From contig NZ_CP068046.1 in NCBI RefSeq assembly GCF_016698665.1, positions 2,666,001 through 2,730,000 of the forward strand: a stretch of 64,000 nucleotides of DNA, written 5' to 3'. Made by a program: the position numbers and the translations under genes. This DNA is from Devosia rhizoryzae. GTDB taxonomy: Bacteria > Pseudomonadota > Alphaproteobacteria > Rhizobiales > Devosiaceae. The notes under the pieces were generated by a model. That model was not told the DNA's origin and did not search any database. It saw only the letters and a list, made by a program, of their open reading frames with translations. This document shows, in pieces, positions 1 to 64,000 of the stretch (the first letter of the stretch is position 1; each line of letters begins with the position of its first letter).

Positions 1-922
1 GCACCACATCGAGTTCGGCCGCCTTGGCCTGGGTCTGCAATCCCTCGCGCACTTCGCGCAGAAGGCCAGCCAAATCAACTGATCCCGTAGGGCGCACGTG
101 CTGGTGCATTTCGATGCGGGAAAGGCTCAAGAGATCGTCGATCAGGCGGCTCATGCGGTCGGCCTGATTGCGCATGATGCCCAGAAATTTTTCGCGCGCT
201 GCAGCATCTTTGGCTGCAGGCCCGAGCAGGGTATCGATGAAACCAATCAGCGAGGCCAGGGGCGTGCGCAGCTCGTGGCTGGCATTGGCGACGAAATCGG
301 TGCGCAGCGCATCCATGCGCTTGAGTTCGGTCAGGCCCTGCACCGTCACCAGCAGGCGATGGTCCTCTTCGGCCTCCCAATCGGTCTTGGGGCAATGGAG
401 CGGCGACACCGTTATCTTGTCCCAGGTCTCGGCCGGAACCGTCTCGTGGAGTTCGAATGTGCGCCGCTCACCGGTGCGCATCGACGTTTCTATGGCGCTT
501 ACCAGTTCGGGATTGCGCAGCACCAGCGTCATCACCTTGCCTTCGACAAGGCCGGGATACTGCCGCGTCGCGGCCTGGTTGCGATGCAGCACGGCGCCAC
601 GCCGGTCCAGCACCAAAGCCGGGTCCGCCAGGGCTTCGACGAAGGCTTCGGTATCGGCTACGCGGGAAACCGGCACCGGCAACTCAACCGTTTCGGTCAC
701 CGTTATCACCGGCAAGGGCAGCATGGCCAGAAAGCCGATCATAACCAGAATGCCGAGCACGGCGATATCGGGCCGCAAGGCGCCGAAAAGGACGAAGCCG
801 ATGACCACGCCGGCAAAAGCGGCCAGCAGCGGGCCATAGCCGATCAGCCGGGTCAAAACGGCAGGCAGGGTGCCAAGCGGCTGGGCCGGAGGGATATCGT
901 CCATGTCGTCCGGTCGGCTCAT
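1..922 (-). CDS. phoR: Phosphate-regulon-type sensor histidine kinase PhoR (3' part outside window)
   Basis: Reading the minus strand from the ATG at 922 gives an open frame that leaves the window at base 1, so the ATP-binding domain is missing from view. The N-terminus has a hydrophobic hairpin of two membrane segments (about residues 22-65), then a PAS-like region beginning near VADTEAFVEAL, then the H-box with VANASHELRTPLASL and a second helix with MSRLIDDLLSLSRIE. The short N-terminal double membrane segment, PAS and DHp order is that of PhoR, which phosphorylates PhoB under phosphate limitation. It is divergent from ppk2, 69 bases away, which fits phosphate and polyphosphate control. 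An upstream ATG at 959 hits a stop overlapping this start. PhoR rather than another PAS kinase is an inference from architecture and neighbour. Confidence 0.82.
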   Translation of the reverse strand, partial: MSRPDDMDDIPPAQPLGTLPAVLTRLIGYGPLLAAFAGVVIGFVLFGALRPDIAVLGILVMIGFLAMLPLPVITVTETVELPVPVSRVADTEAFVEALADPALVLDRRGAVLHRNQAATRQYPGLVEGKVMTLVLRNPELVSAIETSMRTGERRTFELHETVPAETWDKITVSPLHCPKTDWEAEEDHRLLVTVQGLTELKRMDALRTDFVANASHELRTPLASLIGFIDTLLGPAAKDAAAREKFLGIMRNQADRMSRLIDDLLSLSRIEMHQHVRPTGSVDLAGLLREVREGLQTQAKAAELDVV

Positions 923-991
923 TGCTGGAGGGTCACCGCTTGCACGGCAAACCGCTTCATAGCACCCTCAATGTGACAACGGAGAGACAGC

Positions 992-1846
992 GTGACTGAC
1001 CCCTATGATGGCTTCGACATAAACGATCCCGACCTGCCCAAGGCCATCAAGAAAGCGGCCTTCACTTCGGGTGGTTTTCCTTATGACGAAAAGCTCGACA
1101 GTGACGAGTATGACACGCAGATGTATGCGCTGCAAAAGCAGCTCGTCCTCAATCAGGAGCATATGGCCAAGGCGGGCACGCGGACGATCATCCTGTTCGA
1201 GGGCCGGGATGCCGCCGGCAAGGGCGGCACGATCGAGCGGTTTCTCGAAAATCTCAATCGCCGATACAACTTCTCCGTTGCCCTGCCCAAGCCCAGCGAT
1301 CGCGAAGCCACGCAATGGTATTTCCAGCGCTATGTCGACTGGCTGCCAGCAGCGGGCGAAATGGTGCTGTTCGACCGCTCCTGGTATAATCGCGCCGTGG
1401 TCGAGCCGGTGATGGGCTTTTCGACGCCAGAGCAGACCGAGCTGTTCCTCGAAGAAGCGCCCGAGTTCGAAAAGCGCCTTACCCGCGATGGCATCAAACT
1501 TTTCAAGTTCTGGCTGTCGATCGGCCGCGAGATGCAGATCAAGCGTTTTCATGACCGACGCCACGATCCGCTGAAAGGCTGGAAGCTCTCGCCGGTCGAC
1601 ATCAAGGCACTGGGCAAGTGGGACGAGTATTCAGAAGCGCGCGACCGCATGTTCCGGCTGACCGACACCGAACACGCGCCCTGGACCGTCATCCGCGCCA
1701 ATGACAAGAACCGGCTGCGCCTCAACGCCATTCGCGTAGTGCTGCATGCGCTCGATTATGAGGGCAAGGATGTGGGCGAGATCGGCAAGATCGATCCCAA
1801 GATCGTCATGTCGGGGAAGGAATTTTTGGGAGTGAAGGGCGAGTAA
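992..1846 (+). CDS. ppk2: Polyphosphate kinase 2 (PPK2 class I)
   Basis: A 284-residue single-domain PPK2, which moves phosphate between polyphosphate and nucleoside diphosphates. Walker A is FEGRDAAGKGGTIERF (near residues 70-85) and the lid/Walker B region is LFDRSWYNRAVVEP, both diagnostic of the PPK2 family. The length matches one-domain class I enzymes. The start follows a GGAGA element (about 979-983) by a normal spacing. The gene lies head to head with phoR, so a phosphate-stress link is plausible, but I see no clear Pho box in the 69-base gap. Cytoplasmic. Confidence in the family is high; GDP or ADP preference cannot be read from sequence. Confidence 0.95.
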   Translation: MTDPYDGFDINDPDLPKAIKKAAFTSGGFPYDEKLDSDEYDTQMYALQKQLVLNQEHMAKAGTRTIILFEGRDAAGKGGTIERFLENLNRRYNFSVALPKPSDREATQWYFQRYVDWLPAAGEMVLFDRSWYNRAVVEPVMGFSTPEQTELFLEEAPEFEKRLTRDGIKLFKFWLSIGREMQIKRFHDRRHDPLKGWKLSPVDIKALGKWDEYSEARDRMFRLTDTEHAPWTVIRANDKNRLRLNAIRVVLHALDYEGKDVGEIGKIDPKIVMSGKEFLGVKGE

Positions 1847-1904
1847 CCAGGGTGCGGGTGCACCGCACACCCCCTTCCGAGCTGCGCTAGGCTCGTACCT
1901 CGCC

Positions 1905-2051
1905 AAGCTCTGCTTGCCTTCCCCTCTGAGGGGGAAGGTGGGCATCGCGAGTGTGGCACCTACTTTCCAAGCCCACCGGCTTTACCCTCCCCCTCAGAGG
2001 GGAGGGTACCGTAGCTTAGCCGAAGGCTTAGCGAAGGTAGGGAGGGGGTGA
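1905..2051. repeat. Intergenic palindrome, 'CCCCTC-GAGGGG' family
   Basis: Between ppk2 and the aminopeptidase gene lie two nested C-rich/G-rich inverted repeats: CCCCTCTGAGGGGGAAG near 1921-1938 and CCCTCCCCCTCAGAGGGGAGGG near 1985-2007, followed by a G-rich tail. Similar copies occur at 9232-9349 and at the right end of the window. It has no coding capacity and probably folds as RNA at the convergent end of both genes. Confidence 0.7.
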
Positions 2052-2067
2052 TGCTCAATACCTAGCC

Positions 2068-3315
2068 TCAAACGTTGAACGCCCACTCGCCCTTACGCAT
2101 CACTGGTTCGGTGGTCCCATCGGCGTGAACGCCGTCGATGTCGACCTGGTCGGAGCCGATCATCCAGTCGATGTGGATCAGGCTCTTGTTGCCGCCTTGG
2201 GCGTAGATCTGGTCGGGGGTCAGTTCCTTGCCGCCTTCGAAGCAGTCGGCGTAGCACTGGCCCATGGCGATGTGGCAGCTGGCGTTTTCGTCGTAGAGCG
2301 TGTTGTAGAAGAGGATGCCTGAGGCCGAGATCGGCGAGGAATGGGGCACGAGGGCCACTTCGCCCAGGCGACGCGCGCCCTCATCGGTGTCTAGGACCTT
2401 GTTGAACACTTCCTGGCCCTTGGTCGCTTTGAGCTCCACGAGGCGGCCTTCTTCGAAGCGCGCCTGGATGTTTTCGATCAGCGTGCCGTTGTGCGACAGC
2501 GGCTTGGTGGCCGCGACCGTGCCTTCAACGCGGAGGCGATGCGGGGTCGTGAACACTTCCTCGGTCGGAATGTTGGGGTTGCAGGTCACGCCATTCTTGG
2601 CTTCCGAGGCGCCGCCCTTCCAGCGGTGCCCATCGGCAAGACCAACGCTGAGATCGGTGCCCGGCCCGGTATATTTGAGCGAGGCGAACTTCTTGCCGTT
2701 GAGCCAGGTCCAGCGCGCCTTGAGATTTGCATTGTGCTGCTGCCAGGCGGCGATCGGGTCGGCCTGATCGACACGCGATGCTGCGAAGATGGCGTCGGCG
2801 AGCTTGCCGATCGCCACATCCTCGGGATCGTTGGGGAAGACGAGCTTCGCCCAATTGGGCGTCGGGTAGGAAACGATGTTCCAGTTGATGTCGAAGCCGG
2901 TGATCAGCTCCAGCGCCGGGCGGTAGGCGGCTGAATTGGCGCGGTTGGCGCGCGACACCTTTTCGGGGTCTTCGTTGGCCAGCATCATCGGATTGTCGCC
3001 CGAGATCGCAAGACGCGCGGCATTGTTCTTGTAGGCCTCGGCCATTCCCGAATAAAGCCAGCCGGCAGCGCGGTCGAAGCTCGCATCCTTGGCATGGCGG
3101 AAGCGGGCGAGCGTCGTTTCTTCGTCCGAATAGATGGTCGTGACGAGGCCGGCACCGGCCTTGTAGGCGTGCTCGGTGATGCGGCGCACCAGGGGCGCGG
3201 CGGTCATCGGGGCGGTGATGATGAGATCCTGGCCTTCGGCCAGTTGCAGGCCGACCTTGATGGCGACTTCGCCGAGCTTGTCGAGTTTGTTCTGGTCGAT
3301 CGGGGAATTGCTCAA
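2068..3315 (-). CDS. M29-family metallo-aminopeptidase
   Basis: About 415 residues, the usual length of clan M29 aminopeptidases (AmpS / aminopeptidase T), cytosolic metalloenzymes releasing N-terminal residues. Family landmarks are PNIPTEEVFTTPHR, the GARRLGEVALVPHSSPI block, LYDENASCHIAMGQCY and the C-terminal IHIDWMIGSD; in the family these contribute the Glu/His/Tyr/Asp ligands of a dinuclear metal centre. There is no signal peptide. Two TTG starts are possible: 3351, preceded by a G-rich GGGAGGG, and 3315 (TTG-AGC, MSNSPIDQNKLDKL), preceded by GAAGG; I chose 3315 because family members begin close to this point. No ATG lies nearby. Confidence 0.88.
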   Translation of the reverse strand: MSNSPIDQNKLDKLGEVAIKVGLQLAEGQDLIITAPMTAAPLVRRITEHAYKAGAGLVTTIYSDEETTLARFRHAKDASFDRAAGWLYSGMAEAYKNNAARLAISGDNPMMLANEDPEKVSRANRANSAAYRPALELITGFDINWNIVSYPTPNWAKLVFPNDPEDVAIGKLADAIFAASRVDQADPIAAWQQHNANLKARWTWLNGKKFASLKYTGPGTDLSVGLADGHRWKGGASEAKNGVTCNPNIPTEEVFTTPHRLRVEGTVAATKPLSHNGTLIENIQARFEEGRLVELKATKGQEVFNKVLDTDEGARRLGEVALVPHSSPISASGILFYNTLYDENASCHIAMGQCYADCFEGGKELTPDQIYAQGGNKSLIHIDWMIGSDQVDIDGVHADGTTEPVMRKGEWAFNV

Positions 3316-3472
3316 GGGAAACGCCTTCTTGGTCTTGAATCGGTGTGGCAAAGCCTAGCGCCCTCCCCCGCGCGGCGCCACCCCGGCAACAATCGCAAAA
3401 TTGGTTGATCAGGATCAAGCGGACGCCTGCCCATCGGCGCGACATCTCCATCCAGCAACAGGAGATATCGCC

Positions 3473-3586
3473 ATGCTTTTCATCGCCGCCATTCTTGCCG
3501 TTTTCGCCGTCTTCGGAGCTGCGCTCAGCTACGCCAACTTCGCCACGCGGGAGATTGCTGCCCCCGGAGCCCGCCCTCTCCACTAG
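3473..3586 (+). CDS. 37-residue single-span membrane protein
   Basis: A tiny ORF with a strong Shine-Dalgarno (ACAGGAGA, seven bases before the ATG). The protein begins MLFIAAILAVFAVFGAAL, one hydrophobic segment, followed by a short polar tail ending in PGARPLH. A strong intrinsic terminator follows 28 bases after the stop, so it looks like an independently transcribed unit divergent from the aminopeptidase gene. I do not recognise a family; such microproteins are common in Hyphomicrobiales. Function unknown. Confidence 0.7.
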   Translation: MLFIAAILAVFAVFGAALSYANFATREIAAPGARPLH

Positions 3587-3613
3587 CGCACAATAAAACT
3601 TCCAATTGGCAAC

Positions 3614-3654
3614 GGCGAACGGTTTGGCTACAAACCGTTCGCCGCTTCATTTTT
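3614..3654 (+). terminator. Intrinsic terminator after the 37-residue gene
   Basis: A 13-bp perfect stem (GGCGAACGGTTTG with CAAACCGTTCGCC) closed by the loop GCTA is followed by GCTTCATTTTT. This is a strong rho-independent terminator for the plus-strand microprotein gene. Confidence 0.85.
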
Positions 3655-3837
3655 CAAGCATTGGGAGGCGTCTGATGGCAGCAGTGATGAACCCTCCCAC
3701 ATGTGGCATGCGACGCTAGCGCGTTTCGCCCGGGCTCCTTAGCCACCTTCTCCCTCGCTCCGCCCGCAGCCTTTCTCGCTGTGGCACCCTATTCCCCACA
3801 AGGAACCGCTGCCGGACAACGGCACCGGGATGCCATC

Positions 3838-5640
3838 ATGAGTCGCAAGACACTTTTTCAGGCCAATGCCTTTCGCACTGTGCTGGGCTTTACCTTCCGC
3901 CATTGGGCCAAGCAGCCGCTACGCGCCTCGCTAATCGCGGCCCTGGTGCTGGCGGCGACGCTTGCCGAAGCCTTCAGCCCGATTTTTGCCGGCCGCCTGG
4001 TCGATGCCGTTGCCTCGGGCAGCGGCGAGGATGCTGCAAACTGGGTGCCGGCCGTCACCGCCTTCATCACCATGACGGCGCTTTACCTTTCGTCGGTGCT
4101 GCTGCGGCAGTTCGTTTATTTCAACATCATCGCCTTCACCCTCAAGGTAATGAACGACGTCATCACCGACGCTTTTCACCGGGTGCAGCGCTTCTCAACG
4201 GACTGGCACGCCAATAGCTTTGCCGGCTCCACGGTGCGCAAGATTACGCGCGGCTCGGGCGCCATCGATCTTCTCAACGACACCTTGCTGGTGGCGCTCC
4301 TGCCGTCGCTGGTCATGCTGGTCGGTGCCAGCGTTATCCTGGGCCTATTCTGGCCGGTGATGGGCCTGGTCGTCGGGCTCGGCTCGGTGCTTTATGTCGG
4401 CGTCACCGCATGGCTCTCGACCAGCTTCGTGGCTCCGGCGGGTGCTTTGGCCAATACCTGGGACACGCGCATGGGCGGCGCGCTGGCGGATGCCGTGAGC
4501 TGCAATTCGGTAGTCAAAGCCTTTGGCGCCGAAACGCGCGAAGAAACCATCCTGAGCCGCGTCGTCGGCAAGTGGCGGAAGCGCACGCGGCGCGTCTGGC
4601 AACGCGGCACGCTCAACGGCGGGGCGCAGGGCCTGATGATGGCCCTGATGCAGGCCGCAATCCTGGGCACGGCGCTGCTGCTGTGGCAGCGCGGCGCGGC
4701 AACACCGGGCGACATTACCTTTGTGCTCACCATGTTCTTCGTGCTGCAGGGGCACCTGCGCGATGTCGGCATGCATATCCGCAACCTGCAGCGCTCGGTC
4801 AACGACATGGAGGAACTGGTGGCGCTCCACAGCCAAAGCCTTGGCATCGAGGACAGACCGGGTGCGCCGGCGATCCGGATCGGCGCGGGCGCGATCGCCT
4901 TCGATCACGTCACCTTCCAGTACGGATCGCATGCGACGCCGCTCTACCGCGACTTTTCGGTGCGCATCGCGCCGGGCGAGCGGGTTGGTCTTGTCGGCCA
5001 TTCCGGGTCGGGCAAGACGACCTTCGTCAAGCTGATCCAGCGGCTCTATGACATCAACAAAGGCGCCATCACCATCGACGGGCAGAACATCGCCGATGTG
5101 CAGCAATCGAGCCTTCGCGGGCAGATCGCAATCGTGCAGCAGGAGCCGATCCTCTTCCATCGCACCCTGGCCGACAACATCGCCTATGGCCGGCCCGGTG
5201 CGAGCCACGCGGCGATCGAGGAGGCGGCCCGCCAGGCCAATGCGCATGACTTCATCGAAAGCCTGCCAAAGGGCTACGAAACCATGGTGGGCGAACGGGG
5301 CGTCAAGCTATCAGGCGGCGAGCGCCAGCGCGTTGCCATCGCCCGGGCCTTCCTTGCCGATGCGCCGATTCTGATCCTCGATGAAGCGACGTCGAGCCTC
5401 GACAGCGAAAGCGAGGTCCTGATCCAGCAGGCCATGGAGCGGCTGATGGATGGCCGCACGACGCTGGTGATCGCCCATCGCCTTTCGACCGTCCGGGCGC
5501 TCGACCGGTTGCTGGTGTTCGACAAAGGCAAGATCGTAGAGGAGGGCAGCCACGAGACCCTGATCCGCCTTCAAGGCGGGATCTATCGACGCCTGTTCGA
5601 ACGCCAGGCGCTCGAACTGACCAAGGGCCTCGTTGCTTAA
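3838..5640 (+). CDS. ABC exporter half-transporter (fused membrane and ATPase domains)
   Basis: A 600-residue type I ABC exporter: six membrane segments in the first ~320 residues, then the nucleotide-binding domain. NBD motifs are complete: Walker A GHSGSGKTT, Q-loop IVQQEPILF, signature LSGGERQRVAIARA, Walker B ILILDEATSSLD and switch histidine IAHRLST. It should act as a homodimer, or with an unlinked partner, in the inner membrane; the substrate cannot be deduced (MsbA/lipid-flippase-like and drug exporters share this layout). An in-frame upstream start at 3703 would add 45 residues of low-quality sequence, so I prefer ATG 3838 (MSRKTLFQ). Stands alone, with its own terminator. Confidence 0.9.
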   Translation: MSRKTLFQANAFRTVLGFTFRHWAKQPLRASLIAALVLAATLAEAFSPIFAGRLVDAVASGSGEDAANWVPAVTAFITMTALYLSSVLLRQFVYFNIIAFTLKVMNDVITDAFHRVQRFSTDWHANSFAGSTVRKITRGSGAIDLLNDTLLVALLPSLVMLVGASVILGLFWPVMGLVVGLGSVLYVGVTAWLSTSFVAPAGALANTWDTRMGGALADAVSCNSVVKAFGAETREETILSRVVGKWRKRTRRVWQRGTLNGGAQGLMMALMQAAILGTALLLWQRGAATPGDITFVLTMFFVLQGHLRDVGMHIRNLQRSVNDMEELVALHSQSLGIEDRPGAPAIRIGAGAIAFDHVTFQYGSHATPLYRDFSVRIAPGERVGLVGHSGSGKTTFVKLIQRLYDINKGAITIDGQNIADVQQSSLRGQIAIVQQEPILFHRTLADNIAYGRPGASHAAIEEAARQANAHDFIESLPKGYETMVGERGVKLSGGERQRVAIARAFLADAPILILDEATSSLDSESEVLIQQAMERLMDGRTTLVIAHRLSTVRALDRLLVFDKGKIVEEGSHETLIRLQGGIYRRLFERQALELTKGLVA

Positions 5641-5646
5641 ATGGAG

Positions 5647-5670
5647 AAGGCGCCCAACGGCGCCTTTTCT
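5647..5670 (+). terminator. Intrinsic terminator after the ABC exporter
   Basis: Stem AAGGCGCC/GGCGCCTT with loop CAAC followed by TTTCT lies immediately after the stop codon. It may work weakly in the other direction for the convergent small gene ending at 5670. Confidence 0.75.
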
Positions 5671-5846
5671 CAGGTCGCGTCGCGATCTTCCTGCCGGTAG
5701 ATTTCCTTAGTCGCACGCTCGGTCACTACCTTTTCGGTGACCGTGCGATTGCGATTGCGCAGGAGCCCGTAGATCATGGCTGATGCCAGAACGATGACGC
5801 CGATCGTAACCAAAACTGCCCAGATGGACTGTCCGCCATATTCCAT
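5670..5846 (-). CDS. 58-residue single-span membrane protein
   Basis: Starts MEYGGQSIWAVLVTIGVIVL with a strong AAAGGAGA Shine-Dalgarno upstream. One membrane segment (about residues 8-28) is followed by a basic then acidic cytoplasmic tail (LLRNRNRTVTEKVV ... YRQEDRDAT). The longer in-frame extension upstream is an antisense shadow of DUF924 and has no ribosome-binding site. A degenerate EcfG-like promoter (GCAAC-N16-CGTT, 5893 back to 5869) lies 23 bases before the start, hinting at stress control. Family not recognised. Confidence 0.75.
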   Translation of the reverse strand: MEYGGQSIWAVLVTIGVIVLASAMIYGLLRNRNRTVTEKVVTERATKEIYRQEDRDAT

Positions 5847-5895
5847 GCTGTGTCTCCTTTGGGAGAAGAACGGCGGCACAGACCAAGAGTTGCGA

Positions 5896-6441
5896 TCAAA
5901 ACATGCGGTCGCCCGCTTCTTCCATATAGGAAAGCTCTTCGGGCGTACTGGTCCGGCCGAGCGCCGCGTTGCGCTTGGGAAAGCGACCGAAGCGGGCAAT
6001 GATGTCGCGGTGCTTGCGCATGAAGTCGAGCTGGTCGGCATCGCCATGCGGTTCGAAGAGTTTTACGCCCTCGTCCTGGATCACGAGGGACTCGGCATGC
6101 ATGAAGGGCATGTAAATGAACGCCGCCTGTTCGCGCGCCACCGCATCGTCGGCGCCGGTGGCGAGGGCTTCCTGCGCCAGTACCAGCGCCATCTTGTCCT
6201 GCGCGAAAGCTTCGGCACTGCCGCGATGGAGTTGGCGGGAGAACTGGTCGAGCACGATGATCTCGGCCAGCCGCCCTTCCGGCGTTTCCCGCCAGGCCCA
6301 GGCTTCGCCACGCGCCACGGCTGGGTGGAGGTCGGTGAAGCGCTCGGCAAGTGCCCTATCGAATTCGGGCTTGCCGCCGAACCAGTCGTCCTGGCCGTGT
6401 TCGATGAACCAGAACTGAAAGACGTCTCCATAGGGCTGCAT
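5896..6441 (-). CDS. DUF924 family protein
   Basis: A 181-residue soluble protein with the DUF924 hallmarks: an N-terminal VFQFWFIEHGQDDWFGG motif, GRLAEIIVLDQFSRQLHRGS in the middle, and the C-terminal FGRFPKRNAALGR stretch. The family is all-helical and of unknown biochemical role. The ATG follows GGAGATCGGC, a good ribosome-binding site. It is separated from the upstream VOC gene by a 72-bp palindrome, so it is probably its own unit. Confidence 0.9.
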   Translation of the reverse strand: MQPYGDVFQFWFIEHGQDDWFGGKPEFDRALAERFTDLHPAVARGEAWAWRETPEGRLAEIIVLDQFSRQLHRGSAEAFAQDKMALVLAQEALATGADDAVAREQAAFIYMPFMHAESLVIQDEGVKLFEPHGDADQLDFMRKHRDIIARFGRFPKRNAALGRTSTPEELSYMEEAGDRMF

Positions 6442-6489
6442 GCCGATCTCCGGTTGGATTTAAGCCCTTGAACCATGCTCGACCCCGGT

Positions 6490-6561
6490 TGTCACCCCGG
6501 CCTTGAGCCGGGGCCCATCCCGAGATCTCAAGATGGGCCCCGGGTCAGGCCCGGGGTGACA
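6490..6561. repeat. 72-bp palindrome, 'TGTCACCCCGG' family, copy 1
   Basis: A near-perfect inverted repeat whose ends are TGTCACCCCGGCC and GGCCCGGGGTGACA; inner arms are GGGGCCCATC and GATGGGCCCC. Two further copies lie at 61204-61329 and 61690-61812. This is a dispersed REP-like element lying between two minus-strand genes. Confidence 0.85.
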
Positions 6562-6591
6562 GCCGGTGGGTGAGGCAACAAAGAGCTCGAT

Positions 6592-7515
6592 TTACGCAGC
6601 CAGCTCTAAACGAATGCGGTTGCCAAAAGGATCGGCTGTTTCGAGCGCATTACCGATGATCTCGAGCGGCGCACCGGCGGTTCTTAGTCGCTCCTGCAGT
6701 GCCGCAAAACTTTCGCCATCTGGAAGTGTGATGGTGAACCAGCGGAGACCGGCCGCGCCTGCCGGCGGCAGGGTTGCATTGGGCCCGGACCAGATATTGA
6801 AGGCGAGCGTATGCGGCATGTAGTCGAGCCCGACATCGCCCATGCCGAAGCTTTCGATCAGCAGGAACCCGGCAAAGCCGAGCACGTCGCGGTAGAAGTC
6901 CATGGCCCTATGCAGGTCGCCGACATGGACATGGACATGGCCGATGCGCGTTCCCGCCGGCATGCGCGGGGCAAGCACCGGGTTGGTGCCGAGTTCACCC
7001 AGCAAGCCATCGAGGTCGATGGGCTCACGGCCCGAATGCGGCTTGCCTTCGGTGGTCACGGCATAGGTCTGGCCCTTGTCGGGATCGCCCAGCGTGCCGC
7101 GCCAGGGCGTTTCAAAGGTGATCTCGATGCCGTTGCCGTCCAGATCCCAGAGGTAGATGGCTTCCGACACGAGATGATCGGTCGGGGAGATGCGCACATT
7201 GCGCTGCAGCGCCCGAACGGCCATTTGCGCCAGGTCGGCACGGGCGGGCACGTGGATGGCGACATGATAAAGCCCGACGGTGCGCGGCACGACGGGCCGC
7301 GTCGCGCCGGTTTCGAGCACGATCAGCGGCATGCCGCCGGCGCCCATGACCAGGGCATTGCCCTGTTCTTCGAGAAGGTCGAGGCCGACCACGTCCTGCC
7401 AGATGGCCAGCGCCTTGGCGCGTTCGGTGACGGCAAGATGGACCGGCCCGAGCTTTGTGGTCAGCGGCAAGACGGGAAGGGAGCGGACATTGGTCTGGAC
7501 GGATGTGTCGATCAT
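6592..7515 (-). CDS. VOC-superfamily protein with two glyoxalase/dioxygenase-like domains
   Basis: A 307-residue protein with two vicinal-oxygen-chelate modules. Module 1 starts LGPVHLAVTERAKALAIWQDVVGL and includes VGLYHVAIHVP and GNGIEITFETPW; module 2 starts IGHVHVHVGDLHRAMDFYRDVLGF and ends DPFGNRIRLEL. This pattern is that of CatE-like extradiol ring-cleavage dioxygenase homologues (B. subtilis CatE type), whose actual substrate is often unproven. Start: ATG 7515 is preceded by GGAGG, which lies inside the five-residue-longer ORF, so the shorter start is preferred. It is divergent from the AAG glycosylase gene. Confidence 0.85.
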   Translation of the reverse strand: MIDTSVQTNVRSLPVLPLTTKLGPVHLAVTERAKALAIWQDVVGLDLLEEQGNALVMGAGGMPLIVLETGATRPVVPRTVGLYHVAIHVPARADLAQMAVRALQRNVRISPTDHLVSEAIYLWDLDGNGIEITFETPWRGTLGDPDKGQTYAVTTEGKPHSGREPIDLDGLLGELGTNPVLAPRMPAGTRIGHVHVHVGDLHRAMDFYRDVLGFAGFLLIESFGMGDVGLDYMPHTLAFNIWSGPNATLPPAGAAGLRWFTITLPDGESFAALQERLRTAGAPLEIIGNALETADPFGNRIRLELAA

Positions 7516-7611
7516 TGATGCCTCCATGGGCTGTTGACCCTATTTAGTCACGCCGCCCGCGCGATAATAAGAGAACCGACCACGAAGACTTTGTTCGTTG
7601 AACCAGGACCA

Positions 7612-8169
7612 ATGCCAGACACTTTGTCCAAGAGCTTTTTCGACCGTCCGGTGCTCGATGTTGCGCGCGAGCTAATCGGCGCGACCCTGTTGTTCGACGG
7701 CGCTGGTGGACGGATCGTCGAGGTCGAAGCCTATGACGAGAGCGACCCGGCCTCGCACAGTTTCCGCGGCCCCTCCCCGCGCAATGCGGTGATGTTCGGT
7801 GCGCCGGGGCACGCCTATGTCTACAAGATCTACGGCATCCACTTCTGTCTCAACTTCGTCTGCCAGCCCGGCAGCGCGGTCCTCGTTCGCGCCCTCGAGC
7901 CGACGCATGGCATTGCGCAAATGACGGAGCGGCGCGGCGGCTTGCTCGACCGGCAGCTCTGCTCCGGTCCGGGAAAACTGGCGCAGGCGCTCGGTATCGA
8001 CCTCAAGGAAAACGGCTTGCCGCTCGACGAGGCGCCATTTGCGCTCTTTGCTGCCGATGCCGCGCCGGAGATCGCGACCGGCCCCCGCATCGGCATCACC
8101 AAGGGCGTCGATACGCCGTGGCGCTTTGCCCTGCATGGCTCGCGCTATCTCAGCAAACCCATGGTGTGA
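7612..8169 (+). CDS. DNA-3-methyladenine glycosylase, AAG/MPG type
   Basis: A 185-residue member of the eukaryotic-type AAG family, which excises alkylated purines in base excision repair. Diagnostic parts: DVARELIGATLL near the start, IVEVEAYDESDPASHSFRGP (with the catalytic Glu of VEAY), AYVYKIYGIHFCLNFV, LCSGPGKLAQALGI and the C-terminal PRIGITKG. The upstream extension to 7534 lies in the promoter region and I choose ATG 7612, preceded by CCAGGACC. A second, unrelated alkylation glycosylase (Tag) is encoded at 45811. Confidence 0.93.
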   Translation: MPDTLSKSFFDRPVLDVARELIGATLLFDGAGGRIVEVEAYDESDPASHSFRGPSPRNAVMFGAPGHAYVYKIYGIHFCLNFVCQPGSAVLVRALEPTHGIAQMTERRGGLLDRQLCSGPGKLAQALGIDLKENGLPLDEAPFALFAADAAPEIATGPRIGITKGVDTPWRFALHGSRYLSKPMV

Positions 8170-8263
8170 CCGCGGGAGCTTAAACTTTTTTCGCAACCCG
8201 CGGCGCCTTGAGCCATTGCAGTTCCCAGAGACCGGTACGCGTCAACCGGACATGGTGGCATAT

Positions 8264-8287
8264 GGAACGGAGATGGTTTTTCCGGTT
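8264..8287 (+). promoter_or_regulatory. Possible degenerate EcfG promoter before the SDR gene
   Basis: GGAAC at 8264-8268 and GTT at 8285-8287 with 16 bases between. This is one base shorter than the GGAAC-N16-CGTT consensus, so it is a weak call. It lies about 90 bases before the start of an SDR resembling bacterial general stress dehydrogenases. Confidence 0.3.
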
Positions 8288-8374
8288 TCCCGCTCCGGCC
8301 AACGAATTGGCAGCCGAGTCATTATCCCACCCGTACCGGTCTCATCTTCCTTCCATCCGCGCTGCGAGGCCTTC

Positions 8375-9226
8375 ATGAGCGACCAGATCAATCCGCCCCA
8401 GGTGCAGGATCACCAGCCCGGCCGCGAAACCGAAATGCACCCCAAGCCGCAATATATGCCGCGCTACCCCGGCAGCGGCCGGCTCAAGGACAAAGTGGCG
8501 ATCGTGACCGGTGGCGATAGCGGCATCGGGCGCGCCGTGGCCGTGCTGTTCGCGCGCGAAGGCGCCGAGGTGGCGCTGGTTTATCTCGAGGAAACCGAGG
8601 ACGCCGCCATTACCGCGGACGCCATCAAGGCCGAGGGCAAGCAGGCGCTGCTCCTGCGCGGCGATGTCGGTGACAAGACTTTTTGCGACAATGTGGTGGG
8701 TCAGGTGATCGAGCAGTTCGGCAAGCTCGATGTGCTCGTCAACAATGCCGCCGAGCAGCACCCGAAAAAGGACGTCGAGGAAATCACGCCGCAACAGCTG
8801 CGCGAAACCTTCGAAACCAACCTTTTCGGCTACTTCTATATGGCTCAGGCCGCCCTGCCCTACCTTGGGGAAGGCTCGGCCATCGTCAACACGACCTCGG
8901 TCACCGCCTATCGCGGCTCGCCGGAACTGGTCGACTATGCTTCGACCAAGGGGGCCATCGTCGCCTTTACCCGTTCGCTTTCCGGCCAGCTCGCCGAAAA
9001 AGGCATCCGCGTCAATGCCGTCGCCCCTGGCCCGATCTGGACGCCGCTCATCCCGGCAACCTTTGATGCCGAAAAGGTCGCCGAGTTCGGTGCCTCACAG
9101 CCGCTGAAGCGGCCGGGGCAACCCAATGAGGTTGCGCCAAGCTACCTGTTCCTTGCGTGTGAAGATGCGAGCTACATCACGGGACAGGTGCTGCACCCGA
9201 ATGGGGGCGAGATCATCAACGGGTAG
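8375..9226 (+). CDS. SDR-family oxidoreductase (YghA/YdaD-like)
   Basis: A 283-residue short-chain dehydrogenase with a long N-terminal extension before the Rossmann fold, typical of YghA / general stress protein 39 homologues. Cofactor motif is TGGDSGIGRAV, the NAG motif is NNAAEQ, and the active site is TTSVTAYRGS with YASTK, giving Ser-Tyr-Lys. An upstream open frame (from 8039) overlaps the glycosylase gene and is not real; ATG 8375 begins the recognisable family N-terminus (MSDQINPPQVQDHQPG). The 205-base upstream gap holds a possible stress promoter. Substrate unknown. Confidence 0.9.
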   Translation: MSDQINPPQVQDHQPGRETEMHPKPQYMPRYPGSGRLKDKVAIVTGGDSGIGRAVAVLFAREGAEVALVYLEETEDAAITADAIKAEGKQALLLRGDVGDKTFCDNVVGQVIEQFGKLDVLVNNAAEQHPKKDVEEITPQQLRETFETNLFGYFYMAQAALPYLGEGSAIVNTTSVTAYRGSPELVDYASTKGAIVAFTRSLSGQLAEKGIRVNAVAPGPIWTPLIPATFDAEKVAEFGASQPLKRPGQPNEVAPSYLFLACEDASYITGQVLHPNGGEIING

Positions 9227-9231
9227 GCGCT

Positions 9232-9349
9232 AAGCACCCCCACCTAGCCTCCCCCTTCAGAAGGGGGAGGGACCTATCGAGTTTGCGACGTCAGCTCGGC
9301 AAACGCCGTGGCGCTCCTCCCCCTCCTGCAGGGGGAGGTTGGGTGGGGG
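9232..9349. repeat. Intergenic palindrome, 'CCTCCCCC-GGGGGAGG' family
   Basis: Contains CCTCCCCCTTCAGAAGGGGGAGG (about 9248-9270) and CTCCCCCTCCTGCAGGGGGAGG (about 9317-9338), bounded by CACCCCCACCTAG and TGGGTGGGGGT. It separates convergent genes and resembles the elements at 1905 and 63957. Confidence 0.75.
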
Positions 9350-11362
9350 TTACTCCGCGGCCCAGTGGCCGTACATGATCGGCATCAGGCCCACGAGCGC
9401 TTTGAACCGCTCCCAGCTCTTGCGCTCGGGCACCGTCCAGCCGGCTTCGGCGATGGCCGACAGCCTCGGGAACACCAACCGGTCGAAGATGGCACGGTCG
9501 GTCATCGATTCCGACCAGATGCAGCTCTGGATCCCGAGAAGGTGCTTTAGTCCTTCTTCCGAAAACCCGTCGCGGGCTTCGAACTCATAGGTTTCCTGCG
9601 GGCCGGACCAACCGGCCCAGCCGGCGCCCGGCTCGGCCCAGCTCACGCCATTGGCCATGTCGAGATAGTAGCGCTGGCCGGGCGAGACGACGATGTCGAA
9701 GCCACGTTCGGCGAGGGCGGCATTGATCTCCACATTGCGCCAGCCGATGACATAGGAATTGCTTTTGTCCACGGCATCGCCGTGGGCGGCTTCTTCCCAG
9801 CCGCCGGTCACGGCGCCCTTCGAGGCAATATACTTGTGCACGCGGCGGATGAACTCGGCTTGGATCAGAGCCGTGGGCGAGCCTTCGATCTCGTCGGCGC
9901 CATGGTGGTTGCCGAGCTGGTTGAACTGCGCTTCGTGCTTCTTGCGCAGCTCTGGCCCGCCCATGCGCTCGATCATGTCGAGCGCCAGCGGCGAGCCGGA
10001 CCAGGCGGCCAGCGGCACTTCGTCGGCGCCGAGATGGAAGACACCGGCTGGGAAGAGGTCGAGCACTTCATCGACGACCGTGTTGACGAAGTCGTAGACC
10101 GGCTCGTGGGCGGGGTTGAGGCTGTTGTTGGGGAAACCCTGGACCGACTGGTATTCGCCCTTCTCGGCCGGATCGCGCAGATGCGGCAGCGCCTGCAGGG
10201 CCGCATAGAAGTGTCCCGGCATGTCGATTTCGGGAATGATGGTGATGCCCAGGCTTTCGCCTAAGCCCACGATCTCGCGCACCGTCTTCTTGCTGTAGAA
10301 ACCACCCGCCGCCTGGGGCCCTGAGCCCAAGAGCGGCGGCAGAGCCTTACCATGGCCACGCCAAGCGGCGATCTCGGTCAGCTGCGGATAGGCATCGATC
10401 TCGAGGCGCCAGGCCTCGTCCTCGGTCAGGTGCCAGTGGAACTTGTTCATCTTGTTCCAGGCCATGATGCGAAGGAGGCGACTGACCTCAGCGCCGGTAT
10501 AGAACTGACGCGCCACGTCGAGATGCGAACCGCGGAACTTGAAGCCAGGCTCGTCGCTGATCGTGCCGCCCGTCGGGAAGGTGAACGTGCCCGGATATTG
10601 TCGCGCGCCGCGCAGCATGTGGCCCAGGGTCACGAGACCATAAAAGAGGCCGGAATAGCCGGTCGCCGAAACGGTCGCGCTATTCTCGGCGAAGCTGAGC
10701 TCGTAGGCTTCCTCGCCAAGCCCGGCTTTTTCCACAAGATGAACCGGCATGCCTGCTTCCGAGGCCGGGCGCACGATGGCTTCGACCGGGAAAAGCTCGG
10801 CGGTGAGATCGGCAAAAGCCTGCCCGGCGCGCGTCGCCAGCGGCCCCTTGGCGTGAAGCTCGAAACCGACCGGCGCGACGCGGCTGCCGGTGGTTGCGAC
10901 ATGCCGGGGCCAGGGAATGATCGAATGGGCCACCGGCGCCTTGGCCGGAACCGGGAATTTGGCTGCGCCCTTCAGAAGCGGCGAGTTGTGGCCCTTGCCC
11001 TGCGTCGGCGTGGTCTGGATCGAAACGACGCTGCCGTCTTCGAGCACGACATAAGCGGCATTGGCGCCATCGCTCCAATGGCGCAGGCCATAAGACAGGC
11101 CGCGCGCCGTCGCCGTCCAGGTTTCGCCCGGCTGCAGCACGAAACCGTCGGGCGGCGCAATCATGGTGTGGTTGGAAAGGCGCTTGAGCAGTTTGCCGTT
11201 TTCGAGCGTTGCCGTCGGATCGATGCGGGCGGGACCCGAGAAGCCGAGCTGGAAATTGGCAACCGGCGTGTCGCCGGTATTGGTCAGATCAAGGCCATAG
11301 CCGAGCGGCTCGGTGTCGGTTGCGGGGGACCAGGTGGTGACGAGAGAGAAAGACGATGTCAT
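9350..11362 (-). CDS. Beta-N-acetylhexosaminidase, glycoside hydrolase family 20
   Basis: A 670-residue GH20 enzyme removing terminal GlcNAc/GalNAc. After an N-terminal beta-rich region and the GH20b domain comes the catalytic barrel beginning FKFRGSHLDVARQFY, with KMNKFHWHLTEDEAWRLEI, the catalytic Asp-Glu pair in FHLGADEVPLA, and the C-terminal GIQSCIWSESMTDR and PRLSAIAEAGW. No signal peptide is visible, so it probably acts in the cytoplasm on imported chitobiose-like oligosaccharides. ATG 11362 is chosen because the longer frame to 11422 runs into a dispersed palindrome. It is the last gene of the amino-sugar cluster. Confidence 0.93.
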   Translation of the reverse strand: MTSSFSLVTTWSPATDTEPLGYGLDLTNTGDTPVANFQLGFSGPARIDPTATLENGKLLKRLSNHTMIAPPDGFVLQPGETWTATARGLSYGLRHWSDGANAAYVVLEDGSVVSIQTTPTQGKGHNSPLLKGAAKFPVPAKAPVAHSIIPWPRHVATTGSRVAPVGFELHAKGPLATRAGQAFADLTAELFPVEAIVRPASEAGMPVHLVEKAGLGEEAYELSFAENSATVSATGYSGLFYGLVTLGHMLRGARQYPGTFTFPTGGTISDEPGFKFRGSHLDVARQFYTGAEVSRLLRIMAWNKMNKFHWHLTEDEAWRLEIDAYPQLTEIAAWRGHGKALPPLLGSGPQAAGGFYSKKTVREIVGLGESLGITIIPEIDMPGHFYAALQALPHLRDPAEKGEYQSVQGFPNNSLNPAHEPVYDFVNTVVDEVLDLFPAGVFHLGADEVPLAAWSGSPLALDMIERMGGPELRKKHEAQFNQLGNHHGADEIEGSPTALIQAEFIRRVHKYIASKGAVTGGWEEAAHGDAVDKSNSYVIGWRNVEINAALAERGFDIVVSPGQRYYLDMANGVSWAEPGAGWAGWSGPQETYEFEARDGFSEEGLKHLLGIQSCIWSESMTDRAIFDRLVFPRLSAIAEAGWTVPERKSWERFKALVGLMPIMYGHWAAE

Positions 11363-11393
11363 GGGATCACTCGTGGAAAATATGGTGGCACGC

Positions 11394-11510
11394 CCTCGTG
11401 GTTCGAGGCTTTGCAAAAGCAAAGCACCTCACCATGAGGGCTACTGCTGGTGAGATGCTTCAGTAGTCCTCATGGTGAGGTGGGAGCGAAGCGACCCTCG
11501 AACCACGAGG
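11394..11510. repeat. 117-bp nested palindrome between RpiR and hexosaminidase genes
   Basis: Outer arms CCTCGTGGTTCGAGG and CCTCGAACCACGAGG; inner arms CACCTCACCATGAGG and CCTCATGGTGAGGTG. It lies inside an otherwise co-directional operon, so it may act as an mRNA processing or attenuation element between the regulator and the hydrolase. Only one copy of this family is in the window. Confidence 0.85.
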
Positions 11511-11530
11511 ACGTGGCAAGCTAGGTTCAA

Positions 11531-12397
11531 TCAATCCCCCAGCGGCTGGGCGTCGTCGCCGTCGCGATTGACGACGAGCTGGTGCTTGATGCGCCGCATG
11601 CTGGCAATGGCCTGGGGGCCAAGGCGCGTGGCAACGGTCTGGGCAAGGACGTCGACCGTGGCGAGGAAGGCATAGCGGCCGGGGGTCGGCCGCAGGATAT
11701 CGGAATTTTCGTGCCAGTTAACCGGCAGAAGAATGTCGCATTGGCGCGAAACCATCGAGCCGGAGCGCGTCGCGACAATCCGGGTGAGGCCATATTCGCC
11801 GGCCACGGTCAGCGTCTTGGCCAGTTGCGCATTGTTGCCCGAAAGCGAAAAGGCGACGATGACCGTTCCGGCCGGGGCCGCGGCGACGCGCATCAGCTGC
11901 AGCTGATGATCGTCGGTCGAGGCGACCTTGAGGCCGAGCCGGAATAGCCGAGCCTCGACCTCGCCCGCCATCATCGACGAGGCGCCGCCGGAGCCGAAGG
12001 CCAGGACGAAGTTGGATTTGACCACGCTTTCGGCCGCGCGTTCGACGGCCTGGAAATCAAGATTGTCGAAGGTCTCGTAGATGATCGACTGGATGCCGTT
12101 GACTACACCCTGCGCAATTTCCGGCACGCTGGTCGGGCCGGCGGTTGGAGCGAAGTAACGCTGGCCGACAAAGCGGGACTGGGCCAGACGCACCTTGAAA
12201 TCGGCATAGCTGTCGCAGCCGAGCCGCCGGCAGAAACGCGTGACCGTGGGCGGCGACACATCGGCCTGCAAGGCCAGATCGACGATGCTCATCTTGAGCA
12301 CCCTATCGACATCGGCGAGGACGATCTCGGTCAGCGCCCGTTCGGAGCGCGTGAAGGCGTCCTTTTCGGTCTGCAACAGGCCGACTATGTCTGCCAT
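11531..12397 (-). CDS. RpiR/MurR-family transcriptional regulator
   Basis: 288 residues: an N-terminal HTH_6 domain (SIVDLALQADVSPPTVTRFCRRLG is the recognition helix region) and a C-terminal SIS sugar-phosphate-binding domain (VLAFGSGGASSMMAGEVEARL ... IVAFSLSGNNAQLAKTL). Such proteins sense phosphosugars, often GlcNAc-6-P or MurNAc-6-P, and control neighbouring catabolic genes. A GTG seven codons upstream is rejected because GGAGGAGAG lies just before ATG 12397. It likely regulates this operon, perhaps at the inverted repeat at 17953-17971 (inference). Confidence 0.92.
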   Translation of the reverse strand: MADIVGLLQTEKDAFTRSERALTEIVLADVDRVLKMSIVDLALQADVSPPTVTRFCRRLGCDSYADFKVRLAQSRFVGQRYFAPTAGPTSVPEIAQGVVNGIQSIIYETFDNLDFQAVERAAESVVKSNFVLAFGSGGASSMMAGEVEARLFRLGLKVASTDDHQLQLMRVAAAPAGTVIVAFSLSGNNAQLAKTLTVAGEYGLTRIVATRSGSMVSRQCDILLPVNWHENSDILRPTPGRYAFLATVDVLAQTVATRLGPQAIASMRRIKHQLVVNRDGDDAQPLGD

Positions 12398-12421
12398 TGC
12401 CTCTCCTCCGGCCAGCACGCC

Positions 12422-13498
12422 TTAATAGACGGCAAGGCCCTTGCTGTCGAAGAGGTGGGCGGAGGCGATGGGGAAGCTGAGCTCGATCGGCTTGCCGTCG
12501 ACGAGATCGGGATTGCCTTCGAAGAGGCCGGTAAACGCCTCGCCGCCCGGCAGCGTCGCATAGGTGATCGAGTGAATGCCCAGCTGCTCGACGATATTGG
12601 GCGTGATCGTCAGCGTGAACTGACCGGCACCGAGCTTGAGATGCTCGGGACGAATGCCCAGCGTCACATCCTGGCCGGCGACGGAAGTGCTGGTGCGCGG
12701 CAATTCGATGACACCGAGCTGGCCGAGATCGACCACGACGGTGCTGCCGTTGGCTGCGCGCACGCGGCCGTTGATGAAGTTCATCTTGGGCGAGCCGATG
12801 AAGCCAGCGACGAAGATATTGTCGGGGCGATGATAAAGATCGAGCGGCGAGCCGACCTGGGCGATGGTGCCGGCATCGAGCACGACGATCTTGTCGGCCA
12901 TGGTCATGGCCTCCACCTGGTCGTGGGTGACATAGATCATGGTCGAGCCGAGCCGCTTGTGCAGCTCCATGAGCTCAATGCGCATTTCCGAACGGAGCGC
13001 CGCGTCGAGGTTGGAGAGCGGCTCGTCGAAAAGAAAAATCTTGGGCTGGCGGACGATGGCACGGCCGATAGCAACGCGCTGGCGCTGGCCGCCGGACAGC
13101 TGGCCGGGGCGATGCTGGAGACGAGACTCGAGCTGCAACACCTTGGCCGCGGCGCCGACACGCTTGTCGACTTCGGGCTGCGGCAGCTTTTCGACACGCA
13201 GCGGGAAGGCGATGTTTTCGTAGACGCTCATATGAGGGTAGAGCGCGTAGCTCTGGAACACCATGGCAATGCCGCGCTGCACCGGCGGCAGATCGTTGAC
13301 GACCTTGCCGCTGATGGCGATCTCGCCTTCGCTCACATCCTCGAGCCCGGCAATCATGCGCAAAAGCGTCGACTTACCACAGCCGGAGGGTCCGACGAAC
13401 ACGACGAACTCGCCTTCGCTGACCTCGAGGTCGATGCCCTTGATGATGCGCGCATCATTGAAGCTTTTTTCGAGATGCTTGAGGCTGAGCTGCGACAT
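12422..13498 (-). CDS. CUT1 sugar ABC transporter ATPase (UgpC/MsmK type)
   Basis: 358 residues with a complete NBD: Walker A GPSGCGKST, Q-loop MVFQSYALYPHMSV, signature LSGGQRQRVAIGRA, Walker B IFLFDEPLSNLDA and the switch in YVTHDQVEAM, followed by a MOBE/TOBE regulatory domain (LGIRPEHLKLG). It powers the permeases encoded at 14881 and 15816. GGAG precedes the ATG. The RpiR gene begins 24 bases downstream. Confidence 0.95.
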   Translation of the reverse strand: MSQLSLKHLEKSFNDARIIKGIDLEVSEGEFVVFVGPSGCGKSTLLRMIAGLEDVSEGEIAISGKVVNDLPPVQRGIAMVFQSYALYPHMSVYENIAFPLRVEKLPQPEVDKRVGAAAKVLQLESRLQHRPGQLSGGQRQRVAIGRAIVRQPKIFLFDEPLSNLDAALRSEMRIELMELHKRLGSTMIYVTHDQVEAMTMADKIVVLDAGTIAQVGSPLDLYHRPDNIFVAGFIGSPKMNFINGRVRAANGSTVVVDLGQLGVIELPRTSTSVAGQDVTLGIRPEHLKLGAGQFTLTITPNIVEQLGIHSITYATLPGGEAFTGLFEGNPDLVDGKPIELSFPIASAHLFDSKGLAVY

Positions 13499-13566
13499 GG
13501 CAGGCGGTCTCCGAAAAGATTGGGGGTGCCGCCGCCCGAAGGGCGACGGCTAAGTTTGGGAGGACT

Positions 13567-14787
13567 TTACTTATACTGCTCGAGTTCGCCGGCAGCCTTG
13601 GTGAGGGCAGCCTGGGGTTCGGCAGCGCCGGTAACGACGGACTGAACCATTTCGATCATGACGTTCTGGAAGCCGATATAATCGGTGAGGAGCGGCTCGG
13701 GACCACCGAATTCGATGCCGTCGATGAAAGGCTTCCAATAGGCGTTTTCGGCAACGAGCTTGTCGACGCCTTCGGACGGACGGAGCGGGGTGAGGCCACC
13801 TTCGCTCAGTTCATATTCGAGTTGGTTTTCCGGCGAGGTCAGGAACTTGCCGAATTCGATGACCTTGTCTTCCTGGCCCGTGCCCTTGAAGACGGCGAGC
13901 GAGTCGGTGATCAGGAGCGTGCCCGGGCCTTCGGCGGACGGGCCGGTCGGCAGCGGGGCAACGCCCCAGTTGATGCCGGCTTCGGTGCCGCGTCCGGCGC
14001 AGCTGACCGAGCAGTGCATCATGGCAACGCCCCCGTCGAGCCAGATGGCGCGGACTTCGTTCTGCTCGTAAGCGGTCGGACCTTCTTCGGAGTAAGGAAC
14101 GATGTCCTTGAAGGCGGTCAGGGCTGCGAGGTTTTCCGGCGAGTCGAGGACGATGTTGCCATCGGCGTCGATGACCTGGCCGTTGTTGGTGTAGATCCAG
14201 TGCAGGAACCAATGCATGGTGCCGTCAAAGGTCTTGGCGATCATGCCGAAACCGGCAGCGTCGGTGTTTTCGGTGATCTGCTTGGCGAAGGCGATCTCTT
14301 CTTCCCAGGTCTTGGGCGGGGTTTCCGGATCAAGGCCAGCTTCTTCGAAGAGGTCCTTGTTCCAGAACAGGGCCTTGGTCGAGAAGGCGACCGGGATGCC
14401 CCACTGGGTGCCGTCGAAGGTCACGGTTTCCGGCACGTAGTTGTAGTAGGCGGCCTGCTCTTCTTCGGTCATCGGCACCGGAACGATGAGGTCGTTCTGG
14501 GCGAATTGCTTGAGCGTACGCGAACCGACATAGGCGATATCAACCGGCGTGCCGGCAACGGCGAGCGTCGTCACCTTGTCCTGGCACTGGCCCCAGCCGA
14601 CGAGCTCGGGAGCAACCGGGTAGTCCGGGTTGGCGGCGGTCCATTCCTCGAACAGCTTGGTATAGACCGGGGTCACGACGTCGCCGCAAAGGATGATGTT
14701 GATTTCTTCGGCCTGGGCCATGCCTGCCAGCCCGGTGGTGCCGGACAGGGCGACAAGTGACGCCAGGAAGATGCGCTTGGTATTCAT
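13567..14787 (-). CDS. CUT1 sugar ABC transporter substrate-binding protein
   Basis: 406 residues; an N-terminal Sec signal peptide (MNTKRIFLASLVALSG ... AGMAQA, cleavage after AQA near residue 26) and a family-1 solute-binding fold starting EEINIILCGDVVTPVYTKLFEEW. Periplasmic receptor. Three cysteines (CQDK, MMHCSVSCAG) are unusual but could form a disulfide. The preceding GGGAGA is a good ribosome-binding site. Substrate is inferred from the GH20 and RpiR neighbours to be a GlcNAc-containing oligosaccharide. Confidence 0.93.
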   Translation of the reverse strand: MNTKRIFLASLVALSGTTGLAGMAQAEEINIILCGDVVTPVYTKLFEEWTAANPDYPVAPELVGWGQCQDKVTTLAVAGTPVDIAYVGSRTLKQFAQNDLIVPVPMTEEEQAAYYNYVPETVTFDGTQWGIPVAFSTKALFWNKDLFEEAGLDPETPPKTWEEEIAFAKQITENTDAAGFGMIAKTFDGTMHWFLHWIYTNNGQVIDADGNIVLDSPENLAALTAFKDIVPYSEEGPTAYEQNEVRAIWLDGGVAMMHCSVSCAGRGTEAGINWGVAPLPTGPSAEGPGTLLITDSLAVFKGTGQEDKVIEFGKFLTSPENQLEYELSEGGLTPLRPSEGVDKLVAENAYWKPFIDGIEFGGPEPLLTDYIGFQNVMIEMVQSVVTGAAEPQAALTKAAGELEQYK

Positions 14788-14880
14788 GTTGATTTAGTCT
14801 CCCTTGTGATGCGGCTCTTTCGAGACCGCTTTTCCCTCAGCCCTGCCCCCTCGGGCACGGCGTCCGAAACTGGTGTTGCG

Positions 14881-15819
14881 CTACTGTTTGACCGCCCCGG
14901 CGGTGAGGCCGGCCACGAGGTAGCGTTGCAAGAAAACGATGACGACCATCACCGGCAGGATGCCGACGAAACTTGCCGCCATCAGTTCGTTCCACTGCAC
15001 TTCCTGCTTGCCGAAGAAGGCAAAGAGCCCGACCGGCAGCGGCATGAACTCGCTCTTGGAATTGAAGGTCAGCGCGAAGATGAACTGCTGCGCATAGGCG
15101 CCGATAAAGGTCATGATGGCGACGACGACGATGCCGGGCATGGCGAGCGGCAGGATGACGCGGCGCAGCGTGTAAAGACGGCTGGCACCATCCACCCAAG
15201 CGGCTTCGTCGAGCTCGCGCGGAATGCGCAGCATATAGGTGCGCAGGAGCCAGATCGAAGACGGGATCAGAAAGGCCGCGCCCGGCACGATCATGGCGAA
15301 ATAGGTATTGAGGAGGCCGAGGCCCCGCATCAGGCGGAACAACGGGATCAGGAGCACCGCGCCCGAGAACATGTTGACCGCAAGGAACATGCCCAGCAGC
15401 AACCCGGCGCCGGCGAAGTTGAAGCGGGCAAAGGCATAGGCCGCGGGCACCACGACGGCGACGACGATCAGCGTCACGATGGTGGAGATGAAGAACGAGT
15501 TGAAGATGTAGAGGCCCAACAGGGGAACCGAGTTCCACATGTTGAAATAGGCGTCGAAGGAGCCGTTCTTGGGGATGAAGCTATATGGGGTCGAGAACAG
15601 CTGCGCCAAGGGTTTTAGCGATACGAGGAAGCCTTCGATGAACGGCGCCAGCACGAAGAACAGGAACACGGCGATGCCGGCGTAAAGCGCCACCACTTCA
15701 TACCATTGGTAGCGGTCGATCATAGCGCGTGTCGAGCGCGCCTTGACCTTGCGCTGCGGCTTGACCAGCGCGGGGCTATCGACGGCGGCGACTTCGGTGG
15801 TGCGGGCGACGTCACTCAT
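14881..15819 (-). CDS. CUT1 sugar ABC transporter permease (MalG-like)
   Basis: 312 residues with an N-terminal cytoplasmic leader, six predicted membrane segments and the permease EAA loop in ELDEAAWVDGASRLYTLRRVILPLAMPG. It overlaps the upstream permease gene by four bases (ATGA), so translation is coupled. A 93-base gap then leads to the binding-protein gene, an unusual order since the receptor gene more often comes first. Confidence 0.93.
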   Translation of the reverse strand: MSDVARTTEVAAVDSPALVKPQRKVKARSTRAMIDRYQWYEVVALYAGIAVFLFFVLAPFIEGFLVSLKPLAQLFSTPYSFIPKNGSFDAYFNMWNSVPLLGLYIFNSFFISTIVTLIVVAVVVPAAYAFARFNFAGAGLLLGMFLAVNMFSGAVLLIPLFRLMRGLGLLNTYFAMIVPGAAFLIPSSIWLLRTYMLRIPRELDEAAWVDGASRLYTLRRVILPLAMPGIVVVAIMTFIGAYAQQFIFALTFNSKSEFMPLPVGLFAFFGKQEVQWNELMAASFVGILPVMVVIVFLQRYLVAGLTAGAVKQ

Positions 15820-16703
15820 TTAGCTTCTCCCTGGCCGAGGCGGCGCACGGCGCGGAAATAAACGAGGCAGAAGATCGAAACGAAGATGCAGATCACCACG
15901 GCGCGGGCGGCGCCCTCGCCATATTTACGGCTGCCCATGGCGGTCTTGTAGGTATCGATGATCATCGTCGTGGTCTGGCCGGATGGTCCGCCATTGGTCA
16001 GAATGTAGATGATGTCGAAGCTGTTGAAGGTGGCGATGAGCGAAAGGAGGCTCATGGTGATGATGGCCGGCAGCATCAGCGGCAGGGTGATGCGGCGGAA
16101 GCGGTAGAGGCGGCCGGCGCCATCGGTCCAGGCGGCTTCATGCAGGTCCTTGGGGATCGATTGCATGGCGGCGAGGAAATAGATCGTCACCATCGGCACG
16201 CCGATCCAGACGTCGGTAACGATGGTCGCCCAGAAGGCGGTGTGGCCATAGGCGAGCCAGGCGACGGGACCATTGGTGATGCCGAAGTTCTGCAGCAGCC
16301 CGGAAATCATGCCGAAATTGCCGTTATACATCCATGCCCACATGTAGATGCCGATGGCCATGGGCACGATCCAGGGCGGCATGGTGAGGACGCGGAAAAC
16401 GGTCTGGCCGGGAATGGCGGCATTGAGCAGCACGGCGCCGCACATGCCGATGATCATCTTGATGGAGACCGAAAAGAAGGTCCAAACCAGGGTGCGGATG
16501 ATGATTTCGGTGAAATTGCCGGCGCCGAAGATACGCTGGTAGTTGGCCCAGCCGACCCAGTCATAGGTGGGACGGAGCTGGGCATTGGTGAAGCTCAGCA
16601 CCACCGTGTCGAACAGCGGATAGGCAACGATGATGGAAATGTAGATGAGGGCCGGAGCCAGCAGAGCGAAAGCAAAGAGTGTGGCGCTGCGCGTGCTGGT
16701 CAT
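15816..16703 (-). CDS. CUT1 sugar ABC transporter permease (MalF-like)
   Basis: 295 residues, six membrane segments, with the EAA loop DLHEAAWTDGAGRLYRFRRITLPLMLP and the typical YILTNGGPSGQTTTM segment. TAGGAG precedes the ATG. It begins 11 bases after the dehydrogenase gene and overlaps the MalG-like gene, forming one operon. Confidence 0.93.
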   Translation of the reverse strand: MTSTRSATLFAFALLAPALIYISIIVAYPLFDTVVLSFTNAQLRPTYDWVGWANYQRIFGAGNFTEIIIRTLVWTFFSVSIKMIIGMCGAVLLNAAIPGQTVFRVLTMPPWIVPMAIGIYMWAWMYNGNFGMISGLLQNFGITNGPVAWLAYGHTAFWATIVTDVWIGVPMVTIYFLAAMQSIPKDLHEAAWTDGAGRLYRFRRITLPLMLPAIITMSLLSLIATFNSFDIIYILTNGGPSGQTTTMIIDTYKTAMGSRKYGEGAARAVVICIFVSIFCLVYFRAVRRLGQGEAK

Positions 16704-16714
16704 TGGCGTAACTC

Positions 16715-17869
16715 CTAATTGCCTCGGCCGAGCGCAGCGTCGAAGCGCTGCCAGATCGGGGTCATGTCGACGACGCTCTTGCTGTTCATCGCCTCGTCCA
16801 TCGATAGCGCCAGAAGCCCGGCTTCGAGCGCATCCACAACGGACACCGGTAGCGGCACGCCTTCAAGCATGTGCTTGAGGATATCCTCCGCCATCTGCTC
16901 GTCGGCACCGTAATGGACGGAAATTTCTGAGCCGGTATAGGTCTTGTCCGCGAGGCGCTCCGAGGTACGGCTGTCGGTGACCTTGAAATAGTTGCGGACG
17001 AAATCGCCTTCGGCCATGCCCTTGGCGCCGATCACGGCAAAGCGCCGGAAATCGTCGGGCACATTGAGATTGGTGTGGAAGGTCAGAGCCGAGCCGTTCT
17101 CGTACTGCACGATGGCGGTCTGGTAATCGATGATGTCGCCGTCGCTGTCGAAAACCTTTTCGGTGCCTTCCCAGCCGCTGGGCTTGCGGTGATAGACTTC
17201 AAGATCGTTGGCGCCCTGCCCTTGCGGGGCGTTTTCGGGCGTAAAGCTCTTGCGTCCGCCAAAGCTTGCGACAAAGCGCGGACGGCACCCCATGACCCCG
17301 TTGTAAAGGTCGAGGTCGTGGCAGCACTTTTCGAGCATGAAGCTGCCGGAATACTTTCCGTAACGCCGCCAGTCGCGCATGAAGAAGGCGCCGTGGTAGG
17401 GCGGAATGGTTTCCGAGGCCTCGATCGAGGTGACGTCGCCGATCTGCCCCTCGGCCTGCGCCTTGCGCAGGTCGACATAAAGCGGCGCATAGCGCAGCAC
17501 AAGGCCGACCATGACATTGTCGGAGCCGTACTGCGCGATGAGCTCGGCCAGCGCCATGGTATCTTCGACCGAAGTCACAACCGGCTTTTCGGCAAAGATC
17601 TTCATGCCGCGCTCAAGGCCGATGCGCAGGTGTTCAAGGTGAAGGTGATTGGGTGAGCCGACCATCAGGAGGTCGAGCTTACCCTCGTCGATCAGCGCCT
17701 CAAGGTCAGGGTAAGAGTGCCCGACAAAAATGCCGTGTTCCTGCACATAGGAAAGGCCCGCGGGGTTGGGATCGACATAGCCGACGATCTCGAAGTCGCT
17801 CCGAGCGGCGGAGAAAACCCGCGCCAGGTAGCCCAATCGAAAGCCGAGGCCGATAATGCCTACCCGCAT
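16715..17869 (-). CDS. Gfo/Idh/MocA-family NAD(P)-dependent oxidoreductase
   Basis: 384 residues. The N-terminal Rossmann fold starts MRVGIIGLGFRLGYLARVF, followed by VGSPNHLHLEHLRIGLERG and FAEKPVVTSVEDT, which carries the family EKP motif; the C-terminal alpha/beta domain follows. A substrate-site Lys-His pair is suggested by EKCCHDLDLYNG. Acts on a sugar or sugar derivative. First gene of the minus-strand amino-sugar operon, 94 bases downstream of a TTGACA element, so it is probably the most strongly induced cytoplasmic step. Exact reaction unknown. Confidence 0.9.
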   Translation of the reverse strand: MRVGIIGLGFRLGYLARVFSAARSDFEIVGYVDPNPAGLSYVQEHGIFVGHSYPDLEALIDEGKLDLLMVGSPNHLHLEHLRIGLERGMKIFAEKPVVTSVEDTMALAELIAQYGSDNVMVGLVLRYAPLYVDLRKAQAEGQIGDVTSIEASETIPPYHGAFFMRDWRRYGKYSGSFMLEKCCHDLDLYNGVMGCRPRFVASFGGRKSFTPENAPQGQGANDLEVYHRKPSGWEGTEKVFDSDGDIIDYQTAIVQYENGSALTFHTNLNVPDDFRRFAVIGAKGMAEGDFVRNYFKVTDSRTSERLADKTYTGSEISVHYGADEQMAEDILKHMLEGVPLPVSVVDALEAGLLALSMDEAMNSKSVVDMTPIWQRFDAALGRGN

Positions 17870-17940
17870 AGTCCTGTTGTTCCCTGCCTCTTTGCCGCCA
17901 GCCTCTTGTTGGGCCAGTTTCAGCTGTAAACAATTTTCAA

Positions 17941-17971
17941 GACTAGGCGCCTTGTTGAAACAATGTCAACA
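17941..17971 (-). promoter_or_regulatory. Promoter and overlapping inverted repeat for the amino-sugar operon
   Basis: On the minus strand, TTGACA (17969-17964) and CTAGTC (17946-17941) are 17 bases apart, a sigma-70-like pair with a good -35 and a poor -10. The perfect inverted repeat TGTTGA-N7-TCAACA (17953-17971) overlaps the -35, as expected for a repressor operator. RpiR is the natural candidate (inference). Confidence 0.5.
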
Positions 17972-18229
17972 TAGATTAGCGCGGATGACAATACCAATTT
18001 AAGCCACTTTTTTGCCCTGCTCAAAGCGGCATCATACTGCTGAAAAACTGCGCTATCTCGCTTGTTTGCAGCCATAGTGGGTGTGGACAATGCAATCGAA
18101 AAAGCGCAGCATGTTGCAATTGGTATCCATCTGGCATCAACCTGATGATGACAGTGGAATGACCACTTTGAAAATATTCATCAGAAATGACGAACGTGCC
18201 GCAGGCGCGTTCGCATGTGGACCGAACCG
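17972..18229. other. Intergenic region between divergent units, no gene seen
   Basis: With the promoter just left of it, this forms a 360-base gap between the Gfo gene and the NTF2-like gene. It is visibly richer in A+T than its surroundings. I see no ORF with a ribosome-binding site and no terminator; it is most simply read as a divergent control region. Confidence 0.5.
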
Positions 18230-18724
18230 ATGAGCCTATCGACCAATCCCTTCCCCAACGATGCCGATCGCTCGGCGATCTGGACCATGCTGGTGCCGCG
18301 CGACATCAAGGCTTTCGTCAACGCCGACTGGTCGATGGTGGAAGGCGATTTCGTTGCCGATGACTTTATGGGCATCAACGGCAACAGGAAAGACAATCCT
18401 GACAGCTGGACGATCAGTTATCCGACATTGGCCGATTACCGCGACGAATGGATTCGCCAGGCACGCGAAGGCCAGTCCGTGGTCTATGCCGAAGACCAGG
18501 AGGCGGGCATTCACCGCGCCACCAGCCTCACCGAAATCGAGATCACCGGCGAGCGCGCCGTTGCGCACAAGAAGTTCGATGGCGCGATCAAGCTCGCCGA
18601 TGAGGGCGTCGACCGGCTCAACTGGCAAACGCTCTACTTCTGCCGCAAGGTCGATGGCCAGTGGAAGCTGACGGGGTTTGTTGGGTATCTGCCGTATCCG
18701 ATGGGCTCGCTGACGTCCCGCTAG
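18230..18724 (+). CDS. NTF2/SnoaL-like protein of unknown function
   Basis: About 164 residues with a SnoaL/NTF2-type layout: DIKAFVNADWSMVEGDFVADDFMG early, and a C-terminal strand pair LYFCRKVDGQWKLTGFVGYLPYP. Soluble, no signal. Starts at 18215 or 18230 are both in frame and neither has a clear Shine-Dalgarno; I favour MSLSTNPF. It is divergent from the amino-sugar operon and may share its control region, so a role in the same pathway is possible. No catalytic assignment can be made. Confidence 0.7.
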   Translation: MSLSTNPFPNDADRSAIWTMLVPRDIKAFVNADWSMVEGDFVADDFMGINGNRKDNPDSWTISYPTLADYRDEWIRQAREGQSVVYAEDQEAGIHRATSLTEIEITGERAVAHKKFDGAIKLADEGVDRLNWQTLYFCRKVDGQWKLTGFVGYLPYPMGSLTSR

Positions 18725-18726
18725 GG

Positions 18727-18750
18727 CAAATTGCTCCAGTGGAGCATTTG
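18727..18750. repeat. Short palindrome, 'GCTCCA-TGGAGC' family, copy 1
   Basis: CAAATTGCTCCAGTGGAGCATTTG lies three bases after the preceding stop codon. A close relative occurs at 61859-61883. It may act as a transcript-end hairpin. Confidence 0.6.
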
Positions 18751-18793
18751 AGGCGGCGAGGCCATGAGAGCTACGCTCGAATGGCGGGGCATT

Positions 18794-18921
18794 CCCCCTC
18801 ATCCGCCCTTTGGGCACCTTCTCCCGCGAGGGGAGAAGGGGGCACCGACTGCGGGACGACACCTGTTACCCTTCTCCCCTTGCGGGAGAAGGTGGCTCGC
18901 GTGAGCGAGACGGATGAGGGG
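18794..18921. repeat. 128-bp nested palindrome, 'CCCCTCATCCG' family
   Basis: Outer arms CCCCTCATCCG and CGGATGAGGGG; inner arms CACCTTCTCCCGCGAGG with GGAGAAGGG and CCCTTCTCCCC with GGGAGAAGGTGG. REP-like, between an NTF2-like gene and the MFS gene. Confidence 0.85.
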
Positions 18922-18944
18922 TAATCTTGAGGGGACAACCATCG

Positions 18945-20126
18945 ATGCTTTCACCGACCCGCCTCGTCATGCTGGTATTCTTTCTCCAGCCGATCGCCTT
19001 CGGCTCCTGGCTGCCGCGCATTCCTGAAGTTCAGGCGGCGCTGGGCCTTGGACCTGCCGCCCTGGCGCTGGCTTTATTGGGCCTGCCCTGTGGCACGCTT
19101 ATCACCCTGCCCTTTGCCGGCCCCTTAGTGGGCCGCATCGGCGCGCGCACCGCCATCATCGCTGGCTTTATCCTTTATTCGCTTGCGGTAGGCCTGCCGG
19201 TTCTGGCGCCCGATCCGATCCTCTTGTTTGTGGCGCTTATGCTGGCCGGATCGGCGATCTCCTTTGTCGAACTGGGCCTCAACGTCCAAGCCGATCTCGT
19301 CGAAAAAGCCAGCGGCAAGCTGATCATGAACACGGCACACGGCTGCTGGTCACTGGGGATCATGGCGGGCAGCCTGATCGGCTCGGGCTTTGCCGCCATT
19401 GACCTCGCGCCCGCGATCGCCGTGCCGCTGGTTGCGTTTCTGGTGCTGCCCCTGGCGCTGCTGACCGGCTATGCTTTGCCTAAACTCTCCGACGCGCCCC
19501 ATTCCGGGGAAGAAAAGCGTTCGGCCTGGTCGCTGCCCAGCCCCGCCCTCGTTGGAATCTGCCTCTTCGTTTTCGGCATCACCATGACCGAAGGCGCCAT
19601 GGCTGACTGGTCCGCAATTTTCCTCCGCGATGCGCTTGATGCGGAAGGCGGGTTCGTCGGTCTCGGCTATTCGGTCTTTGCCTTCATGGTTGCGGCCGGC
19701 CGCTTCGGCGGCGATACGCTGAAGCGCCGTTTGGGCGGCGTCGCCACCGCGCGGCTCTGCGGGGCGCTGGCCGTGGTCGGCGGCATTGTGCTTTACCTTG
19801 CGCCGAGCGTCGAAGTGGCGCTGCTGGGCTTTGGCATTATCGGCGTCGGTGTCTCGGTCGGCTTCCCCTTGGCCGTGACGGCGGCCGCCGGGCTGGGCGA
19901 TCGCGCCGCTTCCGCCAATGTCGCCGTTCTCTCCTTTGTGGCCCTAACCGGCTTTCTGATCGGGCCGCCGCTGATCGGCTTTATTGCCGAGCATAGCGGC
20001 ATCCGCTTCGGCATTGCCTGCGTCATCCCGGTTCTGCTGATCAGCCTGTTCCTTTCCGGGCGGCTCGCGCCCCGAGCCACCACTGCCCGTGCCGATCCCC
20101 AAGCCGAAGTTCCCGGAGTGCTCTAA
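18945..20126 (+). CDS. MFS transporter
   Basis: 393 residues with about 12 hydrophobic segments; the first helix is RLVMLVFFLQPIAFGSWLPRIPEVQ and the loop between helices 2 and 3 has LVGRIGARTAI, a variant of the MFS A-motif. The profile matches the small YbjJ-like MFS group. A TTG six codons upstream is rejected; AGGGGA lies before ATG 18945. The stop overlaps the ATG of the next gene by one base (TAATG), so it is co-translated with the M81 protein and may carry that enzyme's substrate or product. Confidence 0.88.
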   Translation: MLSPTRLVMLVFFLQPIAFGSWLPRIPEVQAALGLGPAALALALLGLPCGTLITLPFAGPLVGRIGARTAIIAGFILYSLAVGLPVLAPDPILLFVALMLAGSAISFVELGLNVQADLVEKASGKLIMNTAHGCWSLGIMAGSLIGSGFAAIDLAPAIAVPLVAFLVLPLALLTGYALPKLSDAPHSGEEKRSAWSLPSPALVGICLFVFGITMTEGAMADWSAIFLRDALDAEGGFVGLGYSVFAFMVAAGRFGGDTLKRRLGGVATARLCGALAVVGGIVLYLAPSVEVALLGFGIIGVGVSVGFPLAVTAAAGLGDRAASANVAVLSFVALTGFLIGPPLIGFIAEHSGIRFGIACVIPVLLISLFLSGRLAPRATTARADPQAEVPGVL

Positions 20127-21559
20127 TGCGCATCGCCGTTGCCGGACTGCATATCGAATGCAGCACCTATAATCCCGTGCTCAATCGCGAGGCCGATTTC
20201 CGCGTGCTGCGCGGTCCGGCCATGCTCAAGGATCAGTATTTCGATTTCCTGACGCACTTTCCGGCCGAGTTCATCACCGTGCTGCATGCCCGCGCCATTG
20301 CCGGCGGGCCGGTGGAACGCGGCATCTACGAGACCTGGAAGACAGAGATTTTGGCAGGGCTCAAGGCTGCCGGTGCTCTGGACGGCGTCTACCTGCCCAT
20401 GCATGGCGCCATGTTCGTCGAGGGCCTGTTCGATGCCGAGGGCGACTTTATCGCCGCCGTGCGCGAGACGATCGGCCCCGACGTGCTGATCTCGGCGAGC
20501 TACGATCTTCATGGCAATGTCAGCCAACGCATCGTCGACGCGCTCGACATGTTTTCGACCTATCGCACGGCGCCCCATATCGACGTGCAGGACACGATGC
20601 GCCGCTCGGTCACCATGCTGGTCCGCGCCTTGCGCTCGGGCGAAAAACCGCTTGTCGCCTGGGCCCCAGTTCCGGTGCTTCTGCCGGGCGAACGCACGTC
20701 GACCCAGGACGAGCCGGCGCGCTCCTTTTACACGCAGATCCACGAGATCGAAGAGCCGACCGGCATCTGGGACGCTTCCTTTCAGGTCGGCTATGTCTGG
20801 GCCGACGAGCCCCGCGCCACCGCCTGCGCCGTGGTCACCGGCACCGACCGCGCTGCCATGACGGCGGCAGCAACCAAGCTGGCGCAGGGATATTGGGACG
20901 TGCGCGAAAAATTCGTGTTCGGCATGGAGACCGGCTCGATCGAGGAGTGTGTCGACCAGGCGATCGCCAGCGCGACCCACCCGGTCGTGCTTGCCGAGTC
21001 CGGGGACAATCCCACCGGCGGCGGCGTTGGCGATCGTGCCGAGGTGCTAGCGGCGCTCATCGCCCGCGACGCACAGGGCGTGATCTTTGCCGGCATCACC
21101 GACAAAGCCGCCACCGATGCCGCCTATGCTGCAGGCGTCGGCGCGACGGTGTCGCTTCATATCGGCGCCAGCCTCGATCCTTCCAGCACAGCGGTGAATG
21201 CCGAAGCCGAAGTGGTGTTTTTGCTCGAAACCGCGGAGCCGCGGCTGCGCGAAGCAGTGGTGCGCATCGGCGGCATCGAGCTTGTGCTCACCGCCCGCCG
21301 GCGCCCCTTCCACAATATCGTCGATTTTACTCGGCTCGGCCTCGACCCGCATGGGGCCAGGATCATCGCGGTCAAGTCAGGCTATTTGTCGCCCGAACTC
21401 GGACCGATGGCCAATCCCGGCATCATGGCCCTGTCACCCGGCGTCGTCGACCAATTCGTCGAGCGCACCGAGCGCAAGCATACACCGCGGCCGAGCTTTC
21501 CGTTCGATCGCGACTTCGCCTTTACGCCAGTGGTGAAGTGGTCCGCCCGCGCCGGCTAG
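20126..21559 (+). CDS. M81-family metallopeptidase-like protein (MlrC type)
   Basis: 477 residues. The N-terminal MlrC domain starts MRIAVAGLHIECSTYNP and includes GVYLPMHGAMFVEGLFDAEGD, SASYDLHGNVS and TYRTAPHIDVQDTMRR; the C-terminal domain has ESGDNPTGGGVGD. The conserved His and Asp residues of these blocks are the expected metal ligands. The family is named after a microcystin-degradation gene, but most homologues act on unknown amide substrates. Translationally coupled to the MFS carrier. Convergent with cutC, the two reading frames overlapping by four bases. Confidence 0.88.
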   Translation: MRIAVAGLHIECSTYNPVLNREADFRVLRGPAMLKDQYFDFLTHFPAEFITVLHARAIAGGPVERGIYETWKTEILAGLKAAGALDGVYLPMHGAMFVEGLFDAEGDFIAAVRETIGPDVLISASYDLHGNVSQRIVDALDMFSTYRTAPHIDVQDTMRRSVTMLVRALRSGEKPLVAWAPVPVLLPGERTSTQDEPARSFYTQIHEIEEPTGIWDASFQVGYVWADEPRATACAVVTGTDRAAMTAAATKLAQGYWDVREKFVFGMETGSIEECVDQAIASATHPVVLAESGDNPTGGGVGDRAEVLAALIARDAQGVIFAGITDKAATDAAYAAGVGATVSLHIGASLDPSSTAVNAEAEVVFLLETAEPRLREAVVRIGGIELVLTARRRPFHNIVDFTRLGLDPHGARIIAVKSGYLSPELGPMANPGIMALSPGVVDQFVERTERKHTPRPSFPFDRDFAFTPVVKWSARAG

Positions 21560-22269
21560 CTTCTGGCGGCCTCGACCAGCGCGCGAACCATCGACACGCT
21601 GGTGCTGCGGCGGCCTGGGCTTGTGAATCCGAGCCGTGCTGCGGCGGCGCTTGCCGGTTCCGCCGCTTCGGCGCAAGCGCCGTGAAGCGCGGCCAGAGGG
21701 ACACGGGCAAGAATATCGGGCGCCGACGACCCGTTGATGCCGGAGCCGGCCATGATGGTGATCCGCCCGGCGGCGACGCGATGCGCCAGCGCGATGTAGT
21801 CGATGCCCTCGAGCGCCGTGTGCTTGCAGCCCGATGTCAGGATGGTGTCGAAGCCGAGGGCAATCGCCTGCTCCACTGCCTCCGCCATGTCCGGCACGAG
21901 GTCGATGGCTCGATGCAGCGTCGCCTTCAGCCCGGCGGCGGCTTGGCGCAGGTGACCCAGCATTTCCACATCGAGGCGGCCATCGGGCAGGCTTGCGCCC
22001 AGCACCACCCCTTCAAGGCGCACTGCCCGGACGGCGGCAATCTCGGCGACCATGGTGTCAATATCGGCCTGGCCGAAGACGAAGTCGCCGGGCCGCGGCC
22101 TGACCATGGCGCGCACCGGGACCGGAGCCTTTGCGGCCAGCGTCAGCAAGCCGGGGCTCGGCGTCAGTCCGCCCAGTTCGAGCACCGAGCAGAGTTCCAC
22201 CCGGCTGGCCCCACCCTCGATTGCAGCGGCAAGGCCTGCCGCATCGTCGACGCAGATTTCGACGATCAT
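21556..22269 (-). CDS. cutC: CutC-family protein
   Basis: 237 residues, a TIM barrel beginning MIVEICVDDAAGLAAAIEGGASRVELCS and continuing GGLTPSPGLL, VRAMVRPRPGDFVF, LHRAIDLV, ILTSGCKHTALEG and IMAGSGI, all CutC signatures. Originally linked to copper homeostasis, though this role is doubtful in many bacteria. The start ATG overlaps the stop of the ROK kinase gene (ATGA), so both are in one operon. A longer frame reading back into the ROK gene is a shadow. Confidence 0.92.
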   Translation of the reverse strand: MIVEICVDDAAGLAAAIEGGASRVELCSVLELGGLTPSPGLLTLAAKAPVPVRAMVRPRPGDFVFGQADIDTMVAEIAAVRAVRLEGVVLGASLPDGRLDVEMLGHLRQAAAGLKATLHRAIDLVPDMAEAVEQAIALGFDTILTSGCKHTALEGIDYIALAHRVAAGRITIMAGSGINGSSAPDILARVPLAALHGACAEAAEPASAAAARLGFTSPGRRSTSVSMVRALVEAARS

Positions 22270-23162
22270 GCGAGACCCTCCGAAAAGCCGAGGCTCGCGG
22301 CGCCGATCAGCCCGGCATCGACGGTCAGCCGCGCCGGCACGACCAGTGGCCGATCGATGCGGCGCAGGATGCGCGCCCGCACCGCCGCATCTAGCCGCGC
22401 GATCAGGGCGGGTGAATTGCCCATGCCGCCGCCGACCGGGATGATGTCGGGTCCGACGATATTGACCACCAGCGCCAAGGGCTGCGCCACCAGCTCGACA
22501 TAGAGATCTACCGTCTGTGCGGCCGCGCCGTCGCCGCTTTCCCAGGCCGCGACGATCGCCGTGCTGGCGAGATCGGTGCCATGCAGCAGCCGGTACAATC
22601 GCTCGATGCCGCGAGCGGCGCCGACCGTATCCAGGCAGCCGCTGAGGCCACAGCCACAGGCAAAGTGCGGCACGTCGAAAGGCGGCACGCTGGTCCTGGT
22701 GGCAACAATGGTTCCGTGCCCCCATTCGCCTGCCAGCCCACCGGCGCCGCGATGCAGCTTGCCATCAACCACGATGCCGCCGCCAACACCGGTGCCGAGA
22801 ATGGCCCCGAAGACGACGCGGTGCACCTGCCCCGCGCCGGCATAGGCCTCGGCAAGGACAAAGCAATCGGCGTCGTTGGCGACGAGCACCTGCCGGCCGA
22901 GCGCGGCTCCAAGCTCTGCCGCCAAAAACTTCCCGTCTACGCAGGGAATATTGGCGACCGTCGCCAATCCGCTTTCCGGGTCCACCACGCCGGTGATGGA
23001 AATCGCCAGCGGTCCCTCCGGCGCCAGTTCACCCAGCGCTTGCACAAGGGCGCCGAAATCGTCGCGGGGGGTTGGCACGCGGCCAATTGGAACGACTTGG
23101 TCCGGCCCCAATGCCCAGGCCGCCTTGATCGTTGTGCCGCCAATATCGAAGCAGGTGATCAT
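22266..23162 (-). CDS. ROK-family sugar kinase (GlcNAc kinase-like)
   Basis: 298 residues. The phosphate-binding loop is FDIGGTTIKAAW, the catalytic Asp lies in VLVANDADCFVLAE, the second glycine-rich loop is GAILGTGVGGGIV, the substrate motif is GEWGH and the zinc motif is CGCGLSGCLDT. The pattern is that of bacterial N-acetylglucosamine/N-acetylmannosamine or glucose ROK kinases. The nearby chitobiose-type operon makes GlcNAc a reasonable substrate (inference). Confidence 0.9.
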   Translation of the reverse strand: MITCFDIGGTTIKAAWALGPDQVVPIGRVPTPRDDFGALVQALGELAPEGPLAISITGVVDPESGLATVANIPCVDGKFLAAELGAALGRQVLVANDADCFVLAEAYAGAGQVHRVVFGAILGTGVGGGIVVDGKLHRGAGGLAGEWGHGTIVATRTSVPPFDVPHFACGCGLSGCLDTVGAARGIERLYRLLHGTDLASTAIVAAWESGDGAAAQTVDLYVELVAQPLALVVNIVGPDIIPVGGGMGNSPALIARLDAAVRARILRRIDRPLVVPARLTVDAGLIGAASLGFSEGLA

Positions 23163-23214
23163 GATCGGCTTCTACCTATCGCCATGGCAAAGCAAAAGTG
23201 GTCGCCTCCTGCCG

Positions 23215-24750
23215 TCAGGACTGCTGGAACCAGGGTTGTTGCCGGCCCAGGGTCATGTGCAAGCCCTTGAACTGAGAATATTCATCGAAGCCATAGCGGC
23301 CGAGTTCGCGGCCGGTGCCGCTCTTCTTGTAGCCGCCAATCGGCATTTCGGCCGTTCCGTCGATAACCGAGTTGACCCAGAACCGGCCCGCCTTGACGCG
23401 GCGCGTGGTCTGGATCGCCGTTTCGAGATCGCGCGACCAGACGCTGGCGGAAAGACCGAAGGGCGTGCCATTGGCCAGTGCGACAGCTTCTTCCGGCGTA
23501 TCGAAGCCGATGGTCGAGAGCACCGGCCCAAAGATTTCCTCCTGGGCAATCGCCATCTCGGGGGTCACCCGGTCGAACACGGTTGGCGCGATGAAGTTGC
23601 CCTGCTCCGCGGCAAGGCGTTCGCCGCCCAGCAGCAGTTCGGCGCCTTCATCCAATCCCTTGGCGATGTAGCTGGCGACCTTTTCAGCGTGCTGTTCGGT
23701 CACCATGGCGCCGAACTTGCCTTGCCCCAGCGGATCGCCGAACGGCAGGCGTTTCGAAATATCGAGAAGCCGATCGAGCAGCGCCGGGCGGATCGAATTG
23801 TGGACGATCAGCCGGCTACCCGAAATGCAGCACTGCCCCGCATTGTGATAAACGCCATAGGCAATGCCATCGGCGGCGGCCTCAAGGTCGGCATCGGCGA
23901 AGACGATCTGCGGCCCCTTACCACCAAGCTCGAGGCCAACGCGCTTGACCGTCGGCGCTGCCAGTGCTGCCAGATGGGTACCCACGCGGACCGAGCCGGT
24001 AAAGGACAACACGTCGACGCGCGGGTCTTCGGCCAGCATCTGCCCGGCGGCAGGACCGGTGCCCGTTATGACGTTGAAGACCCCTGGCGGCAGACCGGCT
24101 TCAAGCGCGATCTGTGCCAGGCGGATGGTCGTGCCCGATGTGTATTCGGAGGGTTTCGCCACGACAGTGCAGCCGGCACCCAGCGCCCACGGCACGCGCT
24201 CGGAGACAATGATGAAGGGGAAGTTCCACGGCGTGATAATGCCGACAACACCTGCCGGTTCACGCAGCACGAGGCCGAGCCGGTTGTCGCCGATGGCATT
24301 ATGGGTGTCGCCTTCGAGCCCACGCGCCATACCGGCGGCATAGGTCCAAAGATCGGCGCAATAGCCGATCTCGCCAGTGGCCTGGGCCAGGGGCTTGCCC
24401 GTTTCGAGGCATTCGATGAGGCCCAACTCTTCCTGATGCTGGAGAATGCCGGCCGCGACGCGATGAAGGATAGCCGAGCGTTCGGCGCCGCTCATGCGGG
24501 CCCACGGCCCCTCATCAAAGGCGCTTCGGGCGGCGGCAATGGCGCGATCGGCGTCTTCGGTCGAGCCTGCGGGCCAGGTGCCCACAACCTTGCCCCGATG
24601 TCCTGGGCTTTCGCGCGAGATGGTCTGGCCAGAAGCCGCATCGACGTCCCGGCCGTCGATTACCATGCGATAGAGGCGGGGTGCCGCAAGGCGCGGATCA
24701 TCGAGATTCGGCGGCAGGAAATTGTCCTGAAAGCGCAGCGCTGTGGTCAT
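23215..24750 (-). CDS. NAD(P)-dependent aldehyde dehydrogenase
   Basis: 511 residues, full ALDH superfamily length. Key parts: TPWNFPFIIVSERVPWALGAG, LSFTGSVRVGTHL, the catalytic Glu in ELGGKGPQIVFADADLE, and the catalytic Cys in NAGQCCISGSRL, then EEIFGPVLSTIGFD. Cytoplasmic. It lies downstream of the oxidase operon (104-base gap) and upstream of the ROK kinase (52-base gap) on the same strand. Substrate cannot be assigned. Confidence 0.92.
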   Translation of the reverse strand: MTTALRFQDNFLPPNLDDPRLAAPRLYRMVIDGRDVDAASGQTISRESPGHRGKVVGTWPAGSTEDADRAIAAARSAFDEGPWARMSGAERSAILHRVAAGILQHQEELGLIECLETGKPLAQATGEIGYCADLWTYAAGMARGLEGDTHNAIGDNRLGLVLREPAGVVGIITPWNFPFIIVSERVPWALGAGCTVVAKPSEYTSGTTIRLAQIALEAGLPPGVFNVITGTGPAAGQMLAEDPRVDVLSFTGSVRVGTHLAALAAPTVKRVGLELGGKGPQIVFADADLEAAADGIAYGVYHNAGQCCISGSRLIVHNSIRPALLDRLLDISKRLPFGDPLGQGKFGAMVTEQHAEKVASYIAKGLDEGAELLLGGERLAAEQGNFIAPTVFDRVTPEMAIAQEEIFGPVLSTIGFDTPEEAVALANGTPFGLSASVWSRDLETAIQTTRRVKAGRFWVNSVIDGTAEMPIGGYKKSGTGRELGRYGFDEYSQFKGLHMTLGRQQPWFQQS

Positions 24751-24854
24751 CGTGTCGGCAGGCTCAGACCCGCCCCTCCCTCTTATTCCCAGCGAGCTTT
24801 AAGATAGCGGGGCGATCCCGGTCGAGCACTTTATTGCGCGCAGAAGCGGAAAAA

Positions 24855-25889
24855 CTACTCGCCAAAATATTCGGCCACGGCGCGGAGCTCTTCCGGATCG
24901 AGGCGGTGCGGGCCTTCCTCAAGCTTGTCCTCCACCACTTCCGCCATGACCTTGGCGAAGCGCCCGCCGCGTTCGGCGCCGTGTTTCTGGAAGAGCTCGA
25001 GCTGGGTCACGAGATACTCCACCGGCTGTCCCCCAAGTTTGGGATAGCCCGGCCGCCCCTCGTCGCCATGGCAGGAGAGGCAGGCGGGCACGTCGCGCTC
25101 CGGCAGGCCTAGGGTCGCGATGCGTTCGCCGAGTTCCGAACCGCCGAGCGGCAGCTCGACGCCGCGGCCGAAATACGCGGCCAAGTCGGTGATCTCCCCG
25201 TCGGTCAGCTGCCGCGCGGCTGCCATCATCGTGCCGCTCTGGCGAGCGCCGTCGCGGAAGGCGTTGAGCGCGTCGGCCAGATATTGCGGGCTTTGGATAT
25301 CGAGCCGCGGGAAGGCGCCATCGCGGCCTTGCCCGTCCGATCCATGGCAGCTGGCGCAGGATCCGGGCTCGGCGCCACCATGGGCCAGATCGGCATAGGT
25401 CGGTGCATCCATGGCCGGCAGAAGCCGCAAAAACGCGACCATGGCCCAGATCTCATCGTCGCGCAAAGCCGTCGGCCAGCCGGGCATGGCCGTATGGCGG
25501 ATGCCGTATTTGACCGTGTGGAACAGCCGTGCATCCGGCCGCCAGGCGGTCAGCCGTGGCGGCTCGGGCGACAGGTCCTCGGCAAAGCGCGCCGGCGCCG
25601 CTTCGGGGCTGCCGTGGCAATTGGCGCAGACCAATTCATAATGCCCTGCCCCACGCGCCACCATGGCCGGATCCGCGAGATCGGGCACGGCTGTCAGGGC
25701 AGAGCGCAGGGCGATCGACTGCCGCGCCGATGTCTGGCGATACCAGTCCACCACCGCATTGCTGCCCGGCACGGCGCTGCTGTCGAGCACGCCGGTCAGG
25801 GGCAGCGCCAGGAGGAATGCCATGCCGCAGGCTGCGCCGATGGCCAAGGGTTTCACTCGAGCCAGAATCTCCCGCAAACGCCCGTTCAT
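24855..25889 (-). CDS. Membrane-anchored three-haem cytochrome c
   Basis: 344 residues with an N-terminal membrane anchor (about residues 13-33) and three CxxCH haem sites: CANCH (88-92), CASCH (178-182) and CLSCH (270-274). Likely distal Met ligands include RHTAMPGW (Met 134) and those after each haem. The pattern resembles tandem c4/c5-type domains that bring electrons to an oxidase. The ATG overlaps the stop of the previous gene (ATGA). The longer frame to 26057 has no family support. It is the last gene of the oxidase operon and likely its electron donor (inference). Confidence 0.9.
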   Translation of the reverse strand: MNGRLREILARVKPLAIGAACGMAFLLALPLTGVLDSSAVPGSNAVVDWYRQTSARQSIALRSALTAVPDLADPAMVARGAGHYELVCANCHGSPEAAPARFAEDLSPEPPRLTAWRPDARLFHTVKYGIRHTAMPGWPTALRDDEIWAMVAFLRLLPAMDAPTYADLAHGGAEPGSCASCHGSDGQGRDGAFPRLDIQSPQYLADALNAFRDGARQSGTMMAAARQLTDGEITDLAAYFGRGVELPLGGSELGERIATLGLPERDVPACLSCHGDEGRPGYPKLGGQPVEYLVTQLELFQKHGAERGGRFAKVMAEVVEDKLEEGPHRLDPEELRAVAEYFGE

Positions 25890-26293
25890 CGGCAGCTCGA
25901 AAGGTAGAGCATGGGGATGGTGACATAGATCACGGCCACCGCCGAAAGAACGCAAAGCATCAGCGCCACATGGCTCAGGAAGCGGTGCCGTTCCTCGGGC
26001 GTATCGTGCTCGTATTCGAAATCGTTGTCGGTGAGGCTCCTGCCCCGCACGCGCCAAAGCCGGAAGGTCGAGGCACCGATGCCAAGCAGCGCAAGTGCAG
26101 TCGCGCCCAGCACAAGAAGCCTTATGTCGCCGAGATCGGCATCGCGCCCCAGCTTCTGGCAGTAGATGGCGGCGCCGACATAGCAGACCAGAAAATGCGC
26201 GGCCCAGATGAAGGGCGCGATGATGACGCTCCAGAGATCGGTGCCCGATCCGGTTTCGCGTTCCACTTCCTTGACGGCACTATCCTTTGTCAT
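25886..26293 (-). CDS. 135-residue three-span membrane protein of the oxidase operon
   Basis: Starts MTKDSAVKEVERETGSGTDLW; three hydrophobic segments follow (SVIIAPFIWAAHFLVCYVGAA, LLVLGATALALLGIGAS and the C-terminal VALMLCVLSAVAVIYVTIPML). Overlaps both neighbours by ATGA, so it is strictly co-translated between the CtaD-CtaE fusion and the cytochrome c. I do not recognise a named family; it could be an assembly factor or a small structural subunit of the oxidase. A larger shadow frame to 26983 crosses the fusion gene. Confidence 0.85.
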   Translation of the reverse strand: MTKDSAVKEVERETGSGTDLWSVIIAPFIWAAHFLVCYVGAAIYCQKLGRDADLGDIRLLVLGATALALLGIGASTFRLWRVRGRSLTDNDFEYEHDTPEERHRFLSHVALMLCVLSAVAVIYVTIPMLYLSSCR

Positions 26294-28776
26294 GTGAGCA
26301 TCGGGAAAAAGCCGATCACGAGGCAGGTGACGACACCCATGATGGCGGCAAAGTGCCAGTAGAGGGTGACGTTCCAGATATCGGCATCGTAGCGAGGCGT
26401 CATCTTGCCGTGGAGCGAACGGGCAAAGCAGTAGACTTGCATCAGAACGCCGGTCGCCAGATGGGCGACGACCCAGATCGCCAGCGTCCAAACGATGGCG
26501 GGGTAGGAGTGGGTCGTTGGGTCGAGCCCGGATGTCCAGGGCCCGGCCAGGACGGCAAGGCACGCAACAAAGGCCGCAATGCCGCCGGCCACGAGCAAGA
26601 ACCTTGCTTGTCCGGCACGGCCCGCAGCGTTGACCAGGCGTGACGCAAAGGTCAGGCCCCAGCTCAGCATTACCGCCATGGCGGCCAGGACCGGCCAGAC
26701 CCAGCCAGGTCCACTGACGCCCGGCGGGGGAAAGTCGGGATGAATGGTCCAGAAGAAAAAGTAGCCGAACAGCAGCGCCAGAAAGGCGGTGAAATCGCCG
26801 GTCATGGTGATGAACATGGCCCACCAGCCGGACGAGCGCACGCCAGAGACATAGAGCGGCAGCATCAGCCCGCCACCGGCATCCTTGCTTTCCTTTTCGG
26901 GGATTTCTGCCGTGCCGGTCCAGAGCCAGCGCAGCGTCGCCCAGAGAAAAAGGGCGAAGCCTAGGGCGGTGGGGATCCACCATTTGAAGGTCATGAAGAT
27001 GAAGACGGCACCCAGCCCGATCGCCGCGATCATCGGCAGCCAGCCGGGCTTGGCGACACGCAAAATCTGGATCGGCTTGGCGTCAAGCACGCTGGTCACC
27101 AGCGTTTCGCGCTTGCCCTCCTCGGCGTTTGCCAGGAGGCCCTCGCCGGCGTCAAGCTTGCGGGTAAAGTCCTTATCGTCCCATAGCGGATAGCGGCTAT
27201 CGATATGGGGGATCGAGCGCAGGCCGTAATTGTCGCCGAAGCGCGCCGCCCATTCGAGCGTTCCGGCTCTCCAGACATTGCGCGGCGCATCGGGTTCGTG
27301 GCGCCGCGGCCGCACACAGTCCCAGACCAGGATCAGGAAGCCGGCGGCAAAAACGAAGGCACCGACGGTCGAGAGCAAGTTGAGCTCCGACCAGCCGCGT
27401 TCGGCGCCATAGGTGAAGACGCGGCGCGGCATGCCCAGCATGCCGGTCAGATGCATGGGCAGGAAGGAGATGTTGAAGCCGGCAAACATCAGCCAGAAGC
27501 TCCAGATGCCGAGCTTCCGCGATAGCGTCTTCCCGCGCACCATGGGGTAGTAATAAACGATGCCCGCCATCACCGGGAACAGCATGCCGCCGATCAGCGT
27601 GTAGTGAAGATGGGCGACGATGAAGTAGCTGTCGTGCACCTGGAAATCGAAGGGCGCGACGGCCACCATCACCCCGGTCAGCCCGCCGAGCACGAAGATC
27701 GCCAGCGCGCCGAGGCAGAACAGCATCGGCACCGAACGGACGACGCTGCCCAGCATCACCGTCGAGATGAAGGCAAAGATCTGTATGCCGGTGGGGATGG
27801 CGACCGCTTCCGACGCTGCCGAGAAAAAGCCGAGCGAGATCGAGGGCAGCCCGGTGGTGAACATGTGGTGCACCCAAAGCCCAAAGCTCAGGAAACCGGT
27901 GCCCAGTGCCGAAAGCACAATCCAGGAATAGCCGGCGATCGGCCGCCGCGCGAAGGTCGGCACGATCATGGCGAGGAGCGCGATGGCCGGCAGGAAGATG
28001 ATGTAGACTTCCGGATGCCCGAATATCCAGAACAGGTGCTGCCAAAGGATCGGGTCGCCGCCGCGGGTGACGTCGAAAAATGGCCAGTCGAGCAGCCGTT
28101 CGAGTTCGAACAGCAGATCACCGGCGATTAGTGGCGGGAAGGCGAAAAGGATCATCCCTCCCACGACCAGTACATACCAGCCGTAAAGCGGGGTGAGGTT
28201 GATATGCATGCCGGGCGCCCGGCACTTGAGCACCCCGACGATCAACTCCACGGCCGCCGCGATCGACGCGACCTCGATGAAGCTCAGGCCCAGGAGCCAG
28301 ATGTCGGCACCGATGCCCGATTGCTCGGTCGAGAGCGGCGGATACATGAACCAGCCGGCATCGGGCGCCGAGTTGAAAAAGATCGAGCCGCAAACAAAGA
28401 CGCCGCCGATCAGGAAGCACCAATAGCCGAAGGCTGAAAGCCGCGGAAACGGCAGGTCGCGCGCGCCCAGCATGCCGGGCAGGATCAGGATCGCCACGGC
28501 CTCGAAGATCGGCACGGCAAAGAGGAACATCATGACCGTGCCGTGGAGCGTGAAGACCTGATTATAGGTCTCCGCCTCGACCAGGGTATTTTCCGGCACG
28601 GCCAACTGCGTGCGGATGATCAGCGCCAGGACGCCACCGAACAGCATGAAGGCAAAGGCGGTCGCGGTGTACCAGAGCCCGACGACCGTATTGTTGACGT
28701 CGGACCAATAGCGCCAGCCCTTGGGCGACTCCCAGACCGCGGCCAGCTGCTGTTCTTCGGCTTGCCGGTCGGTCAT
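26290..28776 (-). CDS. ctaD: caa3-type cytochrome c oxidase subunit I fused to subunit III
   Basis: 828 residues. The subunit I part has the haem a ligand His78 (TLHGTVMMF), CuB ligand His254 with Tyr258 and the proton-channel Glu256 in GHPEVY, CuB ligands His303-His304 (WVHHMF), and haem ligands His389 and His391 (VAHLHYTLIGG). After a soluble linker (about 540-590) come a few more spans and a subunit III-like domain (about 630-828) with FITMTGDFTAFLALLFGYFFFW. The natural I-III fusion is seen in caa3/SoxM-type oxidases. It reduces oxygen to water and pumps protons in the inner membrane. ATGA overlaps link it to both neighbours. Confidence 0.94.
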   Translation of the reverse strand: MTDRQAEEQQLAAVWESPKGWRYWSDVNNTVVGLWYTATAFAFMLFGGVLALIIRTQLAVPENTLVEAETYNQVFTLHGTVMMFLFAVPIFEAVAILILPGMLGARDLPFPRLSAFGYWCFLIGGVFVCGSIFFNSAPDAGWFMYPPLSTEQSGIGADIWLLGLSFIEVASIAAAVELIVGVLKCRAPGMHINLTPLYGWYVLVVGGMILFAFPPLIAGDLLFELERLLDWPFFDVTRGGDPILWQHLFWIFGHPEVYIIFLPAIALLAMIVPTFARRPIAGYSWIVLSALGTGFLSFGLWVHHMFTTGLPSISLGFFSAASEAVAIPTGIQIFAFISTVMLGSVVRSVPMLFCLGALAIFVLGGLTGVMVAVAPFDFQVHDSYFIVAHLHYTLIGGMLFPVMAGIVYYYPMVRGKTLSRKLGIWSFWLMFAGFNISFLPMHLTGMLGMPRRVFTYGAERGWSELNLLSTVGAFVFAAGFLILVWDCVRPRRHEPDAPRNVWRAGTLEWAARFGDNYGLRSIPHIDSRYPLWDDKDFTRKLDAGEGLLANAEEGKRETLVTSVLDAKPIQILRVAKPGWLPMIAAIGLGAVFIFMTFKWWIPTALGFALFLWATLRWLWTGTAEIPEKESKDAGGGLMLPLYVSGVRSSGWWAMFITMTGDFTAFLALLFGYFFFWTIHPDFPPPGVSGPGWVWPVLAAMAVMLSWGLTFASRLVNAAGRAGQARFLLVAGGIAAFVACLAVLAGPWTSGLDPTTHSYPAIVWTLAIWVVAHLATGVLMQVYCFARSLHGKMTPRYDADIWNVTLYWHFAAIMGVVTCLVIGFFPMLT

Positions 28777-29747
28777 CTGAGCTCCAGGAGATAGGAAACG
28801 AGCGCATCGCGCTCGCCTTGCCCTAAGCTATCATAGCCGGGCATGCGCACATCGGGCTTGATGTGATCGGGATCGAGCAACCAGGCCGCAAGGTTTTCCG
28901 CGCTGATCGGCAGCGTGCCCGCCGCCATGGTGCGGCGGCTGGCAAAATGGGTGAGGTCCGGTCCGACGCGCCCTTTAGCCTCGGTGCCACGCACCGCGTG
29001 GCAAGCGCCGCAGCCGGTGGCGACAAATAGTGCGTTGCTGGCCACAGCCGGCGCGGCTTCGCGCGCGAGCCGTGCATCAAAATCGGCCGGGGCCTCAACG
29101 ATCACCGGAAAGGCCATCAGCGCATGCGATGGGCCGCAGAATTCGGCGCAGACACCGCGATAAACACCCGCCTCAGTCGGCTTCAAGCGCCAAAGATTGG
29201 TGCGCCCGGGGATGACGTCGATCTTGCCGCCCAGGGTTGGGATCCAGAAGGAGTGGATCACGTCGGTGGAGTTGAGGACAAATTCCGCCGTTTGCCCTTG
29301 CGGCAAGAAGAGTTCGTTGGCCGTATCCACCATGCTGCCGTCGGGCTGTTCATAGGCGATGCGCCACCAATATTGCTCGGCGGTGACATGCACGTGCAGG
29401 TCAGGCGCATCGGCGCGCACCCAATCGGGCAGCAGCGCCAGCCCGAAGACGAGAAGCGCCGCCAGCGTCACCGTAGGAAAGGCCACGCCGCCGAAAAGAA
29501 TAAAGCGATCGGCGAACTTGTCGGATTTCGGGCGCTTCTTGCCGAGCACCGCGTAGACCGTCGTGCCCATGACGATGATCCAGATGATCGCGGCGCCGAT
29601 GGCCATGGCCCAGAACAGGGTATTGACCGCTGCCGCGTCCTCGCCGGCCGGGTGCAGCATGCTTTGTTCGGTGTTGCAGGCGGCAAGGCTTGCCGCGCTG
29701 ACGAGCAGAGCCCAAACCTTAGCGATGGTGGTGGCGCCCCGCCCCAT
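28773..29747 (-). CDS. ctaC: Cytochrome c oxidase subunit II with fused cytochrome c domain
   Basis: 324 residues, caa3-type. A lipoprotein signal ends in SLAAC (lipobox Cys24), then two membrane spans, the periplasmic cupredoxin domain with CuA ligands His165, Cys200, Glu202, Cys204, His208 and Met211 (HSFWIP and CAEFCGPSHALM), and a C-terminal mono-haem domain with CGACH (246-250) and a Met in DVRMPGYD. GTG 29759 is an alternative start, but ATG 29747 follows a G-rich site. First gene of a four-gene coupled operon; I see no ctaA, ctaB or ctaG beside it. Confidence 0.93.
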   Translation of the reverse strand: MGRGATTIAKVWALLVSAASLAACNTEQSMLHPAGEDAAAVNTLFWAMAIGAAIIWIIVMGTTVYAVLGKKRPKSDKFADRFILFGGVAFPTVTLAALLVFGLALLPDWVRADAPDLHVHVTAEQYWWRIAYEQPDGSMVDTANELFLPQGQTAEFVLNSTDVIHSFWIPTLGGKIDVIPGRTNLWRLKPTEAGVYRGVCAEFCGPSHALMAFPVIVEAPADFDARLAREAAPAVASNALFVATGCGACHAVRGTEAKGRVGPDLTHFASRRTMAAGTLPISAENLAAWLLDPDHIKPDVRMPGYDSLGQGERDALVSYLLELR

Positions 29748-29773
29748 GTGCCCCCGCACGTATAGCTCATGCG

Positions 29774-29798
29774 GGAACGCCAGAACCTCTCGAGAGTT
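29774..29798 (+). promoter_or_regulatory. Candidate EcfG (general stress sigma) promoter for cytochrome b561
   Basis: GGAAC at 29774-29778 and GTT at 29796-29798 with 17 bases between, equal to GGAAC-N16-AGTT, one base off the alphaproteobacterial EcfG consensus GGAAC-N16-CGTT. It lies 23 bases before the ATG. Confidence 0.5.
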
Positions 29799-29821
29799 CC
29801 TGCGTCAGAGGGGGAAAGATC

Positions 29822-30361
29822 ATGCGCCATTCAGACGGTTATTCGCGCCTGCAGATCGTGCTGCATTGGACGATCGCGGCCTTGATCGTCATCCAGCTCA
29901 CCGTCAATGCGGACATGCAGGAGGCGTTCGCGCAACGCTTGGCAACCGGCGCCCTTCCGCCAAATAGCGGCGCCACCTTCCACATGGTCATCGGCATCAC
30001 CGTCCTGGCGTTGGCGCTGCTCCGGCTGGTGATCCGCTTCGGGCGCGGCGTGCCGGAAGCGCCAGAAGACAACTCGCCGCTGGTTAACCTCCTCAGCCAC
30101 GCCACCCACCTGCTGCTCTATGGCTTCATGGTCCTGATGCCGCTGACCGGCGCCCTCGCCTGGTTTTTGGGCATCGAATTTTCAGCCACGCTGCACGAAC
30201 TGGGCCGCCTCGTGCTCATCCCGGCGATCTTTCTTCATGTCGCCGGCGTCGTCGTCGAGGAACTGGTGCTGCGCAATCCCATTCTCCGCCGCATGCTCCA
30301 CCCCGAAGGGCAAGAAATGGGAACCCCAGCCCGCCCCGGCCGTTTCCCTAACACACGTTAA
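29822..30361 (+). CDS. Cytochrome b561-family membrane protein
   Basis: 179 residues with four membrane spans. Haem-ligand-type histidines are in RLQIVLHWTIAALIVIQ (helix 1), ATFHMVIGI (helix 2), LSHATHLLLYGFMVLMPLTG (helix 3) and LHVAGVVVEEL (helix 4), the standard YodB/CybB pattern. It moves electrons, typically from quinol, in the inner membrane. A stress-type promoter precedes it and the csbD promoter is embedded at its 3' end. It is divergent from ctaC. Confidence 0.92.
   Translation: MRHSDGYSRLQIVLHWTIAALIVIQLTVNADMQEAFAQRLATGALPPNSGATFHMVIGITVLALALLRLVIRFGRGVPEAPEDNSPLVNLLSHATHLLLYGFMVLMPLTGALAWFLGIEFSATLHELGRLVLIPAIFLHVAGVVVEELVLRNPILRRMLHPEGQEMGTPARPGRFPNTR
30320..30344 (+). promoter_or_regulatory. 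Consensus EcfG promoter for csbD
   Basis: GGAAC (30320-30324), 16 bases, CGTT (30341-30344): a perfect match to the sigma-EcfG consensus of the alphaproteobacterial general stress response. It lies inside the last codons of the b561 gene, 31 bases before the csbD ATG. Confidence 0.75.
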
Positions 30362-30375
30362 GAAGGAGACATCCA

Positions 30376-30579
30376 ATGGACTGGAACCGCGTTGAAGGCA
30401 ACTGGAAGCAGGTCTCGGGCAAGGTCAAGGAACAGTGGGGCAAACTCACCGACAATGACCTGACCGAAATCAACGGCCGCCGCGAGCAGCTCGAAGGCAA
30501 GCTCCAGGAACACTACGGCAAGACCAAGGACGACACCCGCAAGGATGTCGACGACTGGTACAACCGCCAGACCTGGTAA
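30376..30579 (+). CDS. CsbD-family general stress protein
   Basis: 67 residues, hydrophilic and helical: DWNRVEGNWKQVSGKVKEQWGKLTDNDL is the CsbD signature, then the repeat-like ELEGKLQEHYGKTKDD. Abundant stress protein in many bacteria, biochemical role unknown. AGAAGGAGA precedes the ATG. A consensus EcfG promoter lies upstream and a bidirectional terminator downstream, so expression under general stress is likely. Confidence 0.95.
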   Translation: MDWNRVEGNWKQVSGKVKEQWGKLTDNDLTEINGRREQLEGKLQEHYGKTKDDTRKDVDDWYNRQTW

Positions 30580-30597
30580 GCCTTCAGCAGCTTCACC

Positions 30598-30630
30598 AAA
30601 AAAGCCCCGCTTCACGGCGGGGCTTTTGTT
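30598..30630. terminator. Bidirectional intrinsic terminator between csbD and treZ
   Basis: AAAAAGCCCCGC-TTCAC-GGCGGGGCTTTT, with A and T runs on both sides, serves the converging csbD and treZ transcripts. Confidence 0.9.
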
Positions 30631-30634
30631 TGCG

Positions 30635-32413
30635 TTAGGCCGCGCTGGGCCTCAGCGAAAACACCACGCTTAAGCCGTCCAGCGTGTCGCCTGTCGCCGA
30701 GCCTTCAAGCCAGAGGTGGTCTTCACCCCAGACGCCCACGCCCTGGAAAGGCTCAGTTCCGAGATTGGCCACCATGCTGAGTTCGGACCCGTCGCCGAGC
30801 GTCCACCACACCTTGACGACCTTTTCGGCCAGCACCTGGTAATGACCGCTTTCGCCGGTCATGCCGGCAAGGCGCGGGACGATCTCCTTGCGCCGCACCG
30901 AGAGCAGACGGCGGTAAAGCCAATGCTGGCGCTTGCTGTCCTCGTTGTCGCCCCAGTTCCAATCGAGCTTGCAGGCGTCGAAGGTCGCCTCGGCCATGGG
31001 ATCGGGCGGAACGTCGCCTTCGCGATGCGGAAATTTTGCGAGTTCCTTGAGCCGGCCTTCACGGATCGGATCGGCAAGATCTTCACCGACGTCCGAGAAG
31101 AACAGGAAAGGCTGTTTCGTCCCCCATTCCTCGCCCATGAACAGCATCGGCACCTGCGGCGATAAAAGGTTGATCGCGGCCCAAAGCCTTATGGCCGCCG
31201 GCGAGGTCAGAACCGTCGGACGCTCGCCGAAGGGCCGGTTGCCGATCTGATCGTGGTTCTGCATGAAGGCGATAAAGGCGCTTGCCGGCAAGAAGGTGCT
31301 GGGCTCGCCGCGATGGCGGCCAACATGCTCCATATATTCGCCCTGCCAGGCGAGACCCTCAGCAAGGGAGCGCCCAATCAGGTCGGTGCGACCGACGTAA
31401 TCGGCATAATACCACTGGCTTTCGCCGGTCAGCGCGACATGGAGCCCATGGTGGATGTCGTCACTCCACTGCCCGTTATAAAGCCAGGGCGCGCCATCGT
31501 CGCGGCGCTTGAGCCAACCCGCCTCGTTCTTTTCGTTTTCGACCACGAGATGCACGTGCCGGCCGTCGGTTGCGGCGCGGATCTGCTCTGCCAATTCCTG
31601 CAGCATGTGGCGGAAGCCAGCGTCGCGGATTTCGTGCACCGCATCGAGCCGCAGCCCGTCCAGATGAAATTCGTTAAGCCAGTAGCGGGCATTGGCAAAG
31701 AAGAATTCGCGCACAATGGCCGAACCGGCGGCATCGAAATTGACCGCTGCGCCCCAGGGCGTCTCGTAGTGATCGGTGGTGAGCGGCGTATAAACCGCGA
31801 GGTAATTGCCCTTGGGCCCAAAGTGGTTATAGACCACGTCGAGGAAGACGCTGAGGCCCTTGGTATGGGCTAGATCGACCAGCGCCTTGAGGTCCTCCGG
31901 CCGGCCATAGCTTGAATCCGGCGCGAAAAGCTGGGCGCCATCGTAGCCCCAGTTCCAGCGGCCAGGGAAATCGGCGATCGGCATGATTTCGATGGCGGTG
32001 ACGCCGAGCTCGACCAGGTGATCGAGCCTGTCCATCGCGGCGCGGAACGTGCCTTCCTGCGTGAAGGTGCCGATATGGAGCTCGTAGAGCACCAGCTCTT
32101 CCCATTCGTGCCCGCGCCAGCCGATATCGGTCCAGCCGAAGGCCAGGGGATCGATCACTTCGCTGGGCCCATCCACGTCCTCGGGCTGGAAGCGGGTGGC
32201 GGGATCGGGCACTTCGGAACCGTCATCGAGCACGAAGCGATAGCGCATCCCGGCCCGCGCGGCGTCCACTTCCACCTCATACCAACCGCGCGCCAGCTTC
32301 TGCATCGGAACGACAAGATCGAGCTCATAGATCTTGAGCGCCACAAATTTGGAATAAGGCGCCCACAGCCGAAAGCGGACGCCTTCGGCCAGCATCTGCG
32401 TTCCGAATTTCAT
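30635..32413 (-). CDS. treZ: Malto-oligosyltrehalose trehalohydrolase
   Basis: 592 residues, GH13. After the N-terminal CBM48-like domain (VRFRLWAPYSKFVALKIYE), the barrel has YELHIGTFTQEGTF, FPGRWNWGYDGAQLFAPDSSYG, LDVVYNHFGPKGNYL, the nucleophile Asp in LDGLRLDAVHEI, the acid Glu in VVENEKNE and the third acid in MQNHDQIGNR. These are the TreZ signatures. It releases trehalose from maltooligosyl-trehalose. The partner TreY is not in this window. An alternative start at 32461 adds 16 residues; MKFGTQML begins where the family usually does. Confidence 0.92.
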   Translation of the reverse strand: MKFGTQMLAEGVRFRLWAPYSKFVALKIYELDLVVPMQKLARGWYEVEVDAARAGMRYRFVLDDGSEVPDPATRFQPEDVDGPSEVIDPLAFGWTDIGWRGHEWEELVLYELHIGTFTQEGTFRAAMDRLDHLVELGVTAIEIMPIADFPGRWNWGYDGAQLFAPDSSYGRPEDLKALVDLAHTKGLSVFLDVVYNHFGPKGNYLAVYTPLTTDHYETPWGAAVNFDAAGSAIVREFFFANARYWLNEFHLDGLRLDAVHEIRDAGFRHMLQELAEQIRAATDGRHVHLVVENEKNEAGWLKRRDDGAPWLYNGQWSDDIHHGLHVALTGESQWYYADYVGRTDLIGRSLAEGLAWQGEYMEHVGRHRGEPSTFLPASAFIAFMQNHDQIGNRPFGERPTVLTSPAAIRLWAAINLLSPQVPMLFMGEEWGTKQPFLFFSDVGEDLADPIREGRLKELAKFPHREGDVPPDPMAEATFDACKLDWNWGDNEDSKRQHWLYRRLLSVRRKEIVPRLAGMTGESGHYQVLAEKVVKVWWTLGDGSELSMVANLGTEPFQGVGVWGEDHLWLEGSATGDTLDGLSVVFSLRPSAA

Positions 32414-32618
32414 CCGCTGTTCGCGCTGCAGCAGGCGAGGAGTCGTCGTGAAGGCGTGCATAAGTCACCGATGGGTGGGGAGGTGCCCAAGGTGAAGGCA
32501 CCGGCGCGAAGGTGCATTCACAATTGTTAAGCGCTTTGTCAGGTTCCCGCCTTGCTGCCCTGCACCAAGCGCGTAAACCCACGTGATTGAGCAAGCATTT
32601 AGCGCTGCCATGCGCAAA

Positions 32619-32650
32619 CAAAAAAGCCCGGATGCTCCGGGCCTTTTCCA
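32619..32650 (-). terminator. Intrinsic terminator of the nrdHEF operon
   Basis: Read on the minus strand, GCCCGGA-GCA-TCCGGGC is followed by TTTTTTG. It lies 19 bases after the nrdF stop. Confidence 0.85.
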
Positions 32651-32668
32651 AACAGCATGCGTTCAGGT

Positions 32669-35828
<3,160 letters not shown>

Positions 35829-35863
35829 ATCCGTTCCGTCCTTCTGGCGAGAGGAATATGCGC

Positions 35864-36085
35864 TTAGGCGAGAGCGCCGATCATGTCGGGACGAAAGCCG
35901 GCCCAGTGCTGGTCACCGGCAACGACGACGGGCACCTGGCGGTAGCCGAGCTCTTCGACGCGCGCATAGGCATCGGCGTCTTCGGAAATGTCGACGACCG
36001 TGTAATCGACGCCCTTGCGGTCAAGCGCGCGAGTCGTGGCGGTGCACTGAACGCAGGCCGGCTTGCTGTAAACGGTGATGGTCAT
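35864..36085 (-). CDS. nrdH: Glutaredoxin-like NrdH
   Basis: 73 residues: [23 protein letters not shown] with the CVQC active site, [21 protein letters not shown] at the end. It reduces the NrdE C-terminal cysteines and is itself reduced by thioredoxin reductase. First gene of nrdH-nrdE-nrdF, 35 bases before nrdE, leaving no room for nrdI. The longer frame to 36289 reads through the promoter. Confidence 0.95.
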
Positions 36086-36167
36086 CGGGTAAGTCCTTGC
36101 AGTCATTGGCAGACGCCAGATTGGTCTAGACCGGGGAAACGCTTGCTGTGACGCAAAGTTGCTCCGT

Positions 36168-36214
36168 ACACCAGATATAGTAGGATAACCTCCAAAATCG
36201 TCAACATAGTGACA
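36168..36214 (-). promoter_or_regulatory. nrdHEF promoter with two candidate NrdR boxes 31 bp apart
   Basis: Minus-strand TTGACG (36204-36199) and ACTATA (36181-36176) are 17 bases apart, a good sigma-70 match. A 16-base sequence at 36168-36183 (ACACCAGATATAGTAG) matches 12 of 16 positions of the NrdR box consensus. A weaker copy at 36199-36214 starts exactly 31 bases away, the usual NrdR box spacing, and overlaps the -35. NrdR is encoded elsewhere. Confidence 0.55.
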
Positions 36215-36321
36215 CAAGCGGTGGAAAGCTTTTGCCTCTTGCCTCCTCGGAGGCCCGAGTAAAACCGGCCGATTCGGGCCTGTGCTCAAAAGTGGTTTTC
36301 CACCGCTTACGCAAGAGCCCT

Positions 36322-37236
36322 TTATGCGAAGGTCACGCCGGTCAGCTCTTCGGATATCTTCCAGAGCTTAGCCGCCGTTGCCGGATTGGTGGCGCGTTCG
36401 GGGGCTTTTTCCAGCGTCGGATAGCCACGCGTGCCGCCCAGGCGATCAGGCCCGTAGCTAGCACCGCTGACAGCCCCCGGATCCGTCGCCGCATAAAGCG
36501 TCGGCAAGGCGCCCTGCCAGACCGGCTGGAACAGGAAGGGCATGAACCGCCGGATCAATCCGGATGCGCTCAAACTCCCCGCCTGATTGGGAATAAGCTC
36601 GGTGCGGGAGATGCCGGGATGGGCCGCAATGCTCTTAATACCCCACCCCGCCGCCTGGCTGCGCCGGTCGAGCTCGATTGCAAACATCACACAGGCGAGC
36701 TTGGACTGGCTATAAACATTCATGGCCTTGTAACCGCGCTCGGCCTGGAGATCGTCGAAGTCGATGGCGCCACTGCGCGCAGCGACACTCCCGAGGCTCA
36801 CGACCCGCGGCTGCTTGCCACGCTTGAGCAGCGGCAGGAGGCGGCCGGTCAGCGCGAAATGGCCCAGATAATTGGTGCCCAGCTGCAGCTCGAACCCGTC
36901 GCTCGTGGTCTTGCGCTCGGGCGGGGTCATGACGCCGGCATTGTTGATCAGGATGTCGAGGCTGGGCATGTCCTTGGCCAGCTCGTCGGCAAAGCGGGCG
37001 ATGGAGGCGAGATTGCCCAGATCCACGAGGCCGAAGCGCATATCGGCGCCGGGCACGGCTTGCTTGATGCGCCTTGCCGCCTCCGCCCCTTTTTGCGGGC
37101 TGCGGCCGGCGATGATGACGCGCGCGCCGGCCCGGGCCAGGCCCAGCGCATCCTCATAGCCTAGCCCACCGGTTCCCGTGACCACGGCAGTGCGCCCGGC
37201 TTGGCTCGGCATGTCTTTTGCGGTCCATTTCGTCAT
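36322..37236 (-). CDS. SDR-family oxidoreductase (retinol-dehydrogenase-like)
   Basis: 304 residues. Cofactor motif is VVTGTGGLGYEDALGLARAG, the NAG motif is ILINNAGVM, the active site is VVSLGSVAARSG and NVYSQSKLA (Ser-Tyr-Lys). The long C-terminal region (SLSASGLIRRFMPFLFQPVWQGALPTLYAAT) is typical of the WWOX/RDH-like SDR group. AAGGA precedes ATG 37236; the extension to 37293 is unsupported. The co-directional AraC gene 102 bases upstream is its probable regulator. Confidence 0.88.
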   Translation of the reverse strand: MTKWTAKDMPSQAGRTAVVTGTGGLGYEDALGLARAGARVIIAGRSPQKGAEAARRIKQAVPGADMRFGLVDLGNLASIARFADELAKDMPSLDILINNAGVMTPPERKTTSDGFELQLGTNYLGHFALTGRLLPLLKRGKQPRVVSLGSVAARSGAIDFDDLQAERGYKAMNVYSQSKLACVMFAIELDRRSQAAGWGIKSIAAHPGISRTELIPNQAGSLSASGLIRRFMPFLFQPVWQGALPTLYAATDPGAVSGASYGPDRLGGTRGYPTLEKAPERATNPATAAKLWKISEELTGVTFA

Positions 37237-37337
37237 TGTCGTATCCTTGCTGTTGGTGACAGCAGGATGCGGCCGAGGCCTCCAAACGGCCATGCCAGAA
37301 CCGGGGCAAAACTTGCCTAATCCTCCAAAGCCGATGC

Positions 37338-38246
37338 TTAGGCCAGCATCGGCTCCGGGCTCCAGGCGCGCAGCTTGGTGCTGTCGCGCTTGGGCGCGGT
37401 CCCGAAGGCGCGGGAATATTCGCGGCTGAACTGGGAGACGCTTTCATAGCCTACACGATAGGCGGCATCGGACACGGTAAAGGCATCCGACATCATCAGC
37501 CGCCGCGCCTCAAGCAGCCGCAACTGCTTTTGGTATTGCAGCGGCGTCATCGAGGTCAGCGCCTTGAAATGCTGATGGAACGAGGAATTGCTCATCCCTG
37601 CGGCCGACGCCAGGAGCTCGACCGGCAGCGCCTTGCTATACTGCTCGCGCAGCATCTTGATGGCCTTGGCAATGCGCGTGAGATGGGTTTCGGGCAAGGC
37701 CAGCCTGCAGATTTCGCGGCCATGCGGCCCGGTCAGCAGCCAGAAATAGATCTCGCGCTGGATCGCCGGATACAGCACGGGGATCGCCTGCGGCGTCTCG
37801 GCCAGCCGCACCAGCCGCGCAATGGTGTCTGCCAGGGCGGTCGAAATATCCTCGACGAACATCGCCGGCGCCTCGCCCGTTGGCAGGGCCGGTGGGGTGT
37901 CGAGATGTTCGAGCACGTCTCGCAGCACCGCCGGGTCGAAATCTATGGTGACGCCGATAAAGGGCTCGTCGGCGCTCGCCGCAACGATGCGGCCGGTGGC
38001 GGGCATGTCCATGCTGACCACCAGCGCTTGCATGGTCCCATAGTCGAGCTGCAGATCGCCATACAGAAACTGCTTGCCGCCCTGCACGACAACGCAAAGC
38101 GAGGGCCGGTAAAGCGCGTGATTGGCCTCGACCTCATGGAAGGAGCGCAGGACGTGAACGCCGGCCATCGGCATCGGGAAATAGCCCTCGCCGCCGCCCT
38201 CGGACGCGACAAAGGCGGAAACGGCGTCCAGAAGCGCTGCGGACAT
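37338..38246 (-). CDS. AraC-family regulator with AraC_N-type sensor domain
   Basis: 302 residues. The N-terminal cupin-like sensor (about 1-160: FHEVEANHALYRPSLCVVVQGGKQFLYGD) is the AraC_N (PF06719-type) form; the C-terminal two HTH motifs start VELLASAAGMSNSSFHQHFKALTSMTPLQYQKQLRL and AAYRVGYESVSQFSREYSRAFG. These regulators often sit beside dehydrogenase genes they control, which fits the downstream SDR. Effector unknown. Confidence 0.92.
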   Translation of the reverse strand: MSAALLDAVSAFVASEGGGEGYFPMPMAGVHVLRSFHEVEANHALYRPSLCVVVQGGKQFLYGDLQLDYGTMQALVVSMDMPATGRIVAASADEPFIGVTIDFDPAVLRDVLEHLDTPPALPTGEAPAMFVEDISTALADTIARLVRLAETPQAIPVLYPAIQREIYFWLLTGPHGREICRLALPETHLTRIAKAIKMLREQYSKALPVELLASAAGMSNSSFHQHFKALTSMTPLQYQKQLRLLEARRLMMSDAFTVSDAAYRVGYESVSQFSREYSRAFGTAPKRDSTKLRAWSPEPMLA

Positions 38247-38276
38247 GTGGTTCTCCAGCCGAAAAGCGTTCCGAGC

Positions 38277-39293
38277 TTACACCCGTGTCTGTTGCGGTGA
38301 AAAGCCGAAGCGGCGCTTGTAGCAGGTGGCAAAATACTGGCTCGACGAGAAGCCGCATTCGAGCGCGATCTCGGTGACGCTCGCCTCGGCCCGTTCCGCC
38401 AGCCACTTCTTGGCGGCTTCGAGGCGTACCATCTGGAGGTACCGGACTGGCGTCATATTGGTCAGCGCCTGGCAATGCTGGGAAAACTGGGTGCGCGATA
38501 GGCGGCATTCAGCCGCCATGTTTTCAAGCGTCCAGGGTTCGTCCAGCGCATGCGGCAGGCGATCCAAAAAGATCTGCACCGTGCGCTTGGAGCTGGCCAG
38601 ATCGGCATCCAGCACCGGCGATTGCCGCTCCAGCTGTTCGGTAAATTGCAGCAGCATCAGCGAGATCAGAAGCCGCAGCCGCGTTTCGCTGCCGGCGATA
38701 TCGTCCCCGGCCACCACCTCGGCTATGTCGTGGAAGCTCCGCGCCACTTCGCGGCTGGCGGTCAGCACATGCTGTTCGTTGCGTGACAGAAGCGTCGTCA
38801 GCCGCGTCGTGTCGCGCTCCGGCCAAGCCATCCAGTCGGGCCAGAGCCAGCCTTCATGCGGCCGCCGCACGCCGACATCGAACAGGACCCAGATGATCTG
38901 GCTGGCCGAGACATGGGGATCGCCGAACTGGTGCAATTGCCAGGGCCGCACCACGAACATCTGTCCTTCGCTGAGCTCATGACGTTGCCCATCGACCTTG
39001 AGCACCATTGTGCCGCGCGCCAGATAGGCGATCTTGACGCCCTCGTTGCAATGCTCGCGCAGGCCCCAATCCTGCGACCGCGCCGCGTCCCAGCCGCCGA
39101 CTGACAGCACCTGCGGCAGGGCATCGCCCAGTGGCTTGCCCGGATAGCTGCGGCGCGTCCAGGCGTTGAGCGCCACCTTGCCCTCGAGCGAGGCCTGGTA
39201 AAGATCGGCGCAATTGCCGGCATACATGAGCGCGCCGGGTGCGGTGAAAACCGCTGGCCGTGACACCGCATTGATCCGCGCTTCAGGGCTCAT
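38277..39293 (-). CDS. AraC-family regulator, probably of the CUT2 sugar operon
   Basis: 338 residues. A cupin sensor domain (IAYLARGTMVLKVDGQRHELSEGQMFVVRPWQLHQFG) is followed by a helical region and the AraC DNA-binding domain (LENMAAECRLSRTQFSQHCQALTNMTPVRYLQMVRLE ... IALECGFSSSQYFATCYKRRFG). It is divergent from the isomerase-transporter operon across a 292-base control region, the usual position for the dedicated regulator (inference). Confidence 0.9.
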   Translation of the reverse strand: MSPEARINAVSRPAVFTAPGALMYAGNCADLYQASLEGKVALNAWTRRSYPGKPLGDALPQVLSVGGWDAARSQDWGLREHCNEGVKIAYLARGTMVLKVDGQRHELSEGQMFVVRPWQLHQFGDPHVSASQIIWVLFDVGVRRPHEGWLWPDWMAWPERDTTRLTTLLSRNEQHVLTASREVARSFHDIAEVVAGDDIAGSETRLRLLISLMLLQFTEQLERQSPVLDADLASSKRTVQIFLDRLPHALDEPWTLENMAAECRLSRTQFSQHCQALTNMTPVRYLQMVRLEAAKKWLAERAEASVTEIALECGFSSSQYFATCYKRRFGFSPQQTRV

Positions 39294-39585
39294 CGCCCCC
39301 CCTCCCCATGTATAAATTTTACCAGTGTTCTTATTCGAACGCGCCGCATCTTGCCTTGCGCAATGATCGGCCCGTTCGCTCCTCGCCGAAAAGCTAGTGA
39401 GTTGAATGCCTGGAAGTCAACAAGAGCGGCAAACATGTCGCCAACTTCGCTTCTGGGCCGAGTGGGGAGTTTAGCTGAAGCCGGGTTCCGGAAACGTTTG
39501 AAATCTGTCACTCGGGCACAAAGCAGCATTTGTTGTACGTGCCTCAATACAGATCAAAAAGGGATCTCGGCATGGGGAGCAAGGC
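39294..39585. promoter_or_regulatory. Divergent control region of the CUT2 sugar operon
   Basis: 292 bases without an ORF. Just upstream of the AraC gene it is A+T-rich (TATAAATTTTACCAG). An inverted repeat GTTGA-N11-TCAAC lies at 39401-39421. I cannot place a convincing promoter on the plus strand. Confidence 0.4.
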
Positions 39586-40452
39586 ATGAAGCTAGGCATC
39601 AACCTGCTGTGCTTGACCGATTTCGTCACTGAGGCGCATCTGCCGGCGATCCGGCAGATCAAGGCGCTCAGCTATGACGGGGTGGAAGTCCCGGTCTTGT
39701 CCGGCGATCCGGAACACTATGCCTGGCTCGCCAAGGAGCTCGACGCCATTGGCCTAGAACGCTGCTCCACCTCGATCGTCCCCAGCCCCGACGTAAGCCC
39801 GATCTCCTCCGACGCTGCCACCCGCGCCGCCGGCCGCAAGCATCTCGACTGGGCGCTCGATTGCGCCATCGCTTTGGGTGCGCAAAGCGTGGGTGGCCCG
39901 ATCCATGCGCCGATCGGCCACTTTACCGGCACGGGCCCCACCGAAAGCGAGCTTTCCTATGGGGCCGAAGCGCACCACGCCCTCGCTACCCGCGCCCAAA
40001 CCAATGGCATCTATCTCAGCCTCGAACACCTTAATCGCTTCGAGACCTATTTCCTCAACACCACCACCCAGTGCCGCGACTATGCCCGCCGGGTCGATCA
40101 CCCCGCCTGCCGCATCATGTACGACACGTTCCACGCCAATATCGAGGACCGCGACCAGGTCGCGGCCTATGAAATCGTCGCGCCCCATGTCGGCGTGGTC
40201 CATATTTCCGAAAACGATCGCGGCATTCCAGGCCGTGGCCATATCGACTTTCCCGCCATCATGGGCGCTGTGAAACGCTCTGGCTTTGATGGCTGGGTGA
40301 CGCTGGAAGCCTTCGGCGCCGGTCTCCCCGCCATCGCCGCCGCAACGCGCGTCTGGCGCCCGCTGTTTCCGGACTACGAAACCCTCTTCAGCGAAAGCGC
40401 CAGCTTTATCCGCCGCACCTGGGACGCGGCCGATCGGGAGCTTGCTGCATGA
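39586..40452 (+). CDS. Sugar phosphate isomerase/epimerase-like TIM-barrel protein
   Basis: 288 residues of the xylose isomerase-like barrel family: MKLGINLLCLTDFVTEAHLPAIRQIK, LSLEHLNRFETYFLNTT, IMYDTFHANIEDRD, VGVVHISENDRGIPGRGHIDFPAI and GWVTLEAFG. The Glu, Asp, His and Glu residues in these blocks are the expected metal-site ligands, as in D-tagatose/D-psicose 3-epimerases. GGAGCAAGGC precedes the ATG. First gene of the CUT2 operon, overlapping the ATPase gene by four bases, so its substrate is probably the imported sugar or its first product. Confidence 0.88.
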   Translation: MKLGINLLCLTDFVTEAHLPAIRQIKALSYDGVEVPVLSGDPEHYAWLAKELDAIGLERCSTSIVPSPDVSPISSDAATRAAGRKHLDWALDCAIALGAQSVGGPIHAPIGHFTGTGPTESELSYGAEAHHALATRAQTNGIYLSLEHLNRFETYFLNTTTQCRDYARRVDHPACRIMYDTFHANIEDRDQVAAYEIVAPHVGVVHISENDRGIPGRGHIDFPAIMGAVKRSGFDGWVTLEAFGAGLPAIAAATRVWRPLFPDYETLFSESASFIRRTWDAADRELAA

Positions 40453-41960
40453 GCGAAGTGCCCGTTATCGAGATGCGCGGCATTTCCAAGTCCTTTCCGG
40501 GCGTCAAGGCGCTGCGCGACGTTTCCTTCACCTGCAACCGGGGCGAAGTGCACGCCCTTTGCGGGGAAAACGGCGCCGGTAAATCGACGCTGATCAAGAT
40601 CCTTTCCGGCGTCTACCGCCCCGACAGCGGCCAGGTGCTGATCGACGGCGCCGAACAGCATTTCGGCCATCCGCAGGAAGCGCTCCTCGCCGGCATTTCG
40701 GTGATCTACCAAGAATTCTCGCTCCTGCCCGAGCGCACCGTCGCGCAGAACCTCTTTCTCGGCCGCGAGCCGCGCCGCAACGGCCTCATCGACAACCGGG
40801 CCATGGTCGCCGAAACGCGGCGCGTTCTGGGCCTCTTTGGCGTGCGCCACCGCATCGAGCCCGAGACGCTCGTGGCTGATCTCGATGTCGCCAGCCAGCA
40901 GATGGTCGAGATCGCCAAAGCTATTTCGCTTAATGCCAAGGTCATCGTCATGGACGAGCCGACCGCCGCGCTCAACGAGGCCGAATGCGAGGTGCTGTTC
41001 GCGCTGGTCGATCGCCTCCGCGCCTCCGGCACCGCCATCATCTACATCACCCATCGCATGCGTGAAGTGACCCGCATCGCCAACCGCGTGACCGTGATCA
41101 AGGATGGCGAGGTCACCGCCAGTTTCGACCACGTGCCGGCGCCCGAAACCATCGTACGCGCCATGGTCGGCCGCGACATCTCCGACTATTACCCCGAGCC
41201 CGCCTCCCCAGCCGAGATCGGCAAGACCGTCCTCGCGGTCTCCGGTGGCGGCAACCACGCCTTGCGCGGCATCACACTCGAGCTTCGCGCCGGCGAGATC
41301 GTCGGCTTTGCCGGCCTGCAGGGTGCCGGGCGCACGGCCCTTGCCATGGCGCTGTTCGGCGCCAAGCCCTTCACCTCCGGCACCATGACGCTTGATGGCA
41401 AGCCGGTGACGCTCAACACGCCACGCGATGCCATTCGCGCCGGCATCGGCATGCTGCCCGGCGATCGCAAGGCCAGCGCCCTGGTCCTGATGCAATCGGT
41501 GCGCGACAATGGCATGCTCACCGCCCGCAGCTTTGCCAATCCATTCGGCTCACGCAACGCCAACAGCTTCACCGATCTTGCGGGCATGAATGCCCTCCTC
41601 GATCAGATGAAGGTGCGTGCGCCGTCCTACGAGCAGGAGATGCGTTTTCTTTCTGGCGGCAACCAGCAAAAGGCCATCGTCGCCCGATGGCTGGCGCTCA
41701 AGCCCAAGGTGTTGATCTTCATCGAACCGACGCGCGGCATCGATGTCGATGCCAAGGTCAGCATCTACCACCTGATGCGCGATCTCGCCCGCGCCGGCAC
41801 CGCAGTAATGATGGTCTCGTCCGACCTGCCGGAAATCCTGGGCGCCTCCGACCGCATCCTTGTCATGCGCGAAGGCCGCATCGTCGGCGAGTTTACCCGC
41901 GCTGCCAGCGAAGCCGAACTCATGCTTGCCGCAACCGGCGAAACAGAGGTTGCGGCATGA
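40449..41960 (+). CDS. CUT2 sugar ABC transporter ATPase (RbsA/MglA-like, two NBDs)
   Basis: 503 residues with two nucleotide-binding domains. NBD1 has Walker A CGENGAGKST, the CUT2-type signature LDVASQQMVEIAKA and Walker B VIVMDEPTAAL. NBD2 has the usual degenerate Walker A GLQGAGRTAL and LSGGNQQKAIVARWLA, but its Walker B reads VLIFIEPTRGID, with Ile where Asp is usual. ATGA overlaps link it to both neighbouring genes. Confidence 0.94.
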   Translation: MSEVPVIEMRGISKSFPGVKALRDVSFTCNRGEVHALCGENGAGKSTLIKILSGVYRPDSGQVLIDGAEQHFGHPQEALLAGISVIYQEFSLLPERTVAQNLFLGREPRRNGLIDNRAMVAETRRVLGLFGVRHRIEPETLVADLDVASQQMVEIAKAISLNAKVIVMDEPTAALNEAECEVLFALVDRLRASGTAIIYITHRMREVTRIANRVTVIKDGEVTASFDHVPAPETIVRAMVGRDISDYYPEPASPAEIGKTVLAVSGGGNHALRGITLELRAGEIVGFAGLQGAGRTALAMALFGAKPFTSGTMTLDGKPVTLNTPRDAIRAGIGMLPGDRKASALVLMQSVRDNGMLTARSFANPFGSRNANSFTDLAGMNALLDQMKVRAPSYEQEMRFLSGGNQQKAIVARWLALKPKVLIFIEPTRGIDVDAKVSIYHLMRDLARAGTAVMMVSSDLPEILGASDRILVMREGRIVGEFTRAASEAELMLAATGETEVAA

Positions 41961-42940
41961 CCGACGCTTCCATGCCTGCCGCCCCGCGCCGTTTCCGCTT
42001 CGATCGCCACGCCTCGACCATCCTCTTGCTGGCGGCAATCGCTCTCTACGTCATCCTCGTTGTTGCGCTCGGCCAGACGCGCTTCCTGACGCTCGATAAT
42101 CTCGTTGCCATTCTCGGGCGCTCCATCACCCTTGGCATCACCGCCATCGGCCAGACCTTCGCCATTCTCGTCGCTTCGATCGATCTCAGCGTCGCAAGCC
42201 TCATCTCAGCCTCCGCCGTGGTCACATCGGTGGTGATGAATGGCGATCCCGCCATGATGCTGCCGGCCATTGCTGCAGTCCTCGCCCTCGGCGTACTAGT
42301 CGGCCTCGTCAATGGCCTCGTCATCGCAAAGCTCGGGGTCAATCCGCTGATCGCGACGCTGGGCATGTCGCTGATCATTCAGGGCGTCCTTTCCTACTTT
42401 TACAACAACTTTGCCGGCAATGTGCCCGCCGAGTTTCAGGTCTTTGCCTATGGCTCATGGGGCATCGTGCCCTATTCGCTGCTGTTCATGTTCGCTCTGG
42501 CGGTCCTCTCCTGGTTCGTCCTCCGCTTCACCCGCTTCGGCTCCGATATCTACTCCGTCGGCGGCAACAAGGACGCGGCGCGTCTTGCGGGCATCAAGAC
42601 GGCCCGTGTCGTCATTGGAGCCCACGTGATCTGCTCGCTCTGCGCAGCCATCGCCGGCGCCTACCTCGCCTCGCGCCTCCGCTCCGGTGCGCCGTGGATC
42701 GGGGCCGAGGGCGTTTACGATCTTGAATCCATCGCCGTGGTCGTCATCGGCGGCACCGTCCTCGCGGGCGGCCGCGGCGGCATATGGGGTACCATGGCCG
42801 GCGTCATCATCTTCTCGCTGATCGATTCCATCTTCAACGTCGCGGGCGTCGATGCCTTCGTGAAACAAGTGCTGCGCGGCATCATCATCGTGGCTGCCGT
42901 GGCCTTCTACGCCGCCCGTTCGCAAAGGCCGGTGGCATGA
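41957..42940 (+). CDS. CUT2 sugar ABC transporter permease 1
   Basis: 327 residues, about ten membrane segments, RbsC-like: IGQTFAILVASIDLSVASLIS, VNPLIATLGMSLIIQG, the loop YSVGGNKDAARLAGIKTARV and the C-terminal IAVVVIGGTVLAGGRGGIWGT. ATGA overlaps at both ends. It pairs with the second permease to form the channel. Confidence 0.93.
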   Translation: MTDASMPAAPRRFRFDRHASTILLLAAIALYVILVVALGQTRFLTLDNLVAILGRSITLGITAIGQTFAILVASIDLSVASLISASAVVTSVVMNGDPAMMLPAIAAVLALGVLVGLVNGLVIAKLGVNPLIATLGMSLIIQGVLSYFYNNFAGNVPAEFQVFAYGSWGIVPYSLLFMFALAVLSWFVLRFTRFGSDIYSVGGNKDAARLAGIKTARVVIGAHVICSLCAAIAGAYLASRLRSGAPWIGAEGVYDLESIAVVVIGGTVLAGGRGGIWGTMAGVIIFSLIDSIFNVAGVDAFVKQVLRGIIIVAAVAFYAARSQRPVA

Positions 42941-43923
42941 CCGACCAGACCCTCCCCAGCCCCCAAGCCAAGCGCCGCAGCCTGCCGCACTTCAATCCCG
43001 TCTATGTTCTCGTCGTCGCGCTGATCCTCGCCATCATCGTCATGAACCCGGCCTTCGGCGAACCCACCGGCTACATGAACTTCCTCAAGCGTGTCGCGGC
43101 GCTCGCCATCCTTTCGGCAGGGGTGCTCTATGTCATTGTCTCCGGCGGCTTCGATCTCAGCGTCGGTTCAATCATGACCCTGACGGTCATCGGTTCCTCG
43201 ATGCTGTCGAACAACGATCCGAACTCGACCTATTGGATCATCCCGTTGATGCTGGGCATCGGCGCGGTGATCGGCCTCCTTAACGGCCTTGTCGTCAGCT
43301 ACCTCAAGGTGCCGTCGCTGATCGCCACTTTGGGCATGATGATCACGCTCAATGGCGTTGCCTTCATGTGGTCCGGCGGCGCTCCGCGCGGCTACCTGCC
43401 CGATACGTTCCGCTTCTTTGGCCGCTACAATATCCAGGACCTGCCGGTCATCGGCCTCCTGCCCGTCGCCGTCCTTTGCCTCATCGGCTTTGGCGTGATC
43501 CTCTGGTGGGGCATGCACCGCACCAATTTTGGCCGAATGCTCCATGCCGTGGGCGACAATCCGCAGGCTGCGCGCCTCGCCGGGGTGCCGGTGCCGCGCG
43601 TGCGCATCTCCGCTTTCGTGATCTCGGCGCTCACCGCCGTTCTGGCCGGCGTGATCCTCGGCGGCCGCGCCGGCGTCTCGGTCGATATCGGCTCCGGCTA
43701 TGAGCTTCAGGCCATCACCGCAGCCGTTATCGGCGGCGCGCAGCTCTTGGGCGGCCGCGGGTCCGTGCCGGCAACCATAGCCGGCGCTCTGGCGCTCGAA
43801 GCCATCTTTACCCTGCTCAATCTGCTCGGCCTGGCGCAGCCGGTCCGGCTCGTCGTGCAGGGCGCAATTCTTATCGGCGCGGTTGCGCTTGCCACCTATC
43901 AGCGCAAGCGAGCCGGACGATGA
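42937..43923 (+). CDS. CUT2 sugar ABC transporter permease 2
   Basis: 328 residues, RbsC-like: VLYVIVSGGFDLSVGSIMTL, VPSLIATLGMMITLNG, MLHAVGDNPQAARLAGVPVPRVR and LQAITAAVIGGAQLLGGRGSV. Two different permeases imply a heterodimeric channel, the less common CUT2 form. Its ATG overlaps the stop of permease 1. Confidence 0.93.
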   Translation: MTDQTLPSPQAKRRSLPHFNPVYVLVVALILAIIVMNPAFGEPTGYMNFLKRVAALAILSAGVLYVIVSGGFDLSVGSIMTLTVIGSSMLSNNDPNSTYWIIPLMLGIGAVIGLLNGLVVSYLKVPSLIATLGMMITLNGVAFMWSGGAPRGYLPDTFRFFGRYNIQDLPVIGLLPVAVLCLIGFGVILWWGMHRTNFGRMLHAVGDNPQAARLAGVPVPRVRISAFVISALTAVLAGVILGGRAGVSVDIGSGYELQAITAAVIGGAQLLGGRGSVPATIAGALALEAIFTLLNLLGLAQPVRLVVQGAILIGAVALATYQRKRAGR

Positions 43924-43983
43924 GTGACAAAGGCCGTGCTCTGCACAGCTGGTAAACGTGAGCAATTCACAAGGGAGGACGAC

Positions 43984-45114
43984 GTGAAGAAGACTATTCT
44001 AACCCTCGCCGCAGTCGGCATGCTGACCGGCGCGGCCCTGGCGCAAGCCCCGAACTTTGACGACCCCGCCGAGTTCGACAAGCAGCGCGGCCAGTTGACC
44101 GCCGAGTTCAACGGCCCGGCAGATCAGATCTACATGCAGTATGCCGGCGACGAGATGGTCGACACGGCCGAATACAAGAAGGACGCGCCCTGGACGGTGT
44201 GCTTCTCCAATGCCGGCGTCAACAATCCCTGGCGCGTGGTGGGCTACACCAACATGACCGAGGAAGTAAAACTCCATCCGGAAATCGGCACCTTTACCCA
44301 TGTCGATGCCGAAGGCTCGGACGACAAGCAGATTGCCGACATCGACGATCTCCTCGCCGGCGGCAATTGCAGCATCCTGATCGTGTCGCCGAACTCGACC
44401 GCAGCCCTCACCCCGGCTGTTGAAAAGGCTTGCGCAGCCGGTCTCCCGGTCATCGTCTTTGACCGTGGCGTCACCACCGATTGCCCGGTGACCTTTGTCC
44501 ACCCCGTGGGTGGCTATGGCTTTGGCATTCAGGCCGCCGAGCACATCATCGCCAACGTGCCCGAAGGCGGCAATGTCCTGATGCTGCGCATCCTGCCCGG
44601 CGTCGACGTGCTGGAAACCCGTGCTTCGGGCGCGCGCAACATGTTTGCCGAAGCGGGCCTTACTGTCCTGGGTGAAGAGTTCACCGATGGCGACAATGCC
44701 AAGACCAAGTCGATCGTCGAAGATTACCTGCAGCGCGGCACAATCGACGCCGTGTGGATGGATGCCGGCGCAACCGCCGTCGCTGCCATCGAAGCCTTTG
44801 AAGACCAAGGCGTCGACATCCCGGTAATCACTGGCGAAGACCAGCAGGATTACCTCCAGAAATGGCGTGACCTGGGCTTTGCGGGCATTGCCCCGACCTA
44901 TCCGAGCTATCAGTGGCGCACGGCGATTATTGCTGCAGTCCAGACGCTCAAGGGCGAACAGGTCCCGGGCCCCGAATGGGTGCTGCCGCAGCCGGCGATC
45001 ACCCAGGACGTCCTCGACCAGTATATCAATGAAAAAATGCCGCCGCTCCACTACGCGATGTGCGGTTGCGAAGACATGCCGAGCTACCCCGAAGCCTGGG
45101 GCGGCACAAAGTAA
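43984..45114 (+). CDS. CUT2 sugar ABC transporter substrate-binding protein
   Basis: 376 residues from a GTG start with the strong site AAGGGAGGA; the longer frame to 43924 is unsupported. Signal peptide KKTILTLAAVGMLTGAALAQA, then a periplasmic-binding fold of LacI/RbsB type: VCFSNAGVNNPWRVVGYTNMTEE, ILIVSPNSTAALTPAVEKACAAGLPVIVFDRG and VITGEDQQDYLQKW. Periplasmic receptor of the system. The sugar is not evident. Followed by a strong hairpin. Confidence 0.92.
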   Translation: MKKTILTLAAVGMLTGAALAQAPNFDDPAEFDKQRGQLTAEFNGPADQIYMQYAGDEMVDTAEYKKDAPWTVCFSNAGVNNPWRVVGYTNMTEEVKLHPEIGTFTHVDAEGSDDKQIADIDDLLAGGNCSILIVSPNSTAALTPAVEKACAAGLPVIVFDRGVTTDCPVTFVHPVGGYGFGIQAAEHIIANVPEGGNVLMLRILPGVDVLETRASGARNMFAEAGLTVLGEEFTDGDNAKTKSIVEDYLQRGTIDAVWMDAGATAVAAIEAFEDQGVDIPVITGEDQQDYLQKWRDLGFAGIAPTYPSYQWRTAIIAAVQTLKGEQVPGPEWVLPQPAITQDVLDQYINEKMPPLHYAMCGCEDMPSYPEAWGGTK

Positions 45115-45133
45115 GTCCTTCCCAACGAGGAAC

Positions 45134-45160
45134 GGGGCGCCCATGGGCGCCCCAATTTTC
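45134..45160 (+). terminator. Hairpin between binding-protein and cupin genes
   Basis: Stem GGGGCGC/GCGCCCC with a short CCATGG-type centre is followed by AATTTTCC. It is terminator-like inside an operon, so probably a partial terminator or 3'-end stabiliser that raises binding-protein levels over the cupin. Confidence 0.7.
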
Positions 45161-45173
45161 CAAGGAGCCAGAC

Positions 45174-45734
45174 GTGAGCCAGATCACCACTGAACAATAT
45201 TGGTCCAAGCCCAAGGGCATGCTGCCCAATAGCCGCTTCCCCCTTCTGGTGCACCGCAAGGCCGTGCCGGGCGGCGGAGAAGACGCGGTCGAAGCGCACT
45301 TACGGGGAAATGGCTGGTACAACAACTGGCGCTATCCCGGCATCTACACCTACCACCACTTCCACTCCACGACCCATGAATGCCTCGGCTGCGCTCGCGG
45401 CTGGATGGAAATCGTGGTGTTCGGCGAGGGCGGCACCACGCTGCGCGTCGAGGCAGGTGACATCATCGTGCTCCCCGCCGGCGTTTCTCATTGCATGACC
45501 GGCAATTCGGACGACATCCAGATGGTGGGCGGCTATCCCGATGGCCGCGACTGGGACAATTGCCAGCAGGCCAACCTCACCGAAGAAGCCCGCCGCCAGG
45601 CCGCCAAGCGCATCATGATGCTGCCCATTCCGGCCAAGGACCCCGCCACCGGCCAGCCGATGCAATCCTGGCTCGATGCCCCCTCCTCCGTTGACGCCGA
45701 ACTCAACGACTTCCGCGACGGTCTCGACGACTAG
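45174..45734 (+). CDS. Cupin-domain protein (YjlB-like)
   Basis: 186 residues from a GTG start, with CAAGGAG six bases before it. Cupin motifs: YHHFHSTTHECLGCARGWMEIVVFGE and VEAGDIIVLPAGVSHCMTG, supplying the His/Glu metal ligands. The pattern is that of B. subtilis YjlB, uncharacterised. Its place at the end of the sugar operon suggests a sugar isomerase or lactonase-like role (inference). Confidence 0.88.
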   Translation: MSQITTEQYWSKPKGMLPNSRFPLLVHRKAVPGGGEDAVEAHLRGNGWYNNWRYPGIYTYHHFHSTTHECLGCARGWMEIVVFGEGGTTLRVEAGDIIVLPAGVSHCMTGNSDDIQMVGGYPDGRDWDNCQQANLTEEARRQAAKRIMMLPIPAKDPATGQPMQSWLDAPSSVDAELNDFRDGLDD

Positions 45735-45810
45735 GCCGCCCCTCTTTTCTGTGCTGACAAGACATGTCAGTGCTCCCTGCCAAAAGCCGGTGGCTGCGGG
45801 GAGAACCAAC

Positions 45811-46425
45811 ATGACCACGATCAACGGACCCGATGGCCTTCCGCGCTGCGCCTGGTGTGCCGGGGCGCCGGAATTTGTGCCTTATCACGACCATGAATGG
45901 GGCTTTCCGGTCGGTAACGACCGGCGTCTGTTTGAAAAGCTCAGCCTTGAAGCCTTTCAGTCCGGGCTCAGTTGGCGCACGATCCTTAACAAGCGCGAGG
46001 CGTTTCGCGCCGGTTTTGCCGATTTCGAGATCGCCAGGGTCGCGGCGTTCACCCAGGCCGATGTTGATCGCCTTCTCCAGGACGCCGGCATCGTCCGCCA
46101 CCGCGGCAAGATCGAAGCCGTCATCAACAATGCCGCCCGCGCCCAAGAGTTGATCGCCGAAGCGGGGTCTCTCGCTGCCTTCGTCTGGCGCTACGAAGCC
46201 AAGGAAACAGCGCCGCCGCAGAGCCGGTCGACGTCGCCCGAGTCCGAAGCCTTGTCGAAGGCGCTCAAGAAGCGTGGCTGGCGCTTTGTCGGCCCGACAA
46301 CCGTATTTGCATTCATGCAAGCCATGGGCCTCGTCAATGATCATGCCCAAGGCTGCGTCATCCACGCCCGGGCCGCCGAGGCCCGCAAGGGCTTTGTCCC
46401 TCCAGCCAGCGCCCATTCGCTTTAG
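45811..46425 (+). CDS. tag: DNA-3-methyladenine glycosylase I
   Basis: 204 residues, Tag family: LPRCAWCAGAPEFVPYHDHEWGFPVGNDRRLFEKLSLEAFQSGLSW is the N-terminal signature, with zinc ligands Cys and His, and the C-terminal MGLVNDHAQGCVIH gives the other His and Cys. It excises 3-methyladenine. GGGGAGAACCAAC precedes the ATG; the longer frame to 45676 overlaps the cupin gene. The kaiC operon begins 57 bases downstream. Confidence 0.95.
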   Translation: MTTINGPDGLPRCAWCAGAPEFVPYHDHEWGFPVGNDRRLFEKLSLEAFQSGLSWRTILNKREAFRAGFADFEIARVAAFTQADVDRLLQDAGIVRHRGKIEAVINNAARAQELIAEAGSLAAFVWRYEAKETAPPQSRSTSPESEALSKALKKRGWRFVGPTTVFAFMQAMGLVNDHAQGCVIHARAAEARKGFVPPASAHSL

Positions 46426-46482
46426 ACTGGCGAGAACACTGGTTCTGCCCTAGGGATAGTTGATCCTCACCAAGAGCCAAGC

Positions 46483-48162
46483 ATGGTCCAGCCTACCGGT
46501 ATCTCCAAATCCCTCACCGGCATTTCCGGTTTCGACGATCTCACCCTTGGCGGCCTGCCGACCGGCCGGCCCACCCTGGTCTGCGGCTCGGCCGGTTGCG
46601 GCAAGACGCTTTTTGCCACGACCTTCCTGATCCATGGCGCGCGCGATTTCGACGAACCCGGTGTTTTCGTCACCTTCGAGGAGCGGCCGGTGGACATCGC
46701 GGCCAATGTCGCCTCGCTGGGCTTCGACGTCGAGCGCCTCGTGGCAGAGGATAAGCTCAGCTTCGAGCATATCGAGATCGATCCGACCGAACTGGCCGAG
46801 ATCGGCGACTACGATCTTGAGGGGCTGTTTCTTCGCCTGGAACTGGCCATCGACTCCATCGGCGCCAAGCGCGTCGTGCTGGATACGATCGAGAGTCTCT
46901 TCTCCGCCTTCTCCAACCCCGCCATTCTGCGCGCCGAAATCCGGCGCCTCTTCGATTGGCTCAAGGACAAGGGCATGACCACGGTCATCACCGCCGAGCG
47001 CGGCGATGGCACGCTGACCCGCCAGGGCCTCGAAGAATATGTCTCGGACTGCGTGATCCTCCTTGATCATCGCGTCGATAGCCAGATTTCCACCCGCCGC
47101 ATGCGCATCGTCAAATATCGCGGCACCGCGCATGGCACCAACGAATATCCGTTCCTGATCGACGAAGACGGCTTTTCGGTCCTGCCGGTCTCCTCACTCG
47201 GGCTCAACCATCAGGTGTTCGAGGAGCATATCGCCTCGGGCGTGCCCGATCTTGACGCCATGCTGTCGAGCGGCGGCTTTCACCGCGGCTCCTCGATCCT
47301 CGTGTCCGGAGTTGCCGGCTCCGGCAAATCCTCGCTGGCCGCAAGTTTTGTTGGCGCTTCGGCGGCGCGCGGCGAACGGGCGATCTATTTCTCCTTCGAA
47401 GAATCGCAAGAGCAGACGGTGCGCAACATGCGCTCCATCGGAATCGATCTCGCGCCGCTGCTTGAAAGCAAGCTGGTGCGCCATGTCGCTGCCCGTCCCA
47501 CCTTCTATAGCCTTGAGATGCACCTGGCGGTGATGGTCCGCGAAATTCAGCGCTTCGACCCGCGGCTCGTCGTGCTGGACCCGATTTCGGCGTTCATGGA
47601 AAGCGGCGATCGCCTCGAAGTGCAATCCATGCTCCTGCGTATGGTCGATTTTCTCAAAAGCCGCGGCGTCACCGCAATCTTCACCCATCTGATGCACAGC
47701 CAGGACGGCAATGTGGCAACCGATGCTGGCCTTTCCTCGTTAATGGATGCTTGGATCCTCATGCTCAACCGGGAAGTCAATGGTGAGTTCAACCGCGAAC
47801 TCTACCTCCTCAAGGCCCGCGGCATGTCTCATTCCAACCAGGTTCGGGAATTCGTTATGAGCGGCGAGGGCATTCAGCTGCTGCCGCCCTATCTTGGCGA
47901 AAATGGCGCCTTGACCGGCTCTGCCCGTCGCAGCGAAGAAGCGCGCACGCGCCGCACGGAAGCCGAACGCCTCGGCGAAATCGAGCGCTTGCGCACTCAG
48001 ATCGAGACGCGGCGCCGCAAGGCGCATGCGCAAATCGAAGCGCTTACGGCCGAACTCGAGGCCGACGAGGCAGAATTACGCTCTGTGCTTGGGCGCGAAG
48101 CAGCGTATCAGAGGCAGGCGGATACCGACCGGGCGGAAATGGAAACGAGCAGGCGTGCCTGA
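46483..48162 (+). CDS. kaiC: KaiC-like RecA-superfamily ATPase
   Basis: 559 residues, two KaiC domains. CI: Walker A GSAGCGKT (35-42), the Glu pair in VTFEERP, VVLDTIESLF. CII: Walker A GVAGSGKSS (276-284), YFSFEESQEQ, VVLDPISAF. The CII segment TDAGLSSLMDAWILML aligns with the cyanobacterial phosphosite region, giving Ser418-Ser419 in place of Ser431-Thr432. A coiled-coil, Arg/Glu-rich tail of about 75 residues follows (about 483-559). First gene of kaiC-kaiB-kinase; no kaiA. Likely an ATP-driven timer or stress switch rather than a full clock (inference). Confidence 0.93.
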   Translation: MVQPTGISKSLTGISGFDDLTLGGLPTGRPTLVCGSAGCGKTLFATTFLIHGARDFDEPGVFVTFEERPVDIAANVASLGFDVERLVAEDKLSFEHIEIDPTELAEIGDYDLEGLFLRLELAIDSIGAKRVVLDTIESLFSAFSNPAILRAEIRRLFDWLKDKGMTTVITAERGDGTLTRQGLEEYVSDCVILLDHRVDSQISTRRMRIVKYRGTAHGTNEYPFLIDEDGFSVLPVSSLGLNHQVFEEHIASGVPDLDAMLSSGGFHRGSSILVSGVAGSGKSSLAASFVGASAARGERAIYFSFEESQEQTVRNMRSIGIDLAPLLESKLVRHVAARPTFYSLEMHLAVMVREIQRFDPRLVVLDPISAFMESGDRLEVQSMLLRMVDFLKSRGVTAIFTHLMHSQDGNVATDAGLSSLMDAWILMLNREVNGEFNRELYLLKARGMSHSNQVREFVMSGEGIQLLPPYLGENGALTGSARRSEEARTRRTEAERLGEIERLRTQIETRRRKAHAQIEALTAELEADEAELRSVLGREAAYQRQADTDRAEMETSRRA

Positions 48163-48186
48163 GCTCGTTCAGTTAGAGATAAGATC

Positions 48187-48477
48187 ATGACCATCGAAAG
48201 CCCAAATCCTCGCAAGCTTACGCTTTACGTTGCGGGGCAAACGCCCAAATCGCTCACCGCCATTGCCAACCTCAAGAAGATCACCGAGGAGCATATGCCG
48301 GGCCAGTACGAGATCGAGGTGATCGATCTGCGCGAGAATCCCAAGCTCGCCAAGGAACATTCCATCGTCGCCATTCCGACCCTGGTCCGCTCCCTGCCGG
48401 TGCCGATCCGTAAGATCATCGGCGATCTGTCCGATGTCGAAAAGGTCCTGGTCAATCTCAAGGTTCAGGGCGAATGA
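48187..48477 (+). CDS. kaiB: KaiB-like protein
   Basis: 96 residues: [67 protein letters not shown], the thioredoxin-like KaiB fold. In cyanobacteria KaiB binds phosphorylated KaiC and releases output kinases. It lies 24 bases after kaiC, and its stop overlaps the ATG of the kinase gene. Confidence 0.95.
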
Positions 48478-49916
48478 GCACCGAAGAGATCGCCGAGCTG
48501 CGCATCCGGCTCGATGAGGCGGAGCAAACGCTGAAAGCGATCCGCGAAGGCCAGGTCGATGCCCTGGTCATCGACACGCCCGAGGCGGCGGAGATCTTCA
48601 CCATCGAAGGCGAGGGTCAATCCTATCGGGCCTTCATGGAAGCCATGGATGTCGGCGCTGCGGCCGTCGACCACACGGGCCGCATTCTTTATGTCAACGC
48701 CAACCTTGCCGGCACTCTGGGCTCAGGGCTTAACTCGCTCCAGGGCGTGCGCTTCGGCGATGTGGTCGCCCCGGCGATTGCCGGCTCCATCGAGAGCGTC
48801 TTTTCGCGCGGCGAGGACAGCGTCGAGATTCAGCTCAACCAGCATGGCCGCGACAGCCACTTCCTGGTTTCCGCCAAGCCGATGCGCCTTGGCACCACCG
48901 CAGGCTACGCCGTCACCTTCACCGATGTCACCGAGCGGGTGGAAGCCGAACTGGCGCTGCAGAGCGAACGCGCTGCCCGTGCCGTTATTGCATCGGCCAA
49001 TGAAGCGGTGCTTGTGTGCGACCGCAACGGCGTCGTCACCCACGGCAACCTCGCGGCGCAAAATCTCTATTCGGGTGATCCCGTGGGGCGCAAGTTCGCT
49101 GATATCGTGCCGCTGACCTTCCCCGGCGCGACGGGCATGCTGCAGGCCTCCGACATTGTCGAGATGGCCATCCAGGGCACCGCGGTGCAGGGCATAGAGG
49201 CGCATGCGCCCAATGCACCGCGCGTCAAGGATTACCAGATTTCTGCCGCCCCGCTGCAGGTGGGTGAAGACGCGGTCAGCGGCTGCGTCATCACCATGGT
49301 CGATATGAGCCAGCGCAAGGCTGCCGAAAAGCAGCAATTGCTGTTGATGCGCGAACTCGACCACCGGGTCAAAAACACCCTGGCGCTGGTGCTCTCTATC
49401 GCCGGCCGCACCATTCATCACGAAGATACGCTGGAAGGTTTCCAGAAGGCGTTCACTGGCCGCATCCAGGCGCTGGCGGCGACGCATAACCTTCTTGCCG
49501 AAAATTCCTGGACCGATCTCACCATCGCCGACGTGGTCCAGGCCGAGCTTGCCCCGCATGGTGGCGGCGTCGGCCGCATCCATATCGAGGGACTGGATCG
49601 CAACATTGCGCCGCGCGCCGCGATCGCCCTCGGCCTTGTCATCCACGAGCTCGCCACCAATGCCGCCAAATATGGAGCGCTTTCGACCCGAGACGGCCGC
49701 ATTGACGTGCGGACGACCGGCTCGGACAACGAGACGTTCCGCATCGAATGGCGCGAAACCGGCGGACCGGCGGTCGCGGTGCCGACCCGCAAGGGCTTTG
49801 GTCAGAACGTCATCGCCCGCAGCCTGCAATACACGCCTAGCGGTGGCGCCGAGATCGAATACGCGCCCGAAGGCGTGATCTGCCGCATCGCTCTGCCGGT
49901 CGAAGACCTGCGCTGA
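48474..49916 (+). CDS. PAS-containing HWE-family sensor histidine kinase coupled to kaiBC
   Basis: 480 residues, no membrane span. An N-terminal coiled-coil ([18 protein letters not shown]) is followed by two PAS domains (about 50-165 and 170-285) and an HWE/HisKA_2 kinase core: phosphoacceptor in [20 protein letters not shown]-box [14 protein letters not shown], and the WRE of [12 protein letters not shown] kinases are common stress and light sensors in Hyphomicrobiales, often feeding PhyR-type regulators. Translational coupling to kaiB suggests it is the Kai output or input kinase (inference). Confidence 0.9.
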
Positions 49917-49942
49917 ACCTGCAACGAAGCTGACCGGACGAC

Positions 49943-49973
49943 AAAAAAGCCGCCCGGCATCAGCACGGGCGGC
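49943..49973 (-). terminator. Intrinsic terminator for the 76-residue gene
   Basis: On the minus strand GCCGCCCG-N9-CGGGCGGC is followed by TTTTTTGTC. On the plus strand there is only GTGTTT after the stem, so it favours the minus-strand gene, with possible weak use by the kinase operon. Confidence 0.8.
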
Positions 49974-50024
49974 AGTGTTTAGGAGGTCAGGGCGCCGCGG
50001 CAAAACGGCGCTGATGAGCACTGT

Positions 50025-50255
50025 TTAACGAAAGGTTACCGGCCGATCCCCACCCGTTTGAGGGGTGGTCCGAACAATCCGCCGGCGGCGCCAGGATTGC
50101 AGCAACACGGCCGCGATCGAGAGCACGAGCATGGCTGCAAGAAAGCCAAAACCAAGCACAAGCGTTGTCTTGAAGCCCAGCACTTCATGCCCGACGAAAA
50201 AGAACGCGATCAGGCCATAGGTGGGCAGCGACAGATCTTTTTGGCAGCAGGGCAT
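50025..50255 (-). CDS. 76-residue membrane protein next to the two-component island
   Basis: MPCCQKDLSLPTYGLIAFFF starts a protein with two hydrophobic segments (about 12-30 and 31-54) and a basic tail (SWRRRRIVRTT). TTAAGGAG precedes the ATG. The 14-bp motif at 50318-50331 points toward this gene, 63 bases before the start. The N-terminal Cys-Cys pair is notable. No known family recognised. Its longer frame to 50381 has no site. Confidence 0.75.
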   Translation of the reverse strand: MPCCQKDLSLPTYGLIAFFFVGHEVLGFKTTLVLGFGFLAAMLVLSIAAVLLQSWRRRRIVRTTPQTGGDRPVTFR

Positions 50256-50317
50256 GGTGAGGCTCCTTAACAAACGAGAGTGCCCTGATTTCCCCGATGT
50301 CTCCCTCCCCGTCGCCA

Positions 50318-50331
50318 CCTGTTTGAGTGGG
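50318..50331 (-). promoter_or_regulatory. Island motif copy L-, CCCACTCAAACAGG
   Basis: Reads CCCACTCAAACAGG on the minus strand, facing the 76-residue gene. One of four copies of CCCACYCAAACARR found only in the two intergenic regions flanking the 50.5-53.5 kb operon. Proposed binding site of the LuxR-type regulator (inference). Confidence 0.55.
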
Positions 50332-50376
50332 CTCGGGCGCTCGGTAGTTGCCGATTTGCCGTTGTTTGCCCCTGTC

Positions 50377-50390
50377 CCCACCCAAACAGG
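50377..50390 (+). promoter_or_regulatory. Island motif copy L+, CCCACCCAAACAGG
   Basis: Reads CCCACCCAAACAGG on the plus strand, facing the molybdopterin-fold/kinase/regulator operon, 118 bases before its first ATG. Pairs with the copy at 50318, start-to-start 59 bases. Confidence 0.55.
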
Positions 50391-50507
50391 TAAAATCGGG
50401 AAATTATATCAACATTGTGCTGCGCAAGTGCTGGACCTAAGCAACGCGCCGCAGCAATATGGACCTTGTGCTCCAGAGAGGTCTGGACCATTGGGGAATG
50501 CTTCAAA

Positions 50508-51050
50508 ATGCTTGTGAAAACTGCGCCGGTTGCTGGGTGGGTAGCCGCAGCACGGCTTTTGTTGATTGCCGCCGCCACGATCCTGGGCCTCGGGCAGGCG
50601 CTGGCGCTTGATCCGCTGCCCGCGCCAACCGGTCCGGTGATCCTTACCGTTGCCGGTGATCTTGAAGTCACCAATAGCGACGAAGGCGCCGATTTTGACC
50701 GCGAAATGCTTTACGCGCTAGGCCTTACCGATCTTGTCACCACCACGGCCTGGACTGACGGGCCGCAGACCTTCCGCGGCGTGGCGCTGCAAACCGTGCT
50801 CGATCGCGTCGGCGCCAAGGGCACGACGATCAAGGCCACGGCACTGAACGATTTCCGCACCTCGATCCCCTACGAGGAAGCGGCAAAATACAATGTCCTC
50901 CTGGCTTCCGAGATGAATGGCGAGGAGATGAGCGTGCGCGATCGCGGTCCGCTCTGGATCGTTTACCCCCGTTCCGACTTTTCCGAACTCCAGGCGCCCG
51001 AATACAATGACCGCTGGGCCTGGCAATTGCGGACGCTTGAGATCGAATGA
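50508..51050 (+). CDS. Exported molybdopterin-fold-like protein
   Basis: 180 residues with an N-terminal signal or anchor (KTAPVAGWVAAARLLLIAAATILGLGQALA). The mature part, beginning LDPLPAPTGPVILTVAGDLEVTN, includes TTTAWTDGPQTFRGVALQTVLDRVGAKG and RDRGPLWIVYPRSDF, which resemble small sulfite-oxidase-fold (Oxidored_molyb) proteins. The conserved molybdenum-ligand Cys of the family is not seen, so it may be a non-catalytic sensor. The stop overlaps the kinase ATG, so it is probably the periplasmic sensor partner. Confidence 0.75.
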   Translation: MLVKTAPVAGWVAAARLLLIAAATILGLGQALALDPLPAPTGPVILTVAGDLEVTNSDEGADFDREMLYALGLTDLVTTTAWTDGPQTFRGVALQTVLDRVGAKGTTIKATALNDFRTSIPYEEAAKYNVLLASEMNGEEMSVRDRGPLWIVYPRSDFSELQAPEYNDRWAWQLRTLEIE

Positions 51051-52426
51051 GCCTGCGGCCGTGGATGACAAGGCGATTTCTCGTGGCGCTGGTCGCCATG
51101 GGAATTCTGTTCGCCCTGTTGATCGCGGCCAGCGTTCGCCTCCTGCAGAGCGAAACCCGTACAGTCGACTATATCAGCGAGGACATGGTCTGGCTTTCGA
51201 GCCAGGGCCAGTATGAAGCCATCCGCTATGCCGATGCCCTGTCGAGCTTCGCCCGCGGGCAGGCGACCATCGACGAGCCGCAGCTGCGGCTTGATCTCCT
51301 CAGCAGCCGCATCACCGTGCTCGAGGACGGCGAAACCTACCGGCAGATGCAGCAACTGGGCTATGCGGACGAGCTGACCCAGTTCCGCGTTGCGGTCGAC
51401 GACGCGGTGAACCGCATGGTGGGCCTGCAGCCCAGCCATGTGGCGGAGATCACCGCGCTCCACAAGGAAGCCCAAGACCTTGCCGCGGATCTTCGCGATG
51501 TTGCCAATGCTGCGATGTTTGCCAAGCGCGACCACGACAAGGGCGTGCGCGACGAGCGGCGCCATACATTGTTTGAAGTCCTGGGCACGCTGGTTGCCAC
51601 CATGGCCGCGGGTCTCCTCATGGCGGGGGTCCTTGTGCGCGACCACCGCAACATGGTGAGCGCGGAGTCCGCTCTCGAGCGCGAGCGGCAGGTGTCGCGC
51701 CTGCACCGTGCCTTCATCTCCGTCGTCTCGCACCAGTTCCGCACGCCGCTCGCCATCATCGACGCCAGCGCCCAGCGTATGATCCGCCGCGGCGCGCAGA
51801 TGGATGTGACCGAGATCGTTCAGCGCGCCGACAAGATCCGCGCCGCCTGCCTCCGCCTCACGCGTCTGATGGAATCCACCCTTAACGCCGCTCGGCTCGA
51901 AGAGGGCGAGATCACTCTCAACATCCGAGGCTGCGACCCTGTTTCATTGCTGCGCACCGTGATCGACAGCCAGCCCGATCAGGATCAGAAGCGCATCGAA
52001 TTGCGCATGGAAAACGTTCCCGGCTGGATCGAAGCGGACATTACCCTGCTTGAGCAAGCGGTGCAGAACCTTCTCTCCAACGCGCTCAAATATTCGCCAG
52101 ACGGCGAGCCGGTTCTGGTTGCCGCGCGGCGCCATGGCACCGACATCCTGATCAGCGTTACCGATAAGGGCGTCGGCATCCCACCCGACGAGATGGACCA
52201 GTTGTTCCGCCGCTTTTTCCGCGCCAGCACGTCGGAAGGCATTCCGGGCACCGGCATCGGCCTCAGCTTTGTTTGGCAGATCATGGATCTCCATCACGGC
52301 ACGGTTGATGTCCGCAGCACTTTGGGCCAGGGCTCCACCTTCACCATCCGCATGCCTATCACTCAGCCCGTTGCCAAGACCGGCACCAGGCCTCCCCTCC
52401 CCGCAGAAGCCACGGCACCATCATGA
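51047..52426 (+). CDS. Membrane sensor histidine kinase
   Basis: 459 residues: a first membrane span (about 9-29), a periplasmic four-helix-type domain (about 30-175), a second span (about 178-197), then a coiled-coil linker, H-box ISVVSHQFRTPLAIIDASAQ, N-box EQAVQNLLSNALKYSPDG, and glycine boxes VTDKGVGIPPDE and GTGIGLSFVWQIM. The sensor domain is not a recognised one. It should signal to the regulator encoded by the overlapping downstream gene (ATGA), possibly sensing through the exported partner at 50508. Confidence 0.93.
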   Translation: MSLRPWMTRRFLVALVAMGILFALLIAASVRLLQSETRTVDYISEDMVWLSSQGQYEAIRYADALSSFARGQATIDEPQLRLDLLSSRITVLEDGETYRQMQQLGYADELTQFRVAVDDAVNRMVGLQPSHVAEITALHKEAQDLAADLRDVANAAMFAKRDHDKGVRDERRHTLFEVLGTLVATMAAGLLMAGVLVRDHRNMVSAESALERERQVSRLHRAFISVVSHQFRTPLAIIDASAQRMIRRGAQMDVTEIVQRADKIRAACLRLTRLMESTLNAARLEEGEITLNIRGCDPVSLLRTVIDSQPDQDQKRIELRMENVPGWIEADITLLEQAVQNLLSNALKYSPDGEPVLVAARRHGTDILISVTDKGVGIPPDEMDQLFRRFFRASTSEGIPGTGIGLSFVWQIMDLHHGTVDVRSTLGQGSTFTIRMPITQPVAKTGTRPPLPAEATAPS

Positions 52427-53457
52427 CCGCCTCCATCCTTTGTGTCGAAGACGAAGCCGATCTGCGCAGCGACATTGTCGAGGAGCTGGTCGCCGCCGGC
52501 TACCAGGTGGACGAAGCCGGCAATGGCCTTGAAGCGCTCGAGCAGCTCAAGAACCAGCGCTATGACCTCGTGCTCTGCGACATCACCATGCCGCGCATGT
52601 CCGGTCTCGAACTCCTGAAACAGGTGCGCCAGGAAGCCTCGATGGCCGACCTGCCGTTCATCTTTCTCACCGCCCTTGCCGGACGCCGCGACATCATCGC
52701 CGGCAAGGAAGCCGGGGTCGACGACTACCTGACCAAGCCCATCGATTTTGATCTCATGCTGATCACCATCGCAGCGCGCCTCGATCAGGTCCGCCGCATC
52801 AAGGGAGCAAAGCCCGCTGAGGACGAGGGCGAAAGCCAGTCGCTGCGCGCCGCGCTCCTCGGCGCCGACGAGGCGCTTAACCGCATCGCCGTAGGCGTCT
52901 TCCTGCTCGATAGCGAACGCAAGGTGTTGTCCCGCAATCGCCGCGCCGATGAACTTCTGGCCGAAGCCGATGGCATCAGCCTGTCGCGTGAAGGGCTGTT
53001 GCGCGGGGAAAAGCCGCAGCAGACCCAGGCGCTGCGCGACATCGTCGACATTGCGATCGCCCGCGTCGCCGAAGGCAACCGGCAGGGCAGCGAAGCGGTA
53101 GGCCTCACCCGCGACAGCGGCAAGCGTCCGCTGATCGCCGTCGCCTGCCCGCTGGGCAAGGGTCCCGCCGCGGCCGGCGAGCCGGTCGTGGGCCTCTTCG
53201 TCACCGATCCCGAATGGCGGTCTTCGGATGCCGCCAGCGCCGTCGCCCAGCTTTATGGTCTGTCGCCCGCCGAAACGCGGCTGGCTCTGGCCCTGGTACG
53301 CGGGCTCCGGCTCGATGAAGTCGCCGATGAATTCGGACTTTCGCGCAATACGGTGAGCTACACGCTCAAGAACCTCTTCCGCAAAACCGAGACCGACCGG
53401 CAGGCCGACCTCATCAGCCTCTTTCTCTCCAATCCAGTGTCGCTGGAACGGAGCTAG
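52423..53457 (+). CDS. Response regulator: receiver, PAS-like middle, LuxR-type HTH
   Basis: 344 residues. The receiver has the acidic pair in LCVEDEADLR, phosphoacceptor Asp53 (LCDITMPRM), Thr in LTALAG and Lys105 (LTKPID). A middle PAS-like domain (about 145-265: GVFLLDSERKVLSRNRRADELLAEADG) precedes a C-terminal LuxR helix-turn-helix (LYGLSPAETRLALALVRGLRLDEVADEFGLSRNTVSYTLKNLFRKT). The PAS insert between receiver and HTH is uncommon. It likely binds the 14-bp motifs flanking the operon (inference). Confidence 0.92.
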   Translation: MTASILCVEDEADLRSDIVEELVAAGYQVDEAGNGLEALEQLKNQRYDLVLCDITMPRMSGLELLKQVRQEASMADLPFIFLTALAGRRDIIAGKEAGVDDYLTKPIDFDLMLITIAARLDQVRRIKGAKPAEDEGESQSLRAALLGADEALNRIAVGVFLLDSERKVLSRNRRADELLAEADGISLSREGLLRGEKPQQTQALRDIVDIAIARVAEGNRQGSEAVGLTRDSGKRPLIAVACPLGKGPAAAGEPVVGLFVTDPEWRSSDAASAVAQLYGLSPAETRLALALVRGLRLDEVADEFGLSRNTVSYTLKNLFRKTETDRQADLISLFLSNPVSLERS

Positions 53458-53639
53458 GCCGCCCGACGGCCCGCCAGGGTCCAGTCTGACCGGGCTGGAC
53501 GCTTGCGCGCGGATTTGGGCCGGAACGCCGGGTCGGCCGCGATCAAGGAAGCGATCGCCTGATCCAGTCCGCGGAACACGCCGCCGAGTTCGGGAAAATC
53601 GGCTTCGTTGAAGTTGGAATTGTCTGGCAAACGGGTCAT
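53454..53639 (-). CDS. 61-residue basic protein, hypothetical
   Basis: MTRLPDNSNFNEADFPELGG begins an acidic half; the C-terminal half is Arg/Lys-rich (FRPKSARKRPARSDWTLAGRRAA). GGGGAGAAG precedes ATG 53639; the longer frame to 53657 is unsupported. The 3' end overlaps the response-regulator gene by four bases. It lies 18 bases after the 26-residue gene, probably co-transcribed. Family not recognised. Confidence 0.65.
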   Translation of the reverse strand: MTRLPDNSNFNEADFPELGGVFRGLDQAIASLIAADPAFRPKSARKRPARSDWTLAGRRAA

Positions 53640-53657
53640 CTCGCTTCTCCCCGGCAA

Positions 53658-53738
53658 CTACTGCATCAGCCCATAGGGCAGGATCAGCATGGCAAGGCTG
53701 ACCGCATAAAGGCTTGAAATCATCAGGGTGCGCCGCAT
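53658..53738 (-). CDS. 26-residue single-span microprotein
   Basis: MRRTLMISSLYAVSLAMLIL then PYGLMQ: a basic start and one hydrophobic segment, preceded by GCGGAGG. 89 bases downstream of the motif copy facing it. Too small for a homology argument; the ribosome-binding site and context support it. Confidence 0.5.
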   Translation of the reverse strand: MRRTLMISSLYAVSLAMLILPYGLMQ

Positions 53739-53826
53739 CGGGACCTCCGCATCTGGTGTGAAAGAATCAAGGCGAGTGCATCGCCATTGACCGGCTTTCA
53801 CCATGCCCAAGCCTCGCGCCGCACCC

Positions 53827-53840
53827 TCTGTTTGAGTGGG
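53827..53840 (-). promoter_or_regulatory. Island motif copy R-, CCCACTCAAACAGA
   Basis: Reads CCCACTCAAACAGA on the minus strand, facing the 26- and 61-residue genes. Differs from the copy at 50318 by one base. Confidence 0.55.
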
Positions 53841-53891
53841 CCTCCTTGGATTTGTTGAGACCTTGGATCGACGTCCGGAAAAAATATTGAG

Positions 53892-53905
53892 CCCACCCAA
53901 ACAAG
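53892..53905 (+). promoter_or_regulatory. Island motif copy R+, CCCACCCAAACAAG
   Basis: Reads CCCACCCAAACAAG on the plus strand, facing the DUF1127 gene, 58 bases before its ATG. Pairs with the copy at 53827, start-to-start 65 bases. Confidence 0.55.
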
Positions 53906-53962
53906 GGGTTCGGTCCAGTCGCGCCACCCCTAGAGAGAGCTCACCAAACAAGGAGAGCTTTC

Positions 53963-54115
53963 ATGAACATCATCGACACCTGGCTGGAAAAGCGCCGCAA
54001 CCGCTCCACCTACCGCCAACTGGTCACCCTCAGCGACCAGATGCTGGGCGACATCGGCATCACCCGCTACGACCTCGACAAGCTGCGTCGCGGCCGTCCC
54101 GCAAACGACCGGTGA
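53963..54115 (+). CDS. DUF1127 (YjiS-like) protein, 50 residues
   Basis: MNIIDTWLEKRRNRSTYRQL, then VTLSDQMLGDIGITRYDLDK: the DUF1127 pattern of an Arg-rich helix and a LxDhxLxDIGIxR block. AAGGAGAG precedes the ATG. In other alphaproteobacteria small DUF1127 proteins affect RNA turnover and phosphate or carbon metabolism; here the motif upstream suggests control by the neighbouring two-component system (inference). Confidence 0.92.
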   Translation: MNIIDTWLEKRRNRSTYRQLVTLSDQMLGDIGITRYDLDKLRRGRPANDR

Positions 54116-54122
54116 TTGGGCG

Positions 54123-54263
54123 ATGTATATGCAATCCCGCCTCCGCCGCCGCCTCAAGCGCAGCGGCGAAGTCTTCACCGTCCTCCTTGCCGCCTTCGTC
54201 GTCCTGGCCCCGCGCCTCGACCAATGGGGCGTGCTCGAGCAAGTGCTGACCCGGCTCGTTTGA
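54123..54263 (+). CDS. 46-residue protein downstream of DUF1127
   Basis: MYMQSRLRRRLKRSGEVFTV, then a hydrophobic stretch LLAAFVVLAP and RLDQWGVLEQVLTRLV. It begins seven bases after the DUF1127 stop and is followed directly by a terminator, so the two form a bicistron. Arg-rich start with one short membrane-type segment; family not recognised. Confidence 0.6.
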   Translation: MYMQSRLRRRLKRSGEVFTVLLAAFVVLAPRLDQWGVLEQVLTRLV

Positions 54264-54273
54264 CCAGCAAAGT

Positions 54274-54308
54274 CCGGTGATGCGGTGCAAGCATCACCGG
54301 GCTTTTAT
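54274..54308 (+). terminator. Intrinsic terminator of the DUF1127 unit
   Basis: CCGGTGATGC-N7-GCATCACCGG followed by GCTTTTATT, a ten-base perfect stem. It overlaps the stop of the convergent gene. Confidence 0.88.
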
Positions 54309-56077
54309 TGCTGGCTAAGATCAATCGCGTAGATCTGGAGCGGCTCCTCGGGCCCGCTGATCCGCTTGAGCCATGGCCAGTCGTGCCCGTCGAAATCGGG
54401 TAGTCCGGCAAGGCCATTGGTCGCCGGAACGCCGCGGCAGAACACCAGATAATCAAGGTCGCGCTCCTCGGCCACGTCCCGCGCCTGGGCTTCGCCATCG
54501 CGGTAGAAGCTGATCATGTCGCGAAGACCCTGCTCGTTGCGATGGTAGCCCGCCGAGACGATTGCATGGGGCGTCCGCATCAGGATTTGGGGACCAATAA
54601 TGATGTAATTCATGAGCCGCGCAGGCGGGAGAGCCGCCAGCGGCTCATAGGCGTCTTGTTCGACGCAAGCGGCGAAACTTGCCGCTTCTGCGGTTTTCGG
54701 CGCCGAGGCAAACAGCAGGGAAAAGACGTAAAGATGGGTGGCGCCGGCAAAGGCCAGCAAGGTCAAGCCAGCGACCACAGCCGAGCCCAAGCTCTGGCGA
54801 GCTCGAAACCAGGCAATCACCCTTGCCACAATCCAGGCAGCACCGGGCAGCACCGCGATGGTCAGCAGTCGAAATCCGCGGATCTGCAGGCAGAATATGA
54901 TAAAAAGCGCGGCGGAAAAGCCGGCAAGCACCAACCAACGCCACCGCTCCCTAGACGGCACGAGGCAGGTCACGATCAGCACGGCAATCGTGCCCAGGAT
55001 CGGAGTGACCGCCAGTGCTATTTCACTGCGCCAGACGCTCCCCCAAAGCCAGATCGGCTGTGCCTCACCGATCTCGGACAGGTAAATGGTCGCTAGATCG
55101 GCGTCGAGATCGCCATAGGGGCCCAAGCGACAAGAGGGAAAGAGCCATAGAACCATGGCAAGCACAGCGCAGCCCAAGATCGCGAGGACAACGAACCGGG
55201 ATGCGGTATGGCGCAGCCATGGCGTTAACGAGACTGCGATCAGTACAGCGGCTGCGTAGCCGATCGCCGCTGTGAGATAAGTGATCGACAGCGCGTCGCA
55301 GGCGGGGGACAGCCACAAAGCGGGCGGTGTCGCCAGCAGAAAATGGAACAGTACTGCCGCTGCAAAACTGGCAGCAAAGGCAAGCACCATTGGCTTGCTT
55401 TGGTGCGGGTCGACTACCCAATAAAGCGCAAAGCAGACGAGAGCCGAAACTAGCGAGGGCAAAATTTCGGTGCCGATCGCGAGCCCGGTGGCGGTCGTTA
55501 CCCCAGCAGCGACGGCCCAGCCCAGCCGAAAGCGCCCTTCCAAACAGGCGAGGATCATCAGCAGCGTCAGGGCAAGTTGCACGTTGTGATGATCGATGCG
55601 ACCTGGGACGAACTCGGTGTAAGCAGCGATCGAGAAAGCCAGCAGCGCTAATGCAGGCAGGCGCGCGGCTTTTCCCGCGACACGTTCCGTCACTTCGGCG
55701 ACCAGGGCTACCACTGCAAGCAGCACGAGAGGCGGCCAGACAAAGGCTGCCCAACGGGGTGCGGCGTCCTGAGCAAACGGAGTGAACAGGGCCATCAGCG
55801 CCACAAGTGGCGCATCGATCAAGCGCGACCAGTGCATTGGCGCGCCATAAGGCGTGTTGTCACGGTATTGGGTTGTATCGAACCAGGACTGCCCGTTGAA
55901 GAGATCAATCGCCTCGACCAGCCGCATGACATCGTCACCTCCGGAAGGAGGAACTACACCGCTGATAATGACCGAGACGCTCAACGTGACAGTTAACGCT
56001 AGCCAGATCGCCAGGACCTGGCCCCAGTTTGTGTTAAGCCAGCCCATCTGCGTCCCCGCCTCGACGCGATAAGCCAT
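54305..56077 (-). CDS. GT-C-like polytopic membrane protein
   Basis: 590 residues with about 12 membrane spans and a C-terminal soluble domain (about 480-590). After the first span comes GVVPPSGGDDVMRLVEAIDLF, an Asp-Asp loop of the kind used by GT-C glycosyltransferases, then MHWSRLIDAP and VPGRIDHHNVQLAL in further external loops. The layout suggests a polyprenyl-phosphate-sugar-dependent transferase, but no specific family is recognised. ATG 56047 is an alternative start. Codon use is somewhat less G+C-biased than its neighbours. Single gene. Confidence 0.7.
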   Translation of the reverse strand: MAYRVEAGTQMGWLNTNWGQVLAIWLALTVTLSVSVIISGVVPPSGGDDVMRLVEAIDLFNGQSWFDTTQYRDNTPYGAPMHWSRLIDAPLVALMALFTPFAQDAAPRWAAFVWPPLVLLAVVALVAEVTERVAGKAARLPALALLAFSIAAYTEFVPGRIDHHNVQLALTLLMILACLEGRFRLGWAVAAGVTTATGLAIGTEILPSLVSALVCFALYWVVDPHQSKPMVLAFAASFAAAVLFHFLLATPPALWLSPACDALSITYLTAAIGYAAAVLIAVSLTPWLRHTASRFVVLAILGCAVLAMVLWLFPSCRLGPYGDLDADLATIYLSEIGEAQPIWLWGSVWRSEIALAVTPILGTIAVLIVTCLVPSRERWRWLVLAGFSAALFIIFCLQIRGFRLLTIAVLPGAAWIVARVIAWFRARQSLGSAVVAGLTLLAFAGATHLYVFSLLFASAPKTAEAASFAACVEQDAYEPLAALPPARLMNYIIIGPQILMRTPHAIVSAGYHRNEQGLRDMISFYRDGEAQARDVAEERDLDYLVFCRGVPATNGLAGLPDFDGHDWPWLKRISGPEEPLQIYAIDLSQQ

Positions 56078-56249
56078 AAGAGGACAGCGTTAACCCGAGC
56101 TTAAAGTTGACCTGTCACCCAGGCAACGTCGTGACTTCGACCATCCCGCCTCCGGCTCCAGACTTGCCACCCAGCCCCATTTCCGCCATCGTCATGCCGC
56201 GATTGGCGTTTAACCCCCGGTCTAACGGGGTTCCCGAGAAGGAAAACGC

Positions 56250-56819
56250 ATGACGGTTCGGCCGCTTTCCATTGCCGGTTCGCTGGCTCTTGCCCTTGTG
56301 GTTTCCGGCTGCACCGTGGCCGGCATCAAGCCTTTGCCCGGCAATCGCACCGGAGAAGCGGCCACGACGGCGATTGCCGCCCTTGCCCCAACGCCTGCCG
56401 GTCACATGCCCGATGCTGCGGCAATTCCGGCAGCGTCCAGCGGGCTCTTGGCTTATGCCGGCAGCGGTGGCGGTCAATATGATGGGCTGATTGCCCACTA
56501 TGCCGAGCAATACAATGTCCCTGAATCGCTGGTCCGCCGCGTTATCGTGCGCGAAAGCGGCTATAACGCCGCCGCTCGCAACGGACCCTATTACGGCCTT
56601 ATGCAGATCAGCCACGCGACCGCGCGCGGCATGGGTTTTTCCGGCAGCGCCTCCGGCCTGCTCGATGCAGAAACCAATCTGCGCTACGCCGTGCGGTATC
56701 TGGCCGGCGCCTATGTCACGGCCGGCGGCAATGCCGACCGCGCCGTGCAGTTCTATGCCCGCGGCTATTACTACGATGCAAAAAAGCTCGGCCTGCTCGA
56801 CCAGAGCGGCCTGCGCTAG
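56250..56819 (+). CDS. Lipoprotein lytic transglycosylase (SLT domain)
   Basis: 189 residues. Lipoprotein signal ending VVSGCTVAG (lipobox Cys21), a Ala/Pro-rich linker, then the SLT domain: YAEQYNVPESLVRRVIVRESGYN with the catalytic Glu of RESGYN, GPYYGLMQISHATARGMGF and LRYAVRYLAGAY. It cleaves peptidoglycan between MurNAc and GlcNAc, anchored in the outer membrane. GAAGGAAAA precedes the ATG. Upstream gap 56078-56249 contains only a modest hairpin AACCCC-GGGGTT. Confidence 0.92.
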   Translation: MTVRPLSIAGSLALALVVSGCTVAGIKPLPGNRTGEAATTAIAALAPTPAGHMPDAAAIPAASSGLLAYAGSGGGQYDGLIAHYAEQYNVPESLVRRVIVRESGYNAAARNGPYYGLMQISHATARGMGFSGSASGLLDAETNLRYAVRYLAGAYVTAGGNADRAVQFYARGYYYDAKKLGLLDQSGLR

Positions 56820-56821
56820 GC

Positions 56822-57211
56822 CTATTCGCCTTCGACCTCACCGAACAGGCTCGCGATCTGGCGGGCCAGTTCTTCCTGCCGGAAGGGTTTTTCCAGCCGC
56901 GGCAGGCCGGTCGGCGCATCTTCGGGAAGTTCCGCATAACCGGTGGCAAGCAGGATCGGCAGGCCGGGGCGCAGCGCCCGCGCGGCTTCCGCCAGTTGCA
57001 CGCCATTCATGCCCGGCATCGAGTAATCGGTGATCAGCGCCGCAATGTCGTCGCGCTTTTGCAGGATCGACAGGGCCTCTGCGGCGGAGAATGCCTCCAC
57101 CGGCAGATGGCCGAGTTCGGCCAGCTGGTCCACCGTATTGAGCGTGATCAAGGCATCGTCGTCGACCACCAGAATGGTGACGCCGGAACCCCGGGGCGGG
57201 CTGACTTCCAC
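56822..57211 (-). CDS. Single-domain response regulator (receiver only)
   Basis: 129 residues from a GTG at 57211 preceded by AAAGGA; upstream frame to 57424 is unlikely because it runs across the polA leader. Receiver signatures: TILVVDDDALITLNTVDQL, phosphoacceptor Asp in LITDYSMPGMNGVQLA, LLATGYAE and the Lys in RLEKPFRQEELARQI. No output domain, so it acts by protein-protein contact or as a phosphate sink, for example for an HWE kinase (inference). Convergent with the transglycosylase gene (two-base gap). Confidence 0.88.
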   Translation of the reverse strand: MEVSPPRGSGVTILVVDDDALITLNTVDQLAELGHLPVEAFSAAEALSILQKRDDIAALITDYSMPGMNGVQLAEAARALRPGLPILLATGYAELPEDAPTGLPRLEKPFRQEELARQIASLFGEVEGE

Positions 57212-57422
57212 TGACCGATCCTTTGGCCGCACAGGCCCGTCCGGGTGCTCGCAACATTGCCGCTTGCCCATTTTGCTCGTTAGTTGAAAACTATGGCGAA
57301 ACGAGGTCAGGCCCTTGTTCCGGCACCGCAAAATCGTGCTGACTGTGTCTGGCAAAATGGGGTGCCATCCTCCTTCCCAAACCGATAAAGTCGCCCGGCA
57401 CGAAACCCAAGGAATCGTCCTC

Positions 57423-60341
57423 ATGCATTTGCTGCTCGTTGATGGCTCGGGCTATATTTTCCGCGCCTTCCACGCCCTGCCCCCGCTTAACCGCAAGTCC
57501 GACGGCCTGCCCGTCGGTTGCGTCCAGGGTTTTTGCAACATGCTGTTCAAGCTGACGCAGGACATGGATATCGATGAGCCCCCCACCCATGTGGCGGTGA
57601 TCTTCGACCATTCGGCCAAGACATTTCGCGACGAAATCTATTCCGATTACAAGGCGCATCGCCCTTCGGCGCCCGAAGAGCTCGTGCCGCAGTTCCCGCT
57701 CACCCGCCACGCCACGCGCGCCTTTTCCATCGCCTCGATCGAAATGGAAGGCTGGGAGGCCGATGACATCATGGCGACCTATGCCTGTCAGGCCAAGTCG
57801 CGCGGTTGGAAGGTCACCATCGCCTCCTCCGACAAGGACCTGATGCAACTCGTCGAAATGGACGGCTCGATCCGCCTCCTCGACACCATCCCCCGCCCAG
57901 GCCAGCCGCCGCTCAGGTGGATCGGGCCGGACGAGGTCTTCACCAAGTTCGGCGTCACGCCCGACAAGGTCATCGACGTGCAGGCGCTTTGCGGCGACAG
58001 CGTCGACAACGTTCCCGGCGTCCCCGGCATCGGCGTCAAGACGGCGGCCGAGCTCATCAACCAGTATGGCGATCTTGAAACGCTCCTCGCCCGCGCCGAG
58101 GAGATCAAGCAGCCCGCCCGCCGCCAGAAGCTCGTCGACAATGCCGAGCTCGCGCGCATCTCCAAGCAGCTCGTCACCCTCGAACAGGCCGTGCCGCTCG
58201 AGATCGATCTTGATGGCCTCGCGCGCCAGCCCATGGCGCCGTCGGCGCTGTTTCCCTTCCTCAAGGCGATGGAATTTGCCACCATCACCAAGCGCCTTGC
58301 CGGGCTCCTTGACGCCAACCCCGATGATTTCGAGCCCGATCCGGATCTCAAGGCCGGCGGCAACAAGGATATGGGCGCGCCGAAAAAATCGGCCGACCTC
58401 TCGGTCGCCAAGGCCAAGCTCGCCGCCAATGTCGTGCCCGGCACCGGCCCTGCCCGCTTCGCCGCCAGCGAACACGCGCGCGTCAAGGCGGTCCCGATCG
58501 ACTACGACGCCTATCGCACGGTCACCACGGCCGAAGATCTGAGCGCCATCGTCTCCCGCATCTACGCCCGCGGCCATGTCGCCATCGACACCGAAACCAC
58601 GGGGCTCGATCCGCAGCAGGCCGATATCGTCGGCATTTGCCTGTCCACCGAGATCGGGGAAGGCTTTTACATCCCCGTCGGCCACGCCAAGGCCGGCGAC
58701 CTCCTCGCCGGTGGCGGCCTTCTCGAAGGCCAGTTGCCGATCCGCGACGTGCTCGATGCGCTCAAGCCCGTGCTCGAAGACCCTTCGATCCTCAAGATCG
58801 GGCAGAACAGCAAGTACGACATGGAAGTGTTCGAGCGCTACGGCATCGCCATGGCGCCGATTGATGACACCATGCTCATGAGCTACGCCCTCGATGGCCC
58901 GCAATATAACGGCCTCGACGTCCTCGCCAAGCATTGGCTCGACCACAAGACCATCACCTTCGGCGAGCTCGCCGGCACCGGCAAGGGGCAAAAGACCTTC
59001 GACCAGCTCGAGATCGCCCCCGCCGCCCGCTATGCGGCCGAAGATGCCGACGTCACCATGCGCCTCTGGCATGTGCTGAAGCCCCGCCTCGCCGCCGAAA
59101 ACGCCACCGCGCTCTACGAAACGCTGGAGCGCCCGCTCGCCCCGGTCCTGGCCCGCATGGAAGCACGCGGCATCACCGTCGACCGGCAGATCCTCAATCG
59201 CCTGTCCGGCGATTTTGCCCAGCGCGCCGCCGCGCTCGAGGCCGAAGCCTATGAGCTGGCCGGGCAGAGTTTCAACCTCGGCTCGCCCAAGCAGCTGGGC
59301 GAAATCCTCTTCGACAAGATGGGGCTCGAAGGCGGCACCAAGACCAAGACCGGCGCCTGGTCCACCGGCGCCGACGTGCTTGAAGACCTCGCGCTCAAGG
59401 GCGTGCCGCTCGCCCGCACCATCGTCGATTGGCGCCAACTCACCAAGCTCATGGGCACCTATACCGATGCCCTCCCCACCTATATCAACCCGCGCACCGG
59501 CCGCGTCCACACCTCCTATTCGCAGGCCTCGGTGCTCACCGGGCGCCTTTCCTCGAACGAGCCGAACCTGCAAAACATTCCGGTGCGCACCGGCGATGGC
59601 CGCAAGATCCGCACCGCCTTTGTCGCGGCGCCGGGCAAAATCCTGATCTCGGCCGACTATTCCCAGATCGAGCTGCGCCTTCTCGCCCATATCGCCGATA
59701 TCGGCGCGCTCAAGGACGCTTTTGAGGAAGGCCTCGACATTCACGCCATGACGGCGTCGGAAATGTTCAACGTGCCGGTCAAGGACATGCCATCGGAAGT
59801 CCGCCGCCGCGCCAAGGCCATCAATTTCGGCATCATCTACGGCATTTCCGCCTTTGGCCTTTCCAACCAGCTCGGCATCGCGCGCGGCGAGGCCGGCGAC
59901 TATATCAAGACCTATTTCGAGCGGTTTCCGGGCATCAAGGACTACATGGACGCCCAGCGCGCCCGCGTCAAAATCGATGGCCACGTCACCACGATCTTTG
60001 GCCGAAAAATCCAGTTCCCAAACGCCAATTCCGGCAATCCGTCGGAACGCAGTTTCGTCGAACGCGCCTCCATCAACGCCCCCATCCAGGGCTCTGCCGC
60101 CGACATCATCCGCCGCGCCATGATCCGCATGGAACCCGAACTCAAGCGGCTCGGCGTCGAAGCCGACATGCTCTTGCAGGTGCATGACGAACTAATTTTT
60201 GAAGCCCCGGAAGGGACGGAAGAGACGGCAATGTCGGCGATCAAGACGGTCATGGAAGGCGCATCGGAACCAGCCGTGCGGCTAACGGTGCCGATCCAGG
60301 TCGATGCGCATGCGGCGAAGAATTGGGACGAGGCGCATTGA
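57423..60341 (+). CDS. polA: DNA polymerase I
   Basis: 972 residues with three domains: 5'-3' exonuclease (about 1-290, MHLLLVDGSGYIFRAFHALP and VIDVQALCGDSVDNVPGVPGIGVKTA), 3'-5' exonuclease (about 365-560, with Asp389 and Glu391 in IDTETTGLDPQ, so proofreading should be active) and family A polymerase (Asp745 in DYSQIELR, and HDE with Asp922-Glu923). Functions in Okazaki fragment processing and repair. The start at 57423 is preferred over 57315 because it begins the family N-terminus. The stop overlaps the next gene's TTG. Confidence 0.97.
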   Translation: MHLLLVDGSGYIFRAFHALPPLNRKSDGLPVGCVQGFCNMLFKLTQDMDIDEPPTHVAVIFDHSAKTFRDEIYSDYKAHRPSAPEELVPQFPLTRHATRAFSIASIEMEGWEADDIMATYACQAKSRGWKVTIASSDKDLMQLVEMDGSIRLLDTIPRPGQPPLRWIGPDEVFTKFGVTPDKVIDVQALCGDSVDNVPGVPGIGVKTAAELINQYGDLETLLARAEEIKQPARRQKLVDNAELARISKQLVTLEQAVPLEIDLDGLARQPMAPSALFPFLKAMEFATITKRLAGLLDANPDDFEPDPDLKAGGNKDMGAPKKSADLSVAKAKLAANVVPGTGPARFAASEHARVKAVPIDYDAYRTVTTAEDLSAIVSRIYARGHVAIDTETTGLDPQQADIVGICLSTEIGEGFYIPVGHAKAGDLLAGGGLLEGQLPIRDVLDALKPVLEDPSILKIGQNSKYDMEVFERYGIAMAPIDDTMLMSYALDGPQYNGLDVLAKHWLDHKTITFGELAGTGKGQKTFDQLEIAPAARYAAEDADVTMRLWHVLKPRLAAENATALYETLERPLAPVLARMEARGITVDRQILNRLSGDFAQRAAALEAEAYELAGQSFNLGSPKQLGEILFDKMGLEGGTKTKTGAWSTGADVLEDLALKGVPLARTIVDWRQLTKLMGTYTDALPTYINPRTGRVHTSYSQASVLTGRLSSNEPNLQNIPVRTGDGRKIRTAFVAAPGKILISADYSQIELRLLAHIADIGALKDAFEEGLDIHAMTASEMFNVPVKDMPSEVRRRAKAINFGIIYGISAFGLSNQLGIARGEAGDYIKTYFERFPGIKDYMDAQRARVKIDGHVTTIFGRKIQFPNANSGNPSERSFVERASINAPIQGSAADIIRRAMIRMEPELKRLGVEADMLLQVHDELIFEAPEGTEETAMSAIKTVMEGASEPAVRLTVPIQVDAHAAKNWDEAH

Positions 60342-61183
60342 GCGAAGCGGCAGAAGCAATTCAGCCTTGCCGCCTAACCCTCGCCGAACCGCCGAACTCA
60401 CCCAAACACGGTGATACTTACGCGTATTTGCCTCCAAAGTATGCGCGTACTCAGCACGAGTTGGCACTTACGATTGCTTGGATTTGTCACCGAAAACTTT
60501 GGGGACAAACCTATGCTGGGTTGCAGCCAGATTACTTCTGGACCCAACCACAGGATGCCGGTGTTCTTTTGCGGCCAGTGGTAACGACATCGCGCCTCTT
60601 TCCTGGTGCAACAAAGCCTGGAGACGTCGACCTCCTAGTCATTCCCTATCACGGAAAGGAGTTGGTGCTTGAACGGTCGCTAGCGATGGAAATCAAGGTT
60701 ATCCGAGCAAGTCACGCTAGGCCGGGTAAGTCGCCGAACGACTTTGGGTTTTCACAGGCAGAGGGCTTAAGCGCATTGGGGTTTCCCTATGTTGCTGTGG
60801 TTCACCTAATTGTCTCAGATTCTGCGCCAGAAAATGAATGGCGTATGATGGGAAAGGCAGAAGTGCTTGACTCCAGTGGGCGCGTCCGGATGCTTGAACC
60901 GGAGCCACACGACATGCTGCCCGCTGATCTGATGGAACGTGCTTTCGGGCGCCTTAAGGCAAACTCCCGCGATGGAGCGCACGGAATAGCGGCCGTCTAC
61001 TTGGACAAATGGTCTGAAGAGAGTCGAAAATTCGAATACAATGGCTTCTGGTTTCCAGAGTGCCAACCGGCGCTTCGTAACCCATCAGTGTCCTACGATC
61101 TTCTTCCCTATATAGGGTCGTACTACCTTCGGAACTCAAGTTCCTTTTTGGCTACTCCAATGTTCGATCCGCCTAACACGTAG
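60338..61183 (+). CDS. PD-(D/E)XK nuclease-like protein of unknown function, probably acquired
   Basis: 281 residues from TTG 60338, which overlaps the polA stop (TTGA); TTG 60323 is an alternative. The segment KPGDVDLLVIPYHGKELVLE ... LAMEIKVIRAS gives Asp98-X19-Glu118-X-Lys120, the PD-(D/E)XK pattern, followed by a helix with FSQAEGLSALG. No helix-turn-helix or methylase is seen. The codon use and G+C content are visibly lower than polA and most other genes here (TTG, GGA, TAT, AAA common). Not recognised as a named family; probably a nuclease or a transferred orphan restriction-like gene (inference). Confidence 0.72.
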   Translation: MSEAAEAIQPCRLTLAEPPNSPKHGDTYAYLPPKYARTQHELALTIAWICHRKLWGQTYAGLQPDYFWTQPQDAGVLLRPVVTTSRLFPGATKPGDVDLLVIPYHGKELVLERSLAMEIKVIRASHARPGKSPNDFGFSQAEGLSALGFPYVAVVHLIVSDSAPENEWRMMGKAEVLDSSGRVRMLEPEPHDMLPADLMERAFGRLKANSRDGAHGIAAVYLDKWSEESRKFEYNGFWFPECQPALRNPSVSYDLLPYIGSYYLRNSSSFLATPMFDPPNT

Positions 61184-61203
61184 ATTCAACCTCTGGCTCC
61201 ACA

Positions 61204-61329
61204 CCCACCAGCCGTCACCCCGGCGAAGGCCGGGGCCCATCTTGAGGTGGTGGTTCAATCCAACAGCGTCGCGGCTCGCTTTGGGGGTGGGCCCCGGGTC
61301 AAGCCCGGGGTGACATGCGGTGGGTGGGA
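61204..61329. repeat. Large palindrome, 'TGTCACCCCGG' family, copy 2
   Basis: Outer arms CCCACCAGCCGTCACCCCGG and CCGGGGTGACATGCGGTGGG with inner arms CGGGGCCCATC and GTGGGCCCCGGG. Same ends as the element at 6490. With copy 3 it flanks the GIY-YIG gene. Confidence 0.85.
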
Positions 61330-61350
61330 CGCAATGTTCCTTAACCACCC

Positions 61351-61644
61351 TCACTCGCGCTGCCCGGTGATCTCCCACCAGAGATCGTTCCAGTCGGGGT
61401 TTCGCTCTTCGATCAGCGCCACCTTCCAAGATCGCAACCATCGCTTAATGCGCTTCTCCCGAAGAATGGCCTCGCTTATGTCGTCGTGCGTCTCGTACCA
61501 GACCAGCCGCTTGCAGCCATTGGTCTTGGTGAAGCCGGGCGCCAGTCCCTCGCGATGTTCATAGGTGCGGCGCACAAGGTCATTGGTGACGCCGGTATAG
61601 TCCGTACCGTTCTTGCGATTGACCATGATGTAGACGAAGTACAC
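61351..61644 (-). CDS. GIY-YIG nuclease-superfamily protein
   Basis: 97 residues from a GTG start. FVYIMVNRKNGTDYTGVTNDLVRRTYEHREG contains the GIY-YIG core in its VYIM and YTGVT strands with the following Arg helix, and the C-terminal EKRIKRWLRSWKVALIEERNPDWNDL matches the UPF0213/small single-domain group. Catalytic Arg and Glu positions look intact. Flanked on both sides by copies of the same palindrome family. Confidence 0.9.
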   Translation of the reverse strand: MYFVYIMVNRKNGTDYTGVTNDLVRRTYEHREGLAPGFTKTNGCKRLVWYETHDDISEAILREKRIKRWLRSWKVALIEERNPDWNDLWWEITGQRE

Positions 61645-61689
61645 CGGCGCCCCCGCAGTGTTTCAACCTAAGGCACAATGCAACAACAC

Positions 61690-61812
61690 CCACCGGCTGT
61701 CACCCCGGCGAAGGCCGGGGCCCATCCTGAGGTGGTTGTGCGGGGCATAGAGGTTGCGGCGCGCTCCGTAGCTGGGCCCCGGGTCAAGCCCGGGGTGACG
61801 GCTGGTGGGTGT
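61690..61812. repeat. Large palindrome, 'TGTCACCCCGG' family, copy 3
   Basis: Outer arms CACCGGCTGTCACCCCGG and CCGGGGTGACGGCTGGTGGGTG, with GGGGCCCATC inner arms. Almost the same outer sequence as copy 2. Confidence 0.85.
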
Positions 61813-61858
61813 GGCACCCTCCCGCCCTGCGAGCGCAGCTCTCCGGGCCTAGCCTGCT

Positions 61859-61883
61859 AAAATCGCTCCACTGGAGCGATTTT
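61859..61883. repeat. Short palindrome, 'GCTCCA-TGGAGC' family, copy 2
   Basis: AAAATCGCTCCACTGGAGCG followed by ATTTT, a relative of the 18727 copy. It ends 15 bases before the stop codon of the convergent gene and could serve as its terminator. Between copy 3 and here no gene is seen. Confidence 0.65.
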
Positions 61884-61898
61884 GCGTGCCGCCGCAAG

Positions 61899-62225
61899 CT
61901 AGTCACCCAGCTTCACCCACTTCCACGTTTGGATCTGCCGCACCGCGCCCGGCCGTCGCACCATGAGCACGCCATAGTCCCATGTCGTCGGATAGGTCAG
62001 CGTCACGCGGACCCAGCCGTCCGGGCCGCAATTGGCGCAACCGAAGGGTGGGTCGAGGGCGTCGCGGCTGGGGGCGAAAAACTGGATGAGGTCGGTTGCC
62101 AGATACCGCACCTCGCGTTTGCACAGCCCGCATTTGCAGATGACGATCTGCCCGTCATCGGCCGCATGCCTGAGCGTCCATTCCTTGCCCGGATAGGGCC
62201 GTTCTCCGCGATAGGGTTGGGGCAT
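61899..62225 (-). CDS. Hypothetical protein with two Cys-rich knuckles
   Basis: 108 residues: MPQPYRGERPYPGKEWTLRH, then IVICKCGLCKREV and PPFGCANCGPDGWVRV, four to five cysteines likely to bind zinc. Hydrophilic, no signal. Not a recognised family; the zinc-ribbon-like arrangement suggests nucleic-acid or protein binding. Single gene. Confidence 0.7.
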   Translation of the reverse strand: MPQPYRGERPYPGKEWTLRHAADDGQIVICKCGLCKREVRYLATDLIQFFAPSRDALDPPFGCANCGPDGWVRVTLTYPTTWDYGVLMVRRPGAVRQIQTWKWVKLGD

Positions 62226-62598
62226 GAATCAGTCTCCGTCGCGGCACACTAGCACGAGAACGGAACAAGAACGATCACGGTTGCGGACGACGAATATCCC
62301 GCTTATCCCCATGACCAGAACCCGCGCTATTCTCCCTGCATCAGCCGGGTGGAGATGGGGTTGCAACGATCAACCGTCCGGCGACAGTCGGGAGGGCTCT
62401 GCATCGTTCCGGAGCCTGGGTCCGCGGACGGGGAGGCGTAATCCTCCCCTAAGACGCTGCCTGCCAGAAAACCCGGCGCCTCGAGACGGTCTTTGTCTCA
62501 CATACAAAACTACTCAAGAGGCGAAAGCCGTCTCGGGGCACCATCATCTGCCGCACACCCGGAGGCTTCCGCCGTCCGGCGCCTCTGCTCGCCTCCGC
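62226..62598. other. Gene-free stretch with hairpins
   Basis: About 370 bases without a supported gene. Contains a long-range stem CGAGACGG/CCGTCTCG (about 62487-62494 and 62530-62537) and a G+C-rich hairpin near 62563-62580. The open frame covering it has no ribosome-binding site and is not called. Confidence 0.45.
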
Positions 62599-62623
62599 GC
62601 AACCGCCTCCCGTTTGCGCCGTT
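62599..62623 (+). promoter_or_regulatory. Candidate EcfG-type promoter variant (GCAAC-N16-CGTT)
   Basis: GCAAC at 62599-62603 and CGTT at 62620-62623, one base off the GGAAC-N16-CGTT consensus, 25 bases before the small hydrophilic gene. The same variant occurs at 5893-5869. Confidence 0.4.
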
Positions 62624-62648
62624 CCCCAAACACATAAGGAGATGCGCC

Positions 62649-62807
62649 ATGCCCCCAACCGAAAAGCCCGGCAATGCCAAGCAGGACGACGACACCAAGT
62701 CGCTCAACGATACGCGCGAAGACACCGAGCTGCCCGCCGGCGAGTTCGCGACCGAGGACGACGCCGACAAGATCGGCAAGAAGGATCCTCATGGCAACCG
62801 CCGCTGA
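62649..62807 (+). CDS. 52-residue hydrophilic, probably disordered protein
   Basis: MPPTEKPGNAKQDDDTKSLN starts a highly charged protein rich in Asp, Lys and Thr with no hydrophobic core. AAGGAGATG precedes the ATG. It overlaps the DUF1810 gene by 17 bases. The upstream promoter-like element suggests stress expression; comparable small disordered proteins are common in stress regulons. No function known. Confidence 0.75.
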   Translation: MPPTEKPGNAKQDDDTKSLNDTREDTELPAGEFATEDDADKIGKKDPHGNRR

Positions 62808-63243
62808 GCCTCAAGGCGCGCTGGTCGCCAAATTCCTTAGGGCGCAGGACCGGGTCTATCCCGAAGCCCTGGGCGAGCTGCGCGCCGGCCAGAAGCGCAG
62901 CCATTGGATGTGGTTCATTTTTCCCCAGCTCGCCGGCCTGGGCCACAGCGAGATGGCGCGTACCTATGCGCTCCAAAGCCTCGACGAAGCCCGCACCTTC
63001 GCCGCCCATCCGGTGCTCGGCGCGCGCCTGCGCGAATGCACGGAAGCGGTGCTGCTGCATGCGCCCGATGGGGCCGCACCGCGCGATCTCACTACCATCT
63101 TCGGCGCGCCGGACGACAAGAAGTTCATCTCCTCGATGACGCTTTTCGCCCGCGCCCTCCCCGACGACCCGCTCTTCCGGAAAGCGCTCGACGCTTTCAA
63201 CCGTGGCGAAGAGGACCAGCGCACGCTGGCCCTCCTCGGCTGA
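62791..63243 (+). CDS. DUF1810 family protein
   Basis: 150 residues: LVAKFLRAQDRVYPEALGELRAGQKRSHWMWFIFPQLAGLG, then YALQSLDEARTFAAHPVLGARLRECTEAVL and FGAPDDKKFISSMTLFARA, the DUF1810 pattern. The start ATG with AAGGATCC upstream lies inside the previous gene (17-base overlap). Biochemical function unknown. Confidence 0.92.
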   Translation: MATAAEPQGALVAKFLRAQDRVYPEALGELRAGQKRSHWMWFIFPQLAGLGHSEMARTYALQSLDEARTFAAHPVLGARLRECTEAVLLHAPDGAAPRDLTTIFGAPDDKKFISSMTLFARALPDDPLFRKALDAFNRGEEDQRTLALLG

Positions 63244-63462
63244 TCACTGGCTTTGCGGATGGTCGGCCGGCGGCTCGACGTTGTCGGGAAACGACTTTTG
63301 GCCCGGCGGGAAATCAGGCGCCTTGCCGGGGCTATCGGGCTCGAGCGGGAAGTCTTCGTTGTCGGGCCGCGCCGTCCCCGGACCCATCGGTGGCACGGCG
63401 CCGGGCTGGGTGTCGTCGGGCATTGTCGGAATGGTCGGCTGGGTCGGGTTGTCGATGCTCAT
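63244..63462 (-). CDS. 72-residue Pro-rich hypothetical protein
   Basis: MSIDNPTQPTIPTMPDDTQP and the remainder are Pro/Asp-rich with no hydrophobic segment, so intrinsically disordered. AAGGAGACA precedes the ATG. A candidate EcfG promoter sits at 63515-63490. Convergent with DUF1810, with no gap. Confidence 0.65.
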   Translation of the reverse strand: MSIDNPTQPTIPTMPDDTQPGAVPPMGPGTARPDNEDFPLEPDSPGKAPDFPPGQKSFPDNVEPPADHPQSQ

Positions 63463-63489
63463 GAAACGTGTCTCCTTGTCACAGGAAGC

Positions 63490-63515
63490 AACAGGAGAGC
63501 GCCCCGATCAGTTCC
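63490..63515 (-). promoter_or_regulatory. Candidate EcfG promoter for the 72-residue gene
   Basis: On the minus strand GGAAC (63515-63511), 17 bases, TGTT (63493-63490). It is one base off consensus, at the 3' end of tsaE, 27 bases before the start codon. Confidence 0.45.
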
Positions 63516-63936
63516 GCCGCACCGTGGCCAGCCGCCCCGCCCCGCCAGGCGGGATTTCGAGCCTGACCGTCACGGTCACCGCCGCCATCACCTGCGGCGC
63601 CCGGCTGGCCCACTCGACCAGGACGACGGCGTCGGGATCATCGAGCAGCCCCAGTTCATCGGCTTCCGAGGCATCGGCCAGCCGATAAAGATCGGCATGC
63701 AGCACGGCGCCGCCGGTCGTCTCATAGGGCTGGATGATGGCAAAGGTCGGCGACGGCACTTCCAGCGCCGGATCCCCTGCCAGTGCCCGGATCATCGCCC
63801 GCGCCAGCGCCGTCTTCCCGGCCCCAAGGTCACCCTCGAGGCTGACGATATCCCCCGGCACCAGGGTCGCCGCTAAACTGGCCCCAAAGCTCGCGGTAGC
63901 ATCGTCGTCGGGGAGGAAGGTTTGGGTATCGGTCAT
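63508..63936 (-). CDS. tsaE: tRNA threonylcarbamoyladenosine biosynthesis ATPase TsaE
   Basis: 142 residues: a Walker A loop in LEGDLGAGKTALARAMIRAL, the switch region VPSPTFAIIQPY and the HADLYRLADASEADELGL block, all typical of TsaE. It supports the TsaD/TsaB enzyme in making t6A of ANN-reading tRNAs. Here it is a stand-alone protein rather than fused to a phosphotransferase. Confidence 0.95.
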   Translation of the reverse strand: MTDTQTFLPDDDATASFGASLAATLVPGDIVSLEGDLGAGKTALARAMIRALAGDPALEVPSPTFAIIQPYETTGGAVLHADLYRLADASEADELGLLDDPDAVVLVEWASRAPQVMAAVTVTVRLEIPPGGAGRLATVRRN

Positions 63937-63956
63937 TATCGGCGCCTGTTGCTTTT

Positions 63957-64000
63957 ACCCCCACCCGACCTCCCCCTCCTCAAGGGGGAGGCCGGGTGGG
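63957..64000. repeat. Palindrome at right edge, 'CCTCCCCCTC' family
   Basis: CCCACCCGACCTCCCCCTCC followed by TCAAGGGGGAGGCCGGGTGGG, cut by the window end or just complete. Relative of the 9232 element. Confidence 0.7.

Follow-up and report, generated by a model that had tools for sequence, protein, structure and literature searches.

A candidate palindromic operator connects a PruR-linked two-component operon of Devosia rhizoryzae with small-protein genes and a predicted sRNA

In the PruR-DTB systems (DcpA-TorS-BaeS type), a PruR-like gene lies directly upstream of the gene for a kinase whose periplasmic domain carries a WX7E motif. These systems were reviewed in 2026 (PMC13259868), with reference to Greenwich et al. 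2024 (PNAS); in the passages of the review considered here the words "response regulator" do not occur, and no target gene of a PruR-linked kinase is named. In the PruA-PruR-DcpA pathway of Agrobacterium tumefaciens, the output is a c-di-GMP enzyme. Two further groups of systems are relevant to the analysis. In the CIN1/ccaF1-CcsR loci, sRNAs are co-transcribed downstream of a DUF1127 gene from an RpoH promoter. LuxR/NarL-type class II activators bind a palindrome centred near −42, as illustrated by the LuxR site at luxI, which is centred at −42.5.

The window, i.e., the whole 64,000-nt stretch of D. rhizoryzae DNA that was analysed, carries an operon for a PruR-like protein, a histidine kinase and a response regulator, surrounded by small genes and by repeated copies of a short palindrome (Table 1). 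The first-pass annotation had proposed a signalling operon that controls itself and local microproteins. The core of that proposal, control through the shared site, finds comparative support in orthologous clusters, in co-occurrence with the regulator, in a fixed −10 spacing and in the presence of the same type of operator in other orders; the gene set, however, is not only local. We think it probable that the repeats are the operator, and the genes behind them the regulon, of the operon's own regulator within a PruR-DTB two-component system. The operator, its conservation and spacing, the gene set and the PruR homology can be read directly from the sequences, and from these we infer binding, activation, phosphotransfer and a pterin signal.

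Table 1. Features of the sensor locus and of one distant candidate target (positions are those of the window unless indicated).
Feature	Position	Strand	Remarks
Predicted sRNA, ~75 nt	49941..50015	-	starts ~10 nt past P76 stop
P76, 76-aa membrane protein	50025..50255	-	one TM-like segment
Operator copy 5	50047..50066	-	20-bp frame; within last codons of P76, ahead of predicted sRNA; 26.9 bits
Operator copy facing P76	50312..50331	-	20-bp frame (14-mer 50318-50331); 26.8 bits
Operator copy facing operon	50377..50396	+	16.0 bits; right half degenerate
Promoter-like pair TGGACC...AATATG	50432-50461		downstream of operon-facing copy; conserved, by eye, in several relatives
PruR-like exported protein, 180 aa	50508..51050	+	PF00174; PDB matches
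DTB-type histidine kinase	51047..52426	+	two TM segments; periplasmic WX7E W49-E57; HisKA PF00512; HATPase PF02518
Response regulator	52423..53457	+	receiver and C-terminal LuxR/GerE-like HTH; proposed operator binder
P61, 61-aa protein	53454..53639	-	second gene after P26 operator
P26, 26-aa hydrophobic peptide	53658..53738	-	protein identical in closest relative
Operator copy facing P26-P61	53821..53840	-	20-bp frame (14-mer 53827-53840); 21.7 bits
Operator copy facing DUF1127-P46	53892..53911	+	22.1 bits; -10-like TAGAGA at 53931-53936
DUF1127 small protein, 50 aa	53963..54115	+	PF06568, 1.9e-10
P46, 46-aa protein	54123..54263	+	
BBE-type FAD oxidoreductase	602-603 kb of the genome (sensor cluster: 2,716 kb)		preceded by operator site

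The first protein of the operon had been taken for an exported molybdopterin-fold-like protein, a misjudgement: it is homologous to PruR, which binds pterins in the periplasm, with similarity to PDB entry 7kos over residues 38-179 (E 2.4e-38) and further matches to 7rkb (3.3e-35), 7kp2 (4.8e-24) and 7kom (1.9e-18), and may likewise bind a pterin. Members of the PruR class are secreted, ∼170 aa long and have a Trp in place of the Mo-ligating Cys. The 180-aa Devosia protein has these traits, with an N-terminal hydrophobic segment, 0 Cys, and Trp82 in the sequence TTAWTDG, which aligns to TTPWHDG of PruR. Its ORF overlaps that of the kinase by 4 nt, and the two genes are adjacent in most relatives. 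The WX7E motif of the kinase is present in all 13 orthologous Devosia loci and in 66 of 81 loci overall; in most Rhodobacterales loci it occurs solely elsewhere in the sequence, perhaps by chance. The periplasmic part between the TM segments is ∼140 aa long, below the figure of ∼190 aa for DcpA/DTB. The PAS domain previously assigned to the regulator does not appear in the Pfam search, which yields only the receiver (95.9 bits) and a GerE match of 22.0 bits, under the cut-off of 23.5. Regulator orthologues of at least 71% identity were found in 13 of 75 genomes of the genus. D. crocina and D. pacifica are among the species with orthologues.

Four copies of a 14-bp repeat had been reported on the two sides of the operon, and all are present at those positions and on those strands, each with 0 mismatches. 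The exact pattern occurs 4 times in the genome (3,524,878 bases, one contig), always at the sensor locus. When one mismatch was allowed, 12 matches were found in the genome, whereas the reversed pattern, used as a control, gave 3; with up to three mismatches the window contained 19 matches where 19.95 are expected, which is the chance level, and hence the signal resides in the exact copies. Two of the outcomes originally named as refuting the proposal were checked, and both came out in its favour: the repeat is not scattered at random over the genome, and it is conserved adjoining orthologous operons in Devosia. Intergenic palindromic repeats are common in bacteria, and the copies might be a dispersed repeat of this sort or mere chance. 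We consider this practically negligible, given the confinement of the exact copies to one locus, their nearly fixed position relative to the start codon and their phasing with the −10 element described below.

The repeat is thus real, but the 14-mer is not its unit. When the 14-mer CCCACYCAAACA was searched as such, it matched 37 of 136 genomes of the family, mostly singly, and the four-copy cluster was confined to D. rhizoryzae itself; relatives bear diverged versions of the copies. The operator is an 18-bp imperfect palindrome, (A/C)CC(A/C)CNC-AAAY-RRGTGGN, conserved next to the orthologous Devosia regulator. Position 6, for which a rule of T in minus and C in plus copies had been proposed, is a free position of the palindrome, so that the rule has no meaning. 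A fifth copy suspected near 50050 does exist, although it is not degenerate: it has the top score of the locus with the family matrix, which was built from 31 sites that exclude this copy. A Gibbs search of 45 upstream regions (some overlapping) from 13 orthologous loci recovered the operator motif in 4 of 6 runs, with a best information content of 18.7 bits. In the literature, six spelled-out site forms matched only an unrelated rat paper; the PNAS paper on PruR may already mention the regulator or the operator.

Outside the P76 class, the distance between operator and −10 is nearly constant. Among the 34 gene-facing sites other than those of P76, 31 have a TA or TT (the start of the −10) at index 40 from the site start, and the counts at other positions between 30 and 51 are 0-9. 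This places the palindrome at about −42.5, the position of a class II activator. The expected spacing was found in 11/11 DUF1127 promoters, and in 10 of the 11 loci the DUF1127 site lies at −74 to −80 relative to the start codon. Apart from the Devosia own-operon promoter, no promoter class has a standout −35 consensus. The traits of class II promoters (centre at about −42, fixed −10, no −35) are therefore found at the non-P76 sites; P76-facing sites have the −10 spacing of the other classes in 0/8 cases. For the operon itself, the proposed self-control is backed by the shared site, but not by class II spacing: the Devosia sites lie upstream of the promoter-like pair, which has a −35, and autoregulation there need not be class II. 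This arrangement, together with the overlap of the site with the −35 place elsewhere, could also mean that the regulator binds the sites but chiefly represses, by blocking RNA polymerase at the −35 region. We regard this as unlikely, since strict spacing is unnecessary for repression, and the lack of a −35 consensus in the other promoter classes is consistent with promoters that need an activator.

Copy 5 faces a predicted sRNA at the 3′ end of P76. This copy has a −10-like TAAACA at 50027-50022, is matched by the operator profile R1 with an E of 2.7e-4, and has counterparts ahead of the sRNA in loci L073-L079 and L081. The predicted sRNA consists of a 5′ hairpin, a single-stranded linker with ACCUCC and an intrinsic terminator, folds with −35.5 kcal/mol (z −4.29), and is alignable in 9 of the 13 orthologous loci. 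Its profile, R2, scored at least 59 bits in no more than 8 genomes, each of which bears the regulator and was a source of R2; outside these the matches were weak (at most 39.2 bits). No known sRNA family could be assigned, as no Rfam match overlapped 49941-50015 up to E 5. The CCUCCUCCC motif, a trait of CcsR sRNAs, is absent from the Devosia sRNA. Elsewhere in the window, Atu_At1 at 8230-8337 is the sole Rfam match at gathering score.

The small-protein genes recur with the orthologous regulator (E ≤0.01) to different extents: DUF1127 in 11 of 13 loci, P26 and P61 in 10 each, P76 in 8 and P46 in 5. Synonymous/nonsynonymous codon changes relative to the closest relative are 6/1 for DUF1127, 18/7 for P61, 1/0 for P26, 9/8 for P46 and 19/21 for P76. 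These counts indicate clear coding constraint on DUF1127 and P61 and weak constraint on P46 and P76, and for P26 they are uninformative.

The gene set extends beyond the sensor locus to a BBE-type FAD oxidoreductase, whose upstream operator scores 18.9 bits and starts 85 nt ahead of the ATG. Its counterpart in genome G013 (stretch L188) has an operator of 17.9 bits; both sites were absent from training. Orthologues of the oxidoreductase with at least 61% identity are present in 10 of the 13 regulator-bearing genomes and in 0 of the 62 others. The loci in which R1 and R2 score best are also those from which both were built, and the 33 R1 matches with E ≤0.008, which cover 13/13 regulator-bearing genomes, include loci on which R1 was trained. 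In 30 of the 62 regulator-lacking genomes, searched in the same way, there was 1 match at E ≤0.008 (1/30 genomes) and 7 at ≤0.1. The further R1 matches in regulator-bearing genomes (18 stretches) are mixed; 4 of the 18 lack a site of at least 14 bits, and some are probably due to chance. Clear gene-facing sites among them are that of L188 and one before a second PruR-like operon (L202, genome G031); most of the remainder have no clear assignment.

Of 24 other alphaproteobacterial loci that contain the operon, 22 have an equivalent operator (28 sites, 0.8 expected). For 24 of the 28 sites, the class II position on one side or the other holds a TA, whereas no shifted position has it for more than 7. 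A different origin of this geometry would be an alternative sigma factor promoter, with GGGTGGGG as the −35, the TA as the −10 and 20 nt from the last G to the T. A sigma factor would equally account for the fixed −10 spacing at the 31 of 34 Devosia sites, and the DUF1127-sRNA operon of Rhodobacter sphaeroides has an RpoHI/RpoHII promoter (PMC10253847). We nevertheless judge a sigma factor quite unlikely. The CCC half, which is distant from the −35, is conserved as well as the GGG half, the core occurs in both orientations before the same gene class, 6 of the 28 other-order sites have a correctly spaced TA on both sides, and the sites go together with the regulator operon.

The sites might also be used by another DNA-binding protein, the regulator being only a neighbour. 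Microvirga retains the operon almost without sites: among 36 of its loci, which encode a related HTH, 2 contain sites (3 in all, 0.8 expected), and a Gibbs search of 32 Microvirga upstream regions recovered only an AT-rich, non-palindromic element. An operator universal to this regulator family can therefore be discarded, as it fails in Microvirga; the equivalent pattern also found no operator in Roseomonas L221 and Stappia L273. On the other side, the sites accompany the operon in Devosia and Rhodobacterales as well as in Brucella and Shinella, are nearly absent from the 30 regulator-lacking Devosia genomes, and keep their association with the operon although the gene order near it varies. 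The genomes of Brucella pseudintermedia and Shinella daejeonensis have 3 sites each, all of which lie within ∼5 kb at the operon; elsewhere the sites at the operon relative to the total are 2/3 (G136), 1/2 (G139), 1/1 (G140), at least 2/5 (G141), 3/4 (G142) and 1/3 (G143). Use by another protein is quite improbable on this evidence, and we retain the operon's own regulator as the likely binder.

We propose the following mechanism. The secreted PruR-like protein would bind a pterin, probably reduced, in the periplasm and modulate the activity of the membrane histidine kinase by way of the WX7E domain in the periplasmic part of the latter. Phosphorylation by the kinase would then reach the LuxR/GerE-like regulator, a dimer of which would bind the 18-bp palindrome. 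This site, which in most targets is centred at about −42.5, would there cover the place of the −35 hexamer and be followed by a −10 at fixed spacing, and hence the regulator would be a class II activator. Its targets here would be the sRNA in the P76 3′ end, DUF1127-P46, P26-P61 and the FAD oxidoreductase, with P76 and the operon itself as probable targets. A broader reading, which we put forward only tentatively, is that a PruR-DTB kinase that reads pterins, and so possibly redox state, controls a transcription programme with a mainly riboregulatory and microprotein output. One activator would then switch on an anti-Shine-Dalgarno sRNA, hydrophobic micropeptides, a DUF1127 protein and an FAD oxidoreductase; the micropeptides may feed back on the kinase, and the oxidoreductase may act on the redox pool of the signal.

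We know of no earlier operator or gene set for any PruR-DTB system. If correct, the proposal would provide the first of each, with a palindromic operator common to Rhizobiales and Rhodobacterales. PruR-linked kinases are widespread in Proteobacteria, and a precise operator, a regulator, a testable target list with a predicted sRNA among its members, and an expectation for several groups of alphaproteobacteria would make the question of what PruR-DTB pterin sensing controls directly testable in a soil bacterium. Compared with the described PruR-DTB systems, the Devosia locus adds a response regulator as third gene, a defined DNA operator and a gene set. With PruA-PruR-DcpA it shares the PruR homology, the loss of the Mo-ligating Cys and the motif Trp, whereas its output would be transcription, reached through a two-component phosphorelay. 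The CIN1/ccaF1-CcsR loci likewise combine a DUF1127 gene with an sRNA that has a CCUCC stretch; in Devosia, however, there is one sRNA, located behind P76 with its own operator, the promoters are separate, and another operator takes the place of the RpoH promoter. Finally, the palindromic site centred near −42 is shared with the LuxR/NarL-type class II activators, from which the Devosia system differs in the sequence of the site and in a regulator that contains a receiver.

The first-pass annotation had placed four exact copies of a 14-bp motif around the operon for a PruR-like protein, a histidine kinase and a response regulator. All four were borne out, and a search of the whole 3.52-Mb genome located the exact pattern at these four places only. 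The motif forms part of an 18-bp palindromic operator. When the same genome was searched with R1, an operator/promoter profile of 47 positions built from 34 promoters of regulator-bearing genomes, the sole strong match outside the cluster (18.9 bits) was a site outside the R1 training set that begins 85 nt ahead of the start codon (ATG) for a 467-aa FAD-binding/BBE oxidoreductase.

Features of the window and of its own genome (G000); P76 is a 76-residue protein
Feature	Position	Strand	Remark
Window	G000:C1:2666001-2730000		
Rfam sRNA Atu_At1 (RF02496)	8230-8337		86.8 bits; sole Rfam match at gathering score within the window
kaiC-kaiB-kinase cluster	46483-49916		in a row, KaiC (PRK09302-type), KaiB (PF07689) and a PAS/HWE histidine kinase; convergent with the adjoining P76 gene
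Predicted sRNA	49941-50015	-	terminator ends near 49941
sRNA operator site	50047-50066		followed by -10-like TAAACA
14-bp motif	50318	-	
14-bp motif	50377	+	
14-bp motif	53827	-	
14-bp motif	53892	+	
FAD oxidoreductase site	G000:C1:603448-603493		

The regulator had a match at E 1e-30 or less in 32 of 136 family genomes, and orthologues of 71% identity or more in 13 same-genus genomes, its own included. Named relatives, such as D. aurantiaca with a 96% identical regulator, place the genome in the genus Devosia. The own locus and the other 12 orthologous loci were compared, together with 13 loci carrying a pruR-kinase-regulator set related at 40-48% (L085-L097; 11 further family genomes, three of the same genus). 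Gene order is variable, with pruR and the kinase gene downstream of the regulator in six loci (L074-L079). The small genes stay beside the regulator in 8/13 loci for P76, 10/13 for the P26-P61 pair and 11/13 for the 50-aa DUF1127 protein, and in eight loci this neighbourhood also holds the FAD oxidoreductase gene together with a site belonging to it. One of these genomes (G031:C7; L202, L127) harbours a second pruR-kinase operon, accompanied by a separate copy of the operator and an ORF resembling P61.

Gibbs sampling of 45 upstream regions of the 13 orthologous loci yielded CCCACCCAAACGGGTGGGGA (18.7 bits; four of six runs converged). The resulting 31-site matrix scored highly before P76, DUF1127, P26, the FAD gene and the operon, and at a non-coding spot behind P76; no site of at least 15 bits was detected in L085-L097. 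Alignment of 42 gene-facing sites defined the unit as the 18-bp palindrome plus a G, with a TA at index 40-41 counted from where the site begins, so that 20 nt separate its T from G19. TA or TT occupied index 40 before DUF1127 (11/11), the FAD gene (8/8), P26 (5/6) and the sRNA (7/9), and at none of the eight P76 sites. If this T is taken as -12, the palindrome is centred at about -42.5, and to judge from the spacing its GGTGGGG arm would serve as the -35 region. An operator-like site of 24.4 bits (L197; G028:C1:2242488) starts 166 nt ahead of the start codon (ATG) of a 217-aa ORF whose N-terminus is hydrophobic; this ORF may be an additional target.

At E 0.008 or less, R1 gave 33 matches across 13/13 regulator-bearing genomes and a single match in 1/30 regulator-lacking genomes (30 of 62 tested), a contrast that rests on the latter count because R1 was built from bearing genomes; at E 0.1 or less the same 30 genomes gave 7 matches. 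A pattern search run beforehand on 75 genomes had returned 27 matches in 11/13 bearing genomes, against 6 for the reversed control; among the 62 others, 14 genomes contributed 16 matches. FAD-oxidoreductase orthologues of at least 61% identity (one partial) were present in 10/13 bearing genomes and 0/62 others, and paralogues of 45-50% in five regulator-lacking genomes and in G031. In one locus (L188, G013) the oxidoreductase frame is broken after 22 codons by a frameshift or an assembly error, and the remainder matches at 75%.

The non-coding spot behind P76 is predicted to specify a small RNA. The stretch could be aligned in 9/13 loci, where it runs from a 5′ hairpin through a CUGACCUCC linker to a terminator; L076 is devoid of the 5′ hairpin, and L079 carries the GACCUCC stretch twice. 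The window copy folds with a z of -4.29. Because covariation is weak (both sides changed in 1/12 pairs), it is the conserved linker and terminator that carry the case. The sRNA model R2 matched 37/75 genomes at E 0.01 or less, and the scores fall into two groups. Eight regulator-bearing genomes, each of which had contributed to the model, scored 59-85 bits; the remainder, which includes 25 regulator-lacking genomes (best, G056 with 39.2 bits), scored 24-39 bits, a signal that we regard as terminator-like background. G028 had likewise contributed to the model and scored 35 bits, and the R2 search revealed no clear copy in regulator-bearing G030, G031, G037 and G080.

From 209 relatives, a scan of the genome collection retained 80 loci, of which 68 (L213 to L280) were analyzed. 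For 17 of these, mostly from Rhodobacterales plus Stappia and one Shinella, the regions ahead of pruR were Gibbs-sampled independently of the Devosia motif; this produced GCCCCCTTCGTTTGGAGGGG (21.6 bits), the layout of which is that of the Devosia site read on the other strand, CCCACYY-GTTTG-RGTGGG. The form CCC-N4-YRTTYR-N3-GGG occurred in 22/24 non-Devosia, non-Microvirga loci (28 sites vs 0.8 expected), and a TA stood at the class II distance (an activator site centred near -42) on at least one side of 24/28 sites and on both sides of 6/28, against at most 7 and 0 in shifted controls. This Rhodobacterales form was also found in 8/13 of L085-L097. A stricter form, allowing at most 1 mismatch, was run against eight whole genomes: all three sites each of Brucella pseudintermedia and Shinella daejeonensis lie at the operon, as does the single site of G140, and the rest of the other six have some sites away from it. 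Only 2/36 Microvirga loci (L222-L251, L253, L254, L257, L277-L279) carry the form, though the operon is kept; the best motif common to 32 of their upstream regions was an AT-rich element close to where pruR starts.

We conclude that the operator and its gene set are real and conserved. The controller of the sites is most likely the operon's own regulator; binding, direction of control and signal are predicted. The first-pass outline of a signalling island acting on its own operon and local small genes was right in its main lines, and it is extended here: the system is probably of the PruR-DTB kind, the 18-bp operator has the spacing of a class II site, an sRNA and a target far from the cluster are predicted, and the operator is conserved in several orders. 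The PAS domain it had assigned to the regulator was not found: Pfam and PDB searches identified a receiver and a weak GerE match there, besides an exported PF00174 PruR homologue and a histidine kinase (HisKA, HATPase).

A text search with six spelled-out operator forms matched only one paper, an unrelated one on rats, the primary PruR study being beyond its reach, and the accessible part of the pterin review PMC13259868 has 0 occurrences of 'response regulator'. For DUF1127 proteins, available sections of PMC12501420 name sensor kinases or RNA as binding partners, and those of PMC10253847 describe an RpoH promoter driving the DUF1127-CcsR operon of Rhodobacter sphaeroides. The TTAWTDG of our PruR-like protein aligns with TTPWHDG of PDB 7kos, the A. 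tumefaciens PruR (PMC13259868, in part), and the protein has no cysteine; PruR proteins, in the same portion of that review, lack the Mo-ligating Cys and have a Trp. The kinase carries W49-X7-E57 between its two TM segments, the motif recurs in 13/13 Devosia orthologous loci, and kinases with WX7E behind pruR are what that portion terms "PruR-DTB" systems.
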